A program made the translations under genes and the position numbers. 64,000 nucleotides of DNA from Epibacterium sp. Ofav1-8 (GTDB taxonomy: Bacteria > Pseudomonadota > Alphaproteobacteria > Rhodobacterales > Rhodobacteraceae): the NCBI RefSeq assembly GCF_022348185.1, contig NZ_JAKRFD010000003.1, positions 186,001 to 250,000 of the forward strand. The letters run 5' to 3'. The notes below the pieces were generated by a model. It was not told the origin of the DNA, searched no databases, and was given only the letters and a program-made list of their open reading frames with translations. Below, in pieces: positions 1 to 64,000 of the stretch (within the stretch, counting starts at the first letter, position 1; every line of letters begins with the position of its first letter).

Positions 1-816
1 GCCAATCTGACCGACGCCCGGGGCGCCTTGCTGACCGCGCGGGCCACATACGAGGAGGTCGTGGGACGTGCCCCGGGCACCGTCTCCACCTATCCACCGT
101 TGCCGCGCCGGGCGAACAGCCTGGACGCGGCCCAAGCGCTGGCACTGCGCAACCACCCCAGCCTGCGGTCGCAGCAGCACGCGGTGAAGGCGGCCCAGCT
201 GACGGCGGACAGCTCCCTGCGCGACATGGGGCCGAGCCTCAACTTCAGCGCCACCGCCTCGCATGGCGAGTTGCACAGCACCGACAACAGCTCTGACAAT
301 TTCGATCTGGGGCTGTCGTTGTCGCAGACCATCTATGCCGGCGGCGCGCTGGCATCGGCCCGTCGCGCGGATCTGGCGCGGCTGGATGCGGAGCGCGGCG
401 CGCTGTTGTCGACGCAGCGCAGCATCACGTCGAACGCCGCCAGCGCCTATACCTCGTTTGAGACCGCAGCGGCCAGCCTGGTGTCCTCGACCGAGCGGGT
501 GCGGGCGGCGCAGGTCGCCTTTGACGGGATTCGCGAGGAGGCAACACTGGGGTCGCGGACAACGCTGGATGTCTTGCAGGCCGAGCAGGAGCTTCTGGAT
601 GCGCAGACCGCACGTCTGCAAGCCCGGGCCACCCAGGCTCTGGCCGCATATGACCTCCTTCAGGCCCAGGGGCTGCTGACGGCCGAGAACCTCAACCTCG
701 CGGTGGAGCGCTATGATCCCGAGATCTATCACAATCAGGTGCGATCTGCGCCGGCCTTTGTGACCAAGCGGGGGCAGGATCTGGATCGCGTGCTCAAGGC
801 TCTGAGAAAGAACTGA
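1..816 (+). CDS. TolC-family outer membrane efflux protein (5' end outside window)
   Basis: The frame is open from base 1, so the N-terminus is missing; about 271 residues remain. They match the second half of an outer-membrane efflux protein. An NHPSLRSQQ segment corresponds to the conserved N-P-x-L of the coiled-coil repeat, LSQTIYAGGA is the usual stretch before the second helical hairpin, and TTLDVLQAEQELLDA is the family's conserved late helix motif. Proteins of this family form trimeric outer-membrane and periplasmic channels for type I secretion or RND export. A partner pump is not visible. The next gene, 75 bases downstream, is a PopZ-like protein on the same strand. The family call is secure; the transported substrate is unknown. 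Confidence 0.9.
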   Translation, partial: ANLTDARGALLTARATYEEVVGRAPGTVSTYPPLPRRANSLDAAQALALRNHPSLRSQQHAVKAAQLTADSSLRDMGPSLNFSATASHGELHSTDNSSDNFDLGLSLSQTIYAGGALASARRADLARLDAERGALLSTQRSITSNAASAYTSFETAAASLVSSTERVRAAQVAFDGIREEATLGSRTTLDVLQAEQELLDAQTARLQARATQALAAYDLLQAQGLLTAENLNLAVERYDPEIYHNQVRSAPAFVTKRGQDLDRVLKALRKN

Positions 817-891
817 GAATCCGAGGTTGCTGTTGTGTGATGCGGGCAAGCTGGCTAGACTTGTCTCAAGAGGTGAGCTTGGCCAACAAAA

Positions 892-2073
892 ATGTCTGAA
901 CCCGTTACGCACGCTGAAATCGAAGATGTCCTGTCCTCCATCCGCCGTCTGGTTCGCGAAACCGGGCGGAACGAGGGCGGTTCCGGCGGTGAGTCCGCCG
1001 CTGCGGCAGTTGCAACCGGGCCGGCGGAGCCTGCGAGCCGGCCTGCAACACGTCTGGTTCTGACACCCGCCCTGCGGGTGCCGGACGATGAAATCAGCCG
1101 CGCCGACACTGTTTCTGCCGATCCCGAACCCAAACATGCCGCGCCCGACGGGACAGAGCCGTATGAAGCGCAGGGCAATGTGTCCCGGGTGCTGGCCGAT
1201 CAGCTGTCGGCCGGACCGAACGCGGATGGGGCCCCGGATCGTAAGGCGGAGGAGAGCGGCGCAGAGGCTGCGGAATACGCCGAAGAAGCGCCTTTTTTGG
1301 CCGTGGAAGACGATGAGGCGGCGGATCTCGGCACTCCGAACGGCACAACAGCTTCGTTGCACATGACCCATCACGCGGAGCTGCGCGAGACGCAGGACGC
1401 GCCTGCGGAAGCGCGTGACGCCGGTGGCGTGATCGAGGCGGTGACAGATCCGTCGGCAGAGGAGATCGCTCCGGAACCGGACGCCGAATCCGAACCGGAG
1501 CAGGCGCCGTGGCGCGACCCGAACGCCAAGTTGTTTGACGTGGTGAGCGAGCAGGCGTTGCGCAGCGAAACCAGCGCCCCGGCACTGGACAGCGCCACCT
1601 CCCAGCCTCCGCGCGAGCAGAGCGCCCGGGTGGCCGCAGTGGTCCGCCGGATTGCCGAACTCGAAACCGCAGGGCACGGCGCCGGAGAGGCGCCCGCCAG
1701 CCGCAACGGCGTGCCTGTGCCGGACCTGAACGAGGATGAGATCGAGGCCGTGCCGGCAAGCGGCCCGTCGGTGGAAACCATTCAGTGGGAAGATCACCTG
1801 GATGCGGCTCCTGCGCGCCCGTCGTTCTCTTCCAGCCGCGAGGCCACTGAAGATGCCGCGCGCAGGCTGACGCAGGATGCCGCCGAGGAAACCGCCATGG
1901 CGGCGGTGTCGGCAAGCGAAGAGTTTCTCGACGAGGAAAGCCTGCGGGAGCTTGTGTCCGATATCGTGCGCGAAGAGCTGCAGGGAGCGTTGGGGGAGCG
2001 GATCACCCGCAACGTGCGCAAACTGGTCCGCCGTGAGATCCAGCGCGCCTTGGCGTCACAAGAGCTGCTCTGA
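892..2073 (+). CDS. PopZ-like (DUF2497-type) polar scaffold candidate
   Basis: This 393-residue acidic protein has the three-part layout of the alphaproteobacterial polar organiser PopZ. Residues 8-23 (AEIEDVLSSIRRLVRE) resemble the PopZ N-terminal helix, commonly E-E-I-L-A-S-I-R-R-I-I. A long linker rich in Ala, Glu, Asp and Pro follows (about 30-335), with no predicted fold. The last 50 residues are amphipathic helices ending in IVREELQGAL and VRKLVRREIQRAL, like the C-terminal oligomerisation domain. No signal peptide or membrane segment is seen, so it should be cytoplasmic. As I recall, tolC-popZ-valS is a common order in related orders; here tolC is upstream but cobQ lies beyond. AAGAGGTGAG at 868-877 may be the ribosome site, although its spacing is long. 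Family assignment is inference. Confidence 0.7.
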   Translation: MSEPVTHAEIEDVLSSIRRLVRETGRNEGGSGGESAAAAVATGPAEPASRPATRLVLTPALRVPDDEISRADTVSADPEPKHAAPDGTEPYEAQGNVSRVLADQLSAGPNADGAPDRKAEESGAEAAEYAEEAPFLAVEDDEAADLGTPNGTTASLHMTHHAELRETQDAPAEARDAGGVIEAVTDPSAEEIAPEPDAESEPEQAPWRDPNAKLFDVVSEQALRSETSAPALDSATSQPPREQSARVAAVVRRIAELETAGHGAGEAPASRNGVPVPDLNEDEIEAVPASGPSVETIQWEDHLDAAPARPSFSSSREATEDAARRLTQDAAEETAMAAVSASEEFLDEESLRELVSDIVREELQGALGERITRNVRKLVRREIQRALASQELL

Positions 2074-2130
2074 GGCACCTTGCCTGGCTGCTTGTCGCCG
2101 GGCATCAGGACGCTGACGGAGTGCGGGGCC

Positions 2131-2228
2131 GGGGGCGCTCCCGCCCATCCATCATGTTTTCTGCGAAAACCCGCCGTCTGGTTGGGCCGGGCAGCGGGCT
2201 GGCGCCCGCTGCGGGCGCGCCTTGGCGC
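2131..2228 (+). repeat. Multi-hairpin intergenic repeat, copy 1
   Basis: Copy 1 of the four-copy element. Box 1 is GGGGGCGCTCCCGCCC at 2131-2146 and box 2 is GTTGGGCCGGG at 2181-2191, 34 bases apart. A 9-bp perfect stem follows (2191-2199 with 2204-2212), then a 5-bp stem (2217-2221 with 2224-2228). A weak TTTT/AAAA stem lies between the boxes. It sits between the 3' ends of the PopZ-like gene and cobQ, which converge here. There is no T-run, so it is not a standard terminator. Confidence 0.7.
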
Positions 2229-2257
2229 AGACGCAGTGGTAAACGCAGGCAGGGTGC

Positions 2258-3724
2258 TTAGAGCGCGCGGGCGGGGATCGGTTCCGCGAGTTCCTGCAGG
2301 CGGTCGATATCCATGTAGCGCTCCAGATGGGCGGCAAGCGCATCCAGCGTGGCCTCCACACCTGCGTCATAGCCAACGTCGGACTGGTGGCCGAGGTCGG
2401 CGAGGAAGCGGGTGCGAAACGCATCCGAGGTGAACAGCCCGTGCAGGTAGGAGCCGCGCACGCGGCCATCGGCGGAGGTCGCACCCTCTGCGCGCCCTTC
2501 CAGCGTCAGCCACGCGCGGGCGCAATCCGGCCCGGTGGTGCGGCCCATGTGGATCTCATAGCCAGACACGGGCAGATCGCCCGCAAGCGTGCGCGCGTCG
2601 CTCAGGGTCACGCGTTTGTCGCCAGCCATCACCGTATGCACATCCAGAAGGCCCAGCCCCGCGACCTTGCCCGGCTGCCCATCGACGCCGTCGGGGTCGT
2701 CGATGGTCTGGCCGAGCATCTGATAGCCGCCGCACAGCCCCAGCACATGACCGCCGCGCCGGTGATGGGCGAGGATGTCGATGTCCCAACCCTGCGCGCG
2801 CAGATAGGCCAGATCACCGATGGTGGATTTGGAGCCGGGGATCAGCACCAGATCCGCATCGCCGGGCAGGGCGCGGCCGGGGGGGATGATCTCAACGGTG
2901 ACGGAGGGCTCAGCGGCGAGCGGGTCGAGGTCGTCGAAATTCGCCATCCGTTCCAGTTGCGGCACCACCACCTTGCAGGCTCCGCCCGCGTGTGAGGCGA
3001 TGTCCATCATATCCTCGGCCGGCAGTTTCCACGCATCCCAGAACCACGGCACCACGCCCACCGAGGGCCAGCCGGTCCAGCGCGCAATGTCATCGCGTCC
3101 GCCATCAAAGAGGCTGAGGTCGCCGCGAAAGCGATTGACGGCGAAGGCTTTGATACGGGCGCGGTCGTGTGCGTCCAGCACCGTATGGGTGCCGACGATC
3201 TGCGCGATCACGCCGCCCCGGTGGATGTCACCGACCAGGACCACCGGCACGCCTGCGGCCTCGGCAAAGCCCATATTGGCGATGTCACCCTTGCGCAGAT
3301 TGGTTTCTGCCGGGGAGCCTGCGCCCTCAATGAGGATAATGTCATGCTGGGCGGCGAGGCGGTGAAAACTCTCCAGTGTGGCCTCCAGCAGACCCGCCTT
3401 GTCGCGCATAAACGACCCCGCCGCGCGGGTGCCGCGCCGTTTGCCCTGCACGATCACCTGCGCGCCCGTGTCGGTTTCCGGCTTCAGGAGCACCGGGTTC
3501 ATATCCGTATGCGGCGCGAGCCCCGCCGCGCGGGCCTGGAGCGCCTGCGCCCGGCCAATCTCACCCCCGTCAGCGGTCACGGCGGCGTTGTTGGACATAT
3601 TCTGCGGCTTGAACGGCGCGACCGAGAGGCCGCGCAGGCGCAAGGCGCGCGCCAGCCCCGCCACCAGCATGGATTTCCCGACATTGCTGCCGGTGCCTTG
3701 GATCATGAGGGCCTTGGTGGTCAT
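2258..3724 (-). CDS. cobQ: Cobyric acid synthase (adenosylcobyric acid amidotransferase)
   Basis: The 488-residue enzyme amidates four side chains of adenosylcobyrinic acid a,c-diamide, using glutamine and ATP, late in cobalamin synthesis. The N-terminal synthetase domain starts with the P-loop-like [10 protein letters not shown] (residues 10-19). The C-terminal class I-like glutaminase domain carries the nucleophile in GLCGGYQ (Cys331) and a late His in SYLHGLF. Length fits the family. The start at 3724 ([10 protein letters not shown]) is chosen because homologues begin just before the P-loop; upstream in-frame codons add 18 residues of non-conserved sequence. No other cobalamin gene is adjacent, and a terminator at 3860-3888 separates it from the gene upstream. 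Confidence 0.95.
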
Positions 3725-3859
3725 TCTGGCGTCTTTTTCTGCTGTCCGTCCGCGCAGGGTTGCAACGCCCGTGCTCAAAGGTCAATCGCGCAGGTTGGCG
3801 CGGGGGGATCTGTCGGCGCCGTCGGGGCAGGGCATATGCAGAAAGCACACCCCCAAAAA

Positions 3860-3888
3860 GAAAAACGCGCCCCCCAGGGACGCGCTTT
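3860..3888 (-). terminator. Rho-independent terminator after the 3919-4236 gene
   Basis: Read on the minus strand, CGCGTCCC and GGGGCGCG form an 8-bp stem with one G-T pair and a three-base loop, followed by TTTTTC. It lies 30 bases past the stop of the conserved hypothetical gene and so separates that gene from cobQ. Confidence 0.75.
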
Positions 3889-3918
3889 TCGTTCAAGCAT
3901 GGCAGCTTATTCCAGCGT

Positions 3919-4236
3919 TCAGGCCGCTTCGGCCTGCGCTGCGTTCCGACGTTCACTCTCTTCGCGCGACAGCGCGACAGAGGTCCGTACACCGCGACCA
4001 ACGAATTCCATCAGGCCTTCGACCACACGTTCGTTGGGGTCGATACCTGCGCAGGTCAGTACTTCGCGCCCATCGCGCGACCGTGCCCAGCGGGCGATCT
4101 GCTCGGGACCGTTGCCGTATTTCTTGTCGTCGGCAATGGCATCATCCAGCGCAGCCAGCACAACCGCCGCAAACAGCTTGCGTGCCCGGTTGCCCTGTTC
4201 GTTATTGTATGCGGTGCCGTCAACGAAATCTCGCAT
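3919..4236 (-). CDS. Conserved hypothetical protein, DUF6280-like
   Basis: A soluble protein of 105 residues with no signal peptide or membrane segment. It is strongly helical, with conserved-looking segments NRARKLFAAVVLAALDDAI, YGNGPEQIARWARSRDGRE and a CAGIDPNERVV segment. I recognise the sequence type as a small family common in Rhodobacteraceae (I recall DUF6280); no function is known to me. The start at 4236 has AAAGGA six bases upstream. It is divergent from efp across 227 bases and ends in its own terminator, so it is a single-gene unit. One Cys (in TCAGID) is present but no obvious metal site. Confidence 0.85.
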   Translation of the reverse strand: MRDFVDGTAYNNEQGNRARKLFAAVVLAALDDAIADDKKYGNGPEQIARWARSRDGREVLTCAGIDPNERVVEGLMEFVGRGVRTSVALSREESERRNAAQAEAA

Positions 4237-4319
4237 CTCGTTTCCTTTGTTGTTCTTGCTATTGCATTTTCGGCGTGACGCTCCTTATGGCGGAATTGTG
4301 ACGATTCGGGTACCCCAAA

Positions 4320-4340
4320 GATGCATATCTTTTATGCATC
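4320..4340. promoter_or_regulatory. Palindrome in the efp / DUF6280 divergent promoter region
   Basis: GATGCAT (4320-4326) and ATGCATC (4334-4340) are a perfect 7-bp inverted repeat around ATCTTTT, in the AT-rich centre of the only gap between two divergent genes. A further TGCATG lies just downstream. The position suits an operator or promoter element for either gene. No regulator can be named. Confidence 0.4.
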
Positions 4341-4463
4341 ATGTGCATGCCTATTTCGCGGTCACGCCTGCCCTGAAACACGACATATCGTCATCTTGTC
4401 AGCCTTCCACCTGCCGGATATAGGGGTGTCCAAGCTGTCATCAACCACCTGAAAGAGTTTTCC

Positions 4464-5027
4464 ATGCCCAAGATCAACGGCAATGAAATCCGCCCCGGCA
4501 ACGTTCTGGAGCATAACGGCGGCCTCTGGGCTGCGGTCAAAGTCGATCACGTGAAACCGGGCAAGGGCGGCGCGTTTGCTCAGGTCGAGCTGCGCAACCT
4601 GCGCAACGGCTCCAAACTGAACGAGCGGTTCCGGTCTGCCGACAAGGTCGAGCGCGTGCGTCTGGAGCAAAAGGACCAGCAGTTCCTCTATGAGACAGAC
4701 GGGATGCTAGTGTTCATGGACACCGAAACCTACGAGCAGATCGAACTGCCGGCAGAGCTGTTGGGTGATCGCCGCCCGTTCCTGCAGGACGGTATGACCA
4801 TCGTGGTGGAGTTCTACGACTCCGAGGCGCTGAACGCGACCGTGCCGCAGAAAGTGACCTGCAAGATTGTCGAGACCGAGCCGGTGGTCAAAGGCCAGAC
4901 GGCTGCGAACTCCTTCAAGCCGGCGATCCTTGATAACGGCGTCAAGGTCATGGTGCCGCCCTTCGTGGGCCAGGACGAGATGATCGTCGTCAACACCGAG
5001 ACCATGGAATATTCCGAACGCGCCTGA
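4464..5027 (+). CDS. efp: Translation elongation factor P
   Basis: EF-P binds ribosomes stalled at polyproline stretches and promotes peptide-bond formation. The 187-residue length and three-domain layout fit: a KOW-like domain (1-65), an OB domain (about 66-128) and a C-terminal OB domain (129-187). The modification loop reads VKPGKGGAF with Lys34 at its tip, the residue beta-lysylated by EpmA in many bacteria; no epmA or epmB is in the window. AAAGAG lies before the ATG. A strong terminator follows at 5050-5089, so efp is probably monocistronic. Confidence 0.97.
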
Positions 5028-5049
5028 ACCGCGCGGAATTATGTTTTTA

Positions 5050-5089
5050 AAGCCTCGGTCCTGCATCCTGCGGGGCCGGGGCTTTTTTC
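5050..5089 (+). terminator. Rho-independent terminator of efp
   Basis: An AGCCTCGGTCC arm pairs with a GGCCGGGGCT arm with few mismatches and is followed by TTTTTT. It begins 23 bases after the efp stop codon. Confidence 0.85.
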
Positions 5090-5104
5090 TGCGCACTGAG
5101 GGGC

Positions 5105-5184
5105 AGGTCCGCGCCGCGCAGCGGCGCCGGGCCCAACGGGGGAGGGGGCATTTCAATGCCCCCGAGACGGGCGGGAGCGCCCCC
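5105..5184 (-). repeat. Multi-hairpin intergenic repeat, copy 2
   Basis: On the minus strand, box 1 (GGGGGCGCTCCCGCCC, 5184-5169) matches copy 1 exactly over 16 bases. A 9-bp stem GGGGGCATT/AATGCCCCC (5144-5163) lies between the boxes, box 2 GTTGGGCCCGG is at 5137-5127, and a 7-bp stem GCGCCGC/GCGGCGC is at 5111-5127. The boxes are 31 bases apart. It lies past the efp terminator, between convergent 3' ends. Confidence 0.7.
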
Positions 5185-5193
5185 GGATCTGGA

Positions 5194-5340
5194 TCAGCGC
5201 GGGATCTCGACGGAATGGCCGCAGCTGTCCATCATCTTGCCATAGGCGGCGGTGACCCCGTTCATCGAGGCCACATAGGTCTGGGTGCTGGCGCGACAGG
5301 CGTCCAAGGCGCGCAGCTCCAAATGAGAGGCCGCTTTCAT
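5194..5340 (-). CDS. Possible small or truncated gene, 48 residues
   Basis: A minus-strand frame ends with a protein-like segment (ASMNGVTAAYGKMMDSCGHS) that has two Cys and balanced composition, unlike the shadow frames around it. The only in-frame ATG is at 5340 and it has no ribosome site. The frame stays open upstream for about 30 more codons (including DDTPRWQDVKNALLW) without a usable start. It may be a gene that lost its 5' end, for example a small exported protein, or a real small protein with an unusual start. I do not recognise a family. The rest of the gap to 5520 shows nothing else I can support. Confidence 0.3.
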   Translation of the reverse strand: MKAASHLELRALDACRASTQTYVASMNGVTAAYGKMMDSCGHSVEIPR

Positions 5341-5520
5341 CCACAGGAGCGCGTTTTTTACATCCTGCCAGCGTGGCGTGTCATCCCATGTCCCACGTTG
5401 TCTGCCCGGCCCTGTTCCTGGCCCGGTGCGCGAACCTATTCGCGGCTCTGAACGCGCGCCAGTCTTGTGCGTCGACCGCCAGTGCGCGCAAGGGTAACGG
5501 CCAAGGGGTAAACGATTGCC

Positions 5521-6267
5521 TCAGTCTGCCGGGGCCTCCGGCCAGCGCAGCGCGGTGCCCTCGGCCTCCAGCGCGCCCTTGGCACGATCAAAGCGCAGAT
5601 AGGCAATCGCCTTGCCGCCGGATTGGGTCAGGACCTGACCCACCGGTTTGCCCGCTGCGGTGATCTGCGCGCCCACCGGAACTGCGCCGTCGATCTCAAC
5701 CTGTGCCAGACCTTTGCGCAGCTCGGTCTTGTGTTTCATACGGGCGGTGACCTCCTGGCCGACATAGCAGCCCTTGCGGAAATCAACGCCGTTGAGGCGC
5801 TCAAAGCCGACCTCAAGGATATAGCTGTCGGGCGTGAGCTCAATGCCGGTTTCCGGGATCACATGCGCCACCCGGATTGCATCCCAGTCGCTGCCGTCAT
5901 CGCCCGTGGCATCGCCATAAAGACGCCAGCCGAGGGCCGGGTGGCGCGGGTCCGTCAGGGCGCCTTCGGGGGCGTCCCCAGTGCCGCGCTGCACCTTCAG
6001 CTCGGTCTCGTCGATGGTGACATTGGCGCGCAGCTTGTACATCTTGAGCCGTTTCAGAAGGTCATCTGCCAGATCATCGGCCACATCCAGCAGCACCGCC
6101 TCGCCTTCGGAGACGAGAAAGAAATCCGCGAGGTATTTGCCCTGCGGGGTCAGGATCGCCGTATAGACCAGCCCCTCGGAGAGGCGGTCAACGTCACTGG
6201 TGACCAATCCTTGCAAGAAGCTGTGCGTGTCCGGTCCATGCAGGCGAAAGATGCGGCGGTCGGCCAT
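5521..6267 (-). CDS. ygfZ: Folate-binding protein YgfZ/GcvT family
   Basis: The 248-residue protein belongs to the YgfZ group of tetrahydrofolate-binding proteins related to GcvT, which support repair or assembly of certain iron-sulfur enzymes. The diagnostic motif K-G-C-Y-x-G-Q-E is present as FRKGCYVGQEV, with the catalytic-type Cys. N-terminal segments FRLHGPDTHSFLQGLVTSDV and TPQGKYLADFFL are also typical. The start at 6267 has GGGAG eight bases upstream; the longer in-frame start adds 12 residues unlike the family. It is followed upstream by an independent ABC transporter on the same strand 88 bases away. Confidence 0.93.
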   Translation of the reverse strand: MADRRIFRLHGPDTHSFLQGLVTSDVDRLSEGLVYTAILTPQGKYLADFFLVSEGEAVLLDVADDLADDLLKRLKMYKLRANVTIDETELKVQRGTGDAPEGALTDPRHPALGWRLYGDATGDDGSDWDAIRVAHVIPETGIELTPDSYILEVGFERLNGVDFRKGCYVGQEVTARMKHKTELRKGLAQVEIDGAVPVGAQITAAGKPVGQVLTQSGGKAIAYLRFDRAKGALEAEGTALRWPEAPAD

Positions 6268-6355
6268 GTACGTCTCCCATTGGGCTGTTTGCGCGGTCTG
6301 CAAAAGATGTGCCCCCGAACGCGCCGGAGTTCAAGCGGGTCTGGCTCGCCGTGGG

Positions 6356-8215
6356 TCAGCCAAACAGACGACGGGCAAAGCGGCGCAGCAGGCCTGCACG
6401 CTCTCCCTCGTTGCGATTGGCGTTGCGGGACAGCTGTGCGGTGACCCCATCGGTATCGATCACCGTTTTACCGTCCTGGAATTGCAGGCGATAGAGATCG
6501 GCATAGATGCCGCCCCGCGCGAGCAGATCCTCGTGTCGGCCCTCGTCCATGACACGGCCGCGCTCCATCACCACGATCTTGTCGGCCGAGCGAATGGTCG
6601 AAAGGCGGTGCGCGATCACGATCGTGGTGCGCCCGCCAGAGAGCTTCTCCAGCGCCTTTTGCACCACTTTCTCGGACTGGGCATCCAGCGCCGATGTCGC
6701 CTCATCCAAGAGCAGCAGCGGCGTGTCGCGCAGCAATGCGCGTGCAATCACCACACGCTGGCGCTGCCCGCCCGACAGCGCAGAGCCACGCGGCCCGACC
6801 CGTGTTTCCAGACCATCCGGCAGCTTGTGCAGGAAATCCGAAACATGGGCGGCGTCCAGTACCTCCGAGAGACGTTCGTCACTGACGTCGGTGCGGCCCA
6901 GCAGGATGTTTTCCTTGAGCGTTTCATCAAACAGCAGCGCGTCCTGTGTCACCACGGAGAACAGGTCCCGCAGATCGCCAAGGTCGAGATCGCGCACCTC
7001 GGTTCCATCCAGGGTGACAGAGCCGCTCTGCGGATCAACCAGACGTGTCAGAATGTTGAAAATCGTGGATTTCCCGGCGCCCGATGCGCCCACCAATGCG
7101 GTGGTCTTACCGGCCTCGGCTACCAGTGACAGATCGCGGAGGATATGCGCCTCGCCATAATAGAGGTTCACATTGTCGAGGCGAATTTCAGGCAGCCCCT
7201 TGGGCGCAGGTTTGGGCTCTTCCGGCGAAACCAGCGTGATCGGGGCATCCATCAGCTCCTTGATGCGCTCCATCGCGGCGGCGGCCCCCTGCCAGATGCC
7301 CATAATGGCGGCGAGGCGGCGCATCGGGTCAAAGGCGAGGCCAATCGCAGTGAAAAAGCTCATGAATTCGCCGACCGTCTTGTCGCCATCAATGATCTCG
7401 CGCCCGCCAAACAGGATCACACACATCACCCCAAGCCCGGCCATCATATCAACCATGCCGGTGGTGGACGACGCGCCGAGCGCGGCCTTGATCTGGGCGC
7501 GGACAAAGGCGGCGGTCGCGGTGCGGTAGCGGCCGCTTTGATAGTCTTCCAGCCGGTTCAGCTTGATCGGGACGATGCCGTGGAACACCTCGTCAAGACG
7601 GGTAGCCTGCACCGCGCCAAGGTCACGGGCCATGCTGGCTTTTTTGCGCACGTAGCGCTGCACGATCGACAGCGGCAGCACCAGCAGCGGCACGCCGATC
7701 AGCATGATCAGCGTCCAGCGCCAATCGACGCTGATGGCCACCCCCAGCACGGCAATCAACTGCGCCACGTCCCGGCCCGACCCGGTGATGATCGCCTGCC
7801 AGACCTGGTTGATCGCCGCCACATCCGATTGCACCCGCTGGATCAGGAAACCGGGCGGGTGGTTCTGGTGGAAACTGGCGTCCTGATGGATCAGCCGGTC
7901 CAGCATATCGGTGCGCATATGCGCCTCGGACCGCTGGTTGATGGTGGCGAGGATCACCTTCTGCGTCACCGAGCTGAACCCGCGCAGCAGAAAGATGCAG
8001 AAAAAGGCGATACTGACCCAGACCAGGGCATTCTCGCTGCCATCCACAAAGACCAGGTCGAACATCGGCTGCATCATGTAGCTGAGCCCCCCGACAGAGG
8101 CCCCTTCGAGCAGCATGAAGAAAACGGCAATGGCAAGCAGGCCAACGTGGTGGCGCAGGTATCCGCGCCAGAGCCAACGCAGCAATTCGCGCGAGGACAT
8201 GTATTGAGTGCTCAT
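6356..8215 (-). CDS. ABC transporter, fused permease and ATPase (MsbA-like exporter)
   Basis: A 619-residue half-transporter. Residues 1-330 hold the six-helix exporter membrane domain, with hydrophobic helices starting at HHVGLLAIAVFFMLLEGA. The rest is the nucleotide-binding domain: Walker A GASGAGKST, signature LSGGQRQRV, Walker B LLLLDEATSALD and the H-loop AHRLST. It works as a homodimer in the inner membrane. Similarity to lipid A/multidrug exporters is general, so the substrate is not known. The start at 8215 (MSTQYMSSRE) has AGGGAAA at good spacing; an upstream in-frame extension of 67 residues is Arg/Pro-rich and not protein-like. A divergent aminotransferase lies 262 bases away. Confidence 0.93.
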   Translation of the reverse strand: MSTQYMSSRELLRWLWRGYLRHHVGLLAIAVFFMLLEGASVGGLSYMMQPMFDLVFVDGSENALVWVSIAFFCIFLLRGFSSVTQKVILATINQRSEAHMRTDMLDRLIHQDASFHQNHPPGFLIQRVQSDVAAINQVWQAIITGSGRDVAQLIAVLGVAISVDWRWTLIMLIGVPLLVLPLSIVQRYVRKKASMARDLGAVQATRLDEVFHGIVPIKLNRLEDYQSGRYRTATAAFVRAQIKAALGASSTTGMVDMMAGLGVMCVILFGGREIIDGDKTVGEFMSFFTAIGLAFDPMRRLAAIMGIWQGAAAAMERIKELMDAPITLVSPEEPKPAPKGLPEIRLDNVNLYYGEAHILRDLSLVAEAGKTTALVGASGAGKSTIFNILTRLVDPQSGSVTLDGTEVRDLDLGDLRDLFSVVTQDALLFDETLKENILLGRTDVSDERLSEVLDAAHVSDFLHKLPDGLETRVGPRGSALSGGQRQRVVIARALLRDTPLLLLDEATSALDAQSEKVVQKALEKLSGGRTTIVIAHRLSTIRSADKIVVMERGRVMDEGRHEDLLARGGIYADLYRLQFQDGKTVIDTDGVTAQLSRNANRNEGERAGLLRRFARRLFG

Positions 8216-8477
8216 TCCAGACGTTTCCCTGCCCGATGTGCCAAGTGCTGTCGCCACCTGTCTCTGGTTTTGGACTGATCGCAAATTTTGCGACAAGCCC
8301 CGCCATTTAAGCAGCTCAGGATCAGGGTGCAAGCCACCTGCCGGTACGGGGCATCGCAGTGGCAAGACCGCGATTGACCTCGCAGAAAGCCGCGCTAGGC
8401 TGCGCCCAGTTTGCAATGAAGCGGCACGGCCTGGCTTCAGGACAGGTCCGTACCAGCCCCCAGCAGGACATTTGAAT

Positions 8478-9695
8478 ATGCGCGATTCTGTGAAACTTTC
8501 CTCCGGTCGGTCCTATCTGGCGATCCCGGGGCCTTCGGTGATGCCGGATCAGGTGTTGCAGGCGATGCATCGCGCCTCTCCCAATATCTACGCCGGTGAG
8601 TTGGTCGAGATGACCGATACGCTGCCCCCCGATCTGCGCAAAGTGGCCCGCACCGAGCATCATGTGGCGATCTATATCGCCAACGGCCACGGCGCGTGGG
8701 AGGCGGCGCTGTCAAACACCTTGCAGGAGGGCGATAAGGTTCTGGTTCCGGCCTCCGGGCGCTTTGCCTATGGCTGGAGCGAGATGGCCGAAGCGATCGG
8801 CTTGCAGATCGAGGTGGTGGATTTCGGCATGCAGGCCGCCTTTGATCTGGCGCGCGTGGCGGAGCGGCTGGCCGCAGACACGGCGCATGAGATCAAGGCG
8901 GTGCTGGGCGTTCATACCGATACCTCCACGTCGATCCGGAATGATATCAAGGGCTTGCGCGGGGCACTGGACGCAGCGAACCACCCGGCGTTGTTGATGG
9001 CGGATTGCATTGCCTCACTCGGGTGCGACCGGTTCGAGATGGACGCCTGGGGCGTTGATGTGATGGTCACCGGCAGCCAGAAGGGGCTGATGGTGCCTGC
9101 GGGGATGTCGTTTGTGTTCTTTAACGACAAGGCCGCAGAGGCCCGCGCGCGTCTGCCTCGGGTCAGCCGCTACTGGGATTGGTCGCCGCGCGCCAACCCG
9201 GAATATTTCTATCAGTTCTTTGGCGGCACCGCGCCGACGCATCATCTTTATGGTCTGCGCGCGGCATTGGATTTGATCCACGCAGAGGGGATCGAGCAGA
9301 TCTGGGATCGTCATGAGACATTGGCGCGGGCGATCTGGGCGGCCTGTGATCGCTGGAGCGAAGGCGGCGCGCTGGCGATGAATGTGGCGGATCCTGCGTT
9401 GCGCTCGCATGCGGTGACGGCGCTCAGGCTGCCCTCACCACGGGCCACGGATCTGCGGATGTGGCTGGAGGAGAACCTTGGCCTCACGCTGGGGATCGGG
9501 CTTGGCATGGCGCCGCCCGACAGCGCAGAGTGGCACGGGTTTTTCCGTCTCGGCCATATGGGGCACGTCAACGGCCATATGATCATGGGGCTGCTGGGCG
9601 GAATTGAAACGGGTCTGAGTGCACTGGATATCCCGCATGGCTCTGGCGCGCTGGAGGCGGCGGCTCAGGTGCTCGCCGGAGCGCAGACGGGCTGA
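8478..9695 (+). CDS. Class V aminotransferase (alanine/serine--glyoxylate aminotransferase-like)
   Basis: A 405-residue PLP enzyme of the class V fold. IPGPSVMPDQVLQAMHR is the usual N-terminal substrate-loop region, NGHGAWEAALSN binds the cofactor phosphate, ADCIASLG carries the Asp that pairs with the pyridine nitrogen, and VTGSQKGLMVP holds the Schiff-base Lys. This pattern fits alanine-, serine- or related amino-donor:glyoxylate aminotransferases; the exact substrate cannot be read from sequence. The start at 8478 has AGGACA eight bases upstream; 90 residues of open frame before it lie in the ABC promoter region and are not conserved-looking. It stands alone. Confidence 0.9.
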   Translation: MRDSVKLSSGRSYLAIPGPSVMPDQVLQAMHRASPNIYAGELVEMTDTLPPDLRKVARTEHHVAIYIANGHGAWEAALSNTLQEGDKVLVPASGRFAYGWSEMAEAIGLQIEVVDFGMQAAFDLARVAERLAADTAHEIKAVLGVHTDTSTSIRNDIKGLRGALDAANHPALLMADCIASLGCDRFEMDAWGVDVMVTGSQKGLMVPAGMSFVFFNDKAAEARARLPRVSRYWDWSPRANPEYFYQFFGGTAPTHHLYGLRAALDLIHAEGIEQIWDRHETLARAIWAACDRWSEGGALAMNVADPALRSHAVTALRLPSPRATDLRMWLEENLGLTLGIGLGMAPPDSAEWHGFFRLGHMGHVNGHMIMGLLGGIETGLSALDIPHGSGALEAAAQVLAGAQTG

Positions 9696-9734
9696 GATCA
9701 GATGGCGGGCCGCTGTGGTCCGCCTCTTGCGGGA

Positions 9735-9971
9735 TCAGATGCGCCGGTTGAGGGGAGGCGCGCCGCGGGTGTCTGCGCGTTGCTCGGCACGGATCATGCG
9801 CACCTCAAGCCGGTTGATCATGTGGTTCATCGCAACCGCCAGCAACAGCACCGGCACCATTCCATAGAGAAGCCAGAGCGCAATGAAGATCCACAGCAGG
9901 TTCACGGCCAGAAAACTGAGCGTGGTGGACAGAAGATCCGTGCTGTCATGGTGCATATCTTGGCGTTTCAT
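9735..9971 (-). CDS. Small two-helix membrane protein, unknown function
   Basis: A 78-residue protein with a hydrophilic start (MKRQDMHHDSTD), one or two tightly linked hydrophobic helices (residues about 18-50) and a basic tail (RLEVRMIRAEQRADTR). The start at 9971 has GGAGGGG seven bases upstream, a good ribosome site, which supports a real gene. It lies 126 bases downstream of the hisC-like gene on the same strand and could share its transcript. No family is recognised. It is convergent with the aminotransferase, with 39 bases between the stops. Confidence 0.65.
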   Translation of the reverse strand: MKRQDMHHDSTDLLSTTLSFLAVNLLWIFIALWLLYGMVPVLLLAVAMNHMINRLEVRMIRAEQRADTRGAPPLNRRI

Positions 9972-10097
9972 GATTACCCCTCCAGGCAGGCACTGTCCGA
10001 ACAGCCTAGCCCTAAAGGGGTAAACCCCGGGTAAAGCGCCCGCACCGACGGGAGGTTTTACCGGTTCGCTTGCGCTATGCGCGACCGCGCCGCTGGG

Positions 10098-11213
10098 TCA
10101 GCCGCGTTTGCGGCGCGCCTCTTCCAGCGCGAGAGGCAGAGCGGCAGCAAAGGCGGCGCGCTCGGCCTCGGGGCCGCAGCTGACGCGGATGCAGCGGTTT
10201 TGCGGTGCTGCAAAAGGCATGCGCACAAAGATGTCGCGCGCCACCAGCGCCTCCAGGACCGCCTTGGCAAAATCCCCGTCGTGGCCACAGTCGATGGCGA
10301 CGAAATTGGTGGCAGAGGGCAGCGGCGTCAGGCCATTGTCGCGCGCAATGCGGGAAATCTCATCACGGGCGGTGGCAATCTCTGCCTGCACATGGGCCAG
10401 CCAGTCCTGATCCTTGATTGCCTCGGTTGCGCCAATCTGGGCACAACGGTTCATGCCAAAATGATTGCGCACCTTGTGAAAGGCGGAAATCACCTCGACC
10501 GCGCCCATCGCATAGCCGACGCGCGCGCCTGCCATGCCATAGGCCTTTGAGAGGGTGCGCATGCGGATCACGCGCGGGTCGGTCACATCCACCGGTGCGG
10601 CGGTGCCTGCGGGGGCGCATTCCACGTAAGCCTCATCCAGCAGCAAGAGGCTGCCCTCGGGCAGATCATCCAAAGCGGCGACGATATCCGCGCCGCGATG
10701 CCAGCTGCCCATCGGGTTATCGGGGTTGGCGAGGTAGACGATCTTGGCGTTGACCTCATGGGCCTTGGCCATCAATGCGGCGATGTCCTCGTGGTCGTCC
10801 TTGTAGGGGACGGTGTGCAGGACACCGCCAAACCCTGCCACATGGTAGTTGAACGTGGGATAGGCCCCAAGCGACGTGACCACCGCATCCCCAGCGCCCA
10901 CATAAAGCCGCACCAGATTGCCCAGAAGCCCGTCGATCCCCTCACCAACCATGATGTGTTCGGGGGCAACGCCGTGCAGATCAGAAAGGGCCTGACGCAA
11001 CTCATAGCTTTCGGCGTCGCCGTATTTCCAGATCTCTGCCGCCGAGGCCTGCATGGCAGCGACGGCCTTGGGCGAGGGGCCAAAGAGATTCTCATTCGCG
11101 CCGAGCCGCGCCACAAAAGGCGCGCCGCGCTGGCGTTCATGGGTTTCGGGCCCCACAAAAGGGACCGAAGCGGGCAGGGACTGGGCGAGCGGGGTTTGGC
11201 GGCTGTCTGTCAT
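10098..11213 (-). CDS. hisC: Histidinol-phosphate aminotransferase-like enzyme
   Basis: A 371-residue class I/II PLP aminotransferase. LGANENLFGPSP is the HisC-type N-terminal substrate motif, DEAYVE carries the cofactor-contacting Asp/Tyr, and RTLSKAYGMAG contains the Schiff-base Lys. In histidine synthesis HisC transfers an amino group from glutamate to imidazole acetol phosphate; HisC-like paralogues also act on aromatic amino acids. No other his gene is near, so the in vivo substrate is uncertain. The start at 11213 (MTDSRQTPLAQ) fits homologues; the frame stays open far upstream but only as antisense of the crotonase gene. It is divergent from that gene by 162 bases. Confidence 0.85.
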   Translation of the reverse strand: MTDSRQTPLAQSLPASVPFVGPETHERQRGAPFVARLGANENLFGPSPKAVAAMQASAAEIWKYGDAESYELRQALSDLHGVAPEHIMVGEGIDGLLGNLVRLYVGAGDAVVTSLGAYPTFNYHVAGFGGVLHTVPYKDDHEDIAALMAKAHEVNAKIVYLANPDNPMGSWHRGADIVAALDDLPEGSLLLLDEAYVECAPAGTAAPVDVTDPRVIRMRTLSKAYGMAGARVGYAMGAVEVISAFHKVRNHFGMNRCAQIGATEAIKDQDWLAHVQAEIATARDEISRIARDNGLTPLPSATNFVAIDCGHDGDFAKAVLEALVARDIFVRMPFAAPQNRCIRVSCGPEAERAAFAAALPLALEEARRKRG

Positions 11214-11375
11214 GCGCCAAGACCTAGCCGGGTGGACGCAGACGGGCAAGGGGCCAGGCGTGATCCGGTGCCCCGGCGTCAGGCTGGAAAGCGCGGGCGA
11301 AGCGCGGCAAGCTGGGTGCAACCAACGAGGGTGCCACAGCGACGGCACGCGAGACGACCAGAGGAGGAGCCTGTG

Positions 11376-12173
11376 ATGGCTGAGGAAAACGCGCGTGTAT
11401 CCGTCGAGATCCGCGACCACGTGGCCCATGTCACCCTGACCCGCGCCGACAAGATGAACGCGGTCGACAAACACATGCTGGCGGCGGTGATCCAGGCGGC
11501 CAGGGAGGTTGCGGCCTCTGACGCGCGGGCGGTGGTTTTGTCGGGCGAGGGTAAGAGTTTCTGCGCGGGCCTTGATGTCATGAGCTTTGCCGCGATGGGG
11601 CAGATGCAGGACACCGGCTGGATCATGGATCGTACCGAGGGGGACGCCAATGATTTTCAGGCCGTCGCCATGATGTGGCGCGCCTTGGATATTCCGGTGA
11701 TCGCGGCCTTGCAGGGGGCAACCTTTGGCGCAGGGCTTCAGATTGCGATGGGGGCGGATATGCGCATTGCTGCCCCGGATGCAAAGCTCGCGGTGATGGA
11801 AATGAAGTGGGGCCTGATCCCGGATATGGGAGGCATGGCGCTCCTGCCGCAACTGGTGCGTTCGGATGTGTTGCGCATGCTGACCTATACGGCAACGCCG
11901 GTGGAGGCCGAGCAGGCCGAGCGCTGGGGGCTGATCACCGAGGTCGCGGATGATCCGTTGGCCCGCGCGCAGGCGCTTGCGGCAGAGATCGCAGGCAAGG
12001 GCCCCAATGCCATCCGCGCCGCCAAGCGCCTGATCGCCTATGCCGAAAGCGGTGCCAATGCCGCAGAGGTGCTGTTGCGCGAAAGCGAAGAACAGGCGGC
12101 ACTGATCGGCAAGCCCGAACAGATGGAAGTGGTGATGGCAAACATGCAAAAACGCCCGCCGGTCTTTAAGTAG
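11376..12173 (+). CDS. Crotonase / enoyl-CoA hydratase family protein
   Basis: A 265-residue member of the crotonase superfamily. The CoA-binding and oxyanion elements are visible: SGEGKSFCAGLDV (first oxyanion strand) and GATFGAGLQIAMGADMRIA (second). A Glu lies in LAVMEMKWGLIPDMGG, where many hydratases place a catalytic acid. A GAGGAGGAG ribosome site precedes the ATG at 11376; the long open frame before it is antisense of hisC. Such proteins act in fatty-acid or branched-chain CoA ester breakdown. The fatty-acid-hydroxylase-like gene follows by 49 bases and could be co-transcribed. Confidence 0.9.
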   Translation: MAEENARVSVEIRDHVAHVTLTRADKMNAVDKHMLAAVIQAAREVAASDARAVVLSGEGKSFCAGLDVMSFAAMGQMQDTGWIMDRTEGDANDFQAVAMMWRALDIPVIAALQGATFGAGLQIAMGADMRIAAPDAKLAVMEMKWGLIPDMGGMALLPQLVRSDVLRMLTYTATPVEAEQAERWGLITEVADDPLARAQALAAEIAGKGPNAIRAAKRLIAYAESGANAAEVLLRESEEQAALIGKPEQMEVVMANMQKRPPVFK

Positions 12174-12222
12174 CGCCGCCAGGGCGCGCAGGCTGGGCAG
12201 GTCCATTCGGGGAGGAGCGGAC

Positions 12223-12948
12223 ATGATGCGGTTGAAACTCTTGCTGTCGCACCCGTCGGTGCCGGTGATGCTGGCGGCGGTGGCGCTGGGTGTGGCGATC
12301 CTGCTGATGCAGGGGGCGACATGGCAATGGGGCTTTGTGGTGCTGGGGGTCGGCTTGCAGATGCTCAATGAATACGGGCTGCACCGGTATATCTTCCACC
12401 TGAAGCCGCCGCGCCGACAGTGGGCCTTTGATCTGCTCTATCAGGCCCATTACGGCCACCATGATTTTCCGACCAATCACCGGCTGTTCTTTGCGCCGAT
12501 CTGGGTGGCGCTGCCGATGCTGGCGGTGAATTTTGCGCTGATCTACGGGCTGGTGTGGCTGGTCCTGCCGCTGCATGCGCTGACGCTTGCGGCGGCGATC
12601 GTGCTGGTGGGCGGGGTAGCGACCTTTCTGGGGTATGAATGGTTTCACATGACCGCGCATCTGACAGTGTCCAAAACACGGGTGGAGCGGCATGTGACCC
12701 AGCTTCACAACCAGCACCATTTCCGCGATTTCTCCAAATGGTTCCATGTCTCGCCCGGCGGTGAGGTGATCGACCGCGCGATGGGCACGGCCATCGACCG
12801 CGAGGCGCTGAAGAGCCAGCAGCGGGTCGAGTTTATCCGCACCCTTGGCATGACACCGGACGACCCGAGGCTGGTGGCCGCGCGGAAACGGTTTGCAAAT
12901 CGTTACCAGTTGAGTGCCGAAGAGATCGCCCGCGCTTGTCGCGCGTAA
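12223..12948 (+). CDS. Fatty acid hydroxylase / sterol desaturase superfamily membrane protein
   Basis: A 241-residue integral membrane protein with about four hydrophobic helices and the His-box set of the di-iron hydroxylase superfamily: HRYIFH, HYGHH, HMTAH and HNQHH. These boxes ligate two iron atoms on the cytoplasmic face. Relatives hydroxylate or desaturate fatty acids, carotenoids or sterols using oxygen; the substrate here is unknown. GGGGAGGAG lies before the ATG. The upstream crotonase gene suggests, but does not prove, a lipid-related role. Confidence 0.88.
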   Translation: MMRLKLLLSHPSVPVMLAAVALGVAILLMQGATWQWGFVVLGVGLQMLNEYGLHRYIFHLKPPRRQWAFDLLYQAHYGHHDFPTNHRLFFAPIWVALPMLAVNFALIYGLVWLVLPLHALTLAAAIVLVGGVATFLGYEWFHMTAHLTVSKTRVERHVTQLHNQHHFRDFSKWFHVSPGGEVIDRAMGTAIDREALKSQQRVEFIRTLGMTPDDPRLVAARKRFANRYQLSAEEIARACRA

Positions 12949-13360
12949 ACACGCCCATATCGCCACTGCGCTGATCACACAGCGGCGCGGCGCATGATTT
13001 GCCCCCGACCTCTGGCACCGGTGACTGTCTGAAATCGCGCGGAATGGGCCATGTTGAGGCCCGCGCTGGATTTGACATCGGCGGACTGAGGCCGCTTGGG
13101 CGACATCATCAACCGAATCATGTCAGAAACATGACTGTCAGATGTATGTGTGTCTGCCGCCACGTGATGGCGTCGTATCCGTGCGGTGCGACAGCTGAAG
13201 CAATGAAAATTCAGTGTTTTACACGCGTAAACCATAAACTTTTAAACATTCAGCATTCGTTCGCAAATCCTCCATAATCCTCTTCGGGTCTTGCGGCGCT
13301 CTTTTTTACGATACACTCACGGCGCTCGCTGCTTTTTAGGGAATGCGGAGGAGTAGTCCT
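12949..13360. other. Intergenic region upstream of the globin-coupled receptor
   Basis: This 412-base stretch has no convincing gene. Its right half (about 13195-13290) is distinctly AT-rich compared with the window and probably holds the promoter of the chemoreceptor gene. A TCATGT-N5-ACATGA inverted repeat lies at about 13119-13135. I see no tRNA or terminator with a T-run. Confidence 0.4.
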
Positions 13361-14827
13361 GTGACGATTGACATAAACGCGCTGTTGGCGACTTACGATC
13401 TTGACGGGGAGAACAGGGCCCGTCTGCAACGCGCGGCGCCGATGGTGATGGCGCTGTTGCCCGAGGTCCTGGCTCATTTTTACGACCGGGTCGGGCGCGA
13501 ACCGGAAATGGCCGCCTTCTTCAAAAGTGATGCCATGATGGAGCGCGCAAAGGCGGAACAGCTGAAACACTGGTCGCGCCTGTTTTCCGGTGATTTCAGT
13601 GCGGAGTATCTGGCCTCGGCACAGAACATCGGCCGCGTTCACACCCGGATCGGGCTGCCGTTCTCCTTCTTCAATGCGGGCTATGCCCATGCGACCGCCC
13701 ATATTCAGGCGTTGGTCCTGAAACAGGGGGCGCGGCGGTTCCTGCGCCCCGCCAAGGAAACGCATCAGTTGCTGGGCATCCTGTCCCGCGCGATGGCGCT
13801 GGATATCCAGTTGATTTTTGATGCCCATGCCGAGGCCGTTCAGGAAGAGCAGAACCGGGGGTTCCGCTATATGACCGAGGCGATCGAGGCGTTGGCGGCT
13901 CAGGATCTGAGCCATGACATCCCGTCTCCGCAGGACAGCGATTTTCCGGAGCAGTTCAATGGGATCAGAGAGAGCTTCAATGCGGCGCTCGGGGCCCTGC
14001 GGCAGGTGATCGCGGGCATTCGCAGCTCGGCACAACAATTGGACAGCGGTGCGCTGGAGGTCTCGCAAGCCTCCCAGGATCTGTCACAACGTACCGAATC
14101 CCAGGCAGCCACGCTGGAGGAAACAGCGGCCGCGGTGGAAGAGATCAGCGCCAGCATGCGCTCGTCGGCGGAGGCCACGCAGAAAACAAGCCTCACCGTC
14201 GGCACCACCCGCCAACGCGCCGAAGAGGGCAGCGTGGTGGTGCGCAATGCAGTTGAGAAAATGAACGAGATTGCCGACTCCTCGGCGCAGATTTCCAAAA
14301 TCATCTCGGTGATCGACGACATCTCCTTTCAGACCAACCTGTTGGCGCTGAATGCGGGCGTGGAGGCCGCCCGCGCTGGCGAGAGCGGGCGCGGATTTGC
14401 CGTGGTGGCCTCCGAGGTGCGCAATCTTGCTCAACGCACGGCGGATTCTGCTGGCGAAATCAAAGAGCTGATCGCCATCAGCAGCAAGCATGTGGAAAGC
14501 GGTGTCGAACTCGTGGGCAACGCGGGGGACGTGCTGGAGAGCATCGTGAGCCAGATCAACGAAGCGGCGGAGCTGACCGAGCAGGTGGCAAGCTCGGCGG
14601 ATCAGCAATCCACGGCCTTTGGCGAGATCAACATCGGCGTGTCGCAGCTTGATAGTGTGACCCAGCAAAACGCGGCCATGGTCGAACAAAGCACGGCCGC
14701 CCTGATGGAGATGCGCAACGAGGCATCCACCCTCTCGGGGCTGGTCTCCGTGTTCCAACTGGACGCAGGCACGCAGAGCGTCGGTGCTGAGGGCGGGCAG
14801 GACGCAGCCTTCCGCCGCGCGGGCTAA
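13361..14827 (+). CDS. Globin-coupled methyl-accepting chemotaxis protein (HemAT-like aerotaxis sensor)
   Basis: A 488-residue soluble chemoreceptor. Residues 1-160 fit the globin-sensor fold ([13 protein letters not shown], then [15 protein letters not shown] and a [14 protein letters not shown] helix). No transmembrane helix is present. After a linker, residues about 215-480 form the cytoplasmic signalling domain, with the hairpin tip [19 protein letters not shown] and [16 protein letters not shown]. Such proteins bind oxygen at heme and signal through CheW/CheA; no che genes are near. The start is GTG at 13361, with GCGGAGGAG eight bases upstream; an ATG 18 bases earlier overlaps this site and is less likely. 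The gene ends in a bidirectional terminator. Confidence 0.92.
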
Positions 14828-14844
14828 CCTGTGATGTAAAAAGC

Positions 14845-14882
14845 AAAAAAGGCCGCAGCGGGTGCTGCGGCCGTTTCTGTTT
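14845..14882. terminator. Bidirectional terminator between the chemoreceptor and aldolase genes
   Basis: GGCCGCAGC and GCTGCGGCC form a perfect 9-bp stem around GGGT. AAAAAA precedes the stem and TTTCTGTTT follows it, so both convergent transcripts can end here. Confidence 0.85.
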
Positions 14883-14909
14883 CAAACAACGGTCTGAATA
14901 CGACGTGTC

Positions 14910-15812
14910 TCAGAGCGAGGCTTTGTAGATCTTGTCGATGTTTGAGCCAAGGGCGGCGTTATAATCCGCATCCGACATCGCCACATTCAGCCCCTCGGTG
15001 AGGGCGCGCGAGAACGAGGCGATCATCTTGCTGTTTTGCGACAGCCGCGCGCAGGCATCATCGGTGGTGTAGCCACCAGACAGCGCCACCACACGCACCA
15101 CGGCGGAGTGATCCGCGAGGCTGTCATAGAGACCTGCCTCATCAGGAATGGTGAGTTTGAGCGCGACCTTGGTGCCTTCGGGCAGGGCGTCAAGCTGGGC
15201 CGCGATCTCGGCCTTCAGCAGGGCTTCGGCCTCGGATTTGGTGGCGGAGTTGATGTCCACCTCGGGTTCGATGATCGGAACCAGACCGGCGCGGGCGATC
15301 TGGAGGCCGACCTCGAACTGCTGCGCCACCACGGATTTGATGCCGACCTCGTTGGCCTCCTTGACGACGGAGCGCATCTTGGTGCCAAAGATACCAGCGG
15401 CAACCGCGCGTTCCAACAGCGCGTCGAGATCGGGCATCGGCTTCATCAGCTGGACGCCGTCGGCCTCATCCGCAAGACCCTTGTCGACCTTCAGGAAGGG
15501 CACAACGCCGCATTTTTCCCAGAGGTAGGTGGGGACCGGCGTGCCGTCGATGGCATTGTCCATGGTCTTTTCAAACAGGATCGCGCCAAGGATCTTATCG
15601 CTGTTGAAATCCGGTGCGGTGATGATGCGGGCGCGCATCTTCTGGATTTCTCCGAACATTTCCTCGTCATTGGAATAGGCGTCTTCCATTACGCCATAAA
15701 GCGCCAGCGCCTTGGGGGTGGAGCCGCCAGACTGGTCCAGCGCGGCGATGAAGCCCTTGCCAGTTGCAATGCGGTCAAACTGTTGCTGATGGGTTGCGGG
15801 GTCTGTCGCCAT
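14910..15812 (-). CDS. fba: Class I fructose-bisphosphate aldolase
   Basis: A 300-residue aldolase of the short bacterial class I type. Signature segments are AALDQSGGSTPKAL near the N-terminus, VPIIEPEVDI in the middle and KLTIPDEAGLY, where the Schiff-base Lys is expected, with VALSGGYTTDDAC binding phosphate. It interconverts fructose 1,6-bisphosphate with glyceraldehyde 3-phosphate and dihydroxyacetone phosphate. The start at 15812 has AAGGAGG eight bases upstream; a longer in-frame start lacks one. The gene is alone and shares a bidirectional terminator with the chemoreceptor gene. Confidence 0.95.
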   Translation of the reverse strand: MATDPATHQQQFDRIATGKGFIAALDQSGGSTPKALALYGVMEDAYSNDEEMFGEIQKMRARIITAPDFNSDKILGAILFEKTMDNAIDGTPVPTYLWEKCGVVPFLKVDKGLADEADGVQLMKPMPDLDALLERAVAAGIFGTKMRSVVKEANEVGIKSVVAQQFEVGLQIARAGLVPIIEPEVDINSATKSEAEALLKAEIAAQLDALPEGTKVALKLTIPDEAGLYDSLADHSAVVRVVALSGGYTTDDACARLSQNSKMIASFSRALTEGLNVAMSDADYNAALGSNIDKIYKASL

Positions 15813-16006
15813 GACGCGCGGCCTCCTTGGGAAATGCACGGATACTGTTGCTGCCACTTCTATACCGGGGGCCGAGACAGAGACAACAAATGCTTTGCGT
15901 TGGTTGCGCTAACGCCATGCCGTATCAGCGAAAAAACACTTGGCGCGTAGCAGGGCGCGCATCATGGGGTTCAGCCGGCGGATGTGCAGGCACGGACCAC
16001 GCAGCA

Positions 16007-16438
16007 TCACGCCGCAAGCGAGGACCCGATGAAGTGTTTCAGCGCCGTGTGCGGCAGGCATTTTTCGCGGCTGCGTCCGGCCAGACGCACGGTGTCAAAC
16101 AGCACCGTGAGGGTCATGTCGGTGAAAGACAGGCTCCAGTAGCGGGCATCCATCGCGGCCCAGCGGGCGGCTTTTTCGCTGCCGCAGATTTCGGTGATAT
16201 TCCATGCTGAGACCGGGTAGGGCGAATCCGAGAGTTCATCCACATTCATGGGATCAACTCGGAAATCCAGCACATCGTCAAACTCCAGAATGGCGAGCCC
16301 GCCGCCTGCAATGGGCGCCACCTCGTAACATAAGAGCAGCTTGTCGCCGTCGAAAAAGACCGCGGGAACCTCGTCGGTTCCGATCACCGGGAACTCCTCT
16401 CGGGGTTCCTTGCTCGTTATGGTGCCTGTTTCTGGCAT
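16007..16438 (-). CDS. Hypothetical protein, 143 residues
   Basis: A soluble acidic protein without signal peptide or membrane helix. It contains alternating beta-like segments (VPAVFFDGDKLLLCYEV, LAILEFDDVLDFRV) and a Trp-rich middle (VSAWNITEICGSEKAARWAAM). GGAGA lies five bases before the ATG, supporting expression. No family is recognised. It is the gene just upstream of the aldolase on the same strand, 194 bases away, so a shared transcript is possible but unproven. Confidence 0.7.
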   Translation of the reverse strand: MPETGTITSKEPREEFPVIGTDEVPAVFFDGDKLLLCYEVAPIAGGGLAILEFDDVLDFRVDPMNVDELSDSPYPVSAWNITEICGSEKAARWAAMDARYWSLSFTDMTLTVLFDTVRLAGRSREKCLPHTALKHFIGSSLAA

Positions 16439-16530
16439 CGCTGTCTCCAGCGGCCATTCTCGGCCGCGCTTGGGTCGTCACTTCGACTCAGGACCATACG
16501 AGATGGGGGCTTCCAAATTGCTAACGGGGC

Positions 16531-16899
16531 TCACCTGTCGGGCGCAAAAATACGGCTTGAGACAGAGACCGAATTGCCGTCCGGGTCCTTGCGATTGGCA
16601 AAGTGGTAGCCGTCCGCCTGGTGGAGGCTGCCAAAGGCAAAGCCGGCCTTTGATGCAGCGGCGCAGAACCCGGCCACATCCTCGACGTCAAAGACCAGTT
16701 TTACGCTGGATTGACCGATCTTCTGACTGCGGGCGGCGGGATGCAAGAGCAGGGCTGCACCGGCGGCAGGGGGACGCAGTTCGACGATCCGGTCGCCGGG
16801 GAGGTCGTGGCGGGTGTAGCCAAAAAGGGCGGTGTAAAACGCCACCATGTCATCGATGCGTTTTGTATAGATGAGGATGCGCCCCAAACATGTTTGCAT
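16531..16899 (-). CDS. VOC family (glyoxalase-like) protein
   Basis: A 122-residue single-domain protein of the vicinal-oxygen-chelate fold. It starts with the typical strand-helix RILIYTKRIDDMVAFYTALFGY and ends with the strand pair DGYHFANRKDPDGNSVSVSS, where the D-P-D-G-N motif is usual for the family. Members include glyoxalases, dioxygenases and resistance proteins; this short form cannot be assigned a reaction. The start at 16899 has GGGGAAG just upstream; an earlier ATG at 16974 adds 25 less typical residues. Confidence 0.83.
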   Translation of the reverse strand: MQTCLGRILIYTKRIDDMVAFYTALFGYTRHDLPGDRIVELRPPAAGAALLLHPAARSQKIGQSSVKLVFDVEDVAGFCAAASKAGFAFGSLHQADGYHFANRKDPDGNSVSVSSRIFAPDR

Positions 16900-16975
16900 G
16901 TCTTCCCCGCCGGTAGGTTCGGAGTGTGGCAGCAGCTCATCGCGCCGCCAAATGCGCATGAACAAGGAGCGCATG

Positions 16976-17008
16976 CAAAAAGGGCACCCCCGATAGAGAT
17001 GCCCTTTG
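16976..17008 (-). terminator. Rho-independent terminator of pyrG
   Basis: On the minus strand AAAGGGCA and TGCCCTTT form a perfect 8-bp stem, followed by TTG. It lies 28 bases past the pyrG stop codon. Confidence 0.75.
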
Positions 17009-17035
17009 TTCCGTTATCGTGACGTTGCGCAGGTC

Positions 17036-18679
17036 TCAGACCAGACGCGAGGTTTCCTTGGCTGCGCGGACGAAATCCTTGAACAGCGGGTGCGGATCGA
17101 AGGGCTTCGATTTGAGTTCCGGGTGGAACTGCACGCCGATGAACCACGGATGATCGCTCCATTCAACGATCTCGGGCAGGCGGCCATCGGGGCTCATGCC
17201 GGTGAACTTCAAACCGCAGGCCTCGAGTTTTTCGCGGTATTTGATGTCGACCTCATAGCGGTGACGGTGGCGTTCCTCGATGGAGGTGGAGCCATAGACC
17301 TCGGCCACTTTGGACCCATCGGAGAGGGACGCGTCATAGGCACCCAGGCGCATGGTGCCCCCTTTGTCGTCATCGGCGCTGCGGCTCACCTTGTGGTTGC
17401 CCTGCACCCATTCCTTGAGGTGGTAAACCACGGGTTCAAAACGCTTTTTACCCGCTTCATGGTCGAATTCCTCGGAGCCTGCTTCCTCGATACCGGCCAC
17501 GTTACGGGCGGCCTCGATCACCGCCATCTGCATGCCGAGACAGATGCCGAGGTAGGGCACTTTATGCTCGCGGGCATATTGCGCCGCCTTGATCTTGCCT
17601 TCGGTGCCGCGCTCGCCAAAGCCGCCGGGCACGAGGATCGCATGGAAGCCCTGCAGGTATGGCGTTGCGTCTTCCTTGTCGAAAAGCTCTGCGTCGACCC
17701 ACTCGATACGCACCTTCACCCGGTTCGCCATGCCACCATGGGTGAGCGCCTCGGCGATGGATTTATAGGCGTCCTCAAGCTGGGTGTATTTGCCGACGAT
17801 GGCGACTTTGACCTCACCCTCGGGGTTGTAGATGCGGTCGGCCACGTCTTCCCATGTGTCCAGCGTCGGGCGCGGGGCAGGGGCGATGCCAAAGGCGTCC
17901 AGAACCGCCTGATCGAGCCCTTCGCGGTGATAGGCCAGCGGCGCCTCGTAGATGGATTTCAGATCCTGCGCCGCGATCACGCTGTCAGCGCGCACGTTGC
18001 AAAAGAGCGCCAGCTTTTCGCGTTCCTTCACCGGGATCGGCCCCTCGGAACGGCAGACCAGAATATCGGGGGCCAGACCGATGGAGCGCAGCTCCTTCAC
18101 GGAGTGCTGGGTCGGTTTGGTTTTCAACTCGCCAGAGGCCTTGATGTAGGGCAGCAGCGTCAGGTGCATGAAGATACACTGACCGCGCGGCTTATCCTGG
18201 CTGAACTGGCGGATGGCCTCAAAGAAGGGCAGCCCTTCGATGTCGCCTACGGTGCCGCCAATCTCGCAGAGCATGAAATCAACCTCATCCTCTCCGATGG
18301 AGATGAAGTCCTTGATCTCGTTGGTGACATGCGGAATCACCTGAATGGTCTTGCCGAGGTAGTCGCCGCGGCGCTCTTTCTCGAGCACGTTGGTGTAGAT
18401 CCGCCCGGAGGAGATCGAGTCGGTCTTGCGGGCGGGTACACCCGTGAACCGCTCGTAATGGCCCAGATCGAGGTCGGTTTCGGCCCCGTCGTCGGTCACA
18501 AAGACCTCGCCGTGTTCAAACGGGCTCATGGTGCCCGGATCGACGTTCAGATAGGGGTCGAGTTTGCGCAGGCGGACGGAATAGCCCCGCGCTTGCAGCA
18601 GCGCACCCAGCGCAGCAGAGGCCAGTCCCTTGCCCAGAGAAGAGACGACACCGCCAGTAATAAAGATGAAACGCGCCAT
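17036..18679 (-). CDS. pyrG: CTP synthase
   Basis: A 547-residue two-domain enzyme that makes CTP from UTP, ATP and glutamine. The synthetase domain begins [20 protein letters not shown] (P-loop) and contains [20 protein letters not shown]. The glutaminase domain has the nucleophile in LGICLGMQ and the late His in GVQFHPE. Length and motifs are complete. secG lies upstream on the same strand with about 220 bases between them; secG-pyrG is a pairing I know from related bacteria. A terminator follows the stop. Confidence 0.98.
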
Positions 18680-18847
18680 GTTTTCGGCTGCCCCCGTGAG
18701 ATCGTGTCAGGTCCAAATCGGTTCAGTCGTGATCCGGGGAAGACCCCGCATCTCTTGCTGCCCGGCGGTGATTTAAGCGCGACGTTCACGCCTCAAAAAC
18801 CGCAGCATCACGGGACTTAACAGTTATCAGATTCGCAAAGCATGCGC

Positions 18848-18880
18848 AAGGGAACCGCAAGATGCTGTTACGGTTCCCTT
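18848..18880 (-). terminator. Hairpin after secG
   Basis: AAGGGAACCG and CGGTTCCCTT are a perfect 10-bp inverted repeat with a 13-base loop, 22 bases past the secG stop. No T-run follows on the minus strand, so it could terminate weakly, stabilise secG mRNA, or attenuate transcription into pyrG. Confidence 0.5.
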
Positions 18881-18902
18881 AAGTCTGTCTAGGTTTTGTA
18901 TG

Positions 18903-19268
18903 TCAGTCGGCGCTTGGCACCAGCGGCGCGTTTTCACCCTGGGTGGGTGGCAACAGGTCGTTGCCCAGCGGCGTGGCGGGTGCGGAAGGTGCCTCACCAT
19001 CGGCCGGTGCGCTCAGGCTGTCGGTGATCGAGCTGCCTGCGGATTTCTGTGCTGCAAGCACGGTCAGGGTGATCGACGTGGCGATGAACGCGATCGCGAG
19101 CACCCAGGTGATCTTGCTCAGCGCCGTTGCTGCCGCGCGGCCGGTCATGGCGCCACCGCCACCACCGCCACCCATGCCAAGGCCACCGCCCTCCGACCGT
19201 TGCAGAAGAACAACGGCAATGAGGCCGAGCGCCAGAAGAAGATGGATGATGAGAACGACGTTTTCCAT
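18903..19268 (-). CDS. secG: Preprotein translocase subunit SecG
   Basis: A 121-residue inner-membrane protein of the SecYEG channel. Two membrane helices are visible (VVLIIHLLLALGLIAVVLLQ and ITWVLAIAFIATSITLTVLA), linked by a glycine-rich cytoplasmic loop with seven Gly in a row. A Pro/Ala-rich periplasmic tail of about 40 residues follows, as in related alphaproteobacteria. The start at 19268 has AGGG upstream; an in-frame ATG 63 bases earlier gives a non-typical N-terminus. It precedes pyrG. Confidence 0.93.
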   Translation of the reverse strand: MENVVLIIHLLLALGLIAVVLLQRSEGGGLGMGGGGGGGAMTGRAAATALSKITWVLAIAFIATSITLTVLAAQKSAGSSITDSLSAPADGEAPSAPATPLGNDLLPPTQGENAPLVPSAD

Positions 19269-19429
19269 AGGACCCTGCGGCTGTTGGCTGAGTATCGGGC
19301 GGTTCATAGGGAAGATTGCCGGTCGGGGCAAGGGGCGAGTTCCAGCCGGTTCCGCCGTTGGGCCGGATTACTGCGCCGCAGCGGTCGCTCAGGCTGGACA
19401 GGGGCGGGTGGGGCAGGCACTCTCGGGGC

Positions 19430-20086
19430 ATGCCGCATGATACCTCCGATCCGCAACAGCCGCCGCATTCGCATTTGCCCTCCGATCCGTCCCTGCGGGT
19501 CAAGGCGCTGGAAACGATTCTGACTCGCAAGGGGCTGATCGACCCGGCGGCGCTGGATGAAATCATCGACACCTATGAAAACAGGATCGGTCCGCAGAAC
19601 GGCGCGCGCGTGGTGGCCCGCGCCTGGGCCGATGCGGCGTTTCGGACCGCCTTGCTGGAAGACGCCGATCCCGTCCTGGCGCAGATGGGGTTCAACGGAC
19701 GTCAGGGCGAACATGTGGTTGTGGTCGAAAACACCCCGGAGCGGCACAATATGGTCGTGTGCACCCTGTGCAGTTGCTACCCGTGGCCGCTGCTGGGGAT
19801 TCCGCCGGGGTGGTACAAATCCGATGCCTATCGGGCCCGCGCGGTGCGAGAGCCGCGCAAAGTTCTGTCTGAGTTCGGCGTGGCGCTGCCAGAGGGCACC
19901 GCTGTCCGGGTGTGGGATTCCACGGCCGAGGTCCGCTATCTGGTTTTGCCCATGCGCCCTGCGGGCACCGACCACTGGAGCGAGGATCAGCTGATGCGAT
20001 TGGTCAGCCGCGATTCGATGATCGGAACAGCCCTGGCGCGTCGGCCGGATACAGGGGGCGTGGCGGGGCAGGAGGGGGCTGAATGA
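19430..20086 (+). CDS. nthA: Nitrile hydratase alpha subunit, cobalt type
   Basis: A 218-residue alpha subunit of nitrile hydratase, which hydrates nitriles to amides. The metal-binding claw is VCTLCSC; the Thr in this motif is typical of cobalt enzymes, where iron enzymes have Ser. The two last Cys are normally oxidised to sulfinic and sulfenic acids. YPWPLLGIPPGWYKS downstream is also characteristic. The stop overlaps the beta-subunit start by four bases (ATGA), indicating translational coupling. The start at 19430 follows a weak GGGG site and a His/Pro-rich leader. No amidase gene lies nearby. Confidence 0.93.
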   Translation: MPHDTSDPQQPPHSHLPSDPSLRVKALETILTRKGLIDPAALDEIIDTYENRIGPQNGARVVARAWADAAFRTALLEDADPVLAQMGFNGRQGEHVVVVENTPERHNMVVCTLCSCYPWPLLGIPPGWYKSDAYRARAVREPRKVLSEFGVALPEGTAVRVWDSTAEVRYLVLPMRPAGTDHWSEDQLMRLVSRDSMIGTALARRPDTGGVAGQEGAE

Positions 20087-20775
20087 CTCGAGTGCATGAC
20101 ATGGGCGGACGTTTCGGCGAGGGCCGGATCACGCCCGAGGCCGAGGGCGCACCGGTGTTTTCCACGGACTGGCATGCCCGGGCGCTGGCGGTCACGTTGG
20201 CCTGCGGTGCGCTGGGGCAATGGAACATCGACGGGTCGCGCCACGCGCGTGAGCGGCTGAGTGCGGCGGATTACACCCGGTTGTCCTACTACGAGAAATG
20301 GATGGCGGCGCTGGCCAATCTCCTCGTTGAACAGGGTGTCCTGCGCGAAGAAGATCTCGCCCAGCCTTTCGCCACTGAGGAAACCCCGGCGCTGCCCCAG
20401 CATCCGCTGGCGGCGCGCTGTCTGCACCCGGAGGCCGTCGCGCAGGTTCTGGCCGCGGGGGGACCCGCTGTGCGCGACAGCCAGGTTGCCCCGCAGTTCA
20501 GACCCGGCGACAGGGTGCGCACCCGGCGCCCGGCCAATACCCTTGTAAACGGCGGGCATACCCGTCTTCCGGCCTATGCCGGCTGCGCCGAGGGGCAGGT
20601 TCTGCGCCTGCATGGCAGCCATGTCTTTCCCGACAGCAACGCCCACGACCGCGGCGAGGCCCCGGAGCCGCTCTATGCGGTGTCTTTTGCTGCGCAGAGC
20701 CTCTGGGCGCATGCCGAACATCCGCGCGACGAGGTGGTCCTTGATCTCTGGCAAAGTTATCTGGAGCCTGCCTGA
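20083..20775 (+). CDS. nthB: Nitrile hydratase beta subunit
   Basis: The 230-residue partner of the alpha subunit in the heterodimer. It opens with VHDMGGRFGEGRI, the usual beta start, and contains AHPL-type region residues as PQHPLAARCLHPE. The C-terminal SH3-like barrel has FRPGDRVRTR, HTRLPAYAGCAEGQV and YAVSFAAQSLW. Two Arg that contact the oxidised cysteines are expected in the central part; I cannot place them without alignment. It overlaps the alpha gene by four bases and is followed two bases later by the accessory gene. Confidence 0.93.
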   Translation: MTRVHDMGGRFGEGRITPEAEGAPVFSTDWHARALAVTLACGALGQWNIDGSRHARERLSAADYTRLSYYEKWMAALANLLVEQGVLREEDLAQPFATEETPALPQHPLAARCLHPEAVAQVLAAGGPAVRDSQVAPQFRPGDRVRTRRPANTLVNGGHTRLPAYAGCAEGQVLRLHGSHVFPDSNAHDRGEAPEPLYAVSFAAQSLWAHAEHPRDEVVLDLWQSYLEPA

Positions 20776-20777
20776 CC

Positions 20778-21110
20778 ATGGAAGACCCCTCGCACCGTCC
20801 GGACCCCGTGTTTGACAGCCCCTGGCACGCGCAGGTCTTTGCCCTTGTCGTGCACCTCAACGAGCGCGGTCTGTTCACCTGGCCGGACTGGGTGGCGCGG
20901 TTTTCCTCGGCGCTGCGGCAGGCGGGACTGTCGCAGGCCCTGAATGGTGGCGATGATTATTTTGCCGTCTGGCTGGACACGCTGGAGCAGGTGATGCTTG
21001 AGCAGGGTCTCGCCGGGGTGGAGGACCTCACCGACATGAAACGCGCCTGGGAGCGGGCCTATGTGCAGACGCCGCATGGCGACCCCGTGCATCTTGAGGA
21101 CCCGTCCTGA
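20778..21110 (+). CDS. Nitrile hydratase accessory protein (P14K-type activator)
   Basis: A 110-residue beta-subunit-like protein with F-D-S-P-W-H-A-Q-V-F near its N-terminus and the helix HLNERGLFTWPDWVARFS, both typical of the small activators of cobalt nitrile hydratases. These form a complex with the alpha subunit, help insert cobalt and swap the alpha subunit into the mature enzyme. The gene starts two bases after the beta stop, so the three genes form a tight operon. A separate cobalt transporter is not present in the neighbourhood. Confidence 0.88.
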   Translation: MEDPSHRPDPVFDSPWHAQVFALVVHLNERGLFTWPDWVARFSSALRQAGLSQALNGGDDYFAVWLDTLEQVMLEQGLAGVEDLTDMKRAWERAYVQTPHGDPVHLEDPS

Positions 21111-21249
21111 GGTCCTTGAAGGCGTTTCGGGGGCGGATAGCGATGCGGACGGGGCTTTGTAACGGCGCTGCGACGAGATTCCGGTTTCCTCGCCCGCGCT
21201 GCCTCGCTATACGGGGCGTCGGTTTCAACCAGCATGCAAAGGACCTGAG

Positions 21250-22563
21250 ATGGCCAATGTCGTGGTAGTCGGCGCCCAGTGGGGCGATGAAGGGAAGGGC
21301 AAGATCGTTGACTGGCTCAGCGAACGCGCCGATGTGATCGCGCGTTTTCAGGGCGGTCACAATGCCGGTCACACGCTGGTCATCGACAAGAAGGTCTACA
21401 AGCTGCACGCGCTGCCTTCGGGCGTGGTGCGCGGTGGCAAGCTCTCTGTCATCGGCAATGGCGTCGTGCTCGACCCGTGGCACCTGATCAAAGAGATCGA
21501 GACCGTGCGCGCCCAGGGTGTGGACATCACGCCGGAGACGCTGATGATCGCGGAAAACACGCCGCTGATCATGCCTTTCCACGGTGAATTGGACCGCGCC
21601 CGCGAAGAGGCGGCCTCCAAGGGCACCAAGATCGGCACCACCGGTCGCGGTATCGGCCCGGCCTATGAGGACAAAGTGGGCCGCCGCGCCATTCGCGTGG
21701 CCGATCTGGCCGATCATGCGACGCTTGAGGCGCGCGTGGACCGGGCACTTCAGCACCATGACCCACTGCGCAAGGGCCTCGGCGTGGAGCCGATCGACCG
21801 TGACGCATTGGTCGACTTGCTGAAAGAGATCGCGGGCGAGATTCTGCCTTTCGCGGCGCCGGTCTGGAAGGTGATGAACGAGAAGCGCAAAGCGGGCAAA
21901 CGCATCCTGTTTGAGGGTGCTCAGGGCGCGCTTCTGGACATTGATTTCGGCACCTATCCCTTTGTGACCTCATCGAATGTGATCGCCGGTCAGGCGGCAA
22001 CCGGTGTTGGCATTGGCCCCAATTCCATCGACTATGTGCTGGGCATCGTCAAAGCCTATACCACCCGCGTCGGCGAAGGTCCGTTCCCGACGGAACTGCT
22101 GGGCGCGGACGGCAAGCCCGACGCAGATGGCGACCGGCTCGGCACCCGTGGCCATGAGTTCGGCACCACCACCGGCCGTCAGCGCCGCTGCGGCTGGTTT
22201 GATGCCTGTCTCGTGCGCCAGACCTGCGCAACCTCCGGCATTAACGGGATCTCCCTCACCAAGCTTGATGTTCTGGACGGGTTTGAGACGCTGAAGATCT
22301 GTGTGGGCTATGATCTGGACGGCACCCGTCTGGATTATCTGCCGACCGCCGCCGATCAGCAGGCGCGCTGCACGCCAATCTATGAGGAGATGGACGGCTG
22401 GAGCGAGTCCACCGAGGGCGCGCGCAGCTGGGCGGATCTGCCCGCCAACGCGATCAAATACGTGCGCCGGGTTGAGGAGCTGATCCAATGCCCCGTCGCG
22501 TTGCTGTCCACCAGCCCGGAGCGGGACGACACCATCCTGGTGACCGATCCCTTCGCTGACTGA
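21250..22563 (+). CDS. purA: Adenylosuccinate synthetase
   Basis: A 437-residue GTP-dependent ligase that joins IMP and aspartate in AMP synthesis. The P-loop region [28 protein letters not shown] with the catalytic His, [14 protein letters not shown] for IMP binding and a [12 protein letters not shown] segment are all present. Length is standard. AGGACCTGAG lies before the ATG. Its stop overlaps the DUF2842 start by one base. Confidence 0.98.
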
Positions 22564-22808
22564 TGGCAAAGGATGGTCTCAGCTATCGCGCCCGGAGGAT
22601 CTGGGCGCTGGTGATCCTGCTTGTGGGGATGCCGGTCTATATCGTGCTGGCGGTGACGATCCTCAATCTGCTGGATCGTCCGCCGCTCTGGCTGGAACTG
22701 CTGGTCTATGTCGCGCTGGGCGTGGCCTGGGTTCTGCCGTTCAAGTTCGTCTTCAAAGGTGTCGGCAAGGAAGACCCCGACGCGCTCCACGACGAACATC
22801 CAAAGTAA
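22563..22808 (+). CDS. DUF2842 small membrane protein
   Basis: An 81-residue protein with two hydrophobic helices (IWALVILLVGMPVYIVLAVT and LELLVYVALGVAWVLPFKF), a basic N-terminus (SYRARR) and a charged tail. The layout matches DUF2842, a small alphaproteobacterial family of unknown function often found near purA. It is translationally coupled to purA by a one-base stop/start overlap (TGATG). Confidence 0.87.
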   Translation: MAKDGLSYRARRIWALVILLVGMPVYIVLAVTILNLLDRPPLWLELLVYVALGVAWVLPFKFVFKGVGKEDPDALHDEHPK

Positions 22809-22842
22809 CACCGCTCCGTATCGGCGCACATGATGTGAGGGC

Positions 22843-22960
22843 GGGGAGCTCCCGCCCGTGCTCCGTGCCCCTTGCGGGACCCATCGCCCAGTTGGGCCCG
22901 GCGCCGCGCTCCCCGCAGGGGAGCGCGGCGCCGGTCGCTTCGGGCTTTGCCCGAAGCGAA
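22843..22960 (+). repeat. Multi-hairpin intergenic repeat, copy 3 (best copy)
   Basis: Box 1 is GGGGAGCTCCCGCCC at 22843-22857 and box 2 is GTTGGGCCCGG at 22891-22901, 33 bases apart. A perfect 16-bp stem follows (22899-22914 with 22918-22933, loop GCA), then a perfect 11-bp stem (22935-22945 with 22949-22959, loop TTT). It fills most of the gap between the DUF2842 gene and the convergent gene for the acidic protein. Confidence 0.8.
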
Positions 22961-23054
22961 ACAGCTTTCTCCAGTCCGGTGATATTGACTCCACTTGTAC
23001 GTCGCGCCGTTTGATCGAGAAGAAAGCGCGGCACGCGAGACCGTTCCGCAGATA

Positions 23055-23086
23055 CAAAAACACCGCCCGGGTTGGGCGGTGTTTGG
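23055..23086 (-). terminator. Rho-independent terminator of the acidic protein gene
   Basis: On the minus strand AAACACCGCCC pairs with GGGCGGTGTTT around a short loop and is followed by TTTTTG. It begins about 30 bases past the stop codon at 23114. Confidence 0.85.
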
Positions 23087-23113
23087 GGTGTCTCGTACCA
23101 GAAGCAGGCTTGC

Positions 23114-25336
23114 TCAACCGGCAGCGCGATCTCCTGGACGAAAGCCGATTTGCGACGACACGGAGAACCGCCCGTTCGAGGCCTTCTTCAGCTTGCCCTC
23201 GCGCAAAAGCTGCCCGAAGGAGCGCAGGCTGTCCTCGCGGTTGAAGTCGTCCTGACCATCGAGCATGCGCACCTTGTTGATCAGCTGCGGGCGCGAGAAG
23301 CTCTCGCGGCCTTCGACAAAGCTCATATAGGAGGCTGCGGCTTCCAGCAATTCGTGCAGTTCCACCGCGCCCTTCTCTGCCGCGAAGGTGGCAAAGGCGC
23401 TGTCTTCGGCACGGGGCGGTGTGTCCTCGTCATCGGCCTGCAGCAGCGCGCTGGAGACGCGACGCGGGCGGACGGGGGCGGCTGCGGCCGTCGGTTTGCG
23501 CTCTGCGGGGCGGGTGGCGTCGGTGGCAGGCTGCTCCGGGGCGGAGGCGGCATCGATGCGTTGTTCCGCCACCAGTTTCAGCGGCGCAGGGCGCGCGCTC
23601 TCCTGAGGGCGGCCGTCCGCGCCGGTGCCACCGCGGGACGGCCGCACGACACTGGCCAGATCAGCGCGGAACGCTTGCGTGCGCGCCTCGCGGCGGGCGT
23701 CGTCCGATCCGTCACTATCGGCTTGCGCGGCCGCAACCGCTGCACGCAGCTGATTGTAGGTTTCCCGCGATGTCGTGGCGTCCTCATGGCTCAGGCGGTC
23801 ATCGGCCGCAGCCATCAGCCGTGACACATCACCGTCCGGCGACCGGTCGCTTGCGGTGAGAATGTCGCGCGCGGGGCGTGCGGGGGAGGCTGGGGACTCC
23901 GACGCTGCCTGCGCATCACCAGACCGCGGATCATCTGCGTCGTCGTCCTCGTGTGCCGCATTTGCGTCGGTCTCGTCGCCGGAGGAGGCGACCAGTTCCG
24001 CTTCGACGGCAGCGAGTTCCGCCATCAGCTCCGCTTCATCGTCATCCGAAAGGCTGCTTGCGGGGAGGGCGGCAGGTCGCGACGGTGTTTCAGCCGGGGC
24101 AGCTGCGGCGGGCGCCGGCGCGTCCGAGAGGTCCTCTGCGGTGGAATCGATCAGGTTTGCATCCACCTGCGCGCGTTTGACGCGGATCACACGTCCGCGC
24201 GCCGGGCGGCGTGGCGTGACCGGGCCGGGCGCGGGCTGCGCGGACGGGGTGTCGGCCGCAGGGGCGTCGGCCACCTCGGACGGTGCCGCTTGCTCCGCTG
24301 CATCCGATTGTGCAGGCGGCGCTGCAGTTGGTTCAGCCGGTTCCTCATCGGCATCAGAGGCGGCCGGCTGGATCGGGTCCTCATCGGCATCCTCATCCTG
24401 ATCCGAACCGGTCAGGTTCAGACGGTCGAGGACATCGCTGACGGATTCCTCCTCCTCGGTGAAGGCGTCCAGGTCCAGGTCCGCAGTTACGTCCCGTGCC
24501 TGCCCCTCGGACGCCTCTTCAGAGGGCTCCACATGGGAGAGCACATGCTCCAGTTCGTTGTGCTGATCCGCCTGAAGGCTCTCTGCGTGCTCGTCTTCGG
24601 TGAAATCTTCTTCTGCCGGCGCCTTGGCGACCACCGCACGAATGCGCTGCAATTTTGCGGCGATGCTGTCATGGGCGGGGACGGTGTCCTCGTCACGACG
24701 CTGCGGGGCGCTCATCTCCGCGTCCTGATCTTCTTCTTCGTCGTCGGAGGCGGTGAGCGTGGTATTCACGCCCCACAGAACTGCGTCGGAATCCGAGGAC
24801 GCATCGGGGTGATCCTCCGCTGCTGTTTCCGCAACCGCGTCGGCGGTGTCGGCGGACAGATCAGCAGGATCGTCTTCCGCAGCGGTATGATCCTGTGCGG
24901 GTGCGGTCTCCTCGACCGATCCAGACGTTGCAATGAGCGGACGCGACGGCGTTTTCGGATCAGCGGCGGTTTCCTCTGGCGCTCGGGGCTCCTCTGGCGC
25001 TCGGGATTCCTCTGGCGCCCGGTGCGCGGCAGGCGCAGGCGTGTCCACGGCAGGCGACAGCGCGGATGCGGTGGTTTCGGCCGTTGCGGCACGCAGGTGG
25101 ATGCCGCCTTCGCTGCTGCGGGCTTCGACCTGGCGGGCAATTTCCCGTTGGGCAATCCGGGCCAGCATATCCGCGTCCGGCTGCGGTGGTTCCGCCCCGA
25201 AATAGCGGTCGTCTGCGGCGAGGTCGCGAAAATACTCGGCAATCGCCTTCATGGTGTCGAACGAGTCCTCGAACCCTTCGAGCGTGCATGAAAACGTTCC
25301 GTAGGAAACGGTCAATACTTTGTTATTCTGTACCAT
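23114..25336 (-). CDS. Large acidic protein with conserved ends, unknown function
   Basis: A 740-residue protein with no signal peptide or membrane helix. Residues 1-85 look folded (KVLTVSYGTFSCTLEGFEDS, then MKAIAEYFRDLAADDRYFG). Residues about 90-640 are dominated by Ala, Asp, Glu, Pro and Ser with few hydrophobics, so probably disordered. The last 95 residues again look folded (ELHELLEAAASYMSFVEGR, FSRPQLINKVRML, SFGQLLREGKLKK, NGRFSVS) and resemble a winged-helix or small helical domain. I do not recognise a named family; similar roseobacter proteins have carried vague labels in databases. The start at 25336 (MVQNNKVLTVS) is preferred because the frame upstream lies in the promoter region shared with the thiamine gene. 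A terminator follows. Confidence 0.8.
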   Translation of the reverse strand: MVQNNKVLTVSYGTFSCTLEGFEDSFDTMKAIAEYFRDLAADDRYFGAEPPQPDADMLARIAQREIARQVEARSSEGGIHLRAATAETTASALSPAVDTPAPAAHRAPEESRAPEEPRAPEETAADPKTPSRPLIATSGSVEETAPAQDHTAAEDDPADLSADTADAVAETAAEDHPDASSDSDAVLWGVNTTLTASDDEEEDQDAEMSAPQRRDEDTVPAHDSIAAKLQRIRAVVAKAPAEEDFTEDEHAESLQADQHNELEHVLSHVEPSEEASEGQARDVTADLDLDAFTEEEESVSDVLDRLNLTGSDQDEDADEDPIQPAASDADEEPAEPTAAPPAQSDAAEQAAPSEVADAPAADTPSAQPAPGPVTPRRPARGRVIRVKRAQVDANLIDSTAEDLSDAPAPAAAAPAETPSRPAALPASSLSDDDEAELMAELAAVEAELVASSGDETDANAAHEDDDADDPRSGDAQAASESPASPARPARDILTASDRSPDGDVSRLMAAADDRLSHEDATTSRETYNQLRAAVAAAQADSDGSDDARREARTQAFRADLASVVRPSRGGTGADGRPQESARPAPLKLVAEQRIDAASAPEQPATDATRPAERKPTAAAAPVRPRRVSSALLQADDEDTPPRAEDSAFATFAAEKGAVELHELLEAAASYMSFVEGRESFSRPQLINKVRMLDGQDDFNREDSLRSFGQLLREGKLKKASNGRFSVSSQIGFRPGDRAAG

Positions 25337-25474
25337 CGGTCGGTTCGTCCTCAGCAAAGTCGCATCGTCCACCCTATTCATGCTCGGGTCAAATTCGGCC
25401 CGAATCCTAGCAATTGTTCGTATAATTTTGTGTTTAGATTGTGGCTTGTTTCCATTTCTGCGAGAGATACCCGC

Positions 25475-26140
25475 ATGACAGAGGTGATTGTTCATCAGGC
25501 TGCCCCGGTGACCCTGATCGGCGGCGGGGAGGTCACGGCGGCTGACCTGGAGGCGGCCCTTGCGCTGGCGCCGGTGCTCGTCGCCGCGGATGGGGGCGCG
25601 GACACCGCACTTGCTCTTGGATATAAGCCTAGCGCGGTGATCGGAGATTTCGACTCGGTCTCCGAGGCCGCCCGGGCGGCTCTCTCCGACAGTCTACTGC
25701 ATCTTGTCGCGGAGCAGGAGACCACGGATTTTGACAAGGCCCTGCGCGCGGTCAGCGCACCGCTGGTGCTGGCGGTCGGGTTCCTGGGGGCGCGCGTCGA
25801 TCATCAACTGGCAGCGCTGCATGTTCTGACGCAACCGCATGCGGCACGATGCATTCTGATCGGGGCTCATGAGATCGTCCTGCATATCACGGCGCCTCTG
25901 GATATGGCGCTGACGGCGGGGGATGTGGTGTCGCTGTTCCCGCTGGCACCGGTCACGGCGCGGTCTGTCGGGCTGGAATGGCCGCTGGACGGATTGCAGC
26001 TGTCGCCGATGACCCGTATCGGCACGTCGAACCGCGCCACCGGACCGGTACGTATCGAGGCCGATGGGCCGGGCTTGCTTGCGATCCTGCCGCGGGGCTC
26101 TCTCGGGGCGGTTATTCCGGCGATGCCGGCAACCCGGTAG
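25475..26140 (+). CDS. Thiamine pyrophosphokinase
   Basis: A 221-residue enzyme that makes thiamine diphosphate from thiamine and ATP. Typical motifs are VAADGGADTAL, VIGDFDSV, TTDFDKALRA and GARVDHQLAAL. The N-terminal catalytic and C-terminal binding parts are both present. The start at 25475 has GAGAGA upstream; an in-frame ATG 45 bases earlier has none. It is divergent from the acidic-protein gene. Its last 29 bases overlap the 3' end of the convergent DMT transporter. Confidence 0.9.
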   Translation: MTEVIVHQAAPVTLIGGGEVTAADLEAALALAPVLVAADGGADTALALGYKPSAVIGDFDSVSEAARAALSDSLLHLVAEQETTDFDKALRAVSAPLVLAVGFLGARVDHQLAALHVLTQPHAARCILIGAHEIVLHITAPLDMALTAGDVVSLFPLAPVTARSVGLEWPLDGLQLSPMTRIGTSNRATGPVRIEADGPGLLAILPRGSLGAVIPAMPATR

Positions 26141-27095
26141 CGGCTGATTGCGCCTGCTGCGCGGCACTGAGGCGCGCCGCTCGGCTGACCTTTCTTTCCC
26201 GCATCACCGCATAAAGCCCCGCCGCCATGGTCAGGAGGATGCCGCAGGCGGCCATGGCGTTTGGCAACTCGGCAAAGAACAGCCATCCCACCAGGACCGC
26301 CATCGGGATTTCGAGATATTGCATGGAAGCCAGCGTGCTGGTTGGCGCATAGCGCAGCGACCAGGTCATCATGAGGTGTGCGATGGTACCAAGCACGCCT
26401 GCGAGCAGCAGCAGATTGATCTCAGGCCGGGCGGGCAGGGTGATGTCCAGCTCCGCCACCTCGAACACGCGACCAAGCAGAAACAGCACAGCCATCAGCC
26501 CGCAGGCAATACCGCCAGAGACCGCCTGGATGGCGATCGGATCGGTTTCCCGCGCGATGCGGCGGGTGACCATCATGAAGAGAGAGAAGATCAGCGCAAC
26601 GGCCAGTGGCCAGCAGGCATTGAGGCCGACTTCGGCAAAGCTGGGCTGGATCACCAGAAGCGTGCCGCAGAAGCCGACGACGCAGGCGGCGAGCCGGCGC
26701 AGGCCGACCTCTTCCTTGAGGACGTATTTGCCCAAGAGCAACATGATGAAGGGCATCACAAAGGCGATCGCCACCGCATCCGCAAGTGGCAGGAACCGCA
26801 GCGCCATGAACATGGCCGTGATGCCCGCCATCTGTAGCACCGTGCGCAGCAGCACGATGGGCATGATGCGCGCAGGCAGGCGCAGAGAGATCCCCAGCAT
26901 CAACGCCACCGGTGCGAGGATGATCCCCTGTGCCGCAAAGCGGACAAAGACGATCTGCCCCACCGGAATGCGCGTTGACAGAATCTTTGCCACCGCATCG
27001 CCCAATGGAATGACGGCGCAAAAGCCCAGCATCAGGGCAATGCCCAGTAGCGGGCGATCCATTGTGTCAGGCGTGGCAGATGTTGTTTGGCTCAT
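26112..27095 (-). CDS. EamA/DMT family transporter
   Basis: A 327-residue inner-membrane protein with about ten hydrophobic helices in two EamA repeats, for example LLGIALMLGFCAVIPLGDAV and LLLLAGVLGTIAHLMMTWSL. The loop GLRRLAACVVGFCGTLLVI is typical of the repeat end. Members export amino acids and other metabolites; the substrate is unknown. A polar Ala/Gln-rich tail follows the last helix. The gene overlaps the thiamine pyrophosphokinase gene tail to tail by 29 bases. Confidence 0.9.
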   Translation of the reverse strand: MSQTTSATPDTMDRPLLGIALMLGFCAVIPLGDAVAKILSTRIPVGQIVFVRFAAQGIILAPVALMLGISLRLPARIMPIVLLRTVLQMAGITAMFMALRFLPLADAVAIAFVMPFIMLLLGKYVLKEEVGLRRLAACVVGFCGTLLVIQPSFAEVGLNACWPLAVALIFSLFMMVTRRIARETDPIAIQAVSGGIACGLMAVLFLLGRVFEVAELDITLPARPEINLLLLAGVLGTIAHLMMTWSLRYAPTSTLASMQYLEIPMAVLVGWLFFAELPNAMAACGILLTMAAGLYAVMRERKVSRAARLSAAQQAQSAATGLPASPE

Positions 27096-27166
27096 CCGGC
27101 GACGCTAGGGGCGGCGGCGGGGCTTGGCAAGTGGTGAATATGTTCAGGAGTTGTGGGCCACAGACG

Positions 27167-28078
27167 CTATAACGCCTGCCGGATAGGCGTTGCGTCGACC
27201 TGCGCGGTCTGGTGCAGCAGGAGGTCGTCCCAGGCGGCCTCGTTGCCCGCACCGAGACCCGCTCCGAGACCTGCACCGAGAAAGCTCACATGGCCCAGGT
27301 GCTTCAGCCCATAGGGGCCGGGATCAAACATGCGCAATTGGGTGCGGCTGGGCGCAAAATGCGCCGCATACCGCTGAACCGCGACGGGGGGCACGACGAC
27401 ATCATCCGTCGCCACGCACAGCTCCAGTGGCGGATGGGGCACGTCGAAATCGGGCTGTGGCAGAGACCGGCCAATGTCGCTGGCAAAGAAATCCCGTCGT
27501 GTGCACCAGCGGCGCCATTGCCAGTAGACCCCGGCAGGCAGATCCGCGCCAAGCCCGAGCCGCCGTCCCGGCAGATATCCCGTCGCCGCCGTTGCAAGCG
27601 GGCCAAGCAGGAACCAGAACGCCAGAACCTTGGGCAGGTAGCTCCAGGGGTGATCCCAGTGATGTGTCATCCCGGACCCCAGCGTGATGATGCGTGAGAC
27701 CCGCGCGGGATAGGTGTGAAACGCAACGCCCAACCCGCCCAGCGAATGCCCAAGCACCCAAAGCGGCCCGGTGGGGGCAAGCTCGGCCAATTTACGTTGT
27801 GCCGCGTCCTGATCGGCAACCGCCCAATCCGCCATGGAGGCGGGGCTGTTGCGGATCGGGCCACGCAACGAGTCGCCAAAATCCCGGTAGTCATAGGTCA
27901 GGGTGCCAATGCCCCGCTCTGCGGCCCATGTCGCAAAATGACGGTAAAACCGCTGCGGCACACCGGTTGCCCCATGCAGAACCATGGCCGCCTGCATGTG
28001 CCCCTGCGCCGGATACCACTGGCCCACAAGAGGGTTGCTACTGGGGCCAAAGGAAATCGTTTCGGGCGTGGGGGACAT
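27167..28078 (-). CDS. Alpha/beta hydrolase
   Basis: A 303-residue alpha/beta-fold protein with the nucleophile elbow GHSLGGLG, an oxyanion segment VLHGATGVPQRFY, and LCVATDDVVVPP where the acid Asp is expected; a late His lies in LKHLGHVSFLG. The pattern fits serine hydrolases of the S33-like group. AGAGGTGAT six bases before the ATG sets the start at 28078. The gene is divergent from a TetR regulator whose likely operators lie between them, so it is probably that regulator's target. The tail contains a repeated GAGLGAGLGAG stretch. Confidence 0.88.
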   Translation of the reverse strand: MSPTPETISFGPSSNPLVGQWYPAQGHMQAAMVLHGATGVPQRFYRHFATWAAERGIGTLTYDYRDFGDSLRGPIRNSPASMADWAVADQDAAQRKLAELAPTGPLWVLGHSLGGLGVAFHTYPARVSRIITLGSGMTHHWDHPWSYLPKVLAFWFLLGPLATAATGYLPGRRLGLGADLPAGVYWQWRRWCTRRDFFASDIGRSLPQPDFDVPHPPLELCVATDDVVVPPVAVQRYAAHFAPSRTQLRMFDPGPYGLKHLGHVSFLGAGLGAGLGAGNEAAWDDLLLHQTAQVDATPIRQAL

Positions 28079-28090
28079 GGGGGATCACCT

Positions 28091-28119
28091 CTGACTGTGT
28101 GTAGTCTGACTGTGTGTAG
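28091..28119. repeat. Tandem 15-base repeat in the hydrolase promoter region
   Basis: CTGACTGTGTGTAG occurs at 28091-28104 and again at 28106-28119, giving a 15-base period. The second copy runs into the first TetR-type palindrome. It could be a duplicated half-site or a recent slippage product. Confidence 0.6.
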
Positions 28120-28158
28120 ACCAGTCGGTCTAATCACATGTGTAGACCAATCGGTCCA
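28117..28158. promoter_or_regulatory. Pair of TetR-type operators
   Basis: TAGACCAGTCGGTCTA (28117-28132) is a 16-base palindrome with perfect TAGACC/GGTCTA arms. TAGACCAATCGGTCCA (28143-28158) is a second, slightly imperfect copy whose start is 26 bases downstream of the first. Both lie in the 99-base gap between the hydrolase gene and the divergent tetR gene. TetR regulators commonly bind such palindromes and repress both directions. That this TetR binds here is inference from position. Confidence 0.75.
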
Positions 28159-28177
28159 ATGAGGCTATTGCTTTTTT

Positions 28178-28732
28178 ATGACCGCGCCAGACACCCGCAT
28201 CACACTGATCAAGACCGCCTCACGGCTCTTTCGCAGGAAGGGCTATTCCGGGGTGGGGCTGACCGAGATCCTGACCGAGGCCGGTCTGCCCAAAGGGTCG
28301 CTTTATTATCACTTTCCCGGCGGCAAACCCGAATTGGCGGCGGCGGCCACGCGCTGGGCAGGGGCCTGGATCGAGGCGTTGGTGCAGCGGTCCTTTGAAG
28401 GGGCAAAGACGTTCGAAGAGGGCGCACAGGCGGCCTGCCGGGATCTGGCGGCCACATTGGCGCAGGTCGACCACATCGAGGCCTGCCCGGTGCTGAGCGT
28501 GTTGCAGGCGGCCTCGGACACGCCTTTGCTGCAGGAAGCGGTGCAGGAGGTCTATGCCAGCTGGACGGAGGGTCTGGCGCGCGAGGCGCGGCGGCTCAAT
28601 CGAACAGATCCGGATTCGGCGGCCTATGCGCTGCATATCCGCCTGCAAGGGGCGTGGGTGATGGCCTATGCGCAGCAATCACAGCAGCCGCTGTTGCGAC
28701 TGGCGGATGAGATCGGCGCGGGCATTGGCTGA
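28178..28732 (+). CDS. TetR/AcrR family transcriptional regulator
   Basis: A 184-residue repressor. The N-terminal helix-turn-helix is clear: LIKTASRLFRRKGYSGVGLT, then EILTEAGLPKGSLYYHFPGG. The remaining helices form a ligand-binding domain with ECPVL-like segment HIEACPVLSVLQ. The G-L-P-K-G-S-L-Y-Y-H-F motif and the C-terminal domain resemble LmrA/YxaF-type members. It is divergent from the alpha/beta hydrolase and probably binds the two palindromes at 28117-28158, repressing itself and the hydrolase. The ligand is unknown. Confidence 0.93.
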   Translation: MTAPDTRITLIKTASRLFRRKGYSGVGLTEILTEAGLPKGSLYYHFPGGKPELAAAATRWAGAWIEALVQRSFEGAKTFEEGAQAACRDLAATLAQVDHIEACPVLSVLQAASDTPLLQEAVQEVYASWTEGLAREARRLNRTDPDSAAYALHIRLQGAWVMAYAQQSQQPLLRLADEIGAGIG

Positions 28733-28792
28733 GTGAACGCCAGCAAAGGGGCTGCGCCACCCGCCGGACGGATGGCGCGCCTGTTTGCGGGT

Positions 28793-30166
28793 TCAGCAGT
28801 TGGGCACGTTCACTGCAAGGCCACCGAGCGAGGTTTCCTTGTACTTTTCATGCATGTCGGCCCCGGTCTGGCGCATGGTCTCAATCACCGCATCCAGCGG
28901 CACAAAGTGCTGCCCGTCGCCGCGCAGCGCCAGGGAGGCCGCCGAAACCGCCTTGATCGCGCCAAGGCCGTTGCGCTCGATGCAGGGCACCTGCACCAGA
29001 CCTTTGACCGGATCGCAGGTCATGCCGAGATGGTGTTCGAGCGCAATTTCGGCCGCGTTTTCCACCTGTTCCGGCGTGCCGCCCATCACCGCGCAGAGCC
29101 CCGCCGCCGCCATGGCAGAGGCGGATCCGACCTCGGCCTGACAGCCCGCCTCGGCCCCGGAAATCGAGGCGTTGTATTTGACCAGCCCGCCGATGGCGGC
29201 GGCGGTCAGCAGGAAATCCTCGATGTGTTTTTCCGACGCGCCGGGGACATGATCGAGGTAGTAGCGCAGCACCGCAGGCAGCACACCCGCCGCGCCATTG
29301 GTGGGGGCGGTCACCACCTGACCCCCGGCGGCGTTTTCCTCGTTCACCGCCATGGCGTAGACGCTCATCCAGTCGTTGATGGTGTGGGGCGCGGTCAGGT
29401 TCATGCCACGCTCGGCCATCAGGGAATCATAGATGCCCTTGGCGCGGCGACGCACGCTCAGGCCACCGGGCAGGATGCCGTCGCGTTCCAGCCCGCGGTT
29501 GATGCAATCGTTCATCACCTGCCACAGGCGCTGGGTGCCCTTTGCGAGACTTTCCTCGCAGCCGCGCGAGACCTCGTTGGCGCGTTTCATCTGGGCGATC
29601 GTGAGGCGGGAGGTTTTCGCCATCTCAAGCATCTCGACGGCGGATTTGAACGGGTAGGGGATCGGGTCGCCCTCATCCGTGGCCTTGCCCTGGGCCAGTT
29701 CTTCCTCGGTGAGCACAAAGCCTCCGCCGACCGAGTAATACACCTGCCGCAGTGTCACATCACCCTGCGCGTCGGTCGCCATCAGCACCATGCCATTGGC
29801 GTGGCCGGGCAACGCGTGATCATAATCAAAGATCATGTCCGCCTTGGGATCAAACTGCAGGGTGCCAAGATCATCAAGCACAATGGTCTTGGTGGCATTG
29901 ATTGCCGCAAGCGTGTCTTCGGCTTTGTCGTTATCATAGGTGTCGGGCAGAAAGCCCGCGAGCCCGAGAATGGTGGCGCGGTCCGTGGCGTGACCCACCC
30001 CGGTGAAGGCGAGCGAGCCGTGCAGCGAGGCGCGCAGGCCGCGAAACTCAAACGGCGAGGCGCGCATCATGTCAAGAAAGCGCGCGGCGGCCACCATCGG
30101 GCCCATGGTGTGCGAGGAGGACGGGCCGATGCCGACCTTGAACATGTCAAAAACGGAGAGGAACAT
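28793..30166 (-). CDS. sdaA: L-serine ammonia-lyase, single-chain iron-sulfur type
   Basis: A 457-residue enzyme that deaminates L-serine to pyruvate and ammonia. The N-terminal beta domain ([19 protein letters not shown]) and the C-terminal alpha domain are fused, as in SdaA. Cys residues expected to ligate the [4Fe-4S] cluster are seen in [22 protein letters not shown] and [28 protein letters not shown] is also typical. The ATG directly follows the GST stop (TAAATG), so the two genes are likely one operon. Confidence 0.96.
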
Positions 30167-30874
30167 TTAGGTGGCTGATCCTTCTGGAGGGATGGCGAAT
30201 GTTGGGGCGGTGAAGGGCGTCGGTCCGAGCCCTTCGGCGATTTGTGCGGCCTTTGTGCTGTTGCGCGCCTCGGCCCGGCGGCACATCTCAGAAAGCGCTG
30301 GGTAGGCGGAGAGGTCAAACCATGGGGTTTGCGCGGTCTCTGCGTAGAGCTTGGTCCACCGCAACAGACAGGGCAGGTAAAGGTCAAGGAGCGTCGGCTG
30401 GTCTTTGCCGGTAAGGGCCGGGGTAACTGCCAGCGCGGCGTCAACCATGCGCAGGTGATCCTGCAAGCGCAGACGGAGCATCTGACGCAGCTGCGCGTGA
30501 TGCGACGGATCGGGGCCGACATATTTCTCCGGGTAGAAATACTGGCGCAAATCGACGTGCAAGGTGTTCGAGCACCAAAACAGCCACGTCAAAAAGCGCC
30601 CGCGTTCGGCAGATCCGGGTCCGGGGGCGAGACGCGCGGCCTGATCCGAGAGCCACAGCAGGATGGCCGCGGTTTCAAACAGCGCTCCATCCGGTGTTTC
30701 CAGAACCGGGATGGTGCCATTGGGGTTGAGGCGCAGATACTCCGGTGCGCGCTGGGCCTGTTGGCTGCGGTCCACCAGGAGTGTCTCATAGGGCAGGCCA
30801 AGCTCTTCCAGCGCCAGTCGCACGATGAGCGAGGCATTGTCGGGCGCATAGTGAAGGCGAAGCGGTGTGGTCAT
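30167..30874 (-). CDS. Glutathione S-transferase family protein
   Basis: A 235-residue protein with a thioredoxin-like N-terminal domain (LRLHYAPDNASLIVRLALEE, then PNGTIPVLETPDG with the cis-Pro, and a FETAAILLWLS helix) and an all-helical C-terminal domain. Members conjugate glutathione or act as dehalogenases or isomerases; this subgroup cannot be assigned. The active-site Ser/Tyr is not certain by eye. It sits directly upstream of sdaA with no gap. The divergent neighbour is rpiA. Confidence 0.88.
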   Translation of the reverse strand: MTTPLRLHYAPDNASLIVRLALEELGLPYETLLVDRSQQAQRAPEYLRLNPNGTIPVLETPDGALFETAAILLWLSDQAARLAPGPGSAERGRFLTWLFWCSNTLHVDLRQYFYPEKYVGPDPSHHAQLRQMLRLRLQDHLRMVDAALAVTPALTGKDQPTLLDLYLPCLLRWTKLYAETAQTPWFDLSAYPALSEMCRRAEARNSTKAAQIAEGLGPTPFTAPTFAIPPEGSAT

Positions 30875-31214
30875 GAGGCGATCCTAGGTCTGCTTCGGAG
30901 GGTTGGAGCGATTGAAACCGACGTTTCCGATAGGAAACGCGCTCGTGCAAGCTATGAATTTGGCGACCGGATGCAATTGATGAGTTGTGATGGGGGACGT
31001 CACCGATTTTGCAGGGCAGTGTTGGGGCGCGAGGTGTTTCGCTTCGGATTCTCCGAAGCGACCAGCGCCGCGCCTGCCTGTCGGCAGGCGCGGCGCGCAC
31101 AGGGCGCGCACAGATCGCCCCTCGCGCGGGCGGCATAAACCGCCTATAAGGAGCGGGCGGCGCTGCGTGATCCATGGCCCGCAACACCACTACAGATGCG
31201 GAGGTCCATGCCCT
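30875..31214. other. Divergent gap between the GST gene and rpiA
   Basis: The 340-base gap should hold the promoters of the GST-sdaA operon and of rpiA. Its centre is occupied by the two-hairpin element at 31036-31096. GGAGG at 31200-31204 serves rpiA. Nothing else is recognised. Confidence 0.4.
31036..31096 (-). repeat. Two-hairpin element related to the end of repeat copy 3
   Basis: A 10-bp perfect stem TCGCTTCGGA/TCCGAAGCGA (31039-31061) is followed by a 14-bp perfect stem GCGCCGCGCCTGCC/GGCAGGCGCGGCGC (31065-31096, loop TGTC). On the minus strand this matches the order and much of the sequence of the last two hairpins of copy 3 (22899-22960), including GGTCGCTTCGG and AAGCGAAAC. The two conserved boxes of the full element are missing, and the setting is divergent, not convergent. 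Confidence 0.65.
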
Positions 31215-32003
31215 ATGACCGGAGAGCTATCCCCCATAGACAAGGCCAAGTTTGTCGCGGCAAAACGGGCGGCCGAAATGGTCGAGGACGGGATGCGGGT
31301 CGGGCTTGGCACCGGGTCCACCGCCGCATGGCTGGTGCGCTGTCTGGGTGAGATGGTGCGCGAGGACGGGTTGAAGATCACCGGCGTGCCCACCTCTGCC
31401 CGCACGGCGGAACTGGCGCGCGAAGTGGGGATCGAGGTGATTACCCTCGACGAGGCGCGTTGGCTGGATCTGACCATCGACGGTGCGGATGAGTTCGACG
31501 GTGATCTGAACCTCATTAAAGGCGGCGGCGGCGCGCTGTTGCAGGAAAAGATCGTTGCCACCGCGTCCGATCAGATGGTGGTGATTGCCGATAAGGCCAA
31601 GGAAGTGGAGATGCTCGGGGCGTTTCCGCTGCCCATCGAGGTGATCCCCTTTGGCTGGCAGACCTCGCAGGCCCTGGTCGAGGAGACGCTGATCTCGATG
31701 GATGTGATGGGGCGCAGCTCGACGCTTCGGATGAATGGGGCCAGCCCCTATGTGACCGATGAAGGCAACCATATCCTTGATCTGCACCTCAACCGCATTG
31801 GGAATCCGCGGCAATTGGCGTTGGTTCTCAATCAGATACCGGGAGTTGTTGAGAACGGGCTGTTCATCGACATCTGCGACACGGTGGTGATCGGCTATGG
31901 TGACGGCAAGGTCGAGGTGCGCGACATCAATGAAGGCACAATCGAGACCGACCGGATTGATTTTGTCGAGACGGACAATCTGTTTGCGGATTTGGGGGAG
32001 TAA
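31215..32003 (+). CDS. rpiA: Ribose-5-phosphate isomerase A
   Basis: A 262-residue isomerase interconverting ribose 5-phosphate and ribulose 5-phosphate. Signatures include GMRVGLGTGSTAAWLV (phosphate loop), VPTSARTAELA, LTIDGADEFDG with the catalytic Asp pair, IKGGGGALLQEKI with the base Glu and the Lys, and IPGVVENGLF. The start at 31215 has GGAGG about ten bases upstream; a longer frame upstream crosses the hairpin element and is not protein-like. A clear terminator follows. Confidence 0.96.
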   Translation: MTGELSPIDKAKFVAAKRAAEMVEDGMRVGLGTGSTAAWLVRCLGEMVREDGLKITGVPTSARTAELAREVGIEVITLDEARWLDLTIDGADEFDGDLNLIKGGGGALLQEKIVATASDQMVVIADKAKEVEMLGAFPLPIEVIPFGWQTSQALVEETLISMDVMGRSSTLRMNGASPYVTDEGNHILDLHLNRIGNPRQLALVLNQIPGVVENGLFIDICDTVVIGYGDGKVEVRDINEGTIETDRIDFVETDNLFADLGE

Positions 32004-32028
32004 CCCCCACTTACGGCACTTTCGTAAC

Positions 32029-32054
32029 AGCCGCCCTGTTTGGGGCGGCTTTTG
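32029..32054 (+). terminator. Rho-independent terminator of rpiA
   Basis: AGCCGCCC and GGGCGGCT form a perfect 8-bp stem with a short loop, followed by TTTTG. It begins 26 bases after the rpiA stop. Confidence 0.85.
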
Positions 32055-32117
32055 TATGAGAATTTCTGAGCCTATCCGACCCAGATGCCGGGAGGCATAG
32101 GTCGAGGCGTCATTAGG

Positions 32118-32555
32118 TCAGTGGCTTTGCGCCGCCTTTTGCCATTCCGGCAGAGGGAACAGCCGATCATAGGCCCAATTAAAGCCATAGGCGTAGACCA
32201 TGTAAAACAGGGCAAAAGACACATCCATCACAAAGGCCTGCCAGAGCGAGATCTGCAGATACCACGCGATGAAGGGCATCAGCACAATGAGCAGCCCGCC
32301 CTCGAATAGAACCGCATGCAGGACGCGGAGTTTGGGGGTCTTTAGCGTGCTGCCGCGCCAGTGCTGCAACAGCGCGTCAAAGCCGTAATTGTAGATCAGG
32401 TTCCACAGGGTGGCGAGGGTGGCACTGACGACGCCAACCGCACCGATATCGTGCATCGGAAAGTGAAACACCAATGCGCCAAGCGGTATAACCAACAGCA
32501 GCGCTATGATCTCGAAACTCAGAGCGTGACGGATACGATCAAGGGGGGAGCGCAT
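32118..32555 (-). CDS. PACE-family efflux transporter
   Basis: A 145-residue protein with four membrane helices in two similar halves. The family motifs are visible: RIRHALSFE and WNLIYNYGFD in the first half, RVLHAVLFEGG and the AFVMDVSFALFYMVYAYGFN helix in the second. PACE proteins are small proton-driven exporters of biocides such as chlorhexidine and of polyamines. The start at 32555 has GAGGTTG eight bases upstream; earlier in-frame ATGs add an Arg-rich leader and are less likely. It is convergent with rpiA and stands alone. Confidence 0.88.
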   Translation of the reverse strand: MRSPLDRIRHALSFEIIALLLVIPLGALVFHFPMHDIGAVGVVSATLATLWNLIYNYGFDALLQHWRGSTLKTPKLRVLHAVLFEGGLLIVLMPFIAWYLQISLWQAFVMDVSFALFYMVYAYGFNWAYDRLFPLPEWQKAAQSH

Positions 32556-32775
32556 GGGCAACCTCATACTTTGCAGTCGGGTCGTCCCGAGGGATAGGCA
32601 ACGGCGTGGCCTGCGTGGCTGCGCCATTGGCGGGGTCGTCCCCAACGAGCCGCAATCTGGGAGAGCGGCGGGTAATTTTCAAGCCCCGCTGTGACGTTGC
32701 ATGTCAGCTATGCGTCTTAACAGGGTGATGGGAAAACTCGCAGGGGGTGCTTATTGAATTGATACTGTTTGCAAT

Positions 32776-33318
32776 GTGGATTTGACGCCGATGTTTTCTG
32801 CGAAGCCTGATCGGTACGATGGATCACCCACCGCAGATGTCCCGGTGAGGGATCGGCTCCCCTATTGGGCCACGCTGTTTTTGGTGCTCACATCTCCGCC
32901 GGTTGTGACCTTCCTTCTGCCCGAGAGTATCCTGGCGCGGTTCTCCGGACCTGAATACCTGCTTGATATCTGGAAAGCCTGCAGCGTTGTGGCGGTCTTG
33001 GCGCTGAGTATTCACACCATGCGGGACGATCGCTTTTTGCGGGTGAACGCCTGGGGCCTACATTACGGGAGGAAGAAAGGGACAATCAACGCACTGCGTT
33101 GGGCGGATGTTGTGTCTGTCGCGTATATCCCAAAGCGTGTGCTCACCGGCTATGCGCGGCTGCGTGTCCGGGCACAGGTGCCGCTGGGGGCGCGCTACGA
33201 TCTGACGTTCAAAACTGTGTCCCTTGATCCGAAGTGTTCAAACCCTGCCGACCCTGAGGTCGCACGGGCGCAGGCGGCTCTGGATCGCTATTGGCCAGAG
33301 TGGCGCAGGGGGACATAG
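32776..33318 (+). CDS. Hypothetical membrane protein, 180 residues
   Basis: The protein has two hydrophobic helices (LPYWATLFLVLTSPPVVTFL and WKACSVVAVLALSIHT) and then a soluble beta-rich domain (RFLRVNAWGLHYGRKKG, INALRWADVVSVAYIP). The later part looks like a PH-like or bPH domain, as seen in small membrane proteins where a strand-rich domain reads a lipid or partner; this is only an impression. The start is GTG at 32776, or ATG at 32791; neither has a strong ribosome site. Codon use is a little less GC-rich than in its neighbours. Confidence 0.6.
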   Translation: MDLTPMFSAKPDRYDGSPTADVPVRDRLPYWATLFLVLTSPPVVTFLLPESILARFSGPEYLLDIWKACSVVAVLALSIHTMRDDRFLRVNAWGLHYGRKKGTINALRWADVVSVAYIPKRVLTGYARLRVRAQVPLGARYDLTFKTVSLDPKCSNPADPEVARAQAALDRYWPEWRRGT

Positions 33319-33469
33319 CAGGCGGGCGCGCGTTCACGCCTCTTTCACGGTTTCGCGACAAGAACGCCCGTATGTGTTTGAAATGCCGCCTTGCACCCCC
33401 ACTTGCGAGTCTGGCAATTCACCGCGCGCTGTGGGATACCTCGCGCAAGTCATAAGAAGGGCGACGAAT

Positions 33470-34825
33470 ATGAGCTTTGACTACGATCTATTTGTCATCG
33501 GAGGTGGCTCCGGCGGGGTGCGCGCGGCGCGTGTTGCAGCGGCAGGCGGGGCATCGGTGGCGCTCGCCGAAGAGGACCGCTATGGCGGGACCTGCGTCAT
33601 CCGGGGCTGCGTGCCGAAAAAGCTGATGGTCTTTGCCTCCGAGTATTCCGGCATGGTCGAAGATGGCCGCGCCTACGGCTGGGATCTGGACAACAAGGGG
33701 TTCAGCTGGGACCACTTCAAGGGCAAGCTCAATGCGGAGCTGGACCGGTTGGAAGGGATCTATCGCAACCTGTTGAAAAACTCCGGCGTTGAGAGCTTTG
33801 ATGCGCGGGCGAAACTGGCGGATGCCCACACGGTTGCGCTCTCGGATGGCACCACAAAAACCGCAAAACACATCCTGATCGCCACCGGTGGCCGCCCTTG
33901 GGTGCCGGAAATTCCGGGCTCGGAACTTGCGATCACCTCGAACGAGATGTTCCATCTGGACAAGCTCCCCGAGAGCATCCTGATCGTGGGCGGCGGTTAC
34001 ATCGCCTCCGAGTTTGCGGGCATCATGAACGGGCTCGGCGTCAAAACCACGCAGTACTATCGCGGCGAGCAGATCCTGCGCGGCTTTGACAATGAGGCGC
34101 GCGGTTTGGTGGCTGAGGAGATGATCCAGTCGGGCATCGACTTGCAGCTCGGCAACAACGTGGCCGAGATGCGCCGCGAGGGCGACAAGATCCGCGTGAC
34201 CGCCACCAATGGCGATGAGACCCTGTTTGATCAGGTGATGTTTGCCACCGGTCGCAAGCCCAATGCCGACAACCTCGGGCTCGAGGAGCTGGGCATCGCG
34301 CGTGGCAAGGGCGGCGAGATCAAGGTGGATCACTACAGCCAGACCGGCGTGCCCTCGGTCTATGCGATCGGCGATGTCACCGACCGGGTGAACCTGACGC
34401 CGGTGGCGATCCGTGAGGGCATGGCCTTTGTGGAAACCGTGTTCAACGGCAATCCCACCAGCCCCGATCACGACCTGATCCCGACCGCGATCTTTACGCA
34501 GCCGGAAATGGGCACAGTTGGCCTCAGCGAGGAAGACGCCGCCAAGCAAGAAACGGTCGAGATCTATTCGACCTCCTTCAAGCCGATGCAGCAAAGCTTT
34601 GCCGGACGTGCGCAAAAGGTGCTGATGAAGCTTGTGGTCAGCCAGGCCAGCCGCAAGGTGCTGGGTTGTCATATTGTCGCACCCGGCGCGGGCGAGATGA
34701 TCCAGCTGGCCGGGATTGCCGTAAAAATGGGGGCAACCAAAGAAGATTTTGATCGTACTGTTGCAGTTCACCCGACCATGTCGGAAGAATTGGTAACGCT
34801 GAAAACCCCGGTACGGACGGTCTGA
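33470..34825 (+). CDS. gor: Glutathione-disulfide reductase
   Basis: A 451-residue FAD-dependent disulfide reductase that uses NADPH to reduce glutathione disulfide. GGGSGGVRAARVAA binds FAD, GGTCVIRGCVPKK holds the redox-active Cys pair, ILIVGGGYIASEFAG is the NADPH fold, and YAIGDVTDRVNLTPVAI the second FAD motif. The C-terminal interface domain ends with the HPTMSEE active-site His-Glu. AGAAGGGCG lies before the ATG. As I recall, gor followed by hflK-hflC-degP is a familiar roseobacter order. Confidence 0.96.
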   Translation: MSFDYDLFVIGGGSGGVRAARVAAAGGASVALAEEDRYGGTCVIRGCVPKKLMVFASEYSGMVEDGRAYGWDLDNKGFSWDHFKGKLNAELDRLEGIYRNLLKNSGVESFDARAKLADAHTVALSDGTTKTAKHILIATGGRPWVPEIPGSELAITSNEMFHLDKLPESILIVGGGYIASEFAGIMNGLGVKTTQYYRGEQILRGFDNEARGLVAEEMIQSGIDLQLGNNVAEMRREGDKIRVTATNGDETLFDQVMFATGRKPNADNLGLEELGIARGKGGEIKVDHYSQTGVPSVYAIGDVTDRVNLTPVAIREGMAFVETVFNGNPTSPDHDLIPTAIFTQPEMGTVGLSEEDAAKQETVEIYSTSFKPMQQSFAGRAQKVLMKLVVSQASRKVLGCHIVAPGAGEMIQLAGIAVKMGATKEDFDRTVAVHPTMSEELVTLKTPVRTV

Positions 34826-34934
34826 GGCGACCGGTACGCCTGAGTGGCGGGCGGGAGCTTGAATTTCCGCGCCGCGCGCACAGGTTAGAGGGCAATATCC
34901 GCCAGTTCGGCGGGGAGAGATGGATAGGAGACTT

Positions 34935-36089
34935 ATGGCTGGGAACAGTGGTGGCCCCTGGGGGGGCGGCGGTTCCTCCGGCGGCGGAGGCAACCGGGGA
35001 AACAATGGTGGTGGCGGAGGCGGCGGTGGTCGCCGTCCCGAGGATAACCAGATCCCCGAGATCGACGAGCTGGTGAAAAAGGGTCAGGAACAGTTGCGCG
35101 TGCTCATGGGCGGGCGCGGCGGTTCAGGCGGCGGTCAGGGGCCACGCGGTGGCGGCTCTGGCGGCAGCCCGCTGTTTTCCAAGGCCGGCATCATGATCGG
35201 CGCGGTCGCCGCGGTTTTCCTGTGGGGCTACAACAGCTTCTACACCGTGAAGACCGAGGAAAAATCCGTCGAGCTGTTTCTCGGCGAGTTCTCCTCTGTC
35301 GGCAATCCGGGCCTGAACTTCGCGCCCTGGCCCGTGGTCACCTATGAGGTGGTCCCGGTCAGTGTCGAACAGACCGAGAGCATCGGTGCAGGCGCCCGCG
35401 GTTCTGATGCCGGGCTGATGCTGACGGGGGATGAGAACATCATCGACGTCGATTTCCAGGTGGTCTGGAACATCAACGAACCCGACAAGTATCTGTTCAA
35501 CCTGCGTGATCCCAAGGCGACCATCCAGGCGGTGTCGGAATCTGCGATGCGCGAGATCATCGCCCAGTCGCAACTGGCGCCGATCCTGAACCGCGACCGT
35601 GGTATCATTTCGCAGCGCCTCGAAGAACTGATCCAGGCGACGCTGGACAGCTACGACGCGGGCGTGAACATCGTCCGGATCAACTTTGACGGGGCCGACC
35701 CGCCGGAGCCGGTCAAGGACGCCTTCCGCGAGGTTCAGTCTGCCGGTCAGGAACGCGACCGTCTGGAAAAACAGGCTGACGCCTATGCCAACCGCAAGCT
35801 GGCCTCCGCCCGGGGGCAGGCGGCCCAGACGCTGGAAGAAGCCGAAGCCTACCGCGCGCAGGTGGTGAACCAGGCGCAGGGTGAGGCGTCGCGCTTCAGC
35901 GCCGTGCTTGCAGAATACGAGAAGGCGCCGGAGGTCACGCGCAAGCGTCTCTATCTGGAAACCATGGAGGACGTGCTGAGCCGCGTCGACAAGATCATCC
36001 TCGACGACAACGCCGGTGGCCAGAATGCACAGGGTGTCGTGCCCTATCTGCCGCTCAATGAAATCCGTCGCTCGGGAGGGAATAACTGA
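34935..36089 (+). CDS. hflK: FtsH protease activity modulator HflK
   Basis: A 384-residue SPFH-domain membrane protein. Residues 1-80 are glycine-rich (GGGGSSGGGGNRGNNGGG), one helix anchors it (IMIGAVAAVFLWGYNSFYTV), and the SPFH/band-7 domain and a long Ala/Glu/Gln-rich coiled coil follow on the periplasmic side. HflK and HflC form a cage around FtsH and limit its proteolysis of membrane proteins. The start at 34935 has AGGAGA just upstream; an ATG 15 bases earlier overlaps that site. Its stop overlaps the hflC start by one base. Confidence 0.95.
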   Translation: MAGNSGGPWGGGGSSGGGGNRGNNGGGGGGGGRRPEDNQIPEIDELVKKGQEQLRVLMGGRGGSGGGQGPRGGGSGGSPLFSKAGIMIGAVAAVFLWGYNSFYTVKTEEKSVELFLGEFSSVGNPGLNFAPWPVVTYEVVPVSVEQTESIGAGARGSDAGLMLTGDENIIDVDFQVVWNINEPDKYLFNLRDPKATIQAVSESAMREIIAQSQLAPILNRDRGIISQRLEELIQATLDSYDAGVNIVRINFDGADPPEPVKDAFREVQSAGQERDRLEKQADAYANRKLASARGQAAQTLEEAEAYRAQVVNQAQGEASRFSAVLAEYEKAPEVTRKRLYLETMEDVLSRVDKIILDDNAGGQNAQGVVPYLPLNEIRRSGGNN

Positions 36090-36970
36090 TGAACCGCTCT
36101 ATCATTCTTCTGGTTGTTCTCGGCATTCTCGGCGTCAGTGCACTGTCGGCCTTCTTCATCGTGGACGAACGTGAAAAGGCGCTGGTGATGCGGTTTGGCC
36201 GTGTCGTCAACGTGCAGGAAGACCCGGGCCTGGCGTTCAAGCTGCCCTTTGTCGACGATGTGGTGAAATACGACGACCGGATCCTCAGCCTTGAGGTCGG
36301 GCCGCTCGAAGTCACCCCGCTGGATGACCGCCGTCTGGTGGTCGACGCCTTTGCCCGCTACCGCATCACCGATGTGCGTCGCTTCCGCGAGGCGGTGGGT
36401 ATTGGCAATATCGGCGCCGCCGAAAGCCGTCTCGACAACATCATGCGCGACCAGACCCGCGAGGTTCTGGGTACCGTCAGCTCCAACGACATTCTGTCGT
36501 CGGACCGGGCCGCGCTGATGCTGCGGATCCGCAACGGGGCGATCGCCCAGGCGCAGGCGCTGGGTCTTGAGGTGATCGACGTGCGTCTGAAGCGCACCGA
36601 CCTGCCGCAGGCCAACCTCGAGGCGACCTTTGCCCGGATGCGGGCCGAGCGCGAACGCGAAGCTGCAGACGAGATCGCCCGCGGTGAAGAAGCCGCGCAG
36701 CGCGTGCGTGCGCAGGCGGACCGGACCGAGGTCGAGCTGGTCTCCGAGGCCGAGCGTGAAGCCGAGGTTATCCGCGGTGAAGCGGATGCCGAGCGCAACA
36801 ACATCTTTGCCGAAGCTTACGGTGCGGACCCGGAGTTCTTTGAATTCTACCGCAGCCTGACCGCCTATGCGCGCTCGCTGCAAGGCGGGAACTCCTCGCT
36901 GGTGCTGTCGCCCGATAACGAGTTCTTCAACTACCTGAAGTCCTCCGAAGGCGCGAACGCAGCAGAGTAA
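36089..36970 (+). CDS. hflC: Protease modulator HflC
   Basis: A 293-residue partner of HflK. An N-terminal membrane helix (IILLVVLGILGVSALSAFFI) is followed by the band-7 domain (EKALVMRFGRVV, FKLPFVDDVVKYDDRIL) and a coiled-coil stretch rich in Ala, Glu and Arg. The gene is coupled to hflK by a one-base stop/start overlap. A terminator lies 21 bases past the stop. degP, normally next, is here separated by an unrelated insert of about 1.7 kb. Confidence 0.95.
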   Translation: MNRSIILLVVLGILGVSALSAFFIVDEREKALVMRFGRVVNVQEDPGLAFKLPFVDDVVKYDDRILSLEVGPLEVTPLDDRRLVVDAFARYRITDVRRFREAVGIGNIGAAESRLDNIMRDQTREVLGTVSSNDILSSDRAALMLRIRNGAIAQAQALGLEVIDVRLKRTDLPQANLEATFARMRAEREREAADEIARGEEAAQRVRAQADRTEVELVSEAEREAEVIRGEADAERNNIFAEAYGADPEFFEFYRSLTAYARSLQGGNSSLVLSPDNEFFNYLKSSEGANAAE

Positions 36971-36991
36971 TTCCGGCAACGAACCGACCCG

Positions 36992-37020
36992 AAAAGGCCA
37001 CCCCTGGAGGTGGCCTTTTT
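36992..37020 (+). terminator. Rho-independent terminator after hflKC
   Basis: AAAAGGCCACC pairs with GGTGGCCTTTT around CCTGGA in an 11-bp perfect stem that ends in TTTTT. Confidence 0.9.
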
Positions 37021-37300
37021 CATTCTGTAGCGGCTATTTGCGCAGGCCACTGTGGCTGCGATCAGGGTTGTGGCGCATTTTCCCATGTGATCACGATCAG
37101 AGAAACTGCGTTTTGCCGTCATAGTCGGCTTTGAGCGCATTGATCCGGATGCTGCAGCATGCTTGAAGGTCTGCTTCTGCTCTATTACGGCTACCGCACG
37201 ACCTAGCGGTTTGTGTGGAGGTTGAAGCGCCTGCCTTCCCTTCGTGTTCAAGAACTGGAAAGGTTGTAACAATTCATTTGAGAGCGAGGCGCGAAAGGTT
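37021..37300. other. Gap between the hflC terminator and the inserted gene
   Basis: No supported gene. On the minus strand a short frame ending at 37098 reads like a protein C-terminus (SIRINALKADYDGKTQFL) but has no visible start and no ribosome site. It may be the remnant of a gene cut by the event that placed the neighbouring hypothetical gene here. Confidence 0.3.
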
Positions 37301-38209
37301 ATGGGCGGAAATCAAGTGGCGCTAGCAATGTGCGAACCCGAAAAACTGCTCGAGACGCTGAACTGGCCCAAGGCTCCTTCCGAGATATGGCAGGAGCCAT
37401 TTGACCGCATTCGAGGTCACTGTGAACGGATAGCCAACACTACGGAGCCGACTGACCTCTTTGACTTCTGCGATTTCTTTCTCGACTACCAGTACATGGA
37501 GGTTCAGGAAGACCTACTAGCGTTTGGTTTTCCTAAAGCGCTTGAAGCTTGGGCACGACAGGAGCTCAGTCACCCCGACCCCAGGCGCTTCAAAGGCACT
37601 TGGCATTTTGAGGGTATGTGGGATGCACTAGCATATCGCCCGATCTATCCCGAATTTTTTAACAAGCAGCAATATCGAGCAATGACAGATTTCTTCGTTC
37701 ATGTGCTGCTGGTACGTATGGGACGCGAGGAATTTTTGTCGTTTCGAGGAAGCGAAGCCAGCCCCTACGAGTGGATTAGATTGCATGACGAATTAATCTG
37801 GCTGTTTCCTGTAGCAGAGCAAATCTGGGACGAATGGTGGAGCTTCAAAACACCTGGAATGGCTGTGTGCGCGGTTCAATGGTTGTCAGCACTGCTTTAC
37901 GAGGAAGATGAAAATCCGTTCTTCGAACCCTGGAACTCGCTAGAAGGAGGGGGGGCGCCGAACCTAACCAGGATTGATCACTTGTCTAACGGGATTGATC
38001 ACTTGTCTAAGGAGACAGCCCCATCAGCCAATACTGAGTTCATTCGTTCAACCTTGACTCCAAAATGGGCCGAAGGTGTTTTGGCTCGAGCGGTCGAAGT
38101 CTTGTCAAAACACGAGAGTTTCGATCTTGTGTACACAATGTGGTTGGACAGTTCGCGTCGATCCACCCTTTTCGAAGAGCGAGCCCGAAAACTCCTCGAA
38201 GAGATGTAA
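37301..38209 (+). CDS. Hypothetical protein of unrelated base composition, 302 residues
   Basis: A soluble protein rich in aromatic and acidic residues (LFDFCDFFLDYQYMEVQEDL, PFFEPWNSLEG). It has many Trp and Phe and no signal peptide. I recognise no family. Codon use is clearly less GC-rich than in hflC or degP, which suggests acquired DNA. An in-frame 21-base tandem repeat gives RIDHLSNGIDHLSK in the middle. The start is uncertain: ATG at 37301 has an AAAGG nearby; a GTG at 37244 would add 19 residues. It could be a phage-defence or toxin-immunity type gene, but nothing in the sequence shows that. Confidence 0.65.
   Translation: MGGNQVALAMCEPEKLLETLNWPKAPSEIWQEPFDRIRGHCERIANTTEPTDLFDFCDFFLDYQYMEVQEDLLAFGFPKALEAWARQELSHPDPRRFKGTWHFEGMWDALAYRPIYPEFFNKQQYRAMTDFFVHVLLVRMGREEFLSFRGSEASPYEWIRLHDELIWLFPVAEQIWDEWWSFKTPGMAVCAVQWLSALLYEEDENPFFEPWNSLEGGGAPNLTRIDHLSNGIDHLSKETAPSANTEFIRSTLTPKWAEGVLARAVEVLSKHESFDLVYTMWLDSSRRSTLFEERARKLLEEM
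37974..38016 (+). repeat. 21-base tandem duplication inside the hypothetical gene
   Basis: GGATTGATCACTTGTCTAA occurs twice with a 21-base period. It adds seven residues in frame (IDHLSNG, IDHLSKE) and so keeps the gene open. It looks like a recent slippage or duplication event. Confidence 0.75.
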
Positions 38210-38749
38210 CGGAATACCTAAGGACCGTGATTTCTTGGGACGACAAATAGCTGTGCTTCATTGACTTATACCTTTGAAAAACGACACTTTTCTCTCGACG
38301 GTGAGAGCAATCCGCTTTGACACGACAGCAAAAGCGGTCATAGCGGATGGACGCAGCGAAAGGCCGTTTGGTCCGCACCTTCGACGCCCAAGATAGGCGA
38401 GGCAAAAAGGTTCCCTTGTTCTTCGCCGTGCTGATGCGGGTCTTCTGCTCCGCGTCTCCCCCGGAATAATCAGTGCTCGGCGGCGGGGCCAGATCACCCA
38501 CCGCCCACCTGTTGCGCTCTGGCCGCGGTCGCGAAACCTTCACCACCCTTCACGTCGAATTGAGGTGACTGTGCGCCCCATTGCGACTGCGCGCGGAGTG
38601 GCTACATTGGGTGGCATGAATTTCCCACCCCAACGCGCAGCACCTTGTCCCTGCTTGATGCTGCGCCTGAGGCACGGGTGCGCCCTTTCCCCTTATGTGC
38701 GGGGGCGGGCGGAGACAGAGTTGACAGGCCAATTCGAAGGAGTATGTCC
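38210..38749. other. 540-base gap before degP
   Basis: I support no gene here. A minus-strand frame (38040-38546) overlaps the hypothetical gene and has unlikely composition. The first half is AT-richer, like the inserted gene; the last 150 bases resemble the rest of the chromosome and should contain the degP promoter. The right edge of the insert therefore probably lies between about 38250 and 38560. Confidence 0.4.
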
Positions 38750-40249
38750 GTGCATCCAATCACCTCACCCAAGGCCCTGAGCCGCGCGCGCGCCCATGAC
38801 GGGATGCAGAGCGGCTGGCGCCTGTTCTGGATCGCGGTCCTCGGGACCGCGCTTCTGGTCATGCAGTCGCTGTCGGCGGCTGCCCGCCCCGAGAGCCTCG
38901 CACCGCTGGCAGAGAAAGTCAGCCCGGCTGTCGTGAACATCACCACCTCGACCGTGGTCGAAGGGCGCACCGGCCCACAGGGGATCGTGCCCGAAGGCTC
39001 CCCGTTTGAGGATTTCTTCCGCGAATTCCAGGACCGCAATGGTGGCGGCAACCGTCCGCGCCGCTCTTCGGCGCTGGGGTCCGGTTTTGTGATCTCCGAG
39101 GATGGCTATATCGTCACCAACAACCACGTGATCGAGGGTGCCGACGAGATCGAGATCGAGTTCTTCCCCGGTGACGGACAGCCCGCAGATCTGCTGCCGG
39201 CGACCGTTGTTGGCACCGACCCCAACACCGACATCGCGCTCTTGAAAGTGGATGCGCCGATGCCGCTGAAGTTTGTCAAATTCGGCAACAGCGACACCGC
39301 CCGCGTCGGCGACTGGGTGGTTGCGATGGGCAACCCGCTGGGGCAGGGCTTTTCGCTCTCGGCCGGGATCGTCTCGGCGCGCAACCGGGCGCTGTCGGGG
39401 TCGTATGACGACTACATCCAGACTGACGCCGCCATCAACCGCGGCAACTCCGGTGGTCCGCTGTTTAACATGGATGGCGAAGTGGTTGGCGTGAACACCG
39501 CGATCCTGTCGCCGAACGGGGGCTCCATCGGGATCGGGTTCTCCATGGCGTCCAATGTGGTGACCAAAGTGGTCGACCAGTTGAAGGAATTTGGCGAAAC
39601 CCGCCGCGGTTGGCTTGGTGTGCGCATTCAGGACGTGACCGATGACCTGGCCGAGGCGATCGGCCTTGAGAACGACAACGGCGTCCTGATCACCGATGTG
39701 CCTGATGGCCCCGCCAAGGACGCAGGTCTTCTGGCACGGGATGTCATCACCAGCTTCGACGGTTTCGAGGTGGAAGACACCCGCGACCTGGTGCGCCGTG
39801 TGGGCGATACCGAGGTCGGCAAGACCGTGCGCGTCGTGGTGTTTCGCGATGGCAAGACCGAGACCCTGCGCGTGACTCTTGGCCGGCGCGAAGATGCGGT
39901 GGGCAACAATGCCACCACCGGCTCTGGCGAAGCTGTCCCGGATGAGGGTGAAAAAGAGCTGCTCGGTCTGACGGTCGGCGTTGTCCGCGACGACATGCGC
40001 GAGGAGCTGAACCTGGATGCCGGCACCACCGGTCTGGTGATCCTGTCGGTGGATGAGACCTCGGGCGCATGGGAAAAAGGCCTGCGCGCCGGTGATGTGA
40101 TCACCGAAGCAGGTCAGAACAAGGTGGCCTCCATCTCGGATCTTGAAGCGCAAATCGAGGCGGCCGAGGATGCGGGGCGCAAGTCCATCTTCCTGATGGT
40201 GCGTCGCGCTGGAGAGCCACGTTTCGTGGCGCTGAACCTCGACGAGTAA
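38750..40249 (+). CDS. degP: Do/DegP-type periplasmic serine protease
   Basis: A 499-residue HtrA-family protease and chaperone of the periplasm. A signal segment (LFWIAVLGTALLVMQSLSAAA) precedes the trypsin-like domain, with catalytic His in TNNHVIEGAD, Asp in PNTDIALLKVD and Ser in NRGNSGGPLFN. Two PDZ domains follow (from about residues 285 and 400). GTG at 38750 is preferred because AAGGAG ends seven bases upstream; the ATG at 38744 lies almost on top of that site. hflKC upstream and degP together serve envelope protein quality control. A terminator follows. Confidence 0.95.
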   Translation: MHPITSPKALSRARAHDGMQSGWRLFWIAVLGTALLVMQSLSAAARPESLAPLAEKVSPAVVNITTSTVVEGRTGPQGIVPEGSPFEDFFREFQDRNGGGNRPRRSSALGSGFVISEDGYIVTNNHVIEGADEIEIEFFPGDGQPADLLPATVVGTDPNTDIALLKVDAPMPLKFVKFGNSDTARVGDWVVAMGNPLGQGFSLSAGIVSARNRALSGSYDDYIQTDAAINRGNSGGPLFNMDGEVVGVNTAILSPNGGSIGIGFSMASNVVTKVVDQLKEFGETRRGWLGVRIQDVTDDLAEAIGLENDNGVLITDVPDGPAKDAGLLARDVITSFDGFEVEDTRDLVRRVGDTEVGKTVRVVVFRDGKTETLRVTLGRREDAVGNNATTGSGEAVPDEGEKELLGLTVGVVRDDMREELNLDAGTTGLVILSVDETSGAWEKGLRAGDVITEAGQNKVASISDLEAQIEAAEDAGRKSIFLMVRRAGEPRFVALNLDE

Positions 40250-40292
40250 CAGGCCTCAGCCCCCCTGGCGGGGCAGGCATCTACTTCCTCAG

Positions 40293-40326
40293 CGGCCGGC
40301 CCCATCGGGTCGGCCGTTTTGTTTTG
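40293..40326 (+). terminator. Rho-independent terminator of degP
   Basis: CGGCCGGCCC and GGGTCGGCCG form an imperfect stem followed by TTTTGTTTT. Confidence 0.85.
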
Positions 40327-40351
40327 TAGGTGGGCGTTTTTGAAACCAAAA

Positions 40352-40380
40352 GAGCCATGTGTCGGGCGGACACATGGCTC
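40352..40380. other. Perfect 12-bp hairpin before the heptanucleotide tract
   Basis: GAGCCATGTGTC and GACACATGGCTC are exact complements around GGGCG. On the minus strand TTTTGG follows, so it might end leftward transcripts; on the plus strand no T-run follows. The surrounding 40327-40640 region has no supported gene. Confidence 0.55.
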
Positions 40381-40646
40381 AAGATGGGACGGACGGCCAT
40401 TGGGATGGATAGGAGAATGACCGCCTTAAAGTCCTTATGGCAGAGGCTACGAGGGCGGACTGTGAAACAGGTTACATTCGCGGGATTTTTTTATGGCTGA
40501 ACGCTCAGTTTTTTTCTGCATCTTTTCGCAAGGCTGCGTCACATGACGCCTGGTGTCCGAACCAATGGTGCGCCAAGTCTTCTGTGGTCAGCTGCGCTTC
40601 GGAAAAGGGGGTGAGAGGCTTGACAGATGAGCGGGGACGGACGAAC

Positions 40647-40730
40647 GGTTCACGGTTCACGGTTCACGGTTCACGGTTCACGGTTCACGGTTCACGGTTC
40701 ACGGTTCACGGTTCACGGTTCACGGTTCAC
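40647..40730 (+). repeat. Heptanucleotide microsatellite (GGTTCAC)x12
   Basis: Exactly 84 bases made of 12 perfect copies of GGTTCAC. Because 7 is not a multiple of 3, each copy gained or lost shifts the reading frame; because 7 and 3 share no factor, all three forward frames read the same repeating heptapeptide GSRFTVH without stops. With 12 copies an upstream ATG at 40627, which has GAGAGG eight bases before it, is in frame with the acetyltransferase downstream. This is the layout of a contingency (phase-variable) locus. Confidence 0.95.
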
Positions 40731-40761
40731 GGTACGCGCAAGCAAAGGTTTGGGGGATAGA

Positions 40762-41301
40762 GTGGAGTTCTCAACACAGATCGACGGTCGAGAAGAGCAG
40801 ATTAAATCGCTCTTTGCGCAGACATTTGCGGCTTCGGAGGGCGCCGACGAGGGGCGCTTGATTGCTGCGCTGGTGGAGCGGTTGCTAAACACCACTCCGC
40901 GTGAGGATCTTTTTGTTTTTACGCAGGCCGAAGGTGAGGCTCTCATTGCGGCAGCGATCTTTTCTCGGCTGACGTATTCAGAGGATGCGCGATCGGTGTT
41001 CATTCTGTCCCCTATGGCCGTCGCGACAGAGCGACAGAAACAAGGGGTGGGGCAGGCCTTGTTGAAAGAGGCCTTGAACGCACTTTCCAAGGAAGGTGTT
41101 GATGTCGCCATCACCTATGGTGATCCAGCCTTTTACGGCAAGGTTGGGTTTGAGCCCCTGGACGAGGACACCGCCGCCGCCCCCTTGCCGCTGAGCCAAC
41201 CGGTCGGATGGATCGGTCAGCCGCTCCAAGAGCCTGCGTTGCTGCCACTCAAGGGGCGGTGCACCTGTGTCGCGGCGCTCGATGATCCGGCGATCTGGTA
41301 A
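40762..41301 (+). CDS. GNAT family N-acetyltransferase, possibly phase-variable
   Basis: A 179-residue acetyltransferase of the YhbS-like type. The acetyl-CoA loop is seen as ATERQKQGVGQALLKEA, and TYGDPAFYGKVGFEPL is the conserved late segment. The GTG start at 40762 has GGGGGAT upstream and gives a normal family N-terminus. A longer form starts at ATG 40627, runs through the (GGTTCAC)x12 tract in frame and adds 45 residues, mostly GSRFTVH repeats. Changes in copy number would switch the long form on and off, or change promoter spacing for the short form. The acceptor substrate is unknown. It is convergent with the Crp-type regulator by 15 bases. Confidence 0.85.
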   Translation: MEFSTQIDGREEQIKSLFAQTFAASEGADEGRLIAALVERLLNTTPREDLFVFTQAEGEALIAAAIFSRLTYSEDARSVFILSPMAVATERQKQGVGQALLKEALNALSKEGVDVAITYGDPAFYGKVGFEPLDEDTAAAPLPLSQPVGWIGQPLQEPALLPLKGRCTCVAALDDPAIW

Positions 41302-41316
41302 GCGGGGAAGGCGCCC

Positions 41317-41985
41317 TCAGATCCCCTCGGGATCGGCAAGAACCGCGAGGCCGCCGCGGTCTTTCAGTTGCAACCCGCCCCGGCTGATTTCGATCAGTCC
41401 CGCCTTACGCCAGTTCGATAGCGTCTTGGACACCGCTTCGCGGGTGGCGCCGACAAACTCCGCGAGTTCCGACTGCGACAGGCTCAGCTGGCCGTTGCCA
41501 TCTGCGGGTGTGAGATAGAGGAGCTTGCGCGCCAGCCGCACCGGCATCGGCAGGAACACCTGCTCATTGAGCTGCGTGTTCATCCAGCGCATGCGTTGCC
41601 CGGCGAGTTTCAGCATATCGCCTGCAAGCTCCGGGTGCTTTGTCAGCTGCGCGAGCACATCGCGGTGCCGCAGGCGGCGCAGGTGGCTGGGTTCGGCAGC
41701 GGTGGCAGTGGCTGTGCGCTCGCCGGGGTCGAACATGGCAATCTCGCCAAAGATCGCACCGGGGCGCATCATATCGAGCGAGAGTTTGCGTCCGGACGCG
41801 GAGAGGGTTGAGATCTCCAACGCGCCAGAAATGATCGCATAGAGGGCATCGCCCTCATCGCCCCGTTCGAACAGCACGTCGCCGGTCTTGAGGTGCACAT
41901 CGGTGGCCTGGCTGTCGAGCATGGCCCGCAGCCGATCCGAGGCTCCAAACAGGAAGCTGGATGCGGGCAGGGGGGCAATGGCCAT
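41317..41985 (-). CDS. Crp/Fnr family transcriptional regulator
   Basis: A 222-residue regulator. The cyclic-nucleotide-binding-like domain spans about 15-130 (VLFERGDEGDALYAIISGAL, PGAIFGEIAMFDPGERTATA). The helix-turn-helix is LSQSELAEFVGATREAVSKT with LSNWRKAGLIEI. There is no N-terminal Cys cluster, so it is not an FNR-type oxygen sensor; F-G-E-I-A-M-F-D-P-G-E-R-T-A-T is close to the cAMP-pocket pattern of CRP. The start at 41985 has GGAGAGC upstream; the frame extends upstream but is Pro/Arg-rich and not credible. Confidence 0.9.
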   Translation of the reverse strand: MAIAPLPASSFLFGASDRLRAMLDSQATDVHLKTGDVLFERGDEGDALYAIISGALEISTLSASGRKLSLDMMRPGAIFGEIAMFDPGERTATATAAEPSHLRRLRHRDVLAQLTKHPELAGDMLKLAGQRMRWMNTQLNEQVFLPMPVRLARKLLYLTPADGNGQLSLSQSELAEFVGATREAVSKTLSNWRKAGLIEISRGGLQLKDRGGLAVLADPEGI

Positions 41986-42124
41986 GGGGCGCTCTCCGGG
42001 CGGGCTGTCAGTGCAAGGGGGAGGATCTCTCCGTTTTTGTGTTCTAGGGGGCCCAGGGCTCTGGTGCAAGCTTGCACGTGGGATATGGAATGTTTGCGGT
42101 CCCACCTGGGCCGTGGCGCCGGTC

Positions 42125-42721
42125 CTATGTCGACCCGGGCAGATCGACGGCGCTGAGGCCAAGGCTGCGGGCCGCCCGCAGCGACAAGGTGGCGCTGTCG
42201 ATGCCAAACCCCGCCTGATAGCTGCGGATGGCGGCGCGGGTTTCGGCGTTGAGCGTGGCGGTGATCAGGCCGCTGTAGAGGTCGCGCGCGGCCAATGCCC
42301 GTTGCAGCGATGCAATATATTCCGGGGTCATCACCTCGGGGCAGGGGGTCTCGAAATAGGTTTCCTCGCGCGGCCGGGTGATCTGCTGGCGGCTGTGACT
42401 GGAGAAGGTGGCCGGGGCAAGTACGGTGCCGTCAGGGGATGTCACTTCGGGTGAGACCAGGACCTGCTCGGTCACGGTTTCGATTCGCGCCGGAATGATC
42501 ACGCTGTCCCAGCAGGTGCCAGCGGGGGCGCCCGGGGGCGCGGAGCGACCGACACCTTCGAAGGGCGCAGCGGCGACACAGGCGTTCAATGTCAGAAGGA
42601 GGAGCACCGCCATGCCACGCGCGCCGCAGGCCCGGCGAGACCGGTCCGGTATGGCTGCCCTGCACGGGGGCGCTTGCAGCGTGACGCTCTGGGCAGCGGG
42701 CGGAGGCAAAGGGGCGGGCAT
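42125..42721 (-). CDS. Putative lipoprotein with peptidoglycan-binding-like domain
   Basis: The protein carries a hydrophobic segment ending in LLLLTLNAC, a good lipobox with Cys48 if translation starts at 42721. The C-terminal 65 residues (YIASLQRALAARDLYSGLIT, NAETRAAIRSYQAGFG) match the PG-binding-1 repeat, which anchors proteins to the cell wall. The start is uncertain: ATG at 42613 leaves no positive charge before the hydrophobic core, while 42721 gives an Arg-rich n-region; neither has a strong ribosome site. It is probably a periplasmic or outer-membrane lipoprotein. Confidence 0.72.
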   Translation of the reverse strand: MPAPLPPPAAQSVTLQAPPCRAAIPDRSRRACGARGMAVLLLLTLNACVAAAPFEGVGRSAPPGAPAGTCWDSVIIPARIETVTEQVLVSPEVTSPDGTVLAPATFSSHSRQQITRPREETYFETPCPEVMTPEYIASLQRALAARDLYSGLITATLNAETRAAIRSYQAGFGIDSATLSLRAARSLGLSAVDLPGST

Positions 42722-43418
<697 letters not shown>

Positions 43419-43419
<1 letters not shown>

Positions 43420-44234
43420 TGCGCGCGGCGGGCCGGGCGCGGCGTCTTCTGACACGCATCAGGCCCCCGGTCATCCGCCGCGCCGCGCAGGCGTTGTGCC
43501 TGGGGGTGGCGGGGACGGCGACCCTGCTGAACGCGCAGGAAGCCTGGCGGGTCACGGAGGCGGAGTTTGATGCGCCCACGACCCGCTATGGCCATGCGGT
43601 TCTGGGGGATGACGTCGAATACAGCCAGCTGCGCATTCATGTGCAACAGGATGGCGACGCTGAGCAATCCGAGGCAGGTGTGCGGCGAGATGTCTTTGAG
43701 GTCGACCTGCCGGTGGATCATGTCTTTGAGGATCTTGCACCGCGCCTCTGGGACATCACCGGCGACGGGTTGCCGGAGGTTGTGGTGGTCGAGACGGATG
43801 TAGCGCAGGGCGCGCAGCTGGCGGTCTACAACAGCACGGGCGACAAGATCGCCGCCACGCCCCATATCGGCCAGGCAAACCGCTGGCTGGCGCCTGTTGG
43901 CGCCGCGGATCTGGATGGCGACGGCCATATCGAGGTGGCCTATATCGACCGGCCCCATCTGGCCAAGACCCTGCGCATCTGGCGGTTTCACTATGGCAAG
44001 CTGGTGGAGGTCGCCGCCGCGCCCGGCCTGACCAACCATCTGATCGGTGAGGATTTTATCACCTCCGGCCTGCGCGACTGCGGGCAGGGGCCGGAGATCG
44101 TGACCGTCAACGCCGACTGGTCCCGCATCATCGCCTCGCGCCTCAGCTCGGATGGCAGCATCAGCCGCCGTGATCTCGGCCCCTTTGATGCGCGGAGCCG
44201 GCTTGGTCCCGCGCTGGACTGCCAGCTGCCCTAG
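43419..44234 (+). CDS. Exported FG-GAP/VCBS repeat-like protein
   Basis: A 271-residue protein with a basic N-terminus and a signal segment (ALCLGVAGTATLLNAQEAW), so probably periplasmic. Two calcium-loop repeats are visible, DITGDGLPEVVVVE and DLDGDGHIEVAYID, as in FG-GAP/integrin-like propeller blades. It is translationally coupled to the ferredoxin gene (one-base overlap), an unexpected pairing of a cytoplasmic carrier with an exported binding-type protein. Its function is unknown. Its stop codon overlaps the end of the broken bestrophin gene on the other strand. Confidence 0.8.
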
Positions 44235-44570
44235 CTCAGGTAGTAGCCGACCGGTTTCAGCGGCGCCGGAGCCTCCTCGCCCAACTGTGTCAGCAGAGAG
44301 ATCTCGATGGTGCGGCACATGGCATCCAACGGCAGGCCGTTCACGGTTTCGCCAAAGGGGTTGGACAGTTCCTCGGTCACCTCGGCCAGGCCAAAGAAGA
44401 CATAGGCGACGATGGCCACGAACAGTGGCGTCATCCAGCCCGCGCCCTCCAGCAGGGCAAAGGGGAACAGCAGGCAGTAGAGATAGGTCGTGCGGAACAC
44501 CAGCAGCGTGTAGACAAACGGCAGGGGCGTCGCGGCGATACGTTCACAGCGCCGCAGGAAAAGGATCGAA
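44231..44570 (-). pseudogene. Bestrophin family protein, C-terminal fragment
   Basis: About 113 residues matching the C-terminal third of bestrophin-type (YneE/UPF0187) membrane proteins: CERIAATPLPFVYTLL, YLYCLLFPFALLEGAGWMTP, FVAIVAYVFFGLAEV, NPFGETVNGLPLDAM and CRTIEISLL. The frame continues upstream to 44674, but those residues lie opposite the transposase remnant and are not bestrophin-like. The matching N-terminus is found 1.06 kb away at 45634-45831 on the same strand. The middle (roughly 110 residues) is missing. Bestrophins are anion channels; this one should be inactive. Confidence 0.85.
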
Positions 44571-44573
44571 TAG

Positions 44574-44709
44574 CCTTTCGGTTGGGCCAACACAGTCGGT
44601 GGCATGGCACAGACCCTGTACCGCGAGATCGAGCGGGTGCGCGCCCGCTTCACGCTGACAATGGCCGTCTGCAATCTGGCGAGGCTGCCGAAACTGATTG
44701 CTGCCTGAT
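44574..44709 (+). mobile_element. Transposase C-terminal remnant (IS5-like)
   Basis: After a stop at 44571 the plus-strand frame reads PFGWANTVGGMAQTLYREIE, then RVRARFTLTMAVCNLARLP and KLIAA before a stop at 44709. This matches the end of IS5-group DDE transposases (F-G-W-x-K-T-V-G-G ... F-T-L-x-x-A-x-x-N-L-x-R-L-P-K-L). Only about 45 codons survive. It abuts the bestrophin C-terminal fragment and probably marks the agent that broke the gene. The 130 bases to its right (44710-44839) hold no gene and may include the former IS end. Confidence 0.75.
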
Positions 44710-44839
44710 CAGCGAAGCCGCCGCCAGGGTTGCCTCAGCACGATCCGGACCCACCTAGCACCCGTATAGAGGGAAACCGTTCCGTGCAGCAGCTTCATCA
44801 GCAGCCTGCTAGACCATCTTCAATGCCCATGCCTTCCCC

Positions 44840-45487
44840 TCACTCCTGTAGCGTTGCTGGGAACAAGGAACGGTCTACGCTCTGCCACCAAGCGTCCTGG
44901 TTTTGACCCTCCGCTCCTATAAGCGTACTGCACAAAAACGGTAGTTCACGCCTTATAGCGACTGCAGGGGCGGGACCAAATGCTTCCGGCACTCGTTCGG
45001 TTTCTTCGACAAGCGAGCAAAATACCGGACTATCTGCAAAAAACGCGTCTGGCATAGTTTCGAGAGTTTCACGCATGCACACGCCACGCCCTGAAGCAGC
45101 AGTTTCGCAGGCCAAAGCCAGTTGCAGCAACATCTCGGCATCGTTGGCGTACCGTGCCTCAAAGCTTTGCATCTCGCGAGATCTACGAACCCAAGAAAAC
45201 ACAAATGCAGTCCTCATGGAGCCAACTTCAGGTTCGCTGGCTTCGGAAATCAAGTTCAGAGCCCGCCAGCGACCGCTTGCACAGTTGCTCACGTCAGGTG
45301 CAACAGTGCTAAAGCGCACATCCTTCATAAATTCATTGAATACGATCACATCGATATAACTCTCCAGATGTATTTGTGAGCTATCACACAGGTAGGCCTC
45401 ACCATCAAATCCAGATTGCTTGTCACCTGCTTGTGCAGACGAAACCAGCATCAACACTCCAACAGAAAATGCTATCAATTCAACCAT
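44840..45487 (-). CDS. Secreted hypothetical protein within the bestrophin insert
   Basis: A 215-residue protein with a signal peptide (VELIAFSVGVLMLVSSAQAG) and seven Cys in the mature part, probably forming disulfides in the periplasm. AGGGGAT lies seven bases before the ATG, so it looks expressible. Base composition is clearly lower in GC than the flanks. No family is recognised. It overlaps the end of the preceding chimeric frame by 13 bases, as in coupled genes. In its original home it may have followed a tail-tip or T6SS-type gene as a periplasmic immunity or accessory protein; this is inference from the neighbouring fragment only. Confidence 0.7.
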   Translation of the reverse strand: MVELIAFSVGVLMLVSSAQAGDKQSGFDGEAYLCDSSQIHLESYIDVIVFNEFMKDVRFSTVAPDVSNCASGRWRALNLISEASEPEVGSMRTAFVFSWVRRSREMQSFEARYANDAEMLLQLALACETAASGRGVCMRETLETMPDAFFADSPVFCSLVEETERVPEAFGPAPAVAIRRELPFLCSTLIGAEGQNQDAWWQSVDRSLFPATLQE

Positions 45488-45831
45488 ATCGTATCCCCTT
45501 TTAGAGTGATTTTGGCGCCGTTTATATCAATGTCACCGTTTGGTCGCAGGATGATTTCTGCATCACCGGCCCGCGAGATCATAGCGCCGTCAGACGCCAG
45601 CCGCAGGGGGCGGCGCTGATGGCCGTCCGGCTGGAACAGCGACAGCGCCACGCCAAAGACCGCAAAGGGTGCGGCATTGGTGTGGGGCAGGGCCAAGAGG
45701 CTGCCGTCGAGCCATACCAGCAGCGCGGCCATGGCCGTCAGCGCCGCGATGCGGGGCAGGATACGCGGCAGCACCGACCCGTGTGTGGCCACCAGCAGTT
45801 CCAGAAAGCCGGGTTTGTGACGAACGATCAT
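45475..45831 (-). pseudogene. Chimeric frame: bestrophin N-terminus fused to foreign tail
   Basis: Residues 1-66 match the bestrophin N-terminus (MIVRHKPGFLELLVATHGSV, then VLPRILPRIAAL and PFAVFGVALSLF) and have a good ribosome site (AAGGAG). After residue 66 the sequence changes to a foreign, strand-rich tail: GDAEIILRPNGDIDINGAKI and TLKGDTIWLN. That tail resembles the end of VgrG/gp5-like or DUF6484-like proteins, where residues repeat with a beta-helix rhythm. The frame is intact, so a 118-residue fusion could be made. The rest of bestrophin is at 44231-44570. Confidence 0.75.
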
Positions 45832-45928
45832 GGCAGGTCTCCTTGGGATGTCGCCAGCAAAGCAGATCCCGCACCGATGGACGCGTCGTCGCGCGCCGGA
45901 TCAGGTCCGGACTGCGACCCGGCGTGGC

Positions 45929-46396
45929 TCAGACCGTGCGGCGCATCGTCAGGGAGGTGGGGCGATCAAACCCGGCATGCGCAGTGGTCGCCACCTGCCT
46001 GAACCCCAGTCGGGCAAAGGCCGCGTGGTTCTCAACCAGTTCGACCCGCGTCTGCAAGTCCACCGCACTGAGGCCCAAGGCCCGCGCGCGCCTGACCGCA
46101 TGCTCAATGAGATGACGTGCCAGCCCCTGTCCGCGCAGATCCTCGGACACCGCGAGCTTGCCGAGATACAGCACATCGGCGCGCGGTGTCAGCACCACCG
46201 AGGCAACCACGGGCGCGCCGATTGCCCAGACCTCGCCAGCCGCGGCTTGTGCGGCAAGCGCGTCCAACGTGAGATGGTGCATCGAGGAGGGCGGATCAAT
46301 CCGCCCGTCCATATAGGCAAAGCTGCGCCGGATCAGGTCCAGAACCTCCTGCACGTGCGGGCTGTCCGGGGGGATCTGAACCGGCGTGACAGTCAT
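45929..46396 (-). CDS. GNAT family N-acetyltransferase
   Basis: A 155-residue acetyltransferase. The acetyl-CoA-binding motif is LAVSEDLRGQGLARHLIEHA, preceded by the central strand ADVLYLGKL and followed by VDLQTRVELVENHAAFARLG. The start at 46396 lies eight bases after the purD stop at 46404, so it is probably translated from the purD message; its own ribosome site is weak. The acceptor is unknown. Confidence 0.87.
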   Translation of the reverse strand: MTVTPVQIPPDSPHVQEVLDLIRRSFAYMDGRIDPPSSMHHLTLDALAAQAAAGEVWAIGAPVVASVVLTPRADVLYLGKLAVSEDLRGQGLARHLIEHAVRRARALGLSAVDLQTRVELVENHAAFARLGFRQVATTAHAGFDRPTSLTMRRTV

Positions 46397-46403
46397 GGCC
46401 GGA

Positions 46404-47666
46404 TCAGAGCGCGCGCCAGCCGATGTCGCGGCGCACAAAGCCCTCGGGCCAGTCGATCTGATCCACCATCGCATAGGCGCGGTCGCGGGCCTCCGTGAGG
46501 CTGTCGCCGCGTGCCGTCACATTGAGCACCCGACCACCATTGGCGAGGATCTTGTCGCCCTCGGCCTTGGTGCCTGCGTGAAACACCATGTTCATGCTGT
46601 CCTCGGGCAGAGCGGCGAGGCCTTTGATCTCGCTGCCCTTCTGGTAGTCGCCGGGATAGCCATTTGCGGCCATCACCACGGTGATCGCGTGGTCCTCCGC
46701 CCAGTTGACGCGAGCGTCTGCAAGGCGGCCCTCGGCGGCGGCCTGCATCAGGTCCAGCGCCTGCGCGCCAAGGCGCATCATCAGCACCTGACATTCGGGA
46801 TCACCAAAGCGGACGTTATATTCCACCAGACGCGGCTGACCGCCCTTAATCATCAGACCGGCATAAAGCACGCCCTGATAGGGCATGCCACGCTCGGCCA
46901 TCACCCGCATGGTGGGTTTGACGATCTCTTCCATGGCTTTGGCCTCAACCTCGGCGCTCAGGATTGGGGCGGGTGAATAGGCCCCCATGCCGCCGGTATT
47001 GAGGCCAGTGTCGCCTTCGCCGACGCGCTTGTGGTCCTGTGCGGTGCCGATGGACAGGATTTCCTCGCCATCACAGAGCACAAAGAGCGACGCCTCTTCG
47101 CCTTCCATGAATTCCTCGATGACGACCTCTGCGCCCGCCCCGCCAAAGGCGCCGCCAAACATGTCGTCGATCGCATCGAGCGCGGTCTGCTCGTCCATCG
47201 CCACGATCACGCCCTTGCCAGCGGCCAGACCATCGGCCTTGACCACAATCGGCGCGCCATTTGCACGGACATGTGCCTTGGCGGCCTCGGCATCGGTGAA
47301 ATGGCCATACCCCGCAGTGGGTGCATTGGCCGCGTCGCAAATCTCTTTGGTAAAGCTTTTGGAGGCCTCCAGCCGGGCGGCGGCCTCAGAGGGGCCAAAG
47401 ACCAGAATACCCGCATCGCGCAGGCGGTCCGCCACACCAGCGGCCAGCGGGGCCTCGGGGCCGACGATCACAAAATCAATGGCGTTTTCCTCGGCAAAGG
47501 TCACAACCGCGCCGCCGTCATCGGCATTGAGGCTGGCGCAGTCCGCGATCTTGGCGATGCCCGCATTGCCCGGCGCCACGATAAGCCGGTCGCATTTCGG
47601 GTTCTGCATCACCGCCCAGGCAAGTGCATGTTCCCGCCCGCCGCTGCCGAGGATGAGGATATTCAT
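46404..47666 (-). CDS. purD: Phosphoribosylamine--glycine ligase
   Basis: The 420-residue ATP-grasp enzyme of the second step of purine synthesis. It opens with MNILILGSGGREHALAWA, the classic GAR synthetase start, and holds VVKADGLAAGKGVIVA (ATP-grasp loop), NTGGMGAYSPAP and EYNVRFGDPECQVLM (metal-binding Glu/Asn region). GGAGAATGG precedes the ATG at 47666; an open frame of more than 350 codons upstream is antisense of xseA. It is divergent from xseA by 153 bases. Confidence 0.97.
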   Translation of the reverse strand: MNILILGSGGREHALAWAVMQNPKCDRLIVAPGNAGIAKIADCASLNADDGGAVVTFAEENAIDFVIVGPEAPLAAGVADRLRDAGILVFGPSEAAARLEASKSFTKEICDAANAPTAGYGHFTDAEAAKAHVRANGAPIVVKADGLAAGKGVIVAMDEQTALDAIDDMFGGAFGGAGAEVVIEEFMEGEEASLFVLCDGEEILSIGTAQDHKRVGEGDTGLNTGGMGAYSPAPILSAEVEAKAMEEIVKPTMRVMAERGMPYQGVLYAGLMIKGGQPRLVEYNVRFGDPECQVLMMRLGAQALDLMQAAAEGRLADARVNWAEDHAITVVMAANGYPGDYQKGSEIKGLAALPEDSMNMVFHAGTKAEGDKILANGGRVLNVTARGDSLTEARDRAYAMVDQIDWPEGFVRRDIGWRAL

Positions 47667-47819
47667 GAGCCATTCTCCGATCTGCTTGGCCTTGGTTGAT
47701 GCGCGTTCTATGCTGTGTGCGACGTATAAACAAGAACGCCCTTGCCGGGGTTTCCCTCCGGTGGCAGGTGTCAGAGCAGCCAGATCCAATCGCAGATCAA
47801 ACCGGAGCCCGAAATTCCC

Positions 47820-49328
47820 ATGTCCGACCTCCTTGATGATCCCTCTCCGGGCCAGAACGCACCAGAGTTTTCTGTCTCCGAGATCTCCGGCGAGATCAAA
47901 CGCACACTGGAAGGCAGCTTTGGCCGCATCCGGGTGCGCGGCGAGGTCGGGCGGGTGTTCAAGGCACGCTCCGGGCATCTTTACTACGACATCAAGGATG
48001 ACCGCTCGGTGCTGGCCTGCACCACGTGGAAAGGTCAGATTTCGGGCCTTTCCGTGGTGCCCGAAGAGGGGCTGGAGGTGGTTGTCACCGGGCGGCTCAC
48101 GGCCTTTGGCGGGCAATCCAAGTACAATATGAACGTCGACGAGGTTGCGGTTGCGGGGCAGGGCGCGTTGATGGCGCTCTTGGAAAAACGCAAGGCGCAG
48201 CTGGCCTCCGAGGGGCTGTTTGCACCGGAGCGCAAGAAACCGCTGCCGTATCTGCCGCAGATCATCGGGGTGGTGACCTCGCCTTCGGGGGCGGTGATCC
48301 GCGACATTCTGCATCGGCTGCGGGACCGGTTTCCGCGCAAGGTTCTGGTCTGGCCCGTGGCGGTTCAGGGCAGCAATTGCGCGCCCGAGGTGGCCCGCGC
48401 CATCGACGGCTTCAACAGCCTCAGCCCCGGCGGGGCCTTGCCCCGGCCCGATCTGATTATCGTGGCCCGTGGGGGTGGCTCGATCGAGGATCTGTGGGGC
48501 TTTAACGAGGAAATCGTCGCCCGTGCGGTTGCCGCCAGTCAGATCCCGCTGATCTCTGCCGTCGGGCACGAGACGGACACGACGCTGATTGACTATGTCT
48601 CTGACCTGCGGGCGCCCACGCCAACGGCGGCGGCGGAACATGCGGTTCCGGTGCGGCTTGAACTCTTGGGATGGGTCGAAAACCAGAGCGCGCGCATGGC
48701 CAATGCCACCAGCCGCGCGGTGCAGCTGCGCCGCCAACGGCTGGGCGACGTGGCCCGCGCATTGCCGCGCCCGGATACGCTGCTGGAAACCCCGCGCCAG
48801 CGGCTGGACCGGGTGTCAGACCGTCTTCCCAATGCGCTGATTTCGGGCGTGCAGCGGCGCAAACTTACGCTCAGCGAGCGCGCAGCCTCTCTACGGCCTG
48901 CCACCCTGCGCAGCCTTGTTGAGGCACGCAAGGACCGTCTAAAGAACCTGTCGTCACGCCTCACGCTTCGCCCGATCCAGCAGGACACGGCGCGCAAACG
49001 CGACGCGCTCGACCGGATCAGCAAGCGCCTCAATGCCGCGCAAACCAGCCGGATTGAGCGCCACTCGGATCGCCTGTCGGCCACCGCGCGCCAGCTTGAA
49101 ATCCTCAGCTACAAGGCCACCCTCAGCCGTGGCTATGCGGTGGTGCGCGATGGGGATGCGCTGGTCACCAATACGGCTGACGCGCGCACAGCGGCTGCGC
49201 TCTCCATCGAATTTGCGGATGGCACGGTGGAGATCGGCGCCAACGCAGCAACACCAAAGAAAACCGCGCCCAAACCAGCCGCGCCCAAGCCGCCCAAAAC
49301 ACCGGGCGAGCAGGGCTCGCTGTTCTGA
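47820..49328 (+). CDS. xseA: Exodeoxyribonuclease VII large subunit
   Basis: A 502-residue nuclease subunit. The N-terminal OB-fold (EFSVSEISGEIKRTLEGSFG, HLYYDIKDDRSVLACTTW) is followed by the catalytic domain (IGVVTSPSGAVIRDI, IIVARGGGSIEDLWGFNEE, ISAVGHETDTTLIDYVSD), a long coiled-coil arm with repeated Arg/Leu heptads (for example LDRVSDRLPNALISGVQRRK) and a short C-terminal segment (LSRGYAVVRDG). The tail is Pro/Lys-rich. With XseB it trims single-stranded DNA from both ends; xseB is not in the window. An ATATTT-type repeat follows. Confidence 0.95.
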   Translation: MSDLLDDPSPGQNAPEFSVSEISGEIKRTLEGSFGRIRVRGEVGRVFKARSGHLYYDIKDDRSVLACTTWKGQISGLSVVPEEGLEVVVTGRLTAFGGQSKYNMNVDEVAVAGQGALMALLEKRKAQLASEGLFAPERKKPLPYLPQIIGVVTSPSGAVIRDILHRLRDRFPRKVLVWPVAVQGSNCAPEVARAIDGFNSLSPGGALPRPDLIIVARGGGSIEDLWGFNEEIVARAVAASQIPLISAVGHETDTTLIDYVSDLRAPTPTAAAEHAVPVRLELLGWVENQSARMANATSRAVQLRRQRLGDVARALPRPDTLLETPRQRLDRVSDRLPNALISGVQRRKLTLSERAASLRPATLRSLVEARKDRLKNLSSRLTLRPIQQDTARKRDALDRISKRLNAAQTSRIERHSDRLSATARQLEILSYKATLSRGYAVVRDGDALVTNTADARTAAALSIEFADGTVEIGANAATPKKTAPKPAAPKPPKTPGEQGSLF

Positions 49329-49349
49329 CGCCCCAACTCTTCTAACTCA

Positions 49350-49380
49350 AAATATCCCGGAGCGCGAGGCAGAGCCTCGC
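49350..49380 (-). repeat. Hairpin plus ATATTT repeat, copy E
   Basis: On the minus strand GCGAGGC-TCT-GCCTCGC (49364-49380) is followed by GCTCCGGGATATTTTGAG. It lies just past the stop codons of two convergent genes, xseA and the secreted protein gene. The same pattern occurs at 58171-58220. Confidence 0.6.
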
Positions 49381-49393
49381 ATCCCTCAGGGCC

Positions 49394-49807
49394 TCAGACC
49401 CCGACCTCCGGGCCGAGGCAGACCATCTCGTCACGGGGGCGTTTTTGTTCGGTCAGCGTCAGCGCCGGACCCGAGCCGCGTTCAATGGTGACGCTCAGGC
49501 CGCTGTCGTCGATCTGATAGCTCCAGCACTGTGCATCGGGGCGATCTTCATAGACAAAGCAGATATCGCCCGCCTGCATATACCATTCGCCCTCGATGCA
49601 GCGCCCATCGAGAAAGGACCAGATCACGCGCTGCCCCGGCAGGTAGCGCTCCGCCCCATAGGGTTGACCTTGCCAGTCAAAATGAATGGTGCGGCCCTGT
49701 GTGTAGCTGTCAAAACGCTCGGTATCAGCCGCGCTCAGCGGAGCGCCAGAGCTGAGGGACATGCCCAATGCGAGGGCAACTGCGATCCGTGAGGGTGAAA
49801 CAAACAT
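49394..49807 (-). CDS. Secreted hypothetical protein, 137 residues
   Basis: A small exported protein: signal segment SRIAVALALGMSLSSGAPLS with an Ala-Asp cleavage region, then about 110 residues with several Cys and aromatic residues (WSFLDGRCIEGEWYMQAGDI, CFVYEDRPDAQCWSY). The pattern of short strands and paired Cys suggests a compact beta fold in the periplasm. GTGAGGAC lies just before the ATG at 49807. I do not recognise a named family. It is divergent from the lysoplasmalogenase gene by 127 bases. Confidence 0.8.
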   Translation of the reverse strand: MFVSPSRIAVALALGMSLSSGAPLSAADTERFDSYTQGRTIHFDWQGQPYGAERYLPGQRVIWSFLDGRCIEGEWYMQAGDICFVYEDRPDAQCWSYQIDDSGLSVTIERGSGPALTLTEQKRPRDEMVCLGPEVGV

Positions 49808-49934
49808 GTCCTCACCATGGCGCAGTTTCAGCGCCCGGCCAAGAGGGCACTGCGCGGCAAGGTGGCGCAAGGTCAGTTTTGACCTTCCACAACGCCCGGC
49901 GCAACCTGCCGTCAGATCGCAGGGGAGGCAACAT

Positions 49935-50570
49935 ATGACCGCAGACATGATTGGGCTGTTGGGGGCAGGGGTCTCTGCTCTGGGGTATCTCTGCCTGGTA
50001 CATGCCCGGGAAAGCTGGGTGCGGTCTGCCCTAAAAACCGGTGCGGTTTTGATCCTGGCGCTGATGGCTGCCCTCAAGATGCCGCTGCTGGCTGTGGCGC
50101 TGGGGCTCTGTGCATTGGGCGATCTGGCCCTGTCGCGCCCGGGAGAGCGCGCGTTTCGGGCAGGTGTTGCCAGTTTCGCCGCTGGGCATCTGGCCTATGT
50201 CTGGCTGTTTCTGTCGCTGCCGGGGTCAGACACTATGCGGCTGGCAACTGCGCCCATGCTCTGGGCCGTACTGTTGCTGTTCCTGATCGCAATAGGGATG
50301 GCGCGGATGCTGGCGCGTCATGCGGGCGAGATGCGTGTGGCGGTGCTTTTGTATGTGCCAGTGATCGTTGCGATGGCGCTGGCGGGGTTCACCTTGCCCC
50401 AGCCACTGATTTGGGGCGCGGCGGTGATGTTCATGCTGTCCGATATGGTTCTGGCGGTGGAGACCTTTGTGCTGCCACCCGCGCACCCCGCACGCCGCTT
50501 GACCGCACCAACGGTCTGGGTGCTCTACTGGGGGGCGCAGGCGCTGTTTTTCGCGGTGCTTCTCTTGTGA
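49935..50570 (+). CDS. YhhN/TMEM86-type membrane protein (lysoplasmalogenase family)
   Basis: A 211-residue protein with about seven or eight membrane helices and the family pattern: ALGLCALGDLALS with the conserved Gly-Asp, FAAGHLAYVWLF, GAAVMFMLSDMVLAVETF with the second conserved Ser-Asp, and WVLYWGAQALFF at the end. Relatives hydrolyse the vinyl-ether bond of lysoplasmalogens; the bacterial role is less clear. AGGGGAGG six bases before the ATG sets the start. The ftsY gene follows by 73 bases. Confidence 0.9.
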   Translation: MTADMIGLLGAGVSALGYLCLVHARESWVRSALKTGAVLILALMAALKMPLLAVALGLCALGDLALSRPGERAFRAGVASFAAGHLAYVWLFLSLPGSDTMRLATAPMLWAVLLLFLIAIGMARMLARHAGEMRVAVLLYVPVIVAMALAGFTLPQPLIWGAAVMFMLSDMVLAVETFVLPPAHPARRLTAPTVWVLYWGAQALFFAVLLL

Positions 50571-50643
50571 AACATCTCATTGCGCTTTGCATCCCGCGTC
50601 AAAGCGCATTAGGTGAAGGTCAAACGACCCTGCGGAGACCCAG

Positions 50644-51810
50644 ATGGCGCTTTTTTCAAAGCTCAAGGAACGGTTGCTGAAATCCTCATCCCGCCTCGGC
50701 AAGGAGGTGGATGCGATTGTTGAAGAGGGGGCCGTGACCCCGGACCCCGCAGCGGAGACCACCCCGGACCCCGCGCCTGTTGAAAAGACGCAGCCTTCGG
50801 CAGAGACGACACCAGCTCCGGCCGATGCAGGCCCCGCCGACACACCGGCGGCAGGGGCGTCCACCGCTGCACCTGCCCCCATCGTTCCGCCCGCCCCTGC
50901 ACCGCAGGCGGAGGCATCCAGACCGGGCCTATTGGGTCGGCTCATGGGGCGCGGCAAAGCGTCCGAGCCGCGTCGGGTGCTGGATGACGATATGCTGGAA
51001 AGCCTCGAGGAGATGCTGATTGCCTCCGATATGGGGGTCGATACCGCGTTGCGGGTGACCGCCAATATCGCCGAAGGCCGCATGGGCCGCCGGGTGTCGG
51101 GCCGCGAGATCCGAGAGCTTCTGGCGCAGGAAATCGCCCGCGTGATGGAGCCTGTGGCACGTCCGATGCCACTTTATCCGTCCAAGCCGCAGGTGGTACT
51201 GGTGGTCGGCGTCAATGGTTCTGGCAAGACCACCACCATCGGCAAGCTCGCCAGCCAGTTCCGCGCGGCAGGGAAAACCGTGGTGATTGCCGCAGGTGAT
51301 ACATTCCGCGCCGCCGCCGTGGAGCAACTGCAAGTCTGGGGAGACCGCGCCGGTGTACCGGTGCTGACCGCGCCCGAAGGATCAGATCCCGCGAGTCTTG
51401 CTTTTGATGCGATGACCAAGGCTGAGGCCGATGGTGCGGATCTCTTGATGATCGACACCGCCGGACGTCTGCAAAACCGCGCCGACCTGATGGAAGAGCT
51501 GGCAAAGATCGTGCGTGTCATTCGCAAAAAAGATCCCGAAGCCCCACACAACACGCTCCTGGTGCTGGATGCCACCACCGGGCAAAACGCGCTGTCACAG
51601 GTGGAAACCTTCCGCCAGCTTGCGGATGTTTCGGGGCTGGTGATGACCAAACTCGACGGCACCGCCAAGGGCGGCGTTCTGGTGGCGCTTGCGGATAAAT
51701 TCGGCCTGCCGATCCATGCCATTGGCGTGGGCGAGCAAATTGACGATCTTTCGCCCTTTGACCCCGAGGAGTTCGCCGCCGCGCTCACCGGGCTCGAAGA
51801 CGGGGTTTGA
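50644..51810 (+). CDS. ftsY: Signal recognition particle receptor FtsY
   Basis: A 388-residue GTPase that receives SRP-bound ribosomes at the membrane. The N-terminal A domain (about 20-100) is Ala/Pro/Glu-rich and poorly conserved. The N domain begins near LDDDMLESLEEMLIASDMG. The G domain has G1 VNGSGKTTTIGKLA, G2 DTFRAAAVEQL, G3 DTAGR, G4 TKLDGTAKGG, and GVGEQIDDLSPF. GGAGACC lies before the ATG. All motifs are intact. Confidence 0.97.
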   Translation: MALFSKLKERLLKSSSRLGKEVDAIVEEGAVTPDPAAETTPDPAPVEKTQPSAETTPAPADAGPADTPAAGASTAAPAPIVPPAPAPQAEASRPGLLGRLMGRGKASEPRRVLDDDMLESLEEMLIASDMGVDTALRVTANIAEGRMGRRVSGREIRELLAQEIARVMEPVARPMPLYPSKPQVVLVVGVNGSGKTTTIGKLASQFRAAGKTVVIAAGDTFRAAAVEQLQVWGDRAGVPVLTAPEGSDPASLAFDAMTKAEADGADLLMIDTAGRLQNRADLMEELAKIVRVIRKKDPEAPHNTLLVLDATTGQNALSQVETFRQLADVSGLVMTKLDGTAKGGVLVALADKFGLPIHAIGVGEQIDDLSPFDPEEFAAALTGLEDGV

Positions 51811-51846
51811 AGACGGGGCTTGAAAACGGGACCTGAGGATCGAAGC

Positions 51847-52338
51847 TCAATGCCGGGTCATCCATCTCTCCACATGGCGCAGCGCAAACAGCACCGTGAG
51901 GACAATTGCGGTAGCCATCGCCGCCAGCGGCATCTGACCCGCGCCGCAGCCCAAACCGATCGCGCCTGCAAGCCAGAGCGAGGCCCCGGTGGTGACATTG
52001 CGCACCCGGTCCCCGGCGGTGAAGATCAGGCCCGCTGCAAGAAAGGCCACCCCGGCAGTCACCGCCTCGATCATGCGCAGGGGATCGTTGCGCTGGGCGT
52101 CTGCGCCAAAATCCAGCGCGGCAATCTCGCGCCCCAGCACCACAAAGAGGCAGGCCGCGACGGCGACCAGAATATGGGTTCTGAGCCCTGCGGGTTTGTC
52201 GAGCATCTCCCGCTCCAACCCCACCAGCGCCGCCAATGCACTGGCCGCGAGCAGCCGGGCCAGCGCCACCGGCGCGGGCACCACGGAAAAGGTGCTGGTG
52301 AATTCACTGGTGATCTGCTGGATGGCGGTGTCGAACAT
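51847..52338 (-). CDS. MgtC/SapB family membrane protein
   Basis: A 163-residue protein with about four membrane helices. The family motifs are present: LAALVGLEREMLDKPAGLRTHILVA split as LVGLERE and GLRTHILV, and AGVAFLAAGLIF, VRNVTTGASLWLAGAIGLGC. MgtC proteins inhibit the F-type ATPase in some pathogens, but this short form lacks the C-terminal ACT-like domain and its role is open. It is convergent with ftsY by 36 bases. Confidence 0.9.
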   Translation of the reverse strand: MFDTAIQQITSEFTSTFSVVPAPVALARLLAASALAALVGLEREMLDKPAGLRTHILVAVAACLFVVLGREIAALDFGADAQRNDPLRMIEAVTAGVAFLAAGLIFTAGDRVRNVTTGASLWLAGAIGLGCGAGQMPLAAMATAIVLTVLFALRHVERWMTRH

Positions 52339-52442
52339 GATGCCCCGATTGTCTGTGATGAACAGTCAACGTGCGCAGTGCGGCAGGGTTCCCGATTTTC
52401 TTCATTCCATCATTTGAGACCTTGTATTGAAAAGGACCGTAT

Positions 52443-53351
52443 ATGCTGAGCGACTGGCTGATTTCCCTGGAAGGCACCGAGGCAGGCCATCAGGCGGCAC
52501 TGATCCTGGCGGTGTCGGCGGCCTTTCTGCACGCGGTCTTTGGCGCGCTGCAAAAGGGGCGGCATGATCCATGGCTGTCGCGCGGGGCGATTGATGCCTC
52601 TTATGCGGTGATGGCGGCACCGTTTGCGCTGTTTGTGGTGCCCTGGCCGGAGCCGCATATGTGGCTGATTTTCCTCGGCGTTTGGGTAATCCACGTGATC
52701 TACAAAGTGTTGCAGGCGATGGCCTATACCAAAGGCGCCTACACGGTGGTCTACCCGGTGGTCCGTGGCACCGGGCCGCTGTTTGCGGTGATCGGGGCCT
52801 ATTGGCTGTTTGGCGAGACCTTCACGCTGGTGCAGTGGCTTGGTGTGGGCGTGCTGCTCGCGGGGATTTTTGGCCTTGCGGTTTATAACTTCATCTTCCT
52901 TGTGACCGCGCGTGAAACCCTCGGGATTGCGTTGCTGCTTGCGGTGGCAACGGGGCTGTTTGTGGCGCTTTACACGACCTACGACGCCTATGGCATTCGG
53001 GCGACTGCCGATCCTTTCACCTTTCTGGCGTGGTTCTTCATGATCGATGGGGTCACCATGCCGATCTACGCCTATTGGCGCTGGCATCGGCTGGGCGCGG
53101 AGCGGCCCACGGTGGGCCCTTTGATGGTGCGCGGGTTCTTCGGCGGGCTGGTGGCCTTTGCCTCCTTCGGGTCGGTGATGCTGGCCACCCGGCTTGACAA
53201 GGTGGGCGAGGCGGCGGTCCTGCGCGAGACATCGACGGTCTTTGCCGCAATCATCGGCTGGCTGGTGCTGAAGGAAACCGTCGGCCCCCGCCGCATCGCG
53301 CTGATGGCGCTGATTGCGGCCGGTGCGGTGATTGTTGAAATGGGGGGCTGA
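52443..53351 (+). CDS. EamA/DMT family transporter
   Basis: A 302-residue inner-membrane protein with about ten hydrophobic helices in two EamA repeats. YTVVYPVVRGTGPLFAVIGA and FGETFTLVQWLGVGVLLAGI mark the first repeat, and LRETSTVFAAIIGWLVLKE with RIALMALIAAGAVIVE the second. AAAGGA lies before the ATG. It is unlike the DMT protein at 26112-27095 in detail. Its substrate is unknown. yciB follows by 44 bases, a probable operon. Confidence 0.9.
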   Translation: MLSDWLISLEGTEAGHQAALILAVSAAFLHAVFGALQKGRHDPWLSRGAIDASYAVMAAPFALFVVPWPEPHMWLIFLGVWVIHVIYKVLQAMAYTKGAYTVVYPVVRGTGPLFAVIGAYWLFGETFTLVQWLGVGVLLAGIFGLAVYNFIFLVTARETLGIALLLAVATGLFVALYTTYDAYGIRATADPFTFLAWFFMIDGVTMPIYAYWRWHRLGAERPTVGPLMVRGFFGGLVAFASFGSVMLATRLDKVGEAAVLRETSTVFAAIIGWLVLKETVGPRRIALMALIAAGAVIVEMGG

Positions 53352-53395
53352 GGGTGCCATCTGACAGGAATGAACTGGGACATGAGAGGCCATCT

Positions 53396-54034
53396 ATGAG
53401 CGAACAGACAAGCGATGCATCCACTGGTGAGGCGCGCAAGATCAGCCCCTTGGTGAAGAACCTGCTGGAGTTCGGCCCGGTGGTGCTGTTCTTCGTCGCC
53501 TATCTGCGGCTCAAGGATCAGGCGTTTGAGATCGGCGGCACCTCTTATGAGGGGTTCATCGTGGTCACCGCCGGCTTTGTGCCGCTGATGGTGCTGTCGA
53601 CGCTGATCCTGTGGAAGCTGACCGGCAAGCTGTCGAAGATGCAGGTGATGACGCTGGTGCTGATCGTGGTGTTTGGCGGGCTGTCGGTCTGGTTCAACGA
53701 CGAGCGGTTCTTCAAGATGAAGCCGACGATGATCTACCTGCTGTTTGGCGGCATGTTGGGCGTGGGGCTGTTGCGGGGGCAGAGCTACCTGCGGGTGGTC
53801 ATGGAGGAAATGATGCCGCTTCAGGACGAGGGGTGGATGATCCTCACCCGCCGCCTCTGTGCGTTCTTCTTTGGGCTGGCCGTGGCCAATGAGGTCATCT
53901 GGCGGATGATGAGCACCGAGACCTGGGTTTATTTCAAGACCTTTGGCCTCACGGCGGCCATGTTCCTGTTCTTCATGACGCAGGCGAAGCTGTTTCAGAC
54001 CTACGGTATCGAAGAGGAAAGTGAGGCTGAGTGA
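53396..54034 (+). CDS. yciB: Inner-membrane protein YciB (septation protein A family)
   Basis: A 212-residue protein with five or six membrane helices. The family pattern is clear: LLEFGPVVLFFVAYL, LTLVLIVVFGGLSVWFNDERF (here MTLVLIVVFGGLSVWF), KMKPTMIYLLFG, DEGWMILTRRLCAFFFGLAV and NEVIWR. YciB is linked to envelope and division homeostasis in enterics. The start at 53396 has GAGAGG upstream; an earlier in-frame ATG adds 14 residues. Confidence 0.94.
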   Translation: MSEQTSDASTGEARKISPLVKNLLEFGPVVLFFVAYLRLKDQAFEIGGTSYEGFIVVTAGFVPLMVLSTLILWKLTGKLSKMQVMTLVLIVVFGGLSVWFNDERFFKMKPTMIYLLFGGMLGVGLLRGQSYLRVVMEEMMPLQDEGWMILTRRLCAFFFGLAVANEVIWRMMSTETWVYFKTFGLTAAMFLFFMTQAKLFQTYGIEEESEAE

Positions 54035-54090
54035 GCGCGCACGCGGCGCTTGCTTTCAGCTGAAACGCGACCCGGTTTAAGGGTTTGCGC

Positions 54091-54198
54091 TGCGCTTCGC
54101 GCATCGCCGGGGGGCGTGAGCCGCGCCTTTCAGGCGCGGCTCACGCCCGGCCCAACGCTTTTGGTGCAGCCTTTGGCTGTCGCGGAAAGGGGCGGGAG
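54091..54198 (-). repeat. Multi-hairpin intergenic repeat, copy 4
   Basis: On the minus strand box 1 is represented by CTCCCGCCC (54198-54190) and box 2 by GTTGGGCCGGG (54156-54146), 33 bases apart. A CAGCC/GGCTG stem (54167-54179) lies between them. A perfect 16-bp stem (54112-54127 with 54133-54148) and a small TGCGC/GCGCA stem (54091-54103) follow. It lies between the convergent ends of yciB and the hydrolase gene. Confidence 0.75.
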
Positions 54199-54239
54199 GA
54201 CACCCGCCTTTGCAGGAACAGGAGTGAGTCTGGGGAGGG

Positions 54240-55172
54240 TCAGATCCGCTGCCAGATCGGCATCGGGCTTGGCTGCGGGCGCAGGCTCAGCAGGCGTGAC
54301 CACCGCCGCGCGGGCACCTCTGGCAGCACTTGCTGCATCAAGGGTAGGGGCGTGCGTTCCGGCTGACGCAGCAGACGCTTGTACAGACGAAGCGCTCCAG
54401 GGCGCATGTAGGACGACCAGTGGCACACCCGCCGCTCGGGCAGGCCGATGGAATGGCCCATCTGCGCCAGATGCTCCAGCGTATCGAGGCAATCGAGTTG
54501 CAGGGTCACCGCATTCGGGGCCTCAAACCCCTGACCAATGGCGCGATCGCCGCGTTCGGGCGACCGGGTCAGGGTCTCGAACATAAAATCAAACGCATCG
54601 TTCTCGCGGCTGGTGACGTTGAAAAACTCTGCCCCGCGTCCGGCCGGTGTCGCCAGCGCCGCTGCCGCTCGGCTCTGATAGCTGGCGCCGGTCAAGGAGA
54701 TCACCCGTCCCACGGCACCGGCGGGCAGCCAGTGAAGGGCCTCCAGTGCCACCTCGGCCCCCAGAGAATGCCCGATGATATGGATGTCGCGGGCGGGGGC
54801 TTGTGCGTGCAGGCTGCGCACCACCTGTGCCAAGGCCCGTCCCGCTGCCAAGGCGCGTGCCTGCGCCGAGGCCAGCGTGCCTCTGGCGTCCCAGCCAAAC
54901 GCCACCGCGAGCCCCTCGTCCCTGCGGCCAAGGCCAAAGCCGAGCTGACGTGGCCAGGACGGCGCGCGCCACGGCATATGCTGTGGATCAAGCGACAGGA
55001 TGTGGCGATGCGGGCAGTGGTTGGGATTGCCGGGCTGGTATTTATAGCCATGCACCATGATCACCACCGGCCCCGGCACATCTGCCAATCGCGCGATACC
55101 ATCGTCAAACGACCTGAGCCGGGCATGAAGCACCGGCGTCTCACCCACTGCATTAATACGGATCACTGCCAT
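54240..55172 (-). CDS. Alpha/beta hydrolase, DUF900-like
   Basis: A 310-residue protein with an alpha/beta-hydrolase core: PVVIMVHGYKYQPG (strand and oxyanion His-Gly), the nucleophile elbow IIGHSLGAEVALEAL, and SRENDAFDFMFETL. The PGPVVIMVHGY start and GHSLGAE motif resemble the DUF900 lipase-like group. No signal peptide is seen. The start is ATG at 55172 (a GTG directly precedes it). Four 11-base direct repeats lie 47 bases upstream and may bind a regulator of this gene. Confidence 0.85.
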   Translation of the reverse strand: MAVIRINAVGETPVLHARLRSFDDGIARLADVPGPVVIMVHGYKYQPGNPNHCPHRHILSLDPQHMPWRAPSWPRQLGFGLGRRDEGLAVAFGWDARGTLASAQARALAAGRALAQVVRSLHAQAPARDIHIIGHSLGAEVALEALHWLPAGAVGRVISLTGASYQSRAAAALATPAGRGAEFFNVTSRENDAFDFMFETLTRSPERGDRAIGQGFEAPNAVTLQLDCLDTLEHLAQMGHSIGLPERRVCHWSSYMRPGALRLYKRLLRQPERTPLPLMQQVLPEVPARRWSRLLSLRPQPSPMPIWQRI

Positions 55173-55218
55173 CACAGGCCCCCAAAGCCATGATTTTTCC
55201 TATCCGGTAGCGGCTTGC

Positions 55219-55259
55219 GGTGACGGGAAGGTGACGGCTGGGTAACGATGAGGTGACGG
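55219..55259. promoter_or_regulatory. Four direct repeats with an 11-base period
   Basis: GGTGACGG begins at 55219, 55230 and 55252, and a degenerate GGTAACGA begins at 55241, so all four are spaced exactly 11 bases apart. Sites on one face of the helix suit a head-to-tail array of an OmpR-type response regulator; ChvI sites in other alphaproteobacteria are described as similar G-T-N-A-C direct repeats. The array is 47 bases upstream of the hydrolase start. The identity of the regulator is inference. Confidence 0.6.
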
Positions 55260-55462
55260 CCATGAGCTGCGGCCAAGAGGTCATATACCACGTCGCGGCG
55301 GACCCGGTCGATCTGGACGAGCGCCTGCCGGGACGCTTGGCGGTGGCGGACCCTTTTGAGCAGCTGGTTGAAGCATTCAGCCCATGCAGGCAGTGCGTCT
55401 TGTCTTGGAATAGGCCGACGGTGGAAAGAAGATTGCCGTGACCGTTTGCAAAAAGGCTGGAC
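55260..55462. other. Unassigned part of the hydrolase/metZ gap
   Basis: About 200 bases without a supported gene. A 60-residue plus-strand frame begins here but lacks a ribosome site and recognisable features. Confidence 0.35.
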
Positions 55463-55491
55463 TTGACGTCAGGGACGCTCGGGAGTACCAC
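55463..55491 (+). promoter_or_regulatory. Candidate promoter of metZ
   Basis: TTGACG (55463-55468) and TACCAC (55486-55491) are separated by 17 bases, a good -35 and spacing with a weak -10. A start of transcription near 55498 would place the riboswitch shortly downstream, as expected. Confidence 0.45.
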
Positions 55492-55496
55492 ATTCC

Positions 55497-55527
55497 GCAA
55501 TGTTGCGCGGGATCTGCGCAATGTTGC
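55497..55527. promoter_or_regulatory. Two GCAATGTTGC palindromes before the metZ riboswitch
   Basis: GCAATGTTGC (itself a GCAA/TTGC palindrome) occurs at 55497-55506 and 55518-55527, 21 bases or two helical turns apart, at the likely transcription start. This suits an operator for a dimeric repressor acting on top of the riboswitch. Confidence 0.5.
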
Positions 55528-55582
55528 ATCGTGGCGATTTGTTTACCGGATTGCGGGCCACGTAAAAAAGCCGCTAAAGAGG
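55528..55582 (+). ncRNA. SAM-II riboswitch of metZ
   Basis: The stretch GTGGCGATTTG (55531-55541), GGCCACGTAAA (55556-55566) and AAGCCGCTAAA (55568-55578) follows the conserved pattern of the SAM-II (metA) riboswitch: a stem beginning near GGTGATTTG, the C-C-A-C-G-T-A-A-A loop and the G-C-C-G-C-T-A-A-A pseudoknot strand. It lies before a methionine synthesis gene and is followed by an intrinsic terminator, the expected setting. SAM binding would promote termination or block translation. Confidence 0.85.
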
Positions 55583-55595
55583 TCAGGACGACGGG

Positions 55596-55629
55596 ACTCC
55601 CTTTCGCTTGGCCGAACGGGAGTTTTTTT
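55596..55629 (+). terminator. Attenuator-type terminator between the riboswitch and metZ
   Basis: ACTCCC and GGGAGT, with inner TTCG/CGAA pairing, form a stem followed by seven T. It lies 14 bases past the riboswitch and 47 bases before metZ, so read-through must be controlled for metZ to be expressed. Confidence 0.85.
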
Positions 55630-55675
55630 ATGCGCGGCCCGCAAGAGAGCGGCGGTGACCGGCGGAGGCGATACG

Positions 55676-56863
55676 ATGACTGAGACCTGGAACAAACGCA
55701 CCAAACTGGTTCACGGCGGCACCCGGCGCAGCCAGTACAACGAGGTCAGCGAGGCGATATTCCTGACCCAGGGGTTTGTCTACGACAGTGCAGAGCAGGC
55801 AGAGGCGCGGTTTATCGAGACCGGCCCGGATGAGTTCATCTATGCCCGCTATGGCAACCCCACCGTTGCGATGTTTGAGGAACGTATCGCGCTGCTCGAA
55901 GGGGCGGAGGACGCTTTTGCCTCTGCATCCGGCATGGCTGCGGTCAATGGCGCGCTGACCTCGATCCTGAAGGCGGGCGATCATGTGGTGTCTGCCAAGG
56001 CGCTGTTTGGGTCCTGTCTCTATATTCTCGAGAGCATCCTGACCCGCTATGGGGTTGAGGTGACATTTGTTGATGGCACCGATCTGGACGCATGGCGTGC
56101 GGCCGTGCGCGCGGATACCAAGGCGGTGTTCTTTGAGAGCATGTCGAACCCGACGCTTGAGGTGATCGACATCAAAGGCGTCGCCGAAATTGCCCATGCG
56201 GTCGGCGCCACAGTCGTGGTCGACAATGTGTTCTCCACGCCGGTGTTTTCCAACGCCATCGAACAGGGGGCGGATGTGGTGGTTTATTCGGCCACCAAAC
56301 ATATCGACGGGCAGGGGCGCGCGCTGGGGGGCGTGGTGCTGGGCAGCAAGGATTACATCCGCGGCACGCTGGAGCCTTACATGAAACACACCGGCGGCTC
56401 GCTCAGCCCGTTTCATGCCTGGATGTTCGTCAAAGGACTGGAAACCATTGACCTGCGGGTCAATGCACAGGCCGCAAGCGCGTTGCAGATCGCCGAGGCG
56501 CTGGACGGGCATCCAGCCCTGGCGCGCACCATCTATCCGGGTCTGAAGACCCATGCGCAGAATGATCTGGTGCAGCGGCAATTGGGCGGCAAGGGCGGCA
56601 CGGTGCTGTCACTGGATATCAAGGGCGGCAAGGACGCGGCCTTTGCCTTCCTCAATGCGCTGACGATCCCGGTGATTTCCAACAATCTGGGCGATGCGAA
56701 ATCCATCGCCACCCATCCGGCCACCACCACCCACCAGCGCCTGTCCGAAGATCAGCGCGCCGAACTTGGGATCACCGACGGGCTGGTACGCTTCTCGGTG
56801 GGCCTTGAGGATGCGGACGACCTGATCGCGGATGTAAATCAGGCGCTTGCGGCGATCAGCTGA
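55676..56863 (+). CDS. metZ: O-succinylhomoserine sulfhydrylase
   Basis: A 395-residue PLP enzyme of the Cys/Met metabolism class that makes homocysteine from O-succinylhomoserine and sulfide. It contains IYARYGNPTVAMFEERIALL (cofactor loop), SASGMAAVNGALT, NPTLEVIDI, VVDNVFSTPVFSNAI with the pyridine-contacting Asp, and YSATKHIDGQGRALGG with the Schiff-base Lys. The start at 55676 has GGCGGAGGCG upstream; the open frame before it crosses the riboswitch and is not protein. Expression is controlled by the SAM-II riboswitch and terminator. Confidence 0.95.
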   Translation: MTETWNKRTKLVHGGTRRSQYNEVSEAIFLTQGFVYDSAEQAEARFIETGPDEFIYARYGNPTVAMFEERIALLEGAEDAFASASGMAAVNGALTSILKAGDHVVSAKALFGSCLYILESILTRYGVEVTFVDGTDLDAWRAAVRADTKAVFFESMSNPTLEVIDIKGVAEIAHAVGATVVVDNVFSTPVFSNAIEQGADVVVYSATKHIDGQGRALGGVVLGSKDYIRGTLEPYMKHTGGSLSPFHAWMFVKGLETIDLRVNAQAASALQIAEALDGHPALARTIYPGLKTHAQNDLVQRQLGGKGGTVLSLDIKGGKDAAFAFLNALTIPVISNNLGDAKSIATHPATTTHQRLSEDQRAELGITDGLVRFSVGLEDADDLIADVNQALAAIS

Positions 56864-56878
56864 CTTGCCTTGAACCTG

Positions 56879-56908
56879 CCGCAGCAGAACCTGAGCGCTC
56901 TGCTGCGG
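56879..56908 (+). terminator. Hairpin after metZ
   Basis: CCGCAGCAGA and TCTGCTGCGG form a perfect 10-bp stem with a 10-base loop, 16 bases past the metZ stop. No T-run follows, so termination may be weak. Confidence 0.5.
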
Positions 56909-57056
56909 ACCCATCGCGGGGCGGGAAAGCACGGTGCAAAAGGTCAGATCAGAGACCTTTAGTGGCGTTTTTAGGTGATCTGTTTTGTGTTTCCTGCCGT
57001 ACTACCCTAGATAATTGCGGGCAGGCGCTTTGCTGCTGGGACAGGAGTACGGGTTT

Positions 57057-58160
57057 ATGAATATCCATTCTCGTGATGTGAACGACACGCCGGATCGGTC
57101 GGAGGCCGAAGAGGCATTGGCCGTGCTGCGGCGCTGGGCCGGTGGTGCCAGCGAGACCGAAGTGGCGCAGCTCGACCCGGCGATCGCACGGTTGCTGCCG
57201 AACCGGGAAGTGCCGAACTATCCGGATCTGAAGCGCCAGTACCCGGAAGAATTCGACGCATCCGAGACCTATCGCGCGACGTTGCCGGATCTGCAAAACG
57301 GCCCGTCCAGCCTGATCCGGGGCGCAAAAGAGCAGATCCAGCACGTCGGTATTTCCAATTTCCGCTTGCCGATCCGCTTTCATACCCGCGACAACGGGGA
57401 TCTGACGCTTGAAACCAGCGTGACCGGCACCGTGAGCCTTGATGCCGAGAAAAAGGGCATCAACATGTCCCGCATCATGCGCAGCTTTTACAAACATGCG
57501 GAAAAAGTGTTCTCCTTTGATGTGATGGAGGCGGCACTTGAGGACTACCTCAGTGATCTTGACAGCGGCGATGCGCGGCTTCAGATGCGGTTTTCCTTTC
57601 CGGTGAAGGTGGAGAGCCTGCGTTCGGGTCTGTCGGGCTATCAGTATTACGACGTGGCGCTGGAGCTGGTGCAGATCGCCGGGCAACGTCATCGCATCGT
57701 GCATCTGGATTACGTGTACTCCTCCACCTGTCCCTGTTCGCTCGAACTCTCAGAGCATGCGCGTCAGGCACGTGGGCAGTTGGCGACACCGCATTCGCAG
57801 CGCTCGGTTGCGCGGATTTCCGTGCAAATGGAACAGGATAGCGGCTGCCTGTGGTTCGAGGACCTGATCGACCACTGTCGTCGTGCAGTGCCGACAGAGA
57901 CGCAGGTGATGGTCAAACGCGAGGATGAGCAGGCCTTTGCGGAGCTGAATGCGGCCAATCCGATCTTTGTCGAAGATGCCGCACGGCTGTTCTGTGAGGC
58001 GCTGCAAAGCGACGCGCGCGTGGGCGATTTCCGGGTGGTGGCGAGCCATCAGGAAAGCCTGCACAGCCATGACGCGGTCTCGGTGCTGACACAGGGGACG
58101 ATGTTTGCCGCACCAAGCCTTGACCCGCAGCTGTTTTCGACCCTGATCCATCGCGGTTGA
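57057..58160 (+). CDS. folE2: GTP cyclohydrolase FolE2 (type IB)
   Basis: A 367-residue enzyme that converts GTP to dihydroneopterin triphosphate in folate synthesis. Type IB markers are visible: VGISNFRLPIRF, GTVSLDAEKKGINMSRIMRS, YVYSSTCPCSLELSEHARQA with the metal/catalytic Cys, and ATPHSQRSVA. Type IB enzymes can use metals other than zinc and are often kept by bacteria facing zinc shortage. AGGAGTACGG precedes the ATG at 57057. A hairpin plus ATATTT repeat follows its stop. Confidence 0.94.
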   Translation: MNIHSRDVNDTPDRSEAEEALAVLRRWAGGASETEVAQLDPAIARLLPNREVPNYPDLKRQYPEEFDASETYRATLPDLQNGPSSLIRGAKEQIQHVGISNFRLPIRFHTRDNGDLTLETSVTGTVSLDAEKKGINMSRIMRSFYKHAEKVFSFDVMEAALEDYLSDLDSGDARLQMRFSFPVKVESLRSGLSGYQYYDVALELVQIAGQRHRIVHLDYVYSSTCPCSLELSEHARQARGQLATPHSQRSVARISVQMEQDSGCLWFEDLIDHCRRAVPTETQVMVKREDEQAFAELNAANPIFVEDAARLFCEALQSDARVGDFRVVASHQESLHSHDAVSVLTQGTMFAAPSLDPQLFSTLIHRG

Positions 58161-58170
58161 CGCGATCAAT

Positions 58171-58220
58171 GCGAGGGGCGCTGCCCCTCGCGCTCCCCGA
58201 GATATTTATAAGAAGATGAA
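58171..58220 (+). repeat. Hairpin plus ATATTT repeat, copy D
   Basis: GCGAGGGGC and GCCCCTCGC form a 9-bp stem around GCT (58171-58191), followed by GCTCCCCGAGATATTTATAA and GAAGATGAAG. It lies ten bases past the folE2 stop. The same layout, on the other strand, occurs at 49350-49380. It may act as a transcript end. Confidence 0.6.
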
Positions 58221-58391
58221 GACAAGCCCCCTTGATCGGAGGTCGGGTGCCGGTTTTTGCCGCATCGCGGCATTTTTGCTGCTGTTGCGAAGGAAAATCA
58301 TGTTAGCGTGAGTCGTGAGGGGGCGCTTGCGTCAGTCAAGCGGGCGCCTGGCCTGTTTGAATGCGACAATGACCGACCTTGAGGAGCTCAC

Positions 58392-59060
58392 ATGATCCGG
58401 TTTGAAGGTTTCAAAGACATTCCCACAACGCCGCAGGCTTGGGCAGGCTATGCCTTTGGGCGGCAGGTAAAGATGATGCGCGCCATGGCGACATGGGCGG
58501 CCGAGGCGCCGCAGCACCAGTTGCATATGGCGCAGGTAATGCTGAAGGCGCAACAGGAGTGGATCAGCGGGATGCATGGCCCTGCTGCTGCGGCTGAAGG
58601 GGCCGCGGGTACGCAGGCCACCGCTGCGGCCAAGACAGCCACAGCCCCGCGCAAGCCGGCAGCCCGCAAGCCCGCCACGCGAAAGGCAGCGCCAAAACCC
58701 TCTCCCGCCAAGGCAGCGGTTCAGAAAGCACCGGCCAAGACCCTGACGGCACAGGCGACACCGGCGACACCGGCGCGCAAGGCCGCGTCGCCCGCCAAAA
58801 CCTCGCAACCTGCACGTCCTGCGCAAGCGGCACGTGTCAGCGCTGGCACACCGGAGGCGGCAAAGCCCGCGACCAAATCGACAGGCCCGCAGGCCACTGC
58901 GCCGGCAAAAACAAAGACCGCTCAGCCGGTTCGGGAGGCACGCCCCGCGACCCCGGAGCAGAGCAAAGCTGCGCCGCGCCGGCGTCCGCGCTCGCCCTCG
59001 ACTCCGCCGGAGATGCCGGGGCCGAAAACCGGTAAAGATGGGACAAAGCGCGAGTCGTGA
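58392..59060 (+). CDS. Protein with Ala/Lys/Pro-rich histone-like tail
   Basis: A 222-residue protein. Residues 1-65 form a folded-looking helical part (FKDIPTTPQAWAGYAFGRQV, MAQVMLKAQQEWISGM). Residues 66-222 are almost only Ala, Lys, Pro, Thr, Arg and Ser (for example KPAARKPATRKAAPKPSPAK), resembling bacterial H1/Hc1-like tails. I recall similar roseobacter proteins being mislabelled antifreeze proteins; the low-complexity tail explains that. GAGGAG precedes the ATG. Possible roles are DNA or polymer-granule binding; neither is shown. Confidence 0.75.
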   Translation: MIRFEGFKDIPTTPQAWAGYAFGRQVKMMRAMATWAAEAPQHQLHMAQVMLKAQQEWISGMHGPAAAAEGAAGTQATAAAKTATAPRKPAARKPATRKAAPKPSPAKAAVQKAPAKTLTAQATPATPARKAASPAKTSQPARPAQAARVSAGTPEAAKPATKSTGPQATAPAKTKTAQPVREARPATPEQSKAAPRRRPRSPSTPPEMPGPKTGKDGTKRES

Positions 59061-59107
59061 TCGCTTTGTCTTGACAGTCTGAGCAGGGGTTGCCAACGCT
59101 GCGCCTC

Positions 59108-60556
59108 ATGTTGGATCTGCGCCCCATCGGATATGTCATCGGCCTGCTCGTTACCATTCTGGGCGGGATGATGGTCTTTCCACTTCTCCTTGACCTCTAT
59201 GATGGCAAGGGGGAGTGGCCGGTGTTTTTGGAAAGCGCCGTGATCTGCCTTTTGGCGGGGGGGTGTCTGGCCCTGACCTGCGCCAATGGCATCGGGCGGG
59301 GGCTGTCGATCCGCCAGACCTTCCTGCTAACCACGCTGGTGTGGGTGGCGCTGCCGTTCTTTGGGGCAATCCCGTTGATGCTGGGCGCGACGGAACTGAG
59401 TTTCACCGATGCGTTCTTTGAGGCGATGTCGGGGCTGACCACCACCGGCTCCACCGTGATCTCCGGTCTGGACGATCTGCCGCGCGGGCTGTTGCTGTGG
59501 CGCGGAATCCTGCAATGGCTGGGGGGCATCGGCATCATTGTGGTGGCCATGGTGTTCCTGCCCGAGCTGCGGGTCGGCGGCATGCAGATCTTCAAGTCCG
59601 AAGCCTTTGACACCATGGGGAAAATCCTGCCGCGCGCGCAGGAGATCGCCAAGCAGATCTCGGTCATCTATCTGGTGCTGACCATGGTCTGTGCGCTGGT
59701 CTATACCGTTTTGGGGATGGGGCCGTTCGATGCGTTGGTGCATGCGATGACAACCACGTCCACCGGCGGGTTTTCCAACTACGACGCATCCTTCGGGACG
59801 TTCTCCGGCCCGGCGGAATATGCGGCCTCGTTCTTCATGGTGGCGGCGGCGCTGCCGTTCGTGCGCTATGTGCAGATGGTGAATGGCCAGATGACGCCCC
59901 TGTTCCGGGACAGTCAGATCCAGACTTTCCTGGCCACCATTGCCGTATTGGTCCTGGTTTCGGCCGCGGTCCTTGTGACTATCTTCCCGCACCATCCCGA
60001 GCAAGCCGTGCGCGAAGCCTTGTTCAATATCATCTCCATCATGTCAGGCACCGGCTATGCCAGCGTGGACTACATGCAATGGGGCGCGTTTCTGATCATG
60101 ATCTTCTTCTTCATCGGCCTGATCGGGGGCTGTGCGGGCTCGACGGCCTGTTCGGTGAAGATCTTCCGCTACCAGCTGCTCTTTGCCTCGATCCGGGTGC
60201 AGGTGCAGCGGATCCGCTCGCCCAACGGGGTGTTTGTGCCTCGCTACGAGGGGCGGCCGGTGACGCCGGATGTGCTGAGCTCGGTGATCTCCTTCTTTAT
60301 GTTTTTCGTCATCACGCTGGGCATTGTCGCCTGGGCGCTGGCGCTGACGGGGCTGGATTTCATCACCGCCATTTCCGGTGCGGCAACCGCTGTGGCCAAT
60401 ATCGGCCCGGGTCTGGGCGATATAATCGGGCCTGCGGGCAATTTTGCGCCGCTCAACGACACCGCCAAGTGGATCCTGGCCATTGCCATGCTGATCGGGC
60501 GGCTGGAGCTGATGGCGGTTTATGCGATCCTGACGGTTCGTTTCTGGCGCAGCTAG
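59108..60556 (+). CDS. trkH: Trk-type potassium uptake protein TrkH
   Basis: A 482-residue inner-membrane K+ channel subunit with four repeats of helix-pore-helix. Hydrophobic stretches and filter-region glycines are seen in MSGLTTTGSTVISG, TTTSTGGFSNYD, SGTGYASVDYM and TAVANIGPGLGDIIGPAGNF. TrkH normally pairs with the cytoplasmic NAD-binding subunit TrkA, which is not in the window. The ATG at 59108 gives a typical start (MLDLRPIGYVIGLLV); a TTG at 59090 is the alternative. lysC follows by 135 bases. Confidence 0.93.
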   Translation: MLDLRPIGYVIGLLVTILGGMMVFPLLLDLYDGKGEWPVFLESAVICLLAGGCLALTCANGIGRGLSIRQTFLLTTLVWVALPFFGAIPLMLGATELSFTDAFFEAMSGLTTTGSTVISGLDDLPRGLLLWRGILQWLGGIGIIVVAMVFLPELRVGGMQIFKSEAFDTMGKILPRAQEIAKQISVIYLVLTMVCALVYTVLGMGPFDALVHAMTTTSTGGFSNYDASFGTFSGPAEYAASFFMVAAALPFVRYVQMVNGQMTPLFRDSQIQTFLATIAVLVLVSAAVLVTIFPHHPEQAVREALFNIISIMSGTGYASVDYMQWGAFLIMIFFFIGLIGGCAGSTACSVKIFRYQLLFASIRVQVQRIRSPNGVFVPRYEGRPVTPDVLSSVISFFMFFVITLGIVAWALALTGLDFITAISGAATAVANIGPGLGDIIGPAGNFAPLNDTAKWILAIAMLIGRLELMAVYAILTVRFWRS

Positions 60557-60691
60557 TTCCGCTTGGGGCTGATGCTTGCGCAAAACACCAGCTGCCTTGA
60601 AATAAAGGGCAGGTCCGTCTTGCCCTTGGCTGGTTGCTCGCCTAAGAACGCGCGAACCCTTAACCCCGCAAGCGGAGGGAAACCACACCTC

Positions 60692-61930
60692 ATGCCCCTA
60701 CTTGTGATGAAATTCGGCGGCACATCCGTCGCCAATCCGGATCGCATTCGCCGCGCCGCCAAACGTGTCGGCGTCGAAGTCGCCAAGGGCTATGACGTGA
60801 TCGTCATCGTCTCTGCCATGTCCGGCAAGACCAACGAATTGGTCGGCTGGGTGGGCGAGACCTCGCCGCTGTATGATGCGCGTGAATATGATGCGGTCGT
60901 GTCCTCTGGCGAGAACGTGACCGCCGGGCTGATGGCGCTGACGCTTCAGGAAATGGACGTGCCCGCGCGCAGCTGGCAGGGCTGGCAAGTGCCGCTCAAG
61001 ACCAACTCCGCCCATAGTCAGGCCCGGATCGAGGACATCGGCACCGACAATATCAACGCCAAGTTCGGCGAGGGGATGAAAGTGGCAGTGGTTGCAGGTT
61101 TTCAGGGGATTTCGCCCGAGGGCCGTATCACCACATTGGGGCGCGGTGGGTCTGATACCACGGCGGTTGCCTTTGCGGCGGCCTTTGGGGCCGAGCGCTG
61201 CGACATCTACACCGATGTGGACGGCGTCTACACCACCGATCCGCGCATCTGTGAAAAGGCGCGCAAGCTCGACAAGATCGCCTTTGAGGAAATGCTGGAA
61301 CTGGCATCCTTGGGTGCAAAAGTGCTGCAAACCCGCTCTGTGGAACTGGCCATGCGCTACAAGGTCAAGCTGCGCGTGCTCTCCAGCTTTGAAGAACAAT
61401 CCGACGAGGCCGGCACGCTGGTCTGCGACGAGGAGGAAATCATGGAATCCAATGTTGTTAACGGCGTTGCCTACTCTCGCGATGAGGCCAAGCTGACCTG
61501 TCTTTCGGTCGCGGATCGTCCCGGCATTGCGGCGACCATCTTTGGCTGCCTCTCTGATGCGGGCGTGAACGTCGATATGATCGTGCAGAACATCTCTGAA
61601 GATGGCCGCACCGACATGACCTTTTCCTGCCCCACCGATCAGGTGCAGCGCGCCGAGGTTGCGCTCAACGCCTACAAGGACAAGGGCGAGCTGAACTATG
61701 CCGAACTGGTGGCGGACACTGGTGTGGCGAAGATTTCCGTCGTCGGGATCGGCATGCGGTCGCAGTCCGGCGTTGCCGCCAAGATGTTCAAGGTGCTTTC
61801 GGATGAGGGCATCAACATCAAGGTGATCACCACGTCGGAGATCAAGATCTCCGTGCTGGTGGATCGCAAATACATGGAGCTCGCGGTGCAGGCCTTGCAT
61901 GATGCGTTCGAGCTCGACAAGGCAAGCTGA
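60692..61930 (+). CDS. lysC: Aspartate kinase with regulatory ACT domains
   Basis: A 412-residue aspartokinase, the first step to lysine, threonine and methionine. The kinase domain has VMKFGGTSVANPDRIRR at the start, VSSGENVTAGLMA, and TTLGRGGSDTTAVAFAAA. Two C-terminal ACT domains (LTCLSVADRPGIAATIFG, KISVVGIGMRSQSGVAAKMF) bind feedback inhibitors such as lysine and threonine. An in-frame ATG at 61442 with a strong ribosome site would give the ACT part alone as a 162-residue chain, as in alpha2-beta2 enzymes. A strong terminator follows. Confidence 0.96.
   Translation: MPLLVMKFGGTSVANPDRIRRAAKRVGVEVAKGYDVIVIVSAMSGKTNELVGWVGETSPLYDAREYDAVVSSGENVTAGLMALTLQEMDVPARSWQGWQVPLKTNSAHSQARIEDIGTDNINAKFGEGMKVAVVAGFQGISPEGRITTLGRGGSDTTAVAFAAAFGAERCDIYTDVDGVYTTDPRICEKARKLDKIAFEEMLELASLGAKVLQTRSVELAMRYKVKLRVLSSFEEQSDEAGTLVCDEEEIMESNVVNGVAYSRDEAKLTCLSVADRPGIAATIFGCLSDAGVNVDMIVQNISEDGRTDMTFSCPTDQVQRAEVALNAYKDKGELNYAELVADTGVAKISVVGIGMRSQSGVAAKMFKVLSDEGINIKVITTSEIKISVLVDRKYMELAVQALHDAFELDKAS
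61431..61444 (+). promoter_or_regulatory. Internal ribosome binding site and start in lysC
   Basis: AGGAGG at 61431-61436 lies five bases before an ATG at 61442-61444 that is in frame with lysC. The product would start MESNVVNGVAYSRDEAKLT, which aligns with the beginning of the beta subunit in two-subunit aspartokinases (M-E-E-A-V-L-T-G-V-A in Corynebacterium, from memory). Confidence 0.6.
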
Positions 61931-61952
61931 TACGCGTTGCCGCTGATTGAAT

Positions 61953-61987
61953 GCGCGCCGGAGGTTTCCTCCGGCGCGTTTGTTTTT
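61953..61987 (+). terminator. Rho-independent terminator of lysC
   Basis: CGCGCCGGAGG and CCTCCGGCGCG form an 11-bp perfect stem around TTTC, or a slightly longer one, followed by TTTGTTTTT. Confidence 0.9.
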
Positions 61988-62252
61988 GCGCATTCGCTTT
62001 TTTCGAGCGTGCGGCAGGCAAGCTGGTCGGGGCCGCCCCCATGCTGCCAGCAGGGCGGCGGCGCAGAAGGGTATTTGCTGCAAAACCTCTTGCCAGCGCC
62101 CCGGCCAGCCGACACATTGCCTGTGACCTCGCGTCCGGTGCGAAGAGAGTTGATGCGCATGAGCGTCATCTGTTATTCGGAACGCCGGATCGTGAACGGG
62201 TGGGTGACAGGGCATCCGTGGCGTCAAATGAAAAACCCGGGAAAGGGCGAAC
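61988..62252. other. Gap between lysC and ptsP
   Basis: No supported gene. The left part carries a GCGGCAGG-rich stretch without clear stems. The right part holds a candidate promoter at 62150-62178 and the ptsP ribosome site. Confidence 0.35.
62150..62178 (+). promoter_or_regulatory. Candidate promoter of ptsP
   Basis: TTGATG (62150-62155) and TTATTC (62173-62178) are separated by 17 bases, about 75 bases before the ptsP start. It is weak but has the best spacing in the gap. Confidence 0.35.
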
Positions 62253-64000
62253 ATGGTTGAGAACACGGAATCCGAGAGCAGGAAGCTTCTGGGTCGTCTG
62301 CGCGAGGCCATGGCAGGAGATGATGCCGGGCAGGCCCGCCTTGATAAGATCACTCAGCTGATTGCCGACAGCATGGGCACCGAAGTGTGCTCCATCTATC
62401 TGTTTCGCGACGAAGAAACGCTGGAGCTCTGCGCCACCGAAGGTCTGAACCGCGAATCCGTTCACCAGACCCGCATGCGCGTGGGCGAGGGGCTGGTGGG
62501 GCGCGTGGCCCGCACCGGCAAGGTCATCAACACCCCCGATGCCCCCAGCGCGCGCGGCTTCCGCTACATGCCCGAGACGGGGGAAGAGCGGTTTTCCTCT
62601 TTCCTCGGGATTCCGATCCAGCGTCTGGGCGAGATGATGGGCGTCCTGGTGGTGCAGTCCAAGGAGACCCGTGAATACTCCTCCGACGCGGTTTATGCGC
62701 TTGAGGTGGTGGCCATGGTCATTGCCGAAATGACCGAGCTGGGAGCCTTTGTGGGCGAGGGCTCGGCGATGTCGCCGCTGCACCAGCAGTCCGTGATCCT
62801 GAAGGGGATCACCGCCCAGGAGGGGGCGGCCGAGGGCAATATCTGGCTGCATGAACCCCGCGTGGTGGTCACCAACCCGATTGCCGATGATCCGCACCGC
62901 GAACTGGAGCGCCTGCAAGAGGCCGTGGACGAGCTGCGCGTGGGCGTTGACAAGATGCTTCAGGTCTCCGGCGCGGACAAGGAGCAGGCGCAGGTTCTGG
63001 AAACCTATCGGATGTTTGCCAATTCCAAGGGCTGGATGCGGCGCATGGAAGAAGACATTGCGCGTGGCCTCAGCGCCGAAGCTGCGGTGGAAAAAGAGCA
63101 ATCCCTCGCCCGTGGCCGTATGGCGCAGGTGCAGGATGCCTATTTGCGCGAACGTCTGAGCGATCTGGATGATCTCTCCAACCGCCTGCTGCGCATTCTG
63201 ACCGGGCAGGGCAAGGACACTGGCGCGGAGTTGCCGGAGAACCCCATTCTAGTAGCCCGCAATATCGGCCCGGCCGAGCTGCTGGAATATGGCCGCAAGC
63301 TCAAGGGGATTGTCCTTGAGGAAGGCTCCGTGGGCTCTCATGCGGCGATTGTGGCGCGGGCGCTGGCGATCCCGCTGGTGGTGCGCGCTGCGCGGATCAC
63401 GACAGAGGGGCTGAACGGTGATCATGTGCTGGTCGATGGCGATCAGGGCGTGGTGCATCTGCGCCCCGACGATCCCGTCGTCAGCGCCTTTCGCGACAAG
63501 ATCGCGATGCAGGCACAGGCGCAGGAGCGCTACGCGTCGATACGTGACAAACCTGCTATAACGTCCGATGGTCAAAGAATAAATCTGGTGATGAATGCCG
63601 GTCTGATGGCGGATCTTCCGTCGCTGGACAACTCCGGTGCAGAAGGCGTTGGCCTGTTTCGGACCGAGTTGCAGTTTCTGGTCCGCAACAAGATGCCCAA
63701 GCGGTCCGAGCTGGTGGCGCTCTACCAGCGGGTTCTGGAAGCCGCGCATGGCAAACGTGTGGTGTTTCGCACACTCGATATCGGCTCCGACAAAGTGCTG
63801 CCCTACATGAAGCCGCAGGATGAACCCAATCCGGCGCTTGGCTGGCGGGCGATCCGCGTGGGGCTTGATAAACCCGGCGTGATGCGGATGCAGCTGCAGG
63901 CGCTGATCCGGGCGGCCAATGGCGGCCCGCTGACGGTTATGTTTCCCTTCGTCGCCCAGTTCGAGGAGTACCGGCTGGCAAGAGAGGAAGTGAACAAAAC
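62253..64000 (+). CDS. ptsP: PTS-Ntr enzyme I, phosphoenolpyruvate-protein phosphotransferase (3' end outside window)
   Basis: The first 582 residues of PtsP. Residues 1-165 form a GAF domain (CSIYLFRDEETLELCATEGL, SFLGIPIQRLGEMMGVLVVQ), which separates it from sugar-PTS enzyme I. The phosphohistidine domain follows, with EEGSVGSHAAIVARALAIPL holding the phosphorylated His. Then comes the PEP-binding barrel (EGVGLFRTELQFL, FRTLDIGSDKVLPYM). PtsP passes phosphate to NPr and EIIA-Ntr in nitrogen and potassium control. In some alphaproteobacteria its GAF domain senses glutamine. AAAGGGCG precedes the ATG. The gene runs off the right edge. Confidence 0.95.
   Translation, partial: MVENTESESRKLLGRLREAMAGDDAGQARLDKITQLIADSMGTEVCSIYLFRDEETLELCATEGLNRESVHQTRMRVGEGLVGRVARTGKVINTPDAPSARGFRYMPETGEERFSSFLGIPIQRLGEMMGVLVVQSKETREYSSDAVYALEVVAMVIAEMTELGAFVGEGSAMSPLHQQSVILKGITAQEGAAEGNIWLHEPRVVVTNPIADDPHRELERLQEAVDELRVGVDKMLQVSGADKEQAQVLETYRMFANSKGWMRRMEEDIARGLSAEAAVEKEQSLARGRMAQVQDAYLRERLSDLDDLSNRLLRILTGQGKDTGAELPENPILVARNIGPAELLEYGRKLKGIVLEEGSVGSHAAIVARALAIPLVVRAARITTEGLNGDHVLVDGDQGVVHLRPDDPVVSAFRDKIAMQAQAQERYASIRDKPAITSDGQRINLVMNAGLMADLPSLDNSGAEGVGLFRTELQFLVRNKMPKRSELVALYQRVLEAAHGKRVVFRTLDIGSDKVLPYMKPQDEPNPALGWRAIRVGLDKPGVMRMQLQALIRAANGGPLTVMFPFVAQFEEYRLAREEVNK

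Follow-up and report, generated by a model that had tools for sequence, protein, structure and literature searches.

Does the copy number of a heptanucleotide repeat decide whether an acetyltransferase is made? The question is raised by a perfect array of twelve GGTTCAC units, which stands in front of such a gene in the genome of Epibacterium sp. Ofav1-8, within the 64,000-nucleotide stretch analysed here (the window). An earlier note on this DNA preferred a phase-variation switch, in which translation from ATG 40627 passes through the tract and is ON at multiples of three copies; as an alternative it proposed that GTG 40762 is the start and that the tract belongs to the 5' leader. If the switch works, its presence on an acetyltransferase gene in a bacterium of the roseobacter type would be out of the ordinary. 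Phase variation is described, in the abstract of PMC11475388, as typical of the surface genes of small-genome pathogens, and a literature search combining roseobacter, phase variation and tandem repeat returned no paper.

The GGTTCAC array and its reading frames

The array occupies positions 40647-40730 of the forward strand, and the count of twelve perfect units made by the earlier note agrees with the sequence itself, with TRF and with a pattern count. TRF reports the array at 40645-40733 with period 7, 12.7 copies and 100% match, and the pattern count gives 12 occurrences of GGTTCACG spaced 7 bases, the first at 40647 and the last at 40724. It spans 89 bases, more than any other perfect array of period 4-12 on the whole 442,750-base contig, which comprises the window and 378,750 further bases; the runner-up, built from a hexamer, has 36 bases. 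By this measure it is a heptanucleotide long simple sequence repeat (LSSR), a term that is defined in PMC4679880 as a series of 1-11 nt units (5-11 in the long-unit class) exceeding the statistical expectation in the genome.

Across the 4.76-Mb genome, runs of at least three GGTTCAC copies occur at this locus only, and there are none in the 17 other members of the genus. Three copies are likewise absent from the other 397 genomes sampled from the phylum (Pseudomonadota) and four copies from the other 393 sampled from the family; these two samples overlap in some genomes and represent the genus by the genome analysed here and G010. Since the unit is absent from the relatives sampled in both family and phylum, it is not common among them. 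The array has not arisen by chance: it is real and unusual for its genome, but of a known kind. A plasmid collection queried with the 3-kb locus gave no match, and a literature search for the unit by its letters yielded nothing on the subject among the 20 of 742 matches listed. The TTCAC within the unit, considered by eye as a possible Crp/Fnr half-site, was set aside because all copies point one way and no palindrome results.

Outside this phylum sample the repeat has counterparts in unrelated DNA. Queried with the 107-aa frame that passes through the tract, a homologue search retrieved 87 proteins (P0121-P0207), among which 82 contain the exact GSRFTVH heptad in some rotation and 35 have about 12 consecutive repeat residues; the named sources include Acidobacteria, Burkholderia, the alga Rhodomonas and two fungi. 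Viral contigs hold three GGTTCAC copies in 15 stretches on 14 contigs (L066-L080), against 3, 3 and 1 for three controls of the same composition. The viral arrays have 3-4 perfect copies, and fewer than 15 of them are independent because some share flanks. It therefore looks as if the unit has arisen more than once in DNA of unrelated origin, the Pseudomonadota sample excepted.

The arithmetic of the frames is as the earlier note described it. Every forward frame of the tract encodes the same stop-free GSRFTVH heptad, and the frame of ATG 40627, computed for n = 8-16 copies, enters the acetyltransferase only when n is divisible by three. This possible leader reading frame (40627-40761, forward strand) is open into the gene at n = 12 and closed at 10, 11, 13 and 14. 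Where n leaves a remainder of one, it ends at TAG 40758-40760, 4 bases before the GTG; where n leaves a remainder of two, it ends 97 bases beyond GTG 40762. The reverse strand of the unit is not stop-free. A unit length that is not a multiple of three, joined to stop-free forward frames, is also the configuration of neuO-type repeats. It is nevertheless a weak pointer to a frame switch, even together with a copy number divisible by three, because stop-free tandem arrays are formed by 69% of all heptamers (78% when their G+C equals that of GGTTCAC) and a random n is divisible by three in one case out of three. Another upstream frame, which opens at ATG 40437 and runs for 107 aa to TAG 40760, was set aside: its ribosome site is weak (-1.0), matches from the homologue search span 23-64% of the frame, and the repeat is present in the sequences inspected, 36 of the 87.

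The acetyltransferase gene and its start

Directly 3' of this slippage-prone type of tract the sequence bears out a gene of the GNAT family, which runs from 40762 to 41301 on the forward strand and encodes an N-acetyltransferase of 179 aa from its most likely start, GTG 40762. Membership of the family follows from Pfam domains above their gathering scores, namely PF13508 (32.7 bits, cut-off 27), PF13527 (28.3, cut-off 25), PF13673 (25.5, cut-off 23.6) and PF00583 (24.5, cut-off 20.7). PF14542 stays below its own cut-off, none of the three listed NCBIfam models reaches its cut-off on this protein, and PDB 4rs2 gives a partial match over residues 52-132.

The position of the start was approached through homologues. 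Among the best 120 of 513 GNAT homologues examined, 100 share the starting residue encoded by GTG 40762, which places their start 3' of the tract and not before it as in a neuO-type gene, where the tract lies between the true start and the protein body; this is a comparison with annotated starts, which partly reflect the habits of gene callers. In line with this start, 93 of the 120 measure 179 aa; 19 are longer by 1-67 residues and one is shorter by 4. P0001 and P0002, the two proteins with 97% identity, are both listed at 179 aa. Neither RFTV nor FTVH occurs in any of these 120 homologues. P0069 (222 aa) and P0101 (246 aa) have longer N-termini, which were considered as relatives of the heptad and rejected: BLASTP aligns them, but they bear no likeness to the repeat.

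Ribosome binding discriminates less. The earlier note had credited ATG 40627 with a good ribosome site, a claim that holds in part: at the usual spacing its Shine-Dalgarno energy is -5.8 kcal/mol with a short 16S tail and -7.8 with a long one, whereas the strongest match (-14.3 kcal/mol) was discarded as strong support because the pairing sits 13-20 bases upstream, too far from the codon. At GTG 40762 the energy at the usual spacing is -8.4 kcal/mol with either tail, an assumed 16S tail sequence being used in all these calculations. In the contig, however, such scores discriminate poorly, as 150 open codons follow 28% of the ATGs at -8 or below versus 22% overall, and it is therefore the homologue starts that carry the argument. 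Because 100 of the 120 fall 3' of the tract and none of the 120 proteins has RFTV or FTVH, the leader of the GNAT gene, 5' of its real start, is the most likely place of the tract. Translation through the repeat from ATG 40627 is disfavoured on the same grounds, and the alternative of the earlier note, a start at GTG 40762 with the tract in the leader, is the better fit.

The locus within the genus

The upstream neighbour is the frame of a Do-family (DegP/HtrA) protease (38645-40249), and the downstream neighbour, on the opposite strand, encodes a Crp/Fnr-type regulator that shares 96% identity with a protein of the MAG Alphaproteobacteria bacterium MedPE-SWcel; its further named matches include Roseobacter, Phaeobacter, Phycobacter and Ruegeria. 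The conserved upstream flank beside the degP-like gene is found in 8 of the 17 other genus members, in which the arrangement was compared. All eight have the protease side, and in seven the Crp/Fnr-type gene follows beyond the flank; in G008 that gene does not fall within the stretch compared. None of the eight carries the tract at this locus, none has a GNAT gene there among the matches listed, and their GNAT matches, where there are any, lie at other loci. The cargo that separates the conserved element from the regulator gene varies by species, with 63 bases in G001, 64 in G006, 785 in G016 and 1061 in G004. Since the spacer cargo differs and the GNAT genes of the relatives are elsewhere, the segment 40493-41315, comprising leader, tract and GNAT gene, looks like an insert specific to the lineage; it has a G+C content of 58%, and the window as a whole has 63%.

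Other short tandem repeats, with units of 14-20 bases in 2-4 copies, are present in the spacers of G009, G010 and G015, and the remaining spacers hold trivial repeats only. That repeats arise at this spacer without a GNAT gene is only a hint, because the TRF threshold was low and the count had no background control. Upstream of GNAT homologues no heptamer array was seen in the 13 loci examined (the closest of 36), where repeats of other kinds occur: an 18-base unit in three copies at L044 and about two copies of 12-21-base units at L012, L013 and L039. At L016 (G006:C33:9750-10287) the GNAT homologue is in two pieces with an internal TGA and looks broken.

The conserved element itself, at 40352-40476 on the reverse strand, is a flank and stands outside the mechanism proposed for the tract. 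It is kept beside the degP-like gene in 9 of the 18 genomes of the genus and in none of 23 other genomes. It comprises a CRP-like palindrome, TGT(G/A)A-N6-TCACA, strictly TGTGA in 7 of the 9 and TGTAA in this genome and G008, a CATAA or GATAA motif and then an 80-base stretch with two predicted hairpins (consensus -33.3 kcal/mol) and a terminator-like end. From genus comparison and predicted folding, it looks like a candidate small RNA gene, possibly under Crp/Fnr control and near the Crp/Fnr-type gene. A search of 38000-43000 against Rfam gave one match far below the gathering score and none for the element.

A leader repeat and its rivals

The reading that we consider probable, with a confidence somewhat better than even, is that a heptanucleotide repeat (VNTR), young and prone to slippage, occupies the leader of a lineage-specific GNAT gene that starts at GTG 40762, and that it affects expression by degrees or not at all. 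Slipped-strand mispairing would probably shift the copy number in 7-base steps, as the perfection of the array suggests. With the conserved start and the ribosome site belonging to it both 3' of the tract, in-frame synthesis of the enzyme would not depend on copy number, which may at most alter the length or the translation of the leader, with an effect that would be graded or absent. Copy-number-dependent RNA folding at the GTG was rejected as a contributor, because, for an assumed mRNA 5' end, the GTG region keeps a predicted accessibility of 0.36-0.39 over 3-18 copies. The recurrence of the unit and of GSRFTVH-like repeats in unrelated DNA also counts in favour of the leader reading, as does the lack of tract and GNAT gene at this locus in the relatives compared. 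Counted against the leader reading are the perfection of the tract, its nearness to the start codon, a copy number in the in-frame class (a chance of one in three), the 19 of 120 homologues that are longer, and the rarity of the unit among the relatives sampled, since an array that stands alone is not necessarily neutral. Moreover, work cited in PMC4692102 found simple repeats enriched near N-termini and took this as a sign of phase variation.

A NeuO-type on/off switch would start at ATG 40627, add one GSRFTVH heptad for every three copies and yield enzyme only when n is a multiple of three. The frame outcomes agree with it, since at n = 12 and at none of the four neighbouring copy numbers computed does this frame run into the GNAT gene, and the neuO gene of Escherichia coli K1 does work in this way with AAGACTC. 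In 100 of the 120 homologues, however, the start is 3' of the repeat, so that off-phase cells should still begin translation at GTG 40762, and the strongest Shine-Dalgarno pairing for ATG 40627 is too distant from that codon on its upstream side. We regard this switch as unlikely, and as less likely than the leader repeat. Much the same doubt attaches to a three-state version in which a leader peptide from ATG 40627, upstream of a complete gene, is set by copy number modulo three. When n is a multiple of three, an N-terminally extended enzyme would be made; with a remainder of one, ribosomes would terminate at TAG 40758-40760, which a single base separates from the GTG, and reinitiate to give the plain enzyme; with a remainder of two, out-of-frame ribosomes would run 97 bases past the GTG, hinder the start and leave little enzyme. 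Both stop positions hold for n = 8-16, and the layout at 40752-40764 on the forward strand (GGGGGA ribosome site, TAG, one base, GTG, with the energy of -8.4 kcal/mol) would allow termination-reinitiation; yet this layout could be chance and translation of the leader is hypothetical, so that we give the scheme little credence.

Graded control of the hmw1A kind is a tentative possibility, below even but above the two frame-based schemes. Here the tract would be part of a promoter or 5' untranslated region, and transcription or mRNA level would be tuned by how long it is, a proposal that overlaps the graded branch of our preferred explanation. The placement of the repeat before the likely start suits it, and according to PMC8262952 heptamers lie between the two promoters of hmw1A and more copies bring less expression. 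Against it, no sigma-70-like promoter was recognised in 40240-40800, a search that other promoter types would escape, and leader folding is predicted to be independent of copy number, given the assumed mRNA 5' end. An assembled copy number that is wrong, or that is the consensus of a mixed population, is the most improbable of these readings: the draft genome consists of 37 contigs, but an array of 89 bases is shorter than ordinary reads and lies inside a contig of 442,750 bases.

Under the preferred reading of a leader repeat, the locus is an example of a striking repeat before a gene that suggests a frame switch while the homologue starts speak against it, and with a single array, a single gene and a start downstream of the array it offers a simple test bed. 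Among the closest known systems is neuO, the polysialate O-acetyltransferase gene of the CUS-3 prophage of E. coli K1, where an (AAGACTC)n array also lies 5' in an acetyltransferase gene and three copies encode one heptad. PMC13001214 and PMC3046976 describe neuO as ON at multiples of three and its natural 12-copy allele as encoding four heptads. In neuO the array begins two bases after the start codon and off-phases therefore truncate the protein, whereas here the start of most homologues is 3' of the array; NeuO is moreover a left-handed beta-helix enzyme and the enzyme here a GNAT. The position upstream of the start is shared with the (ATCTTTC)n arrays in the promoter/leader of hmw1A and hmw2A of Haemophilus influenzae. 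Those are adhesin genes with mapped promoters, for which variation in copy number has been demonstrated, along with its lowering effect on expression.

The earlier note considered perfect repeats as long as this one to be rare except at contingency loci, a view at odds with PMC4679880 and PMC4692102. Tandem repeats are sporadic among bacteria, and heptanucleotides are the most abundant class of long repeats in most genomes (PMC4679880, in a passage citing Mrazek et al. 2007); the genes near intergenic heptamer families are spread over functional classes, with no link to phase-variable functions (PMC4692102). The GGTTCAC array resembles the LSSRs GGGAATC of Xanthomonas, GGGGA(C/T)T of Nostoc and TAACTGA of Beggiatoaceae, 7-base and largely intergenic arrays that the same two sources describe across unrelated bacteria. 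These heptamers form many arrays per genome, whereas GGTTCAC forms a single one.
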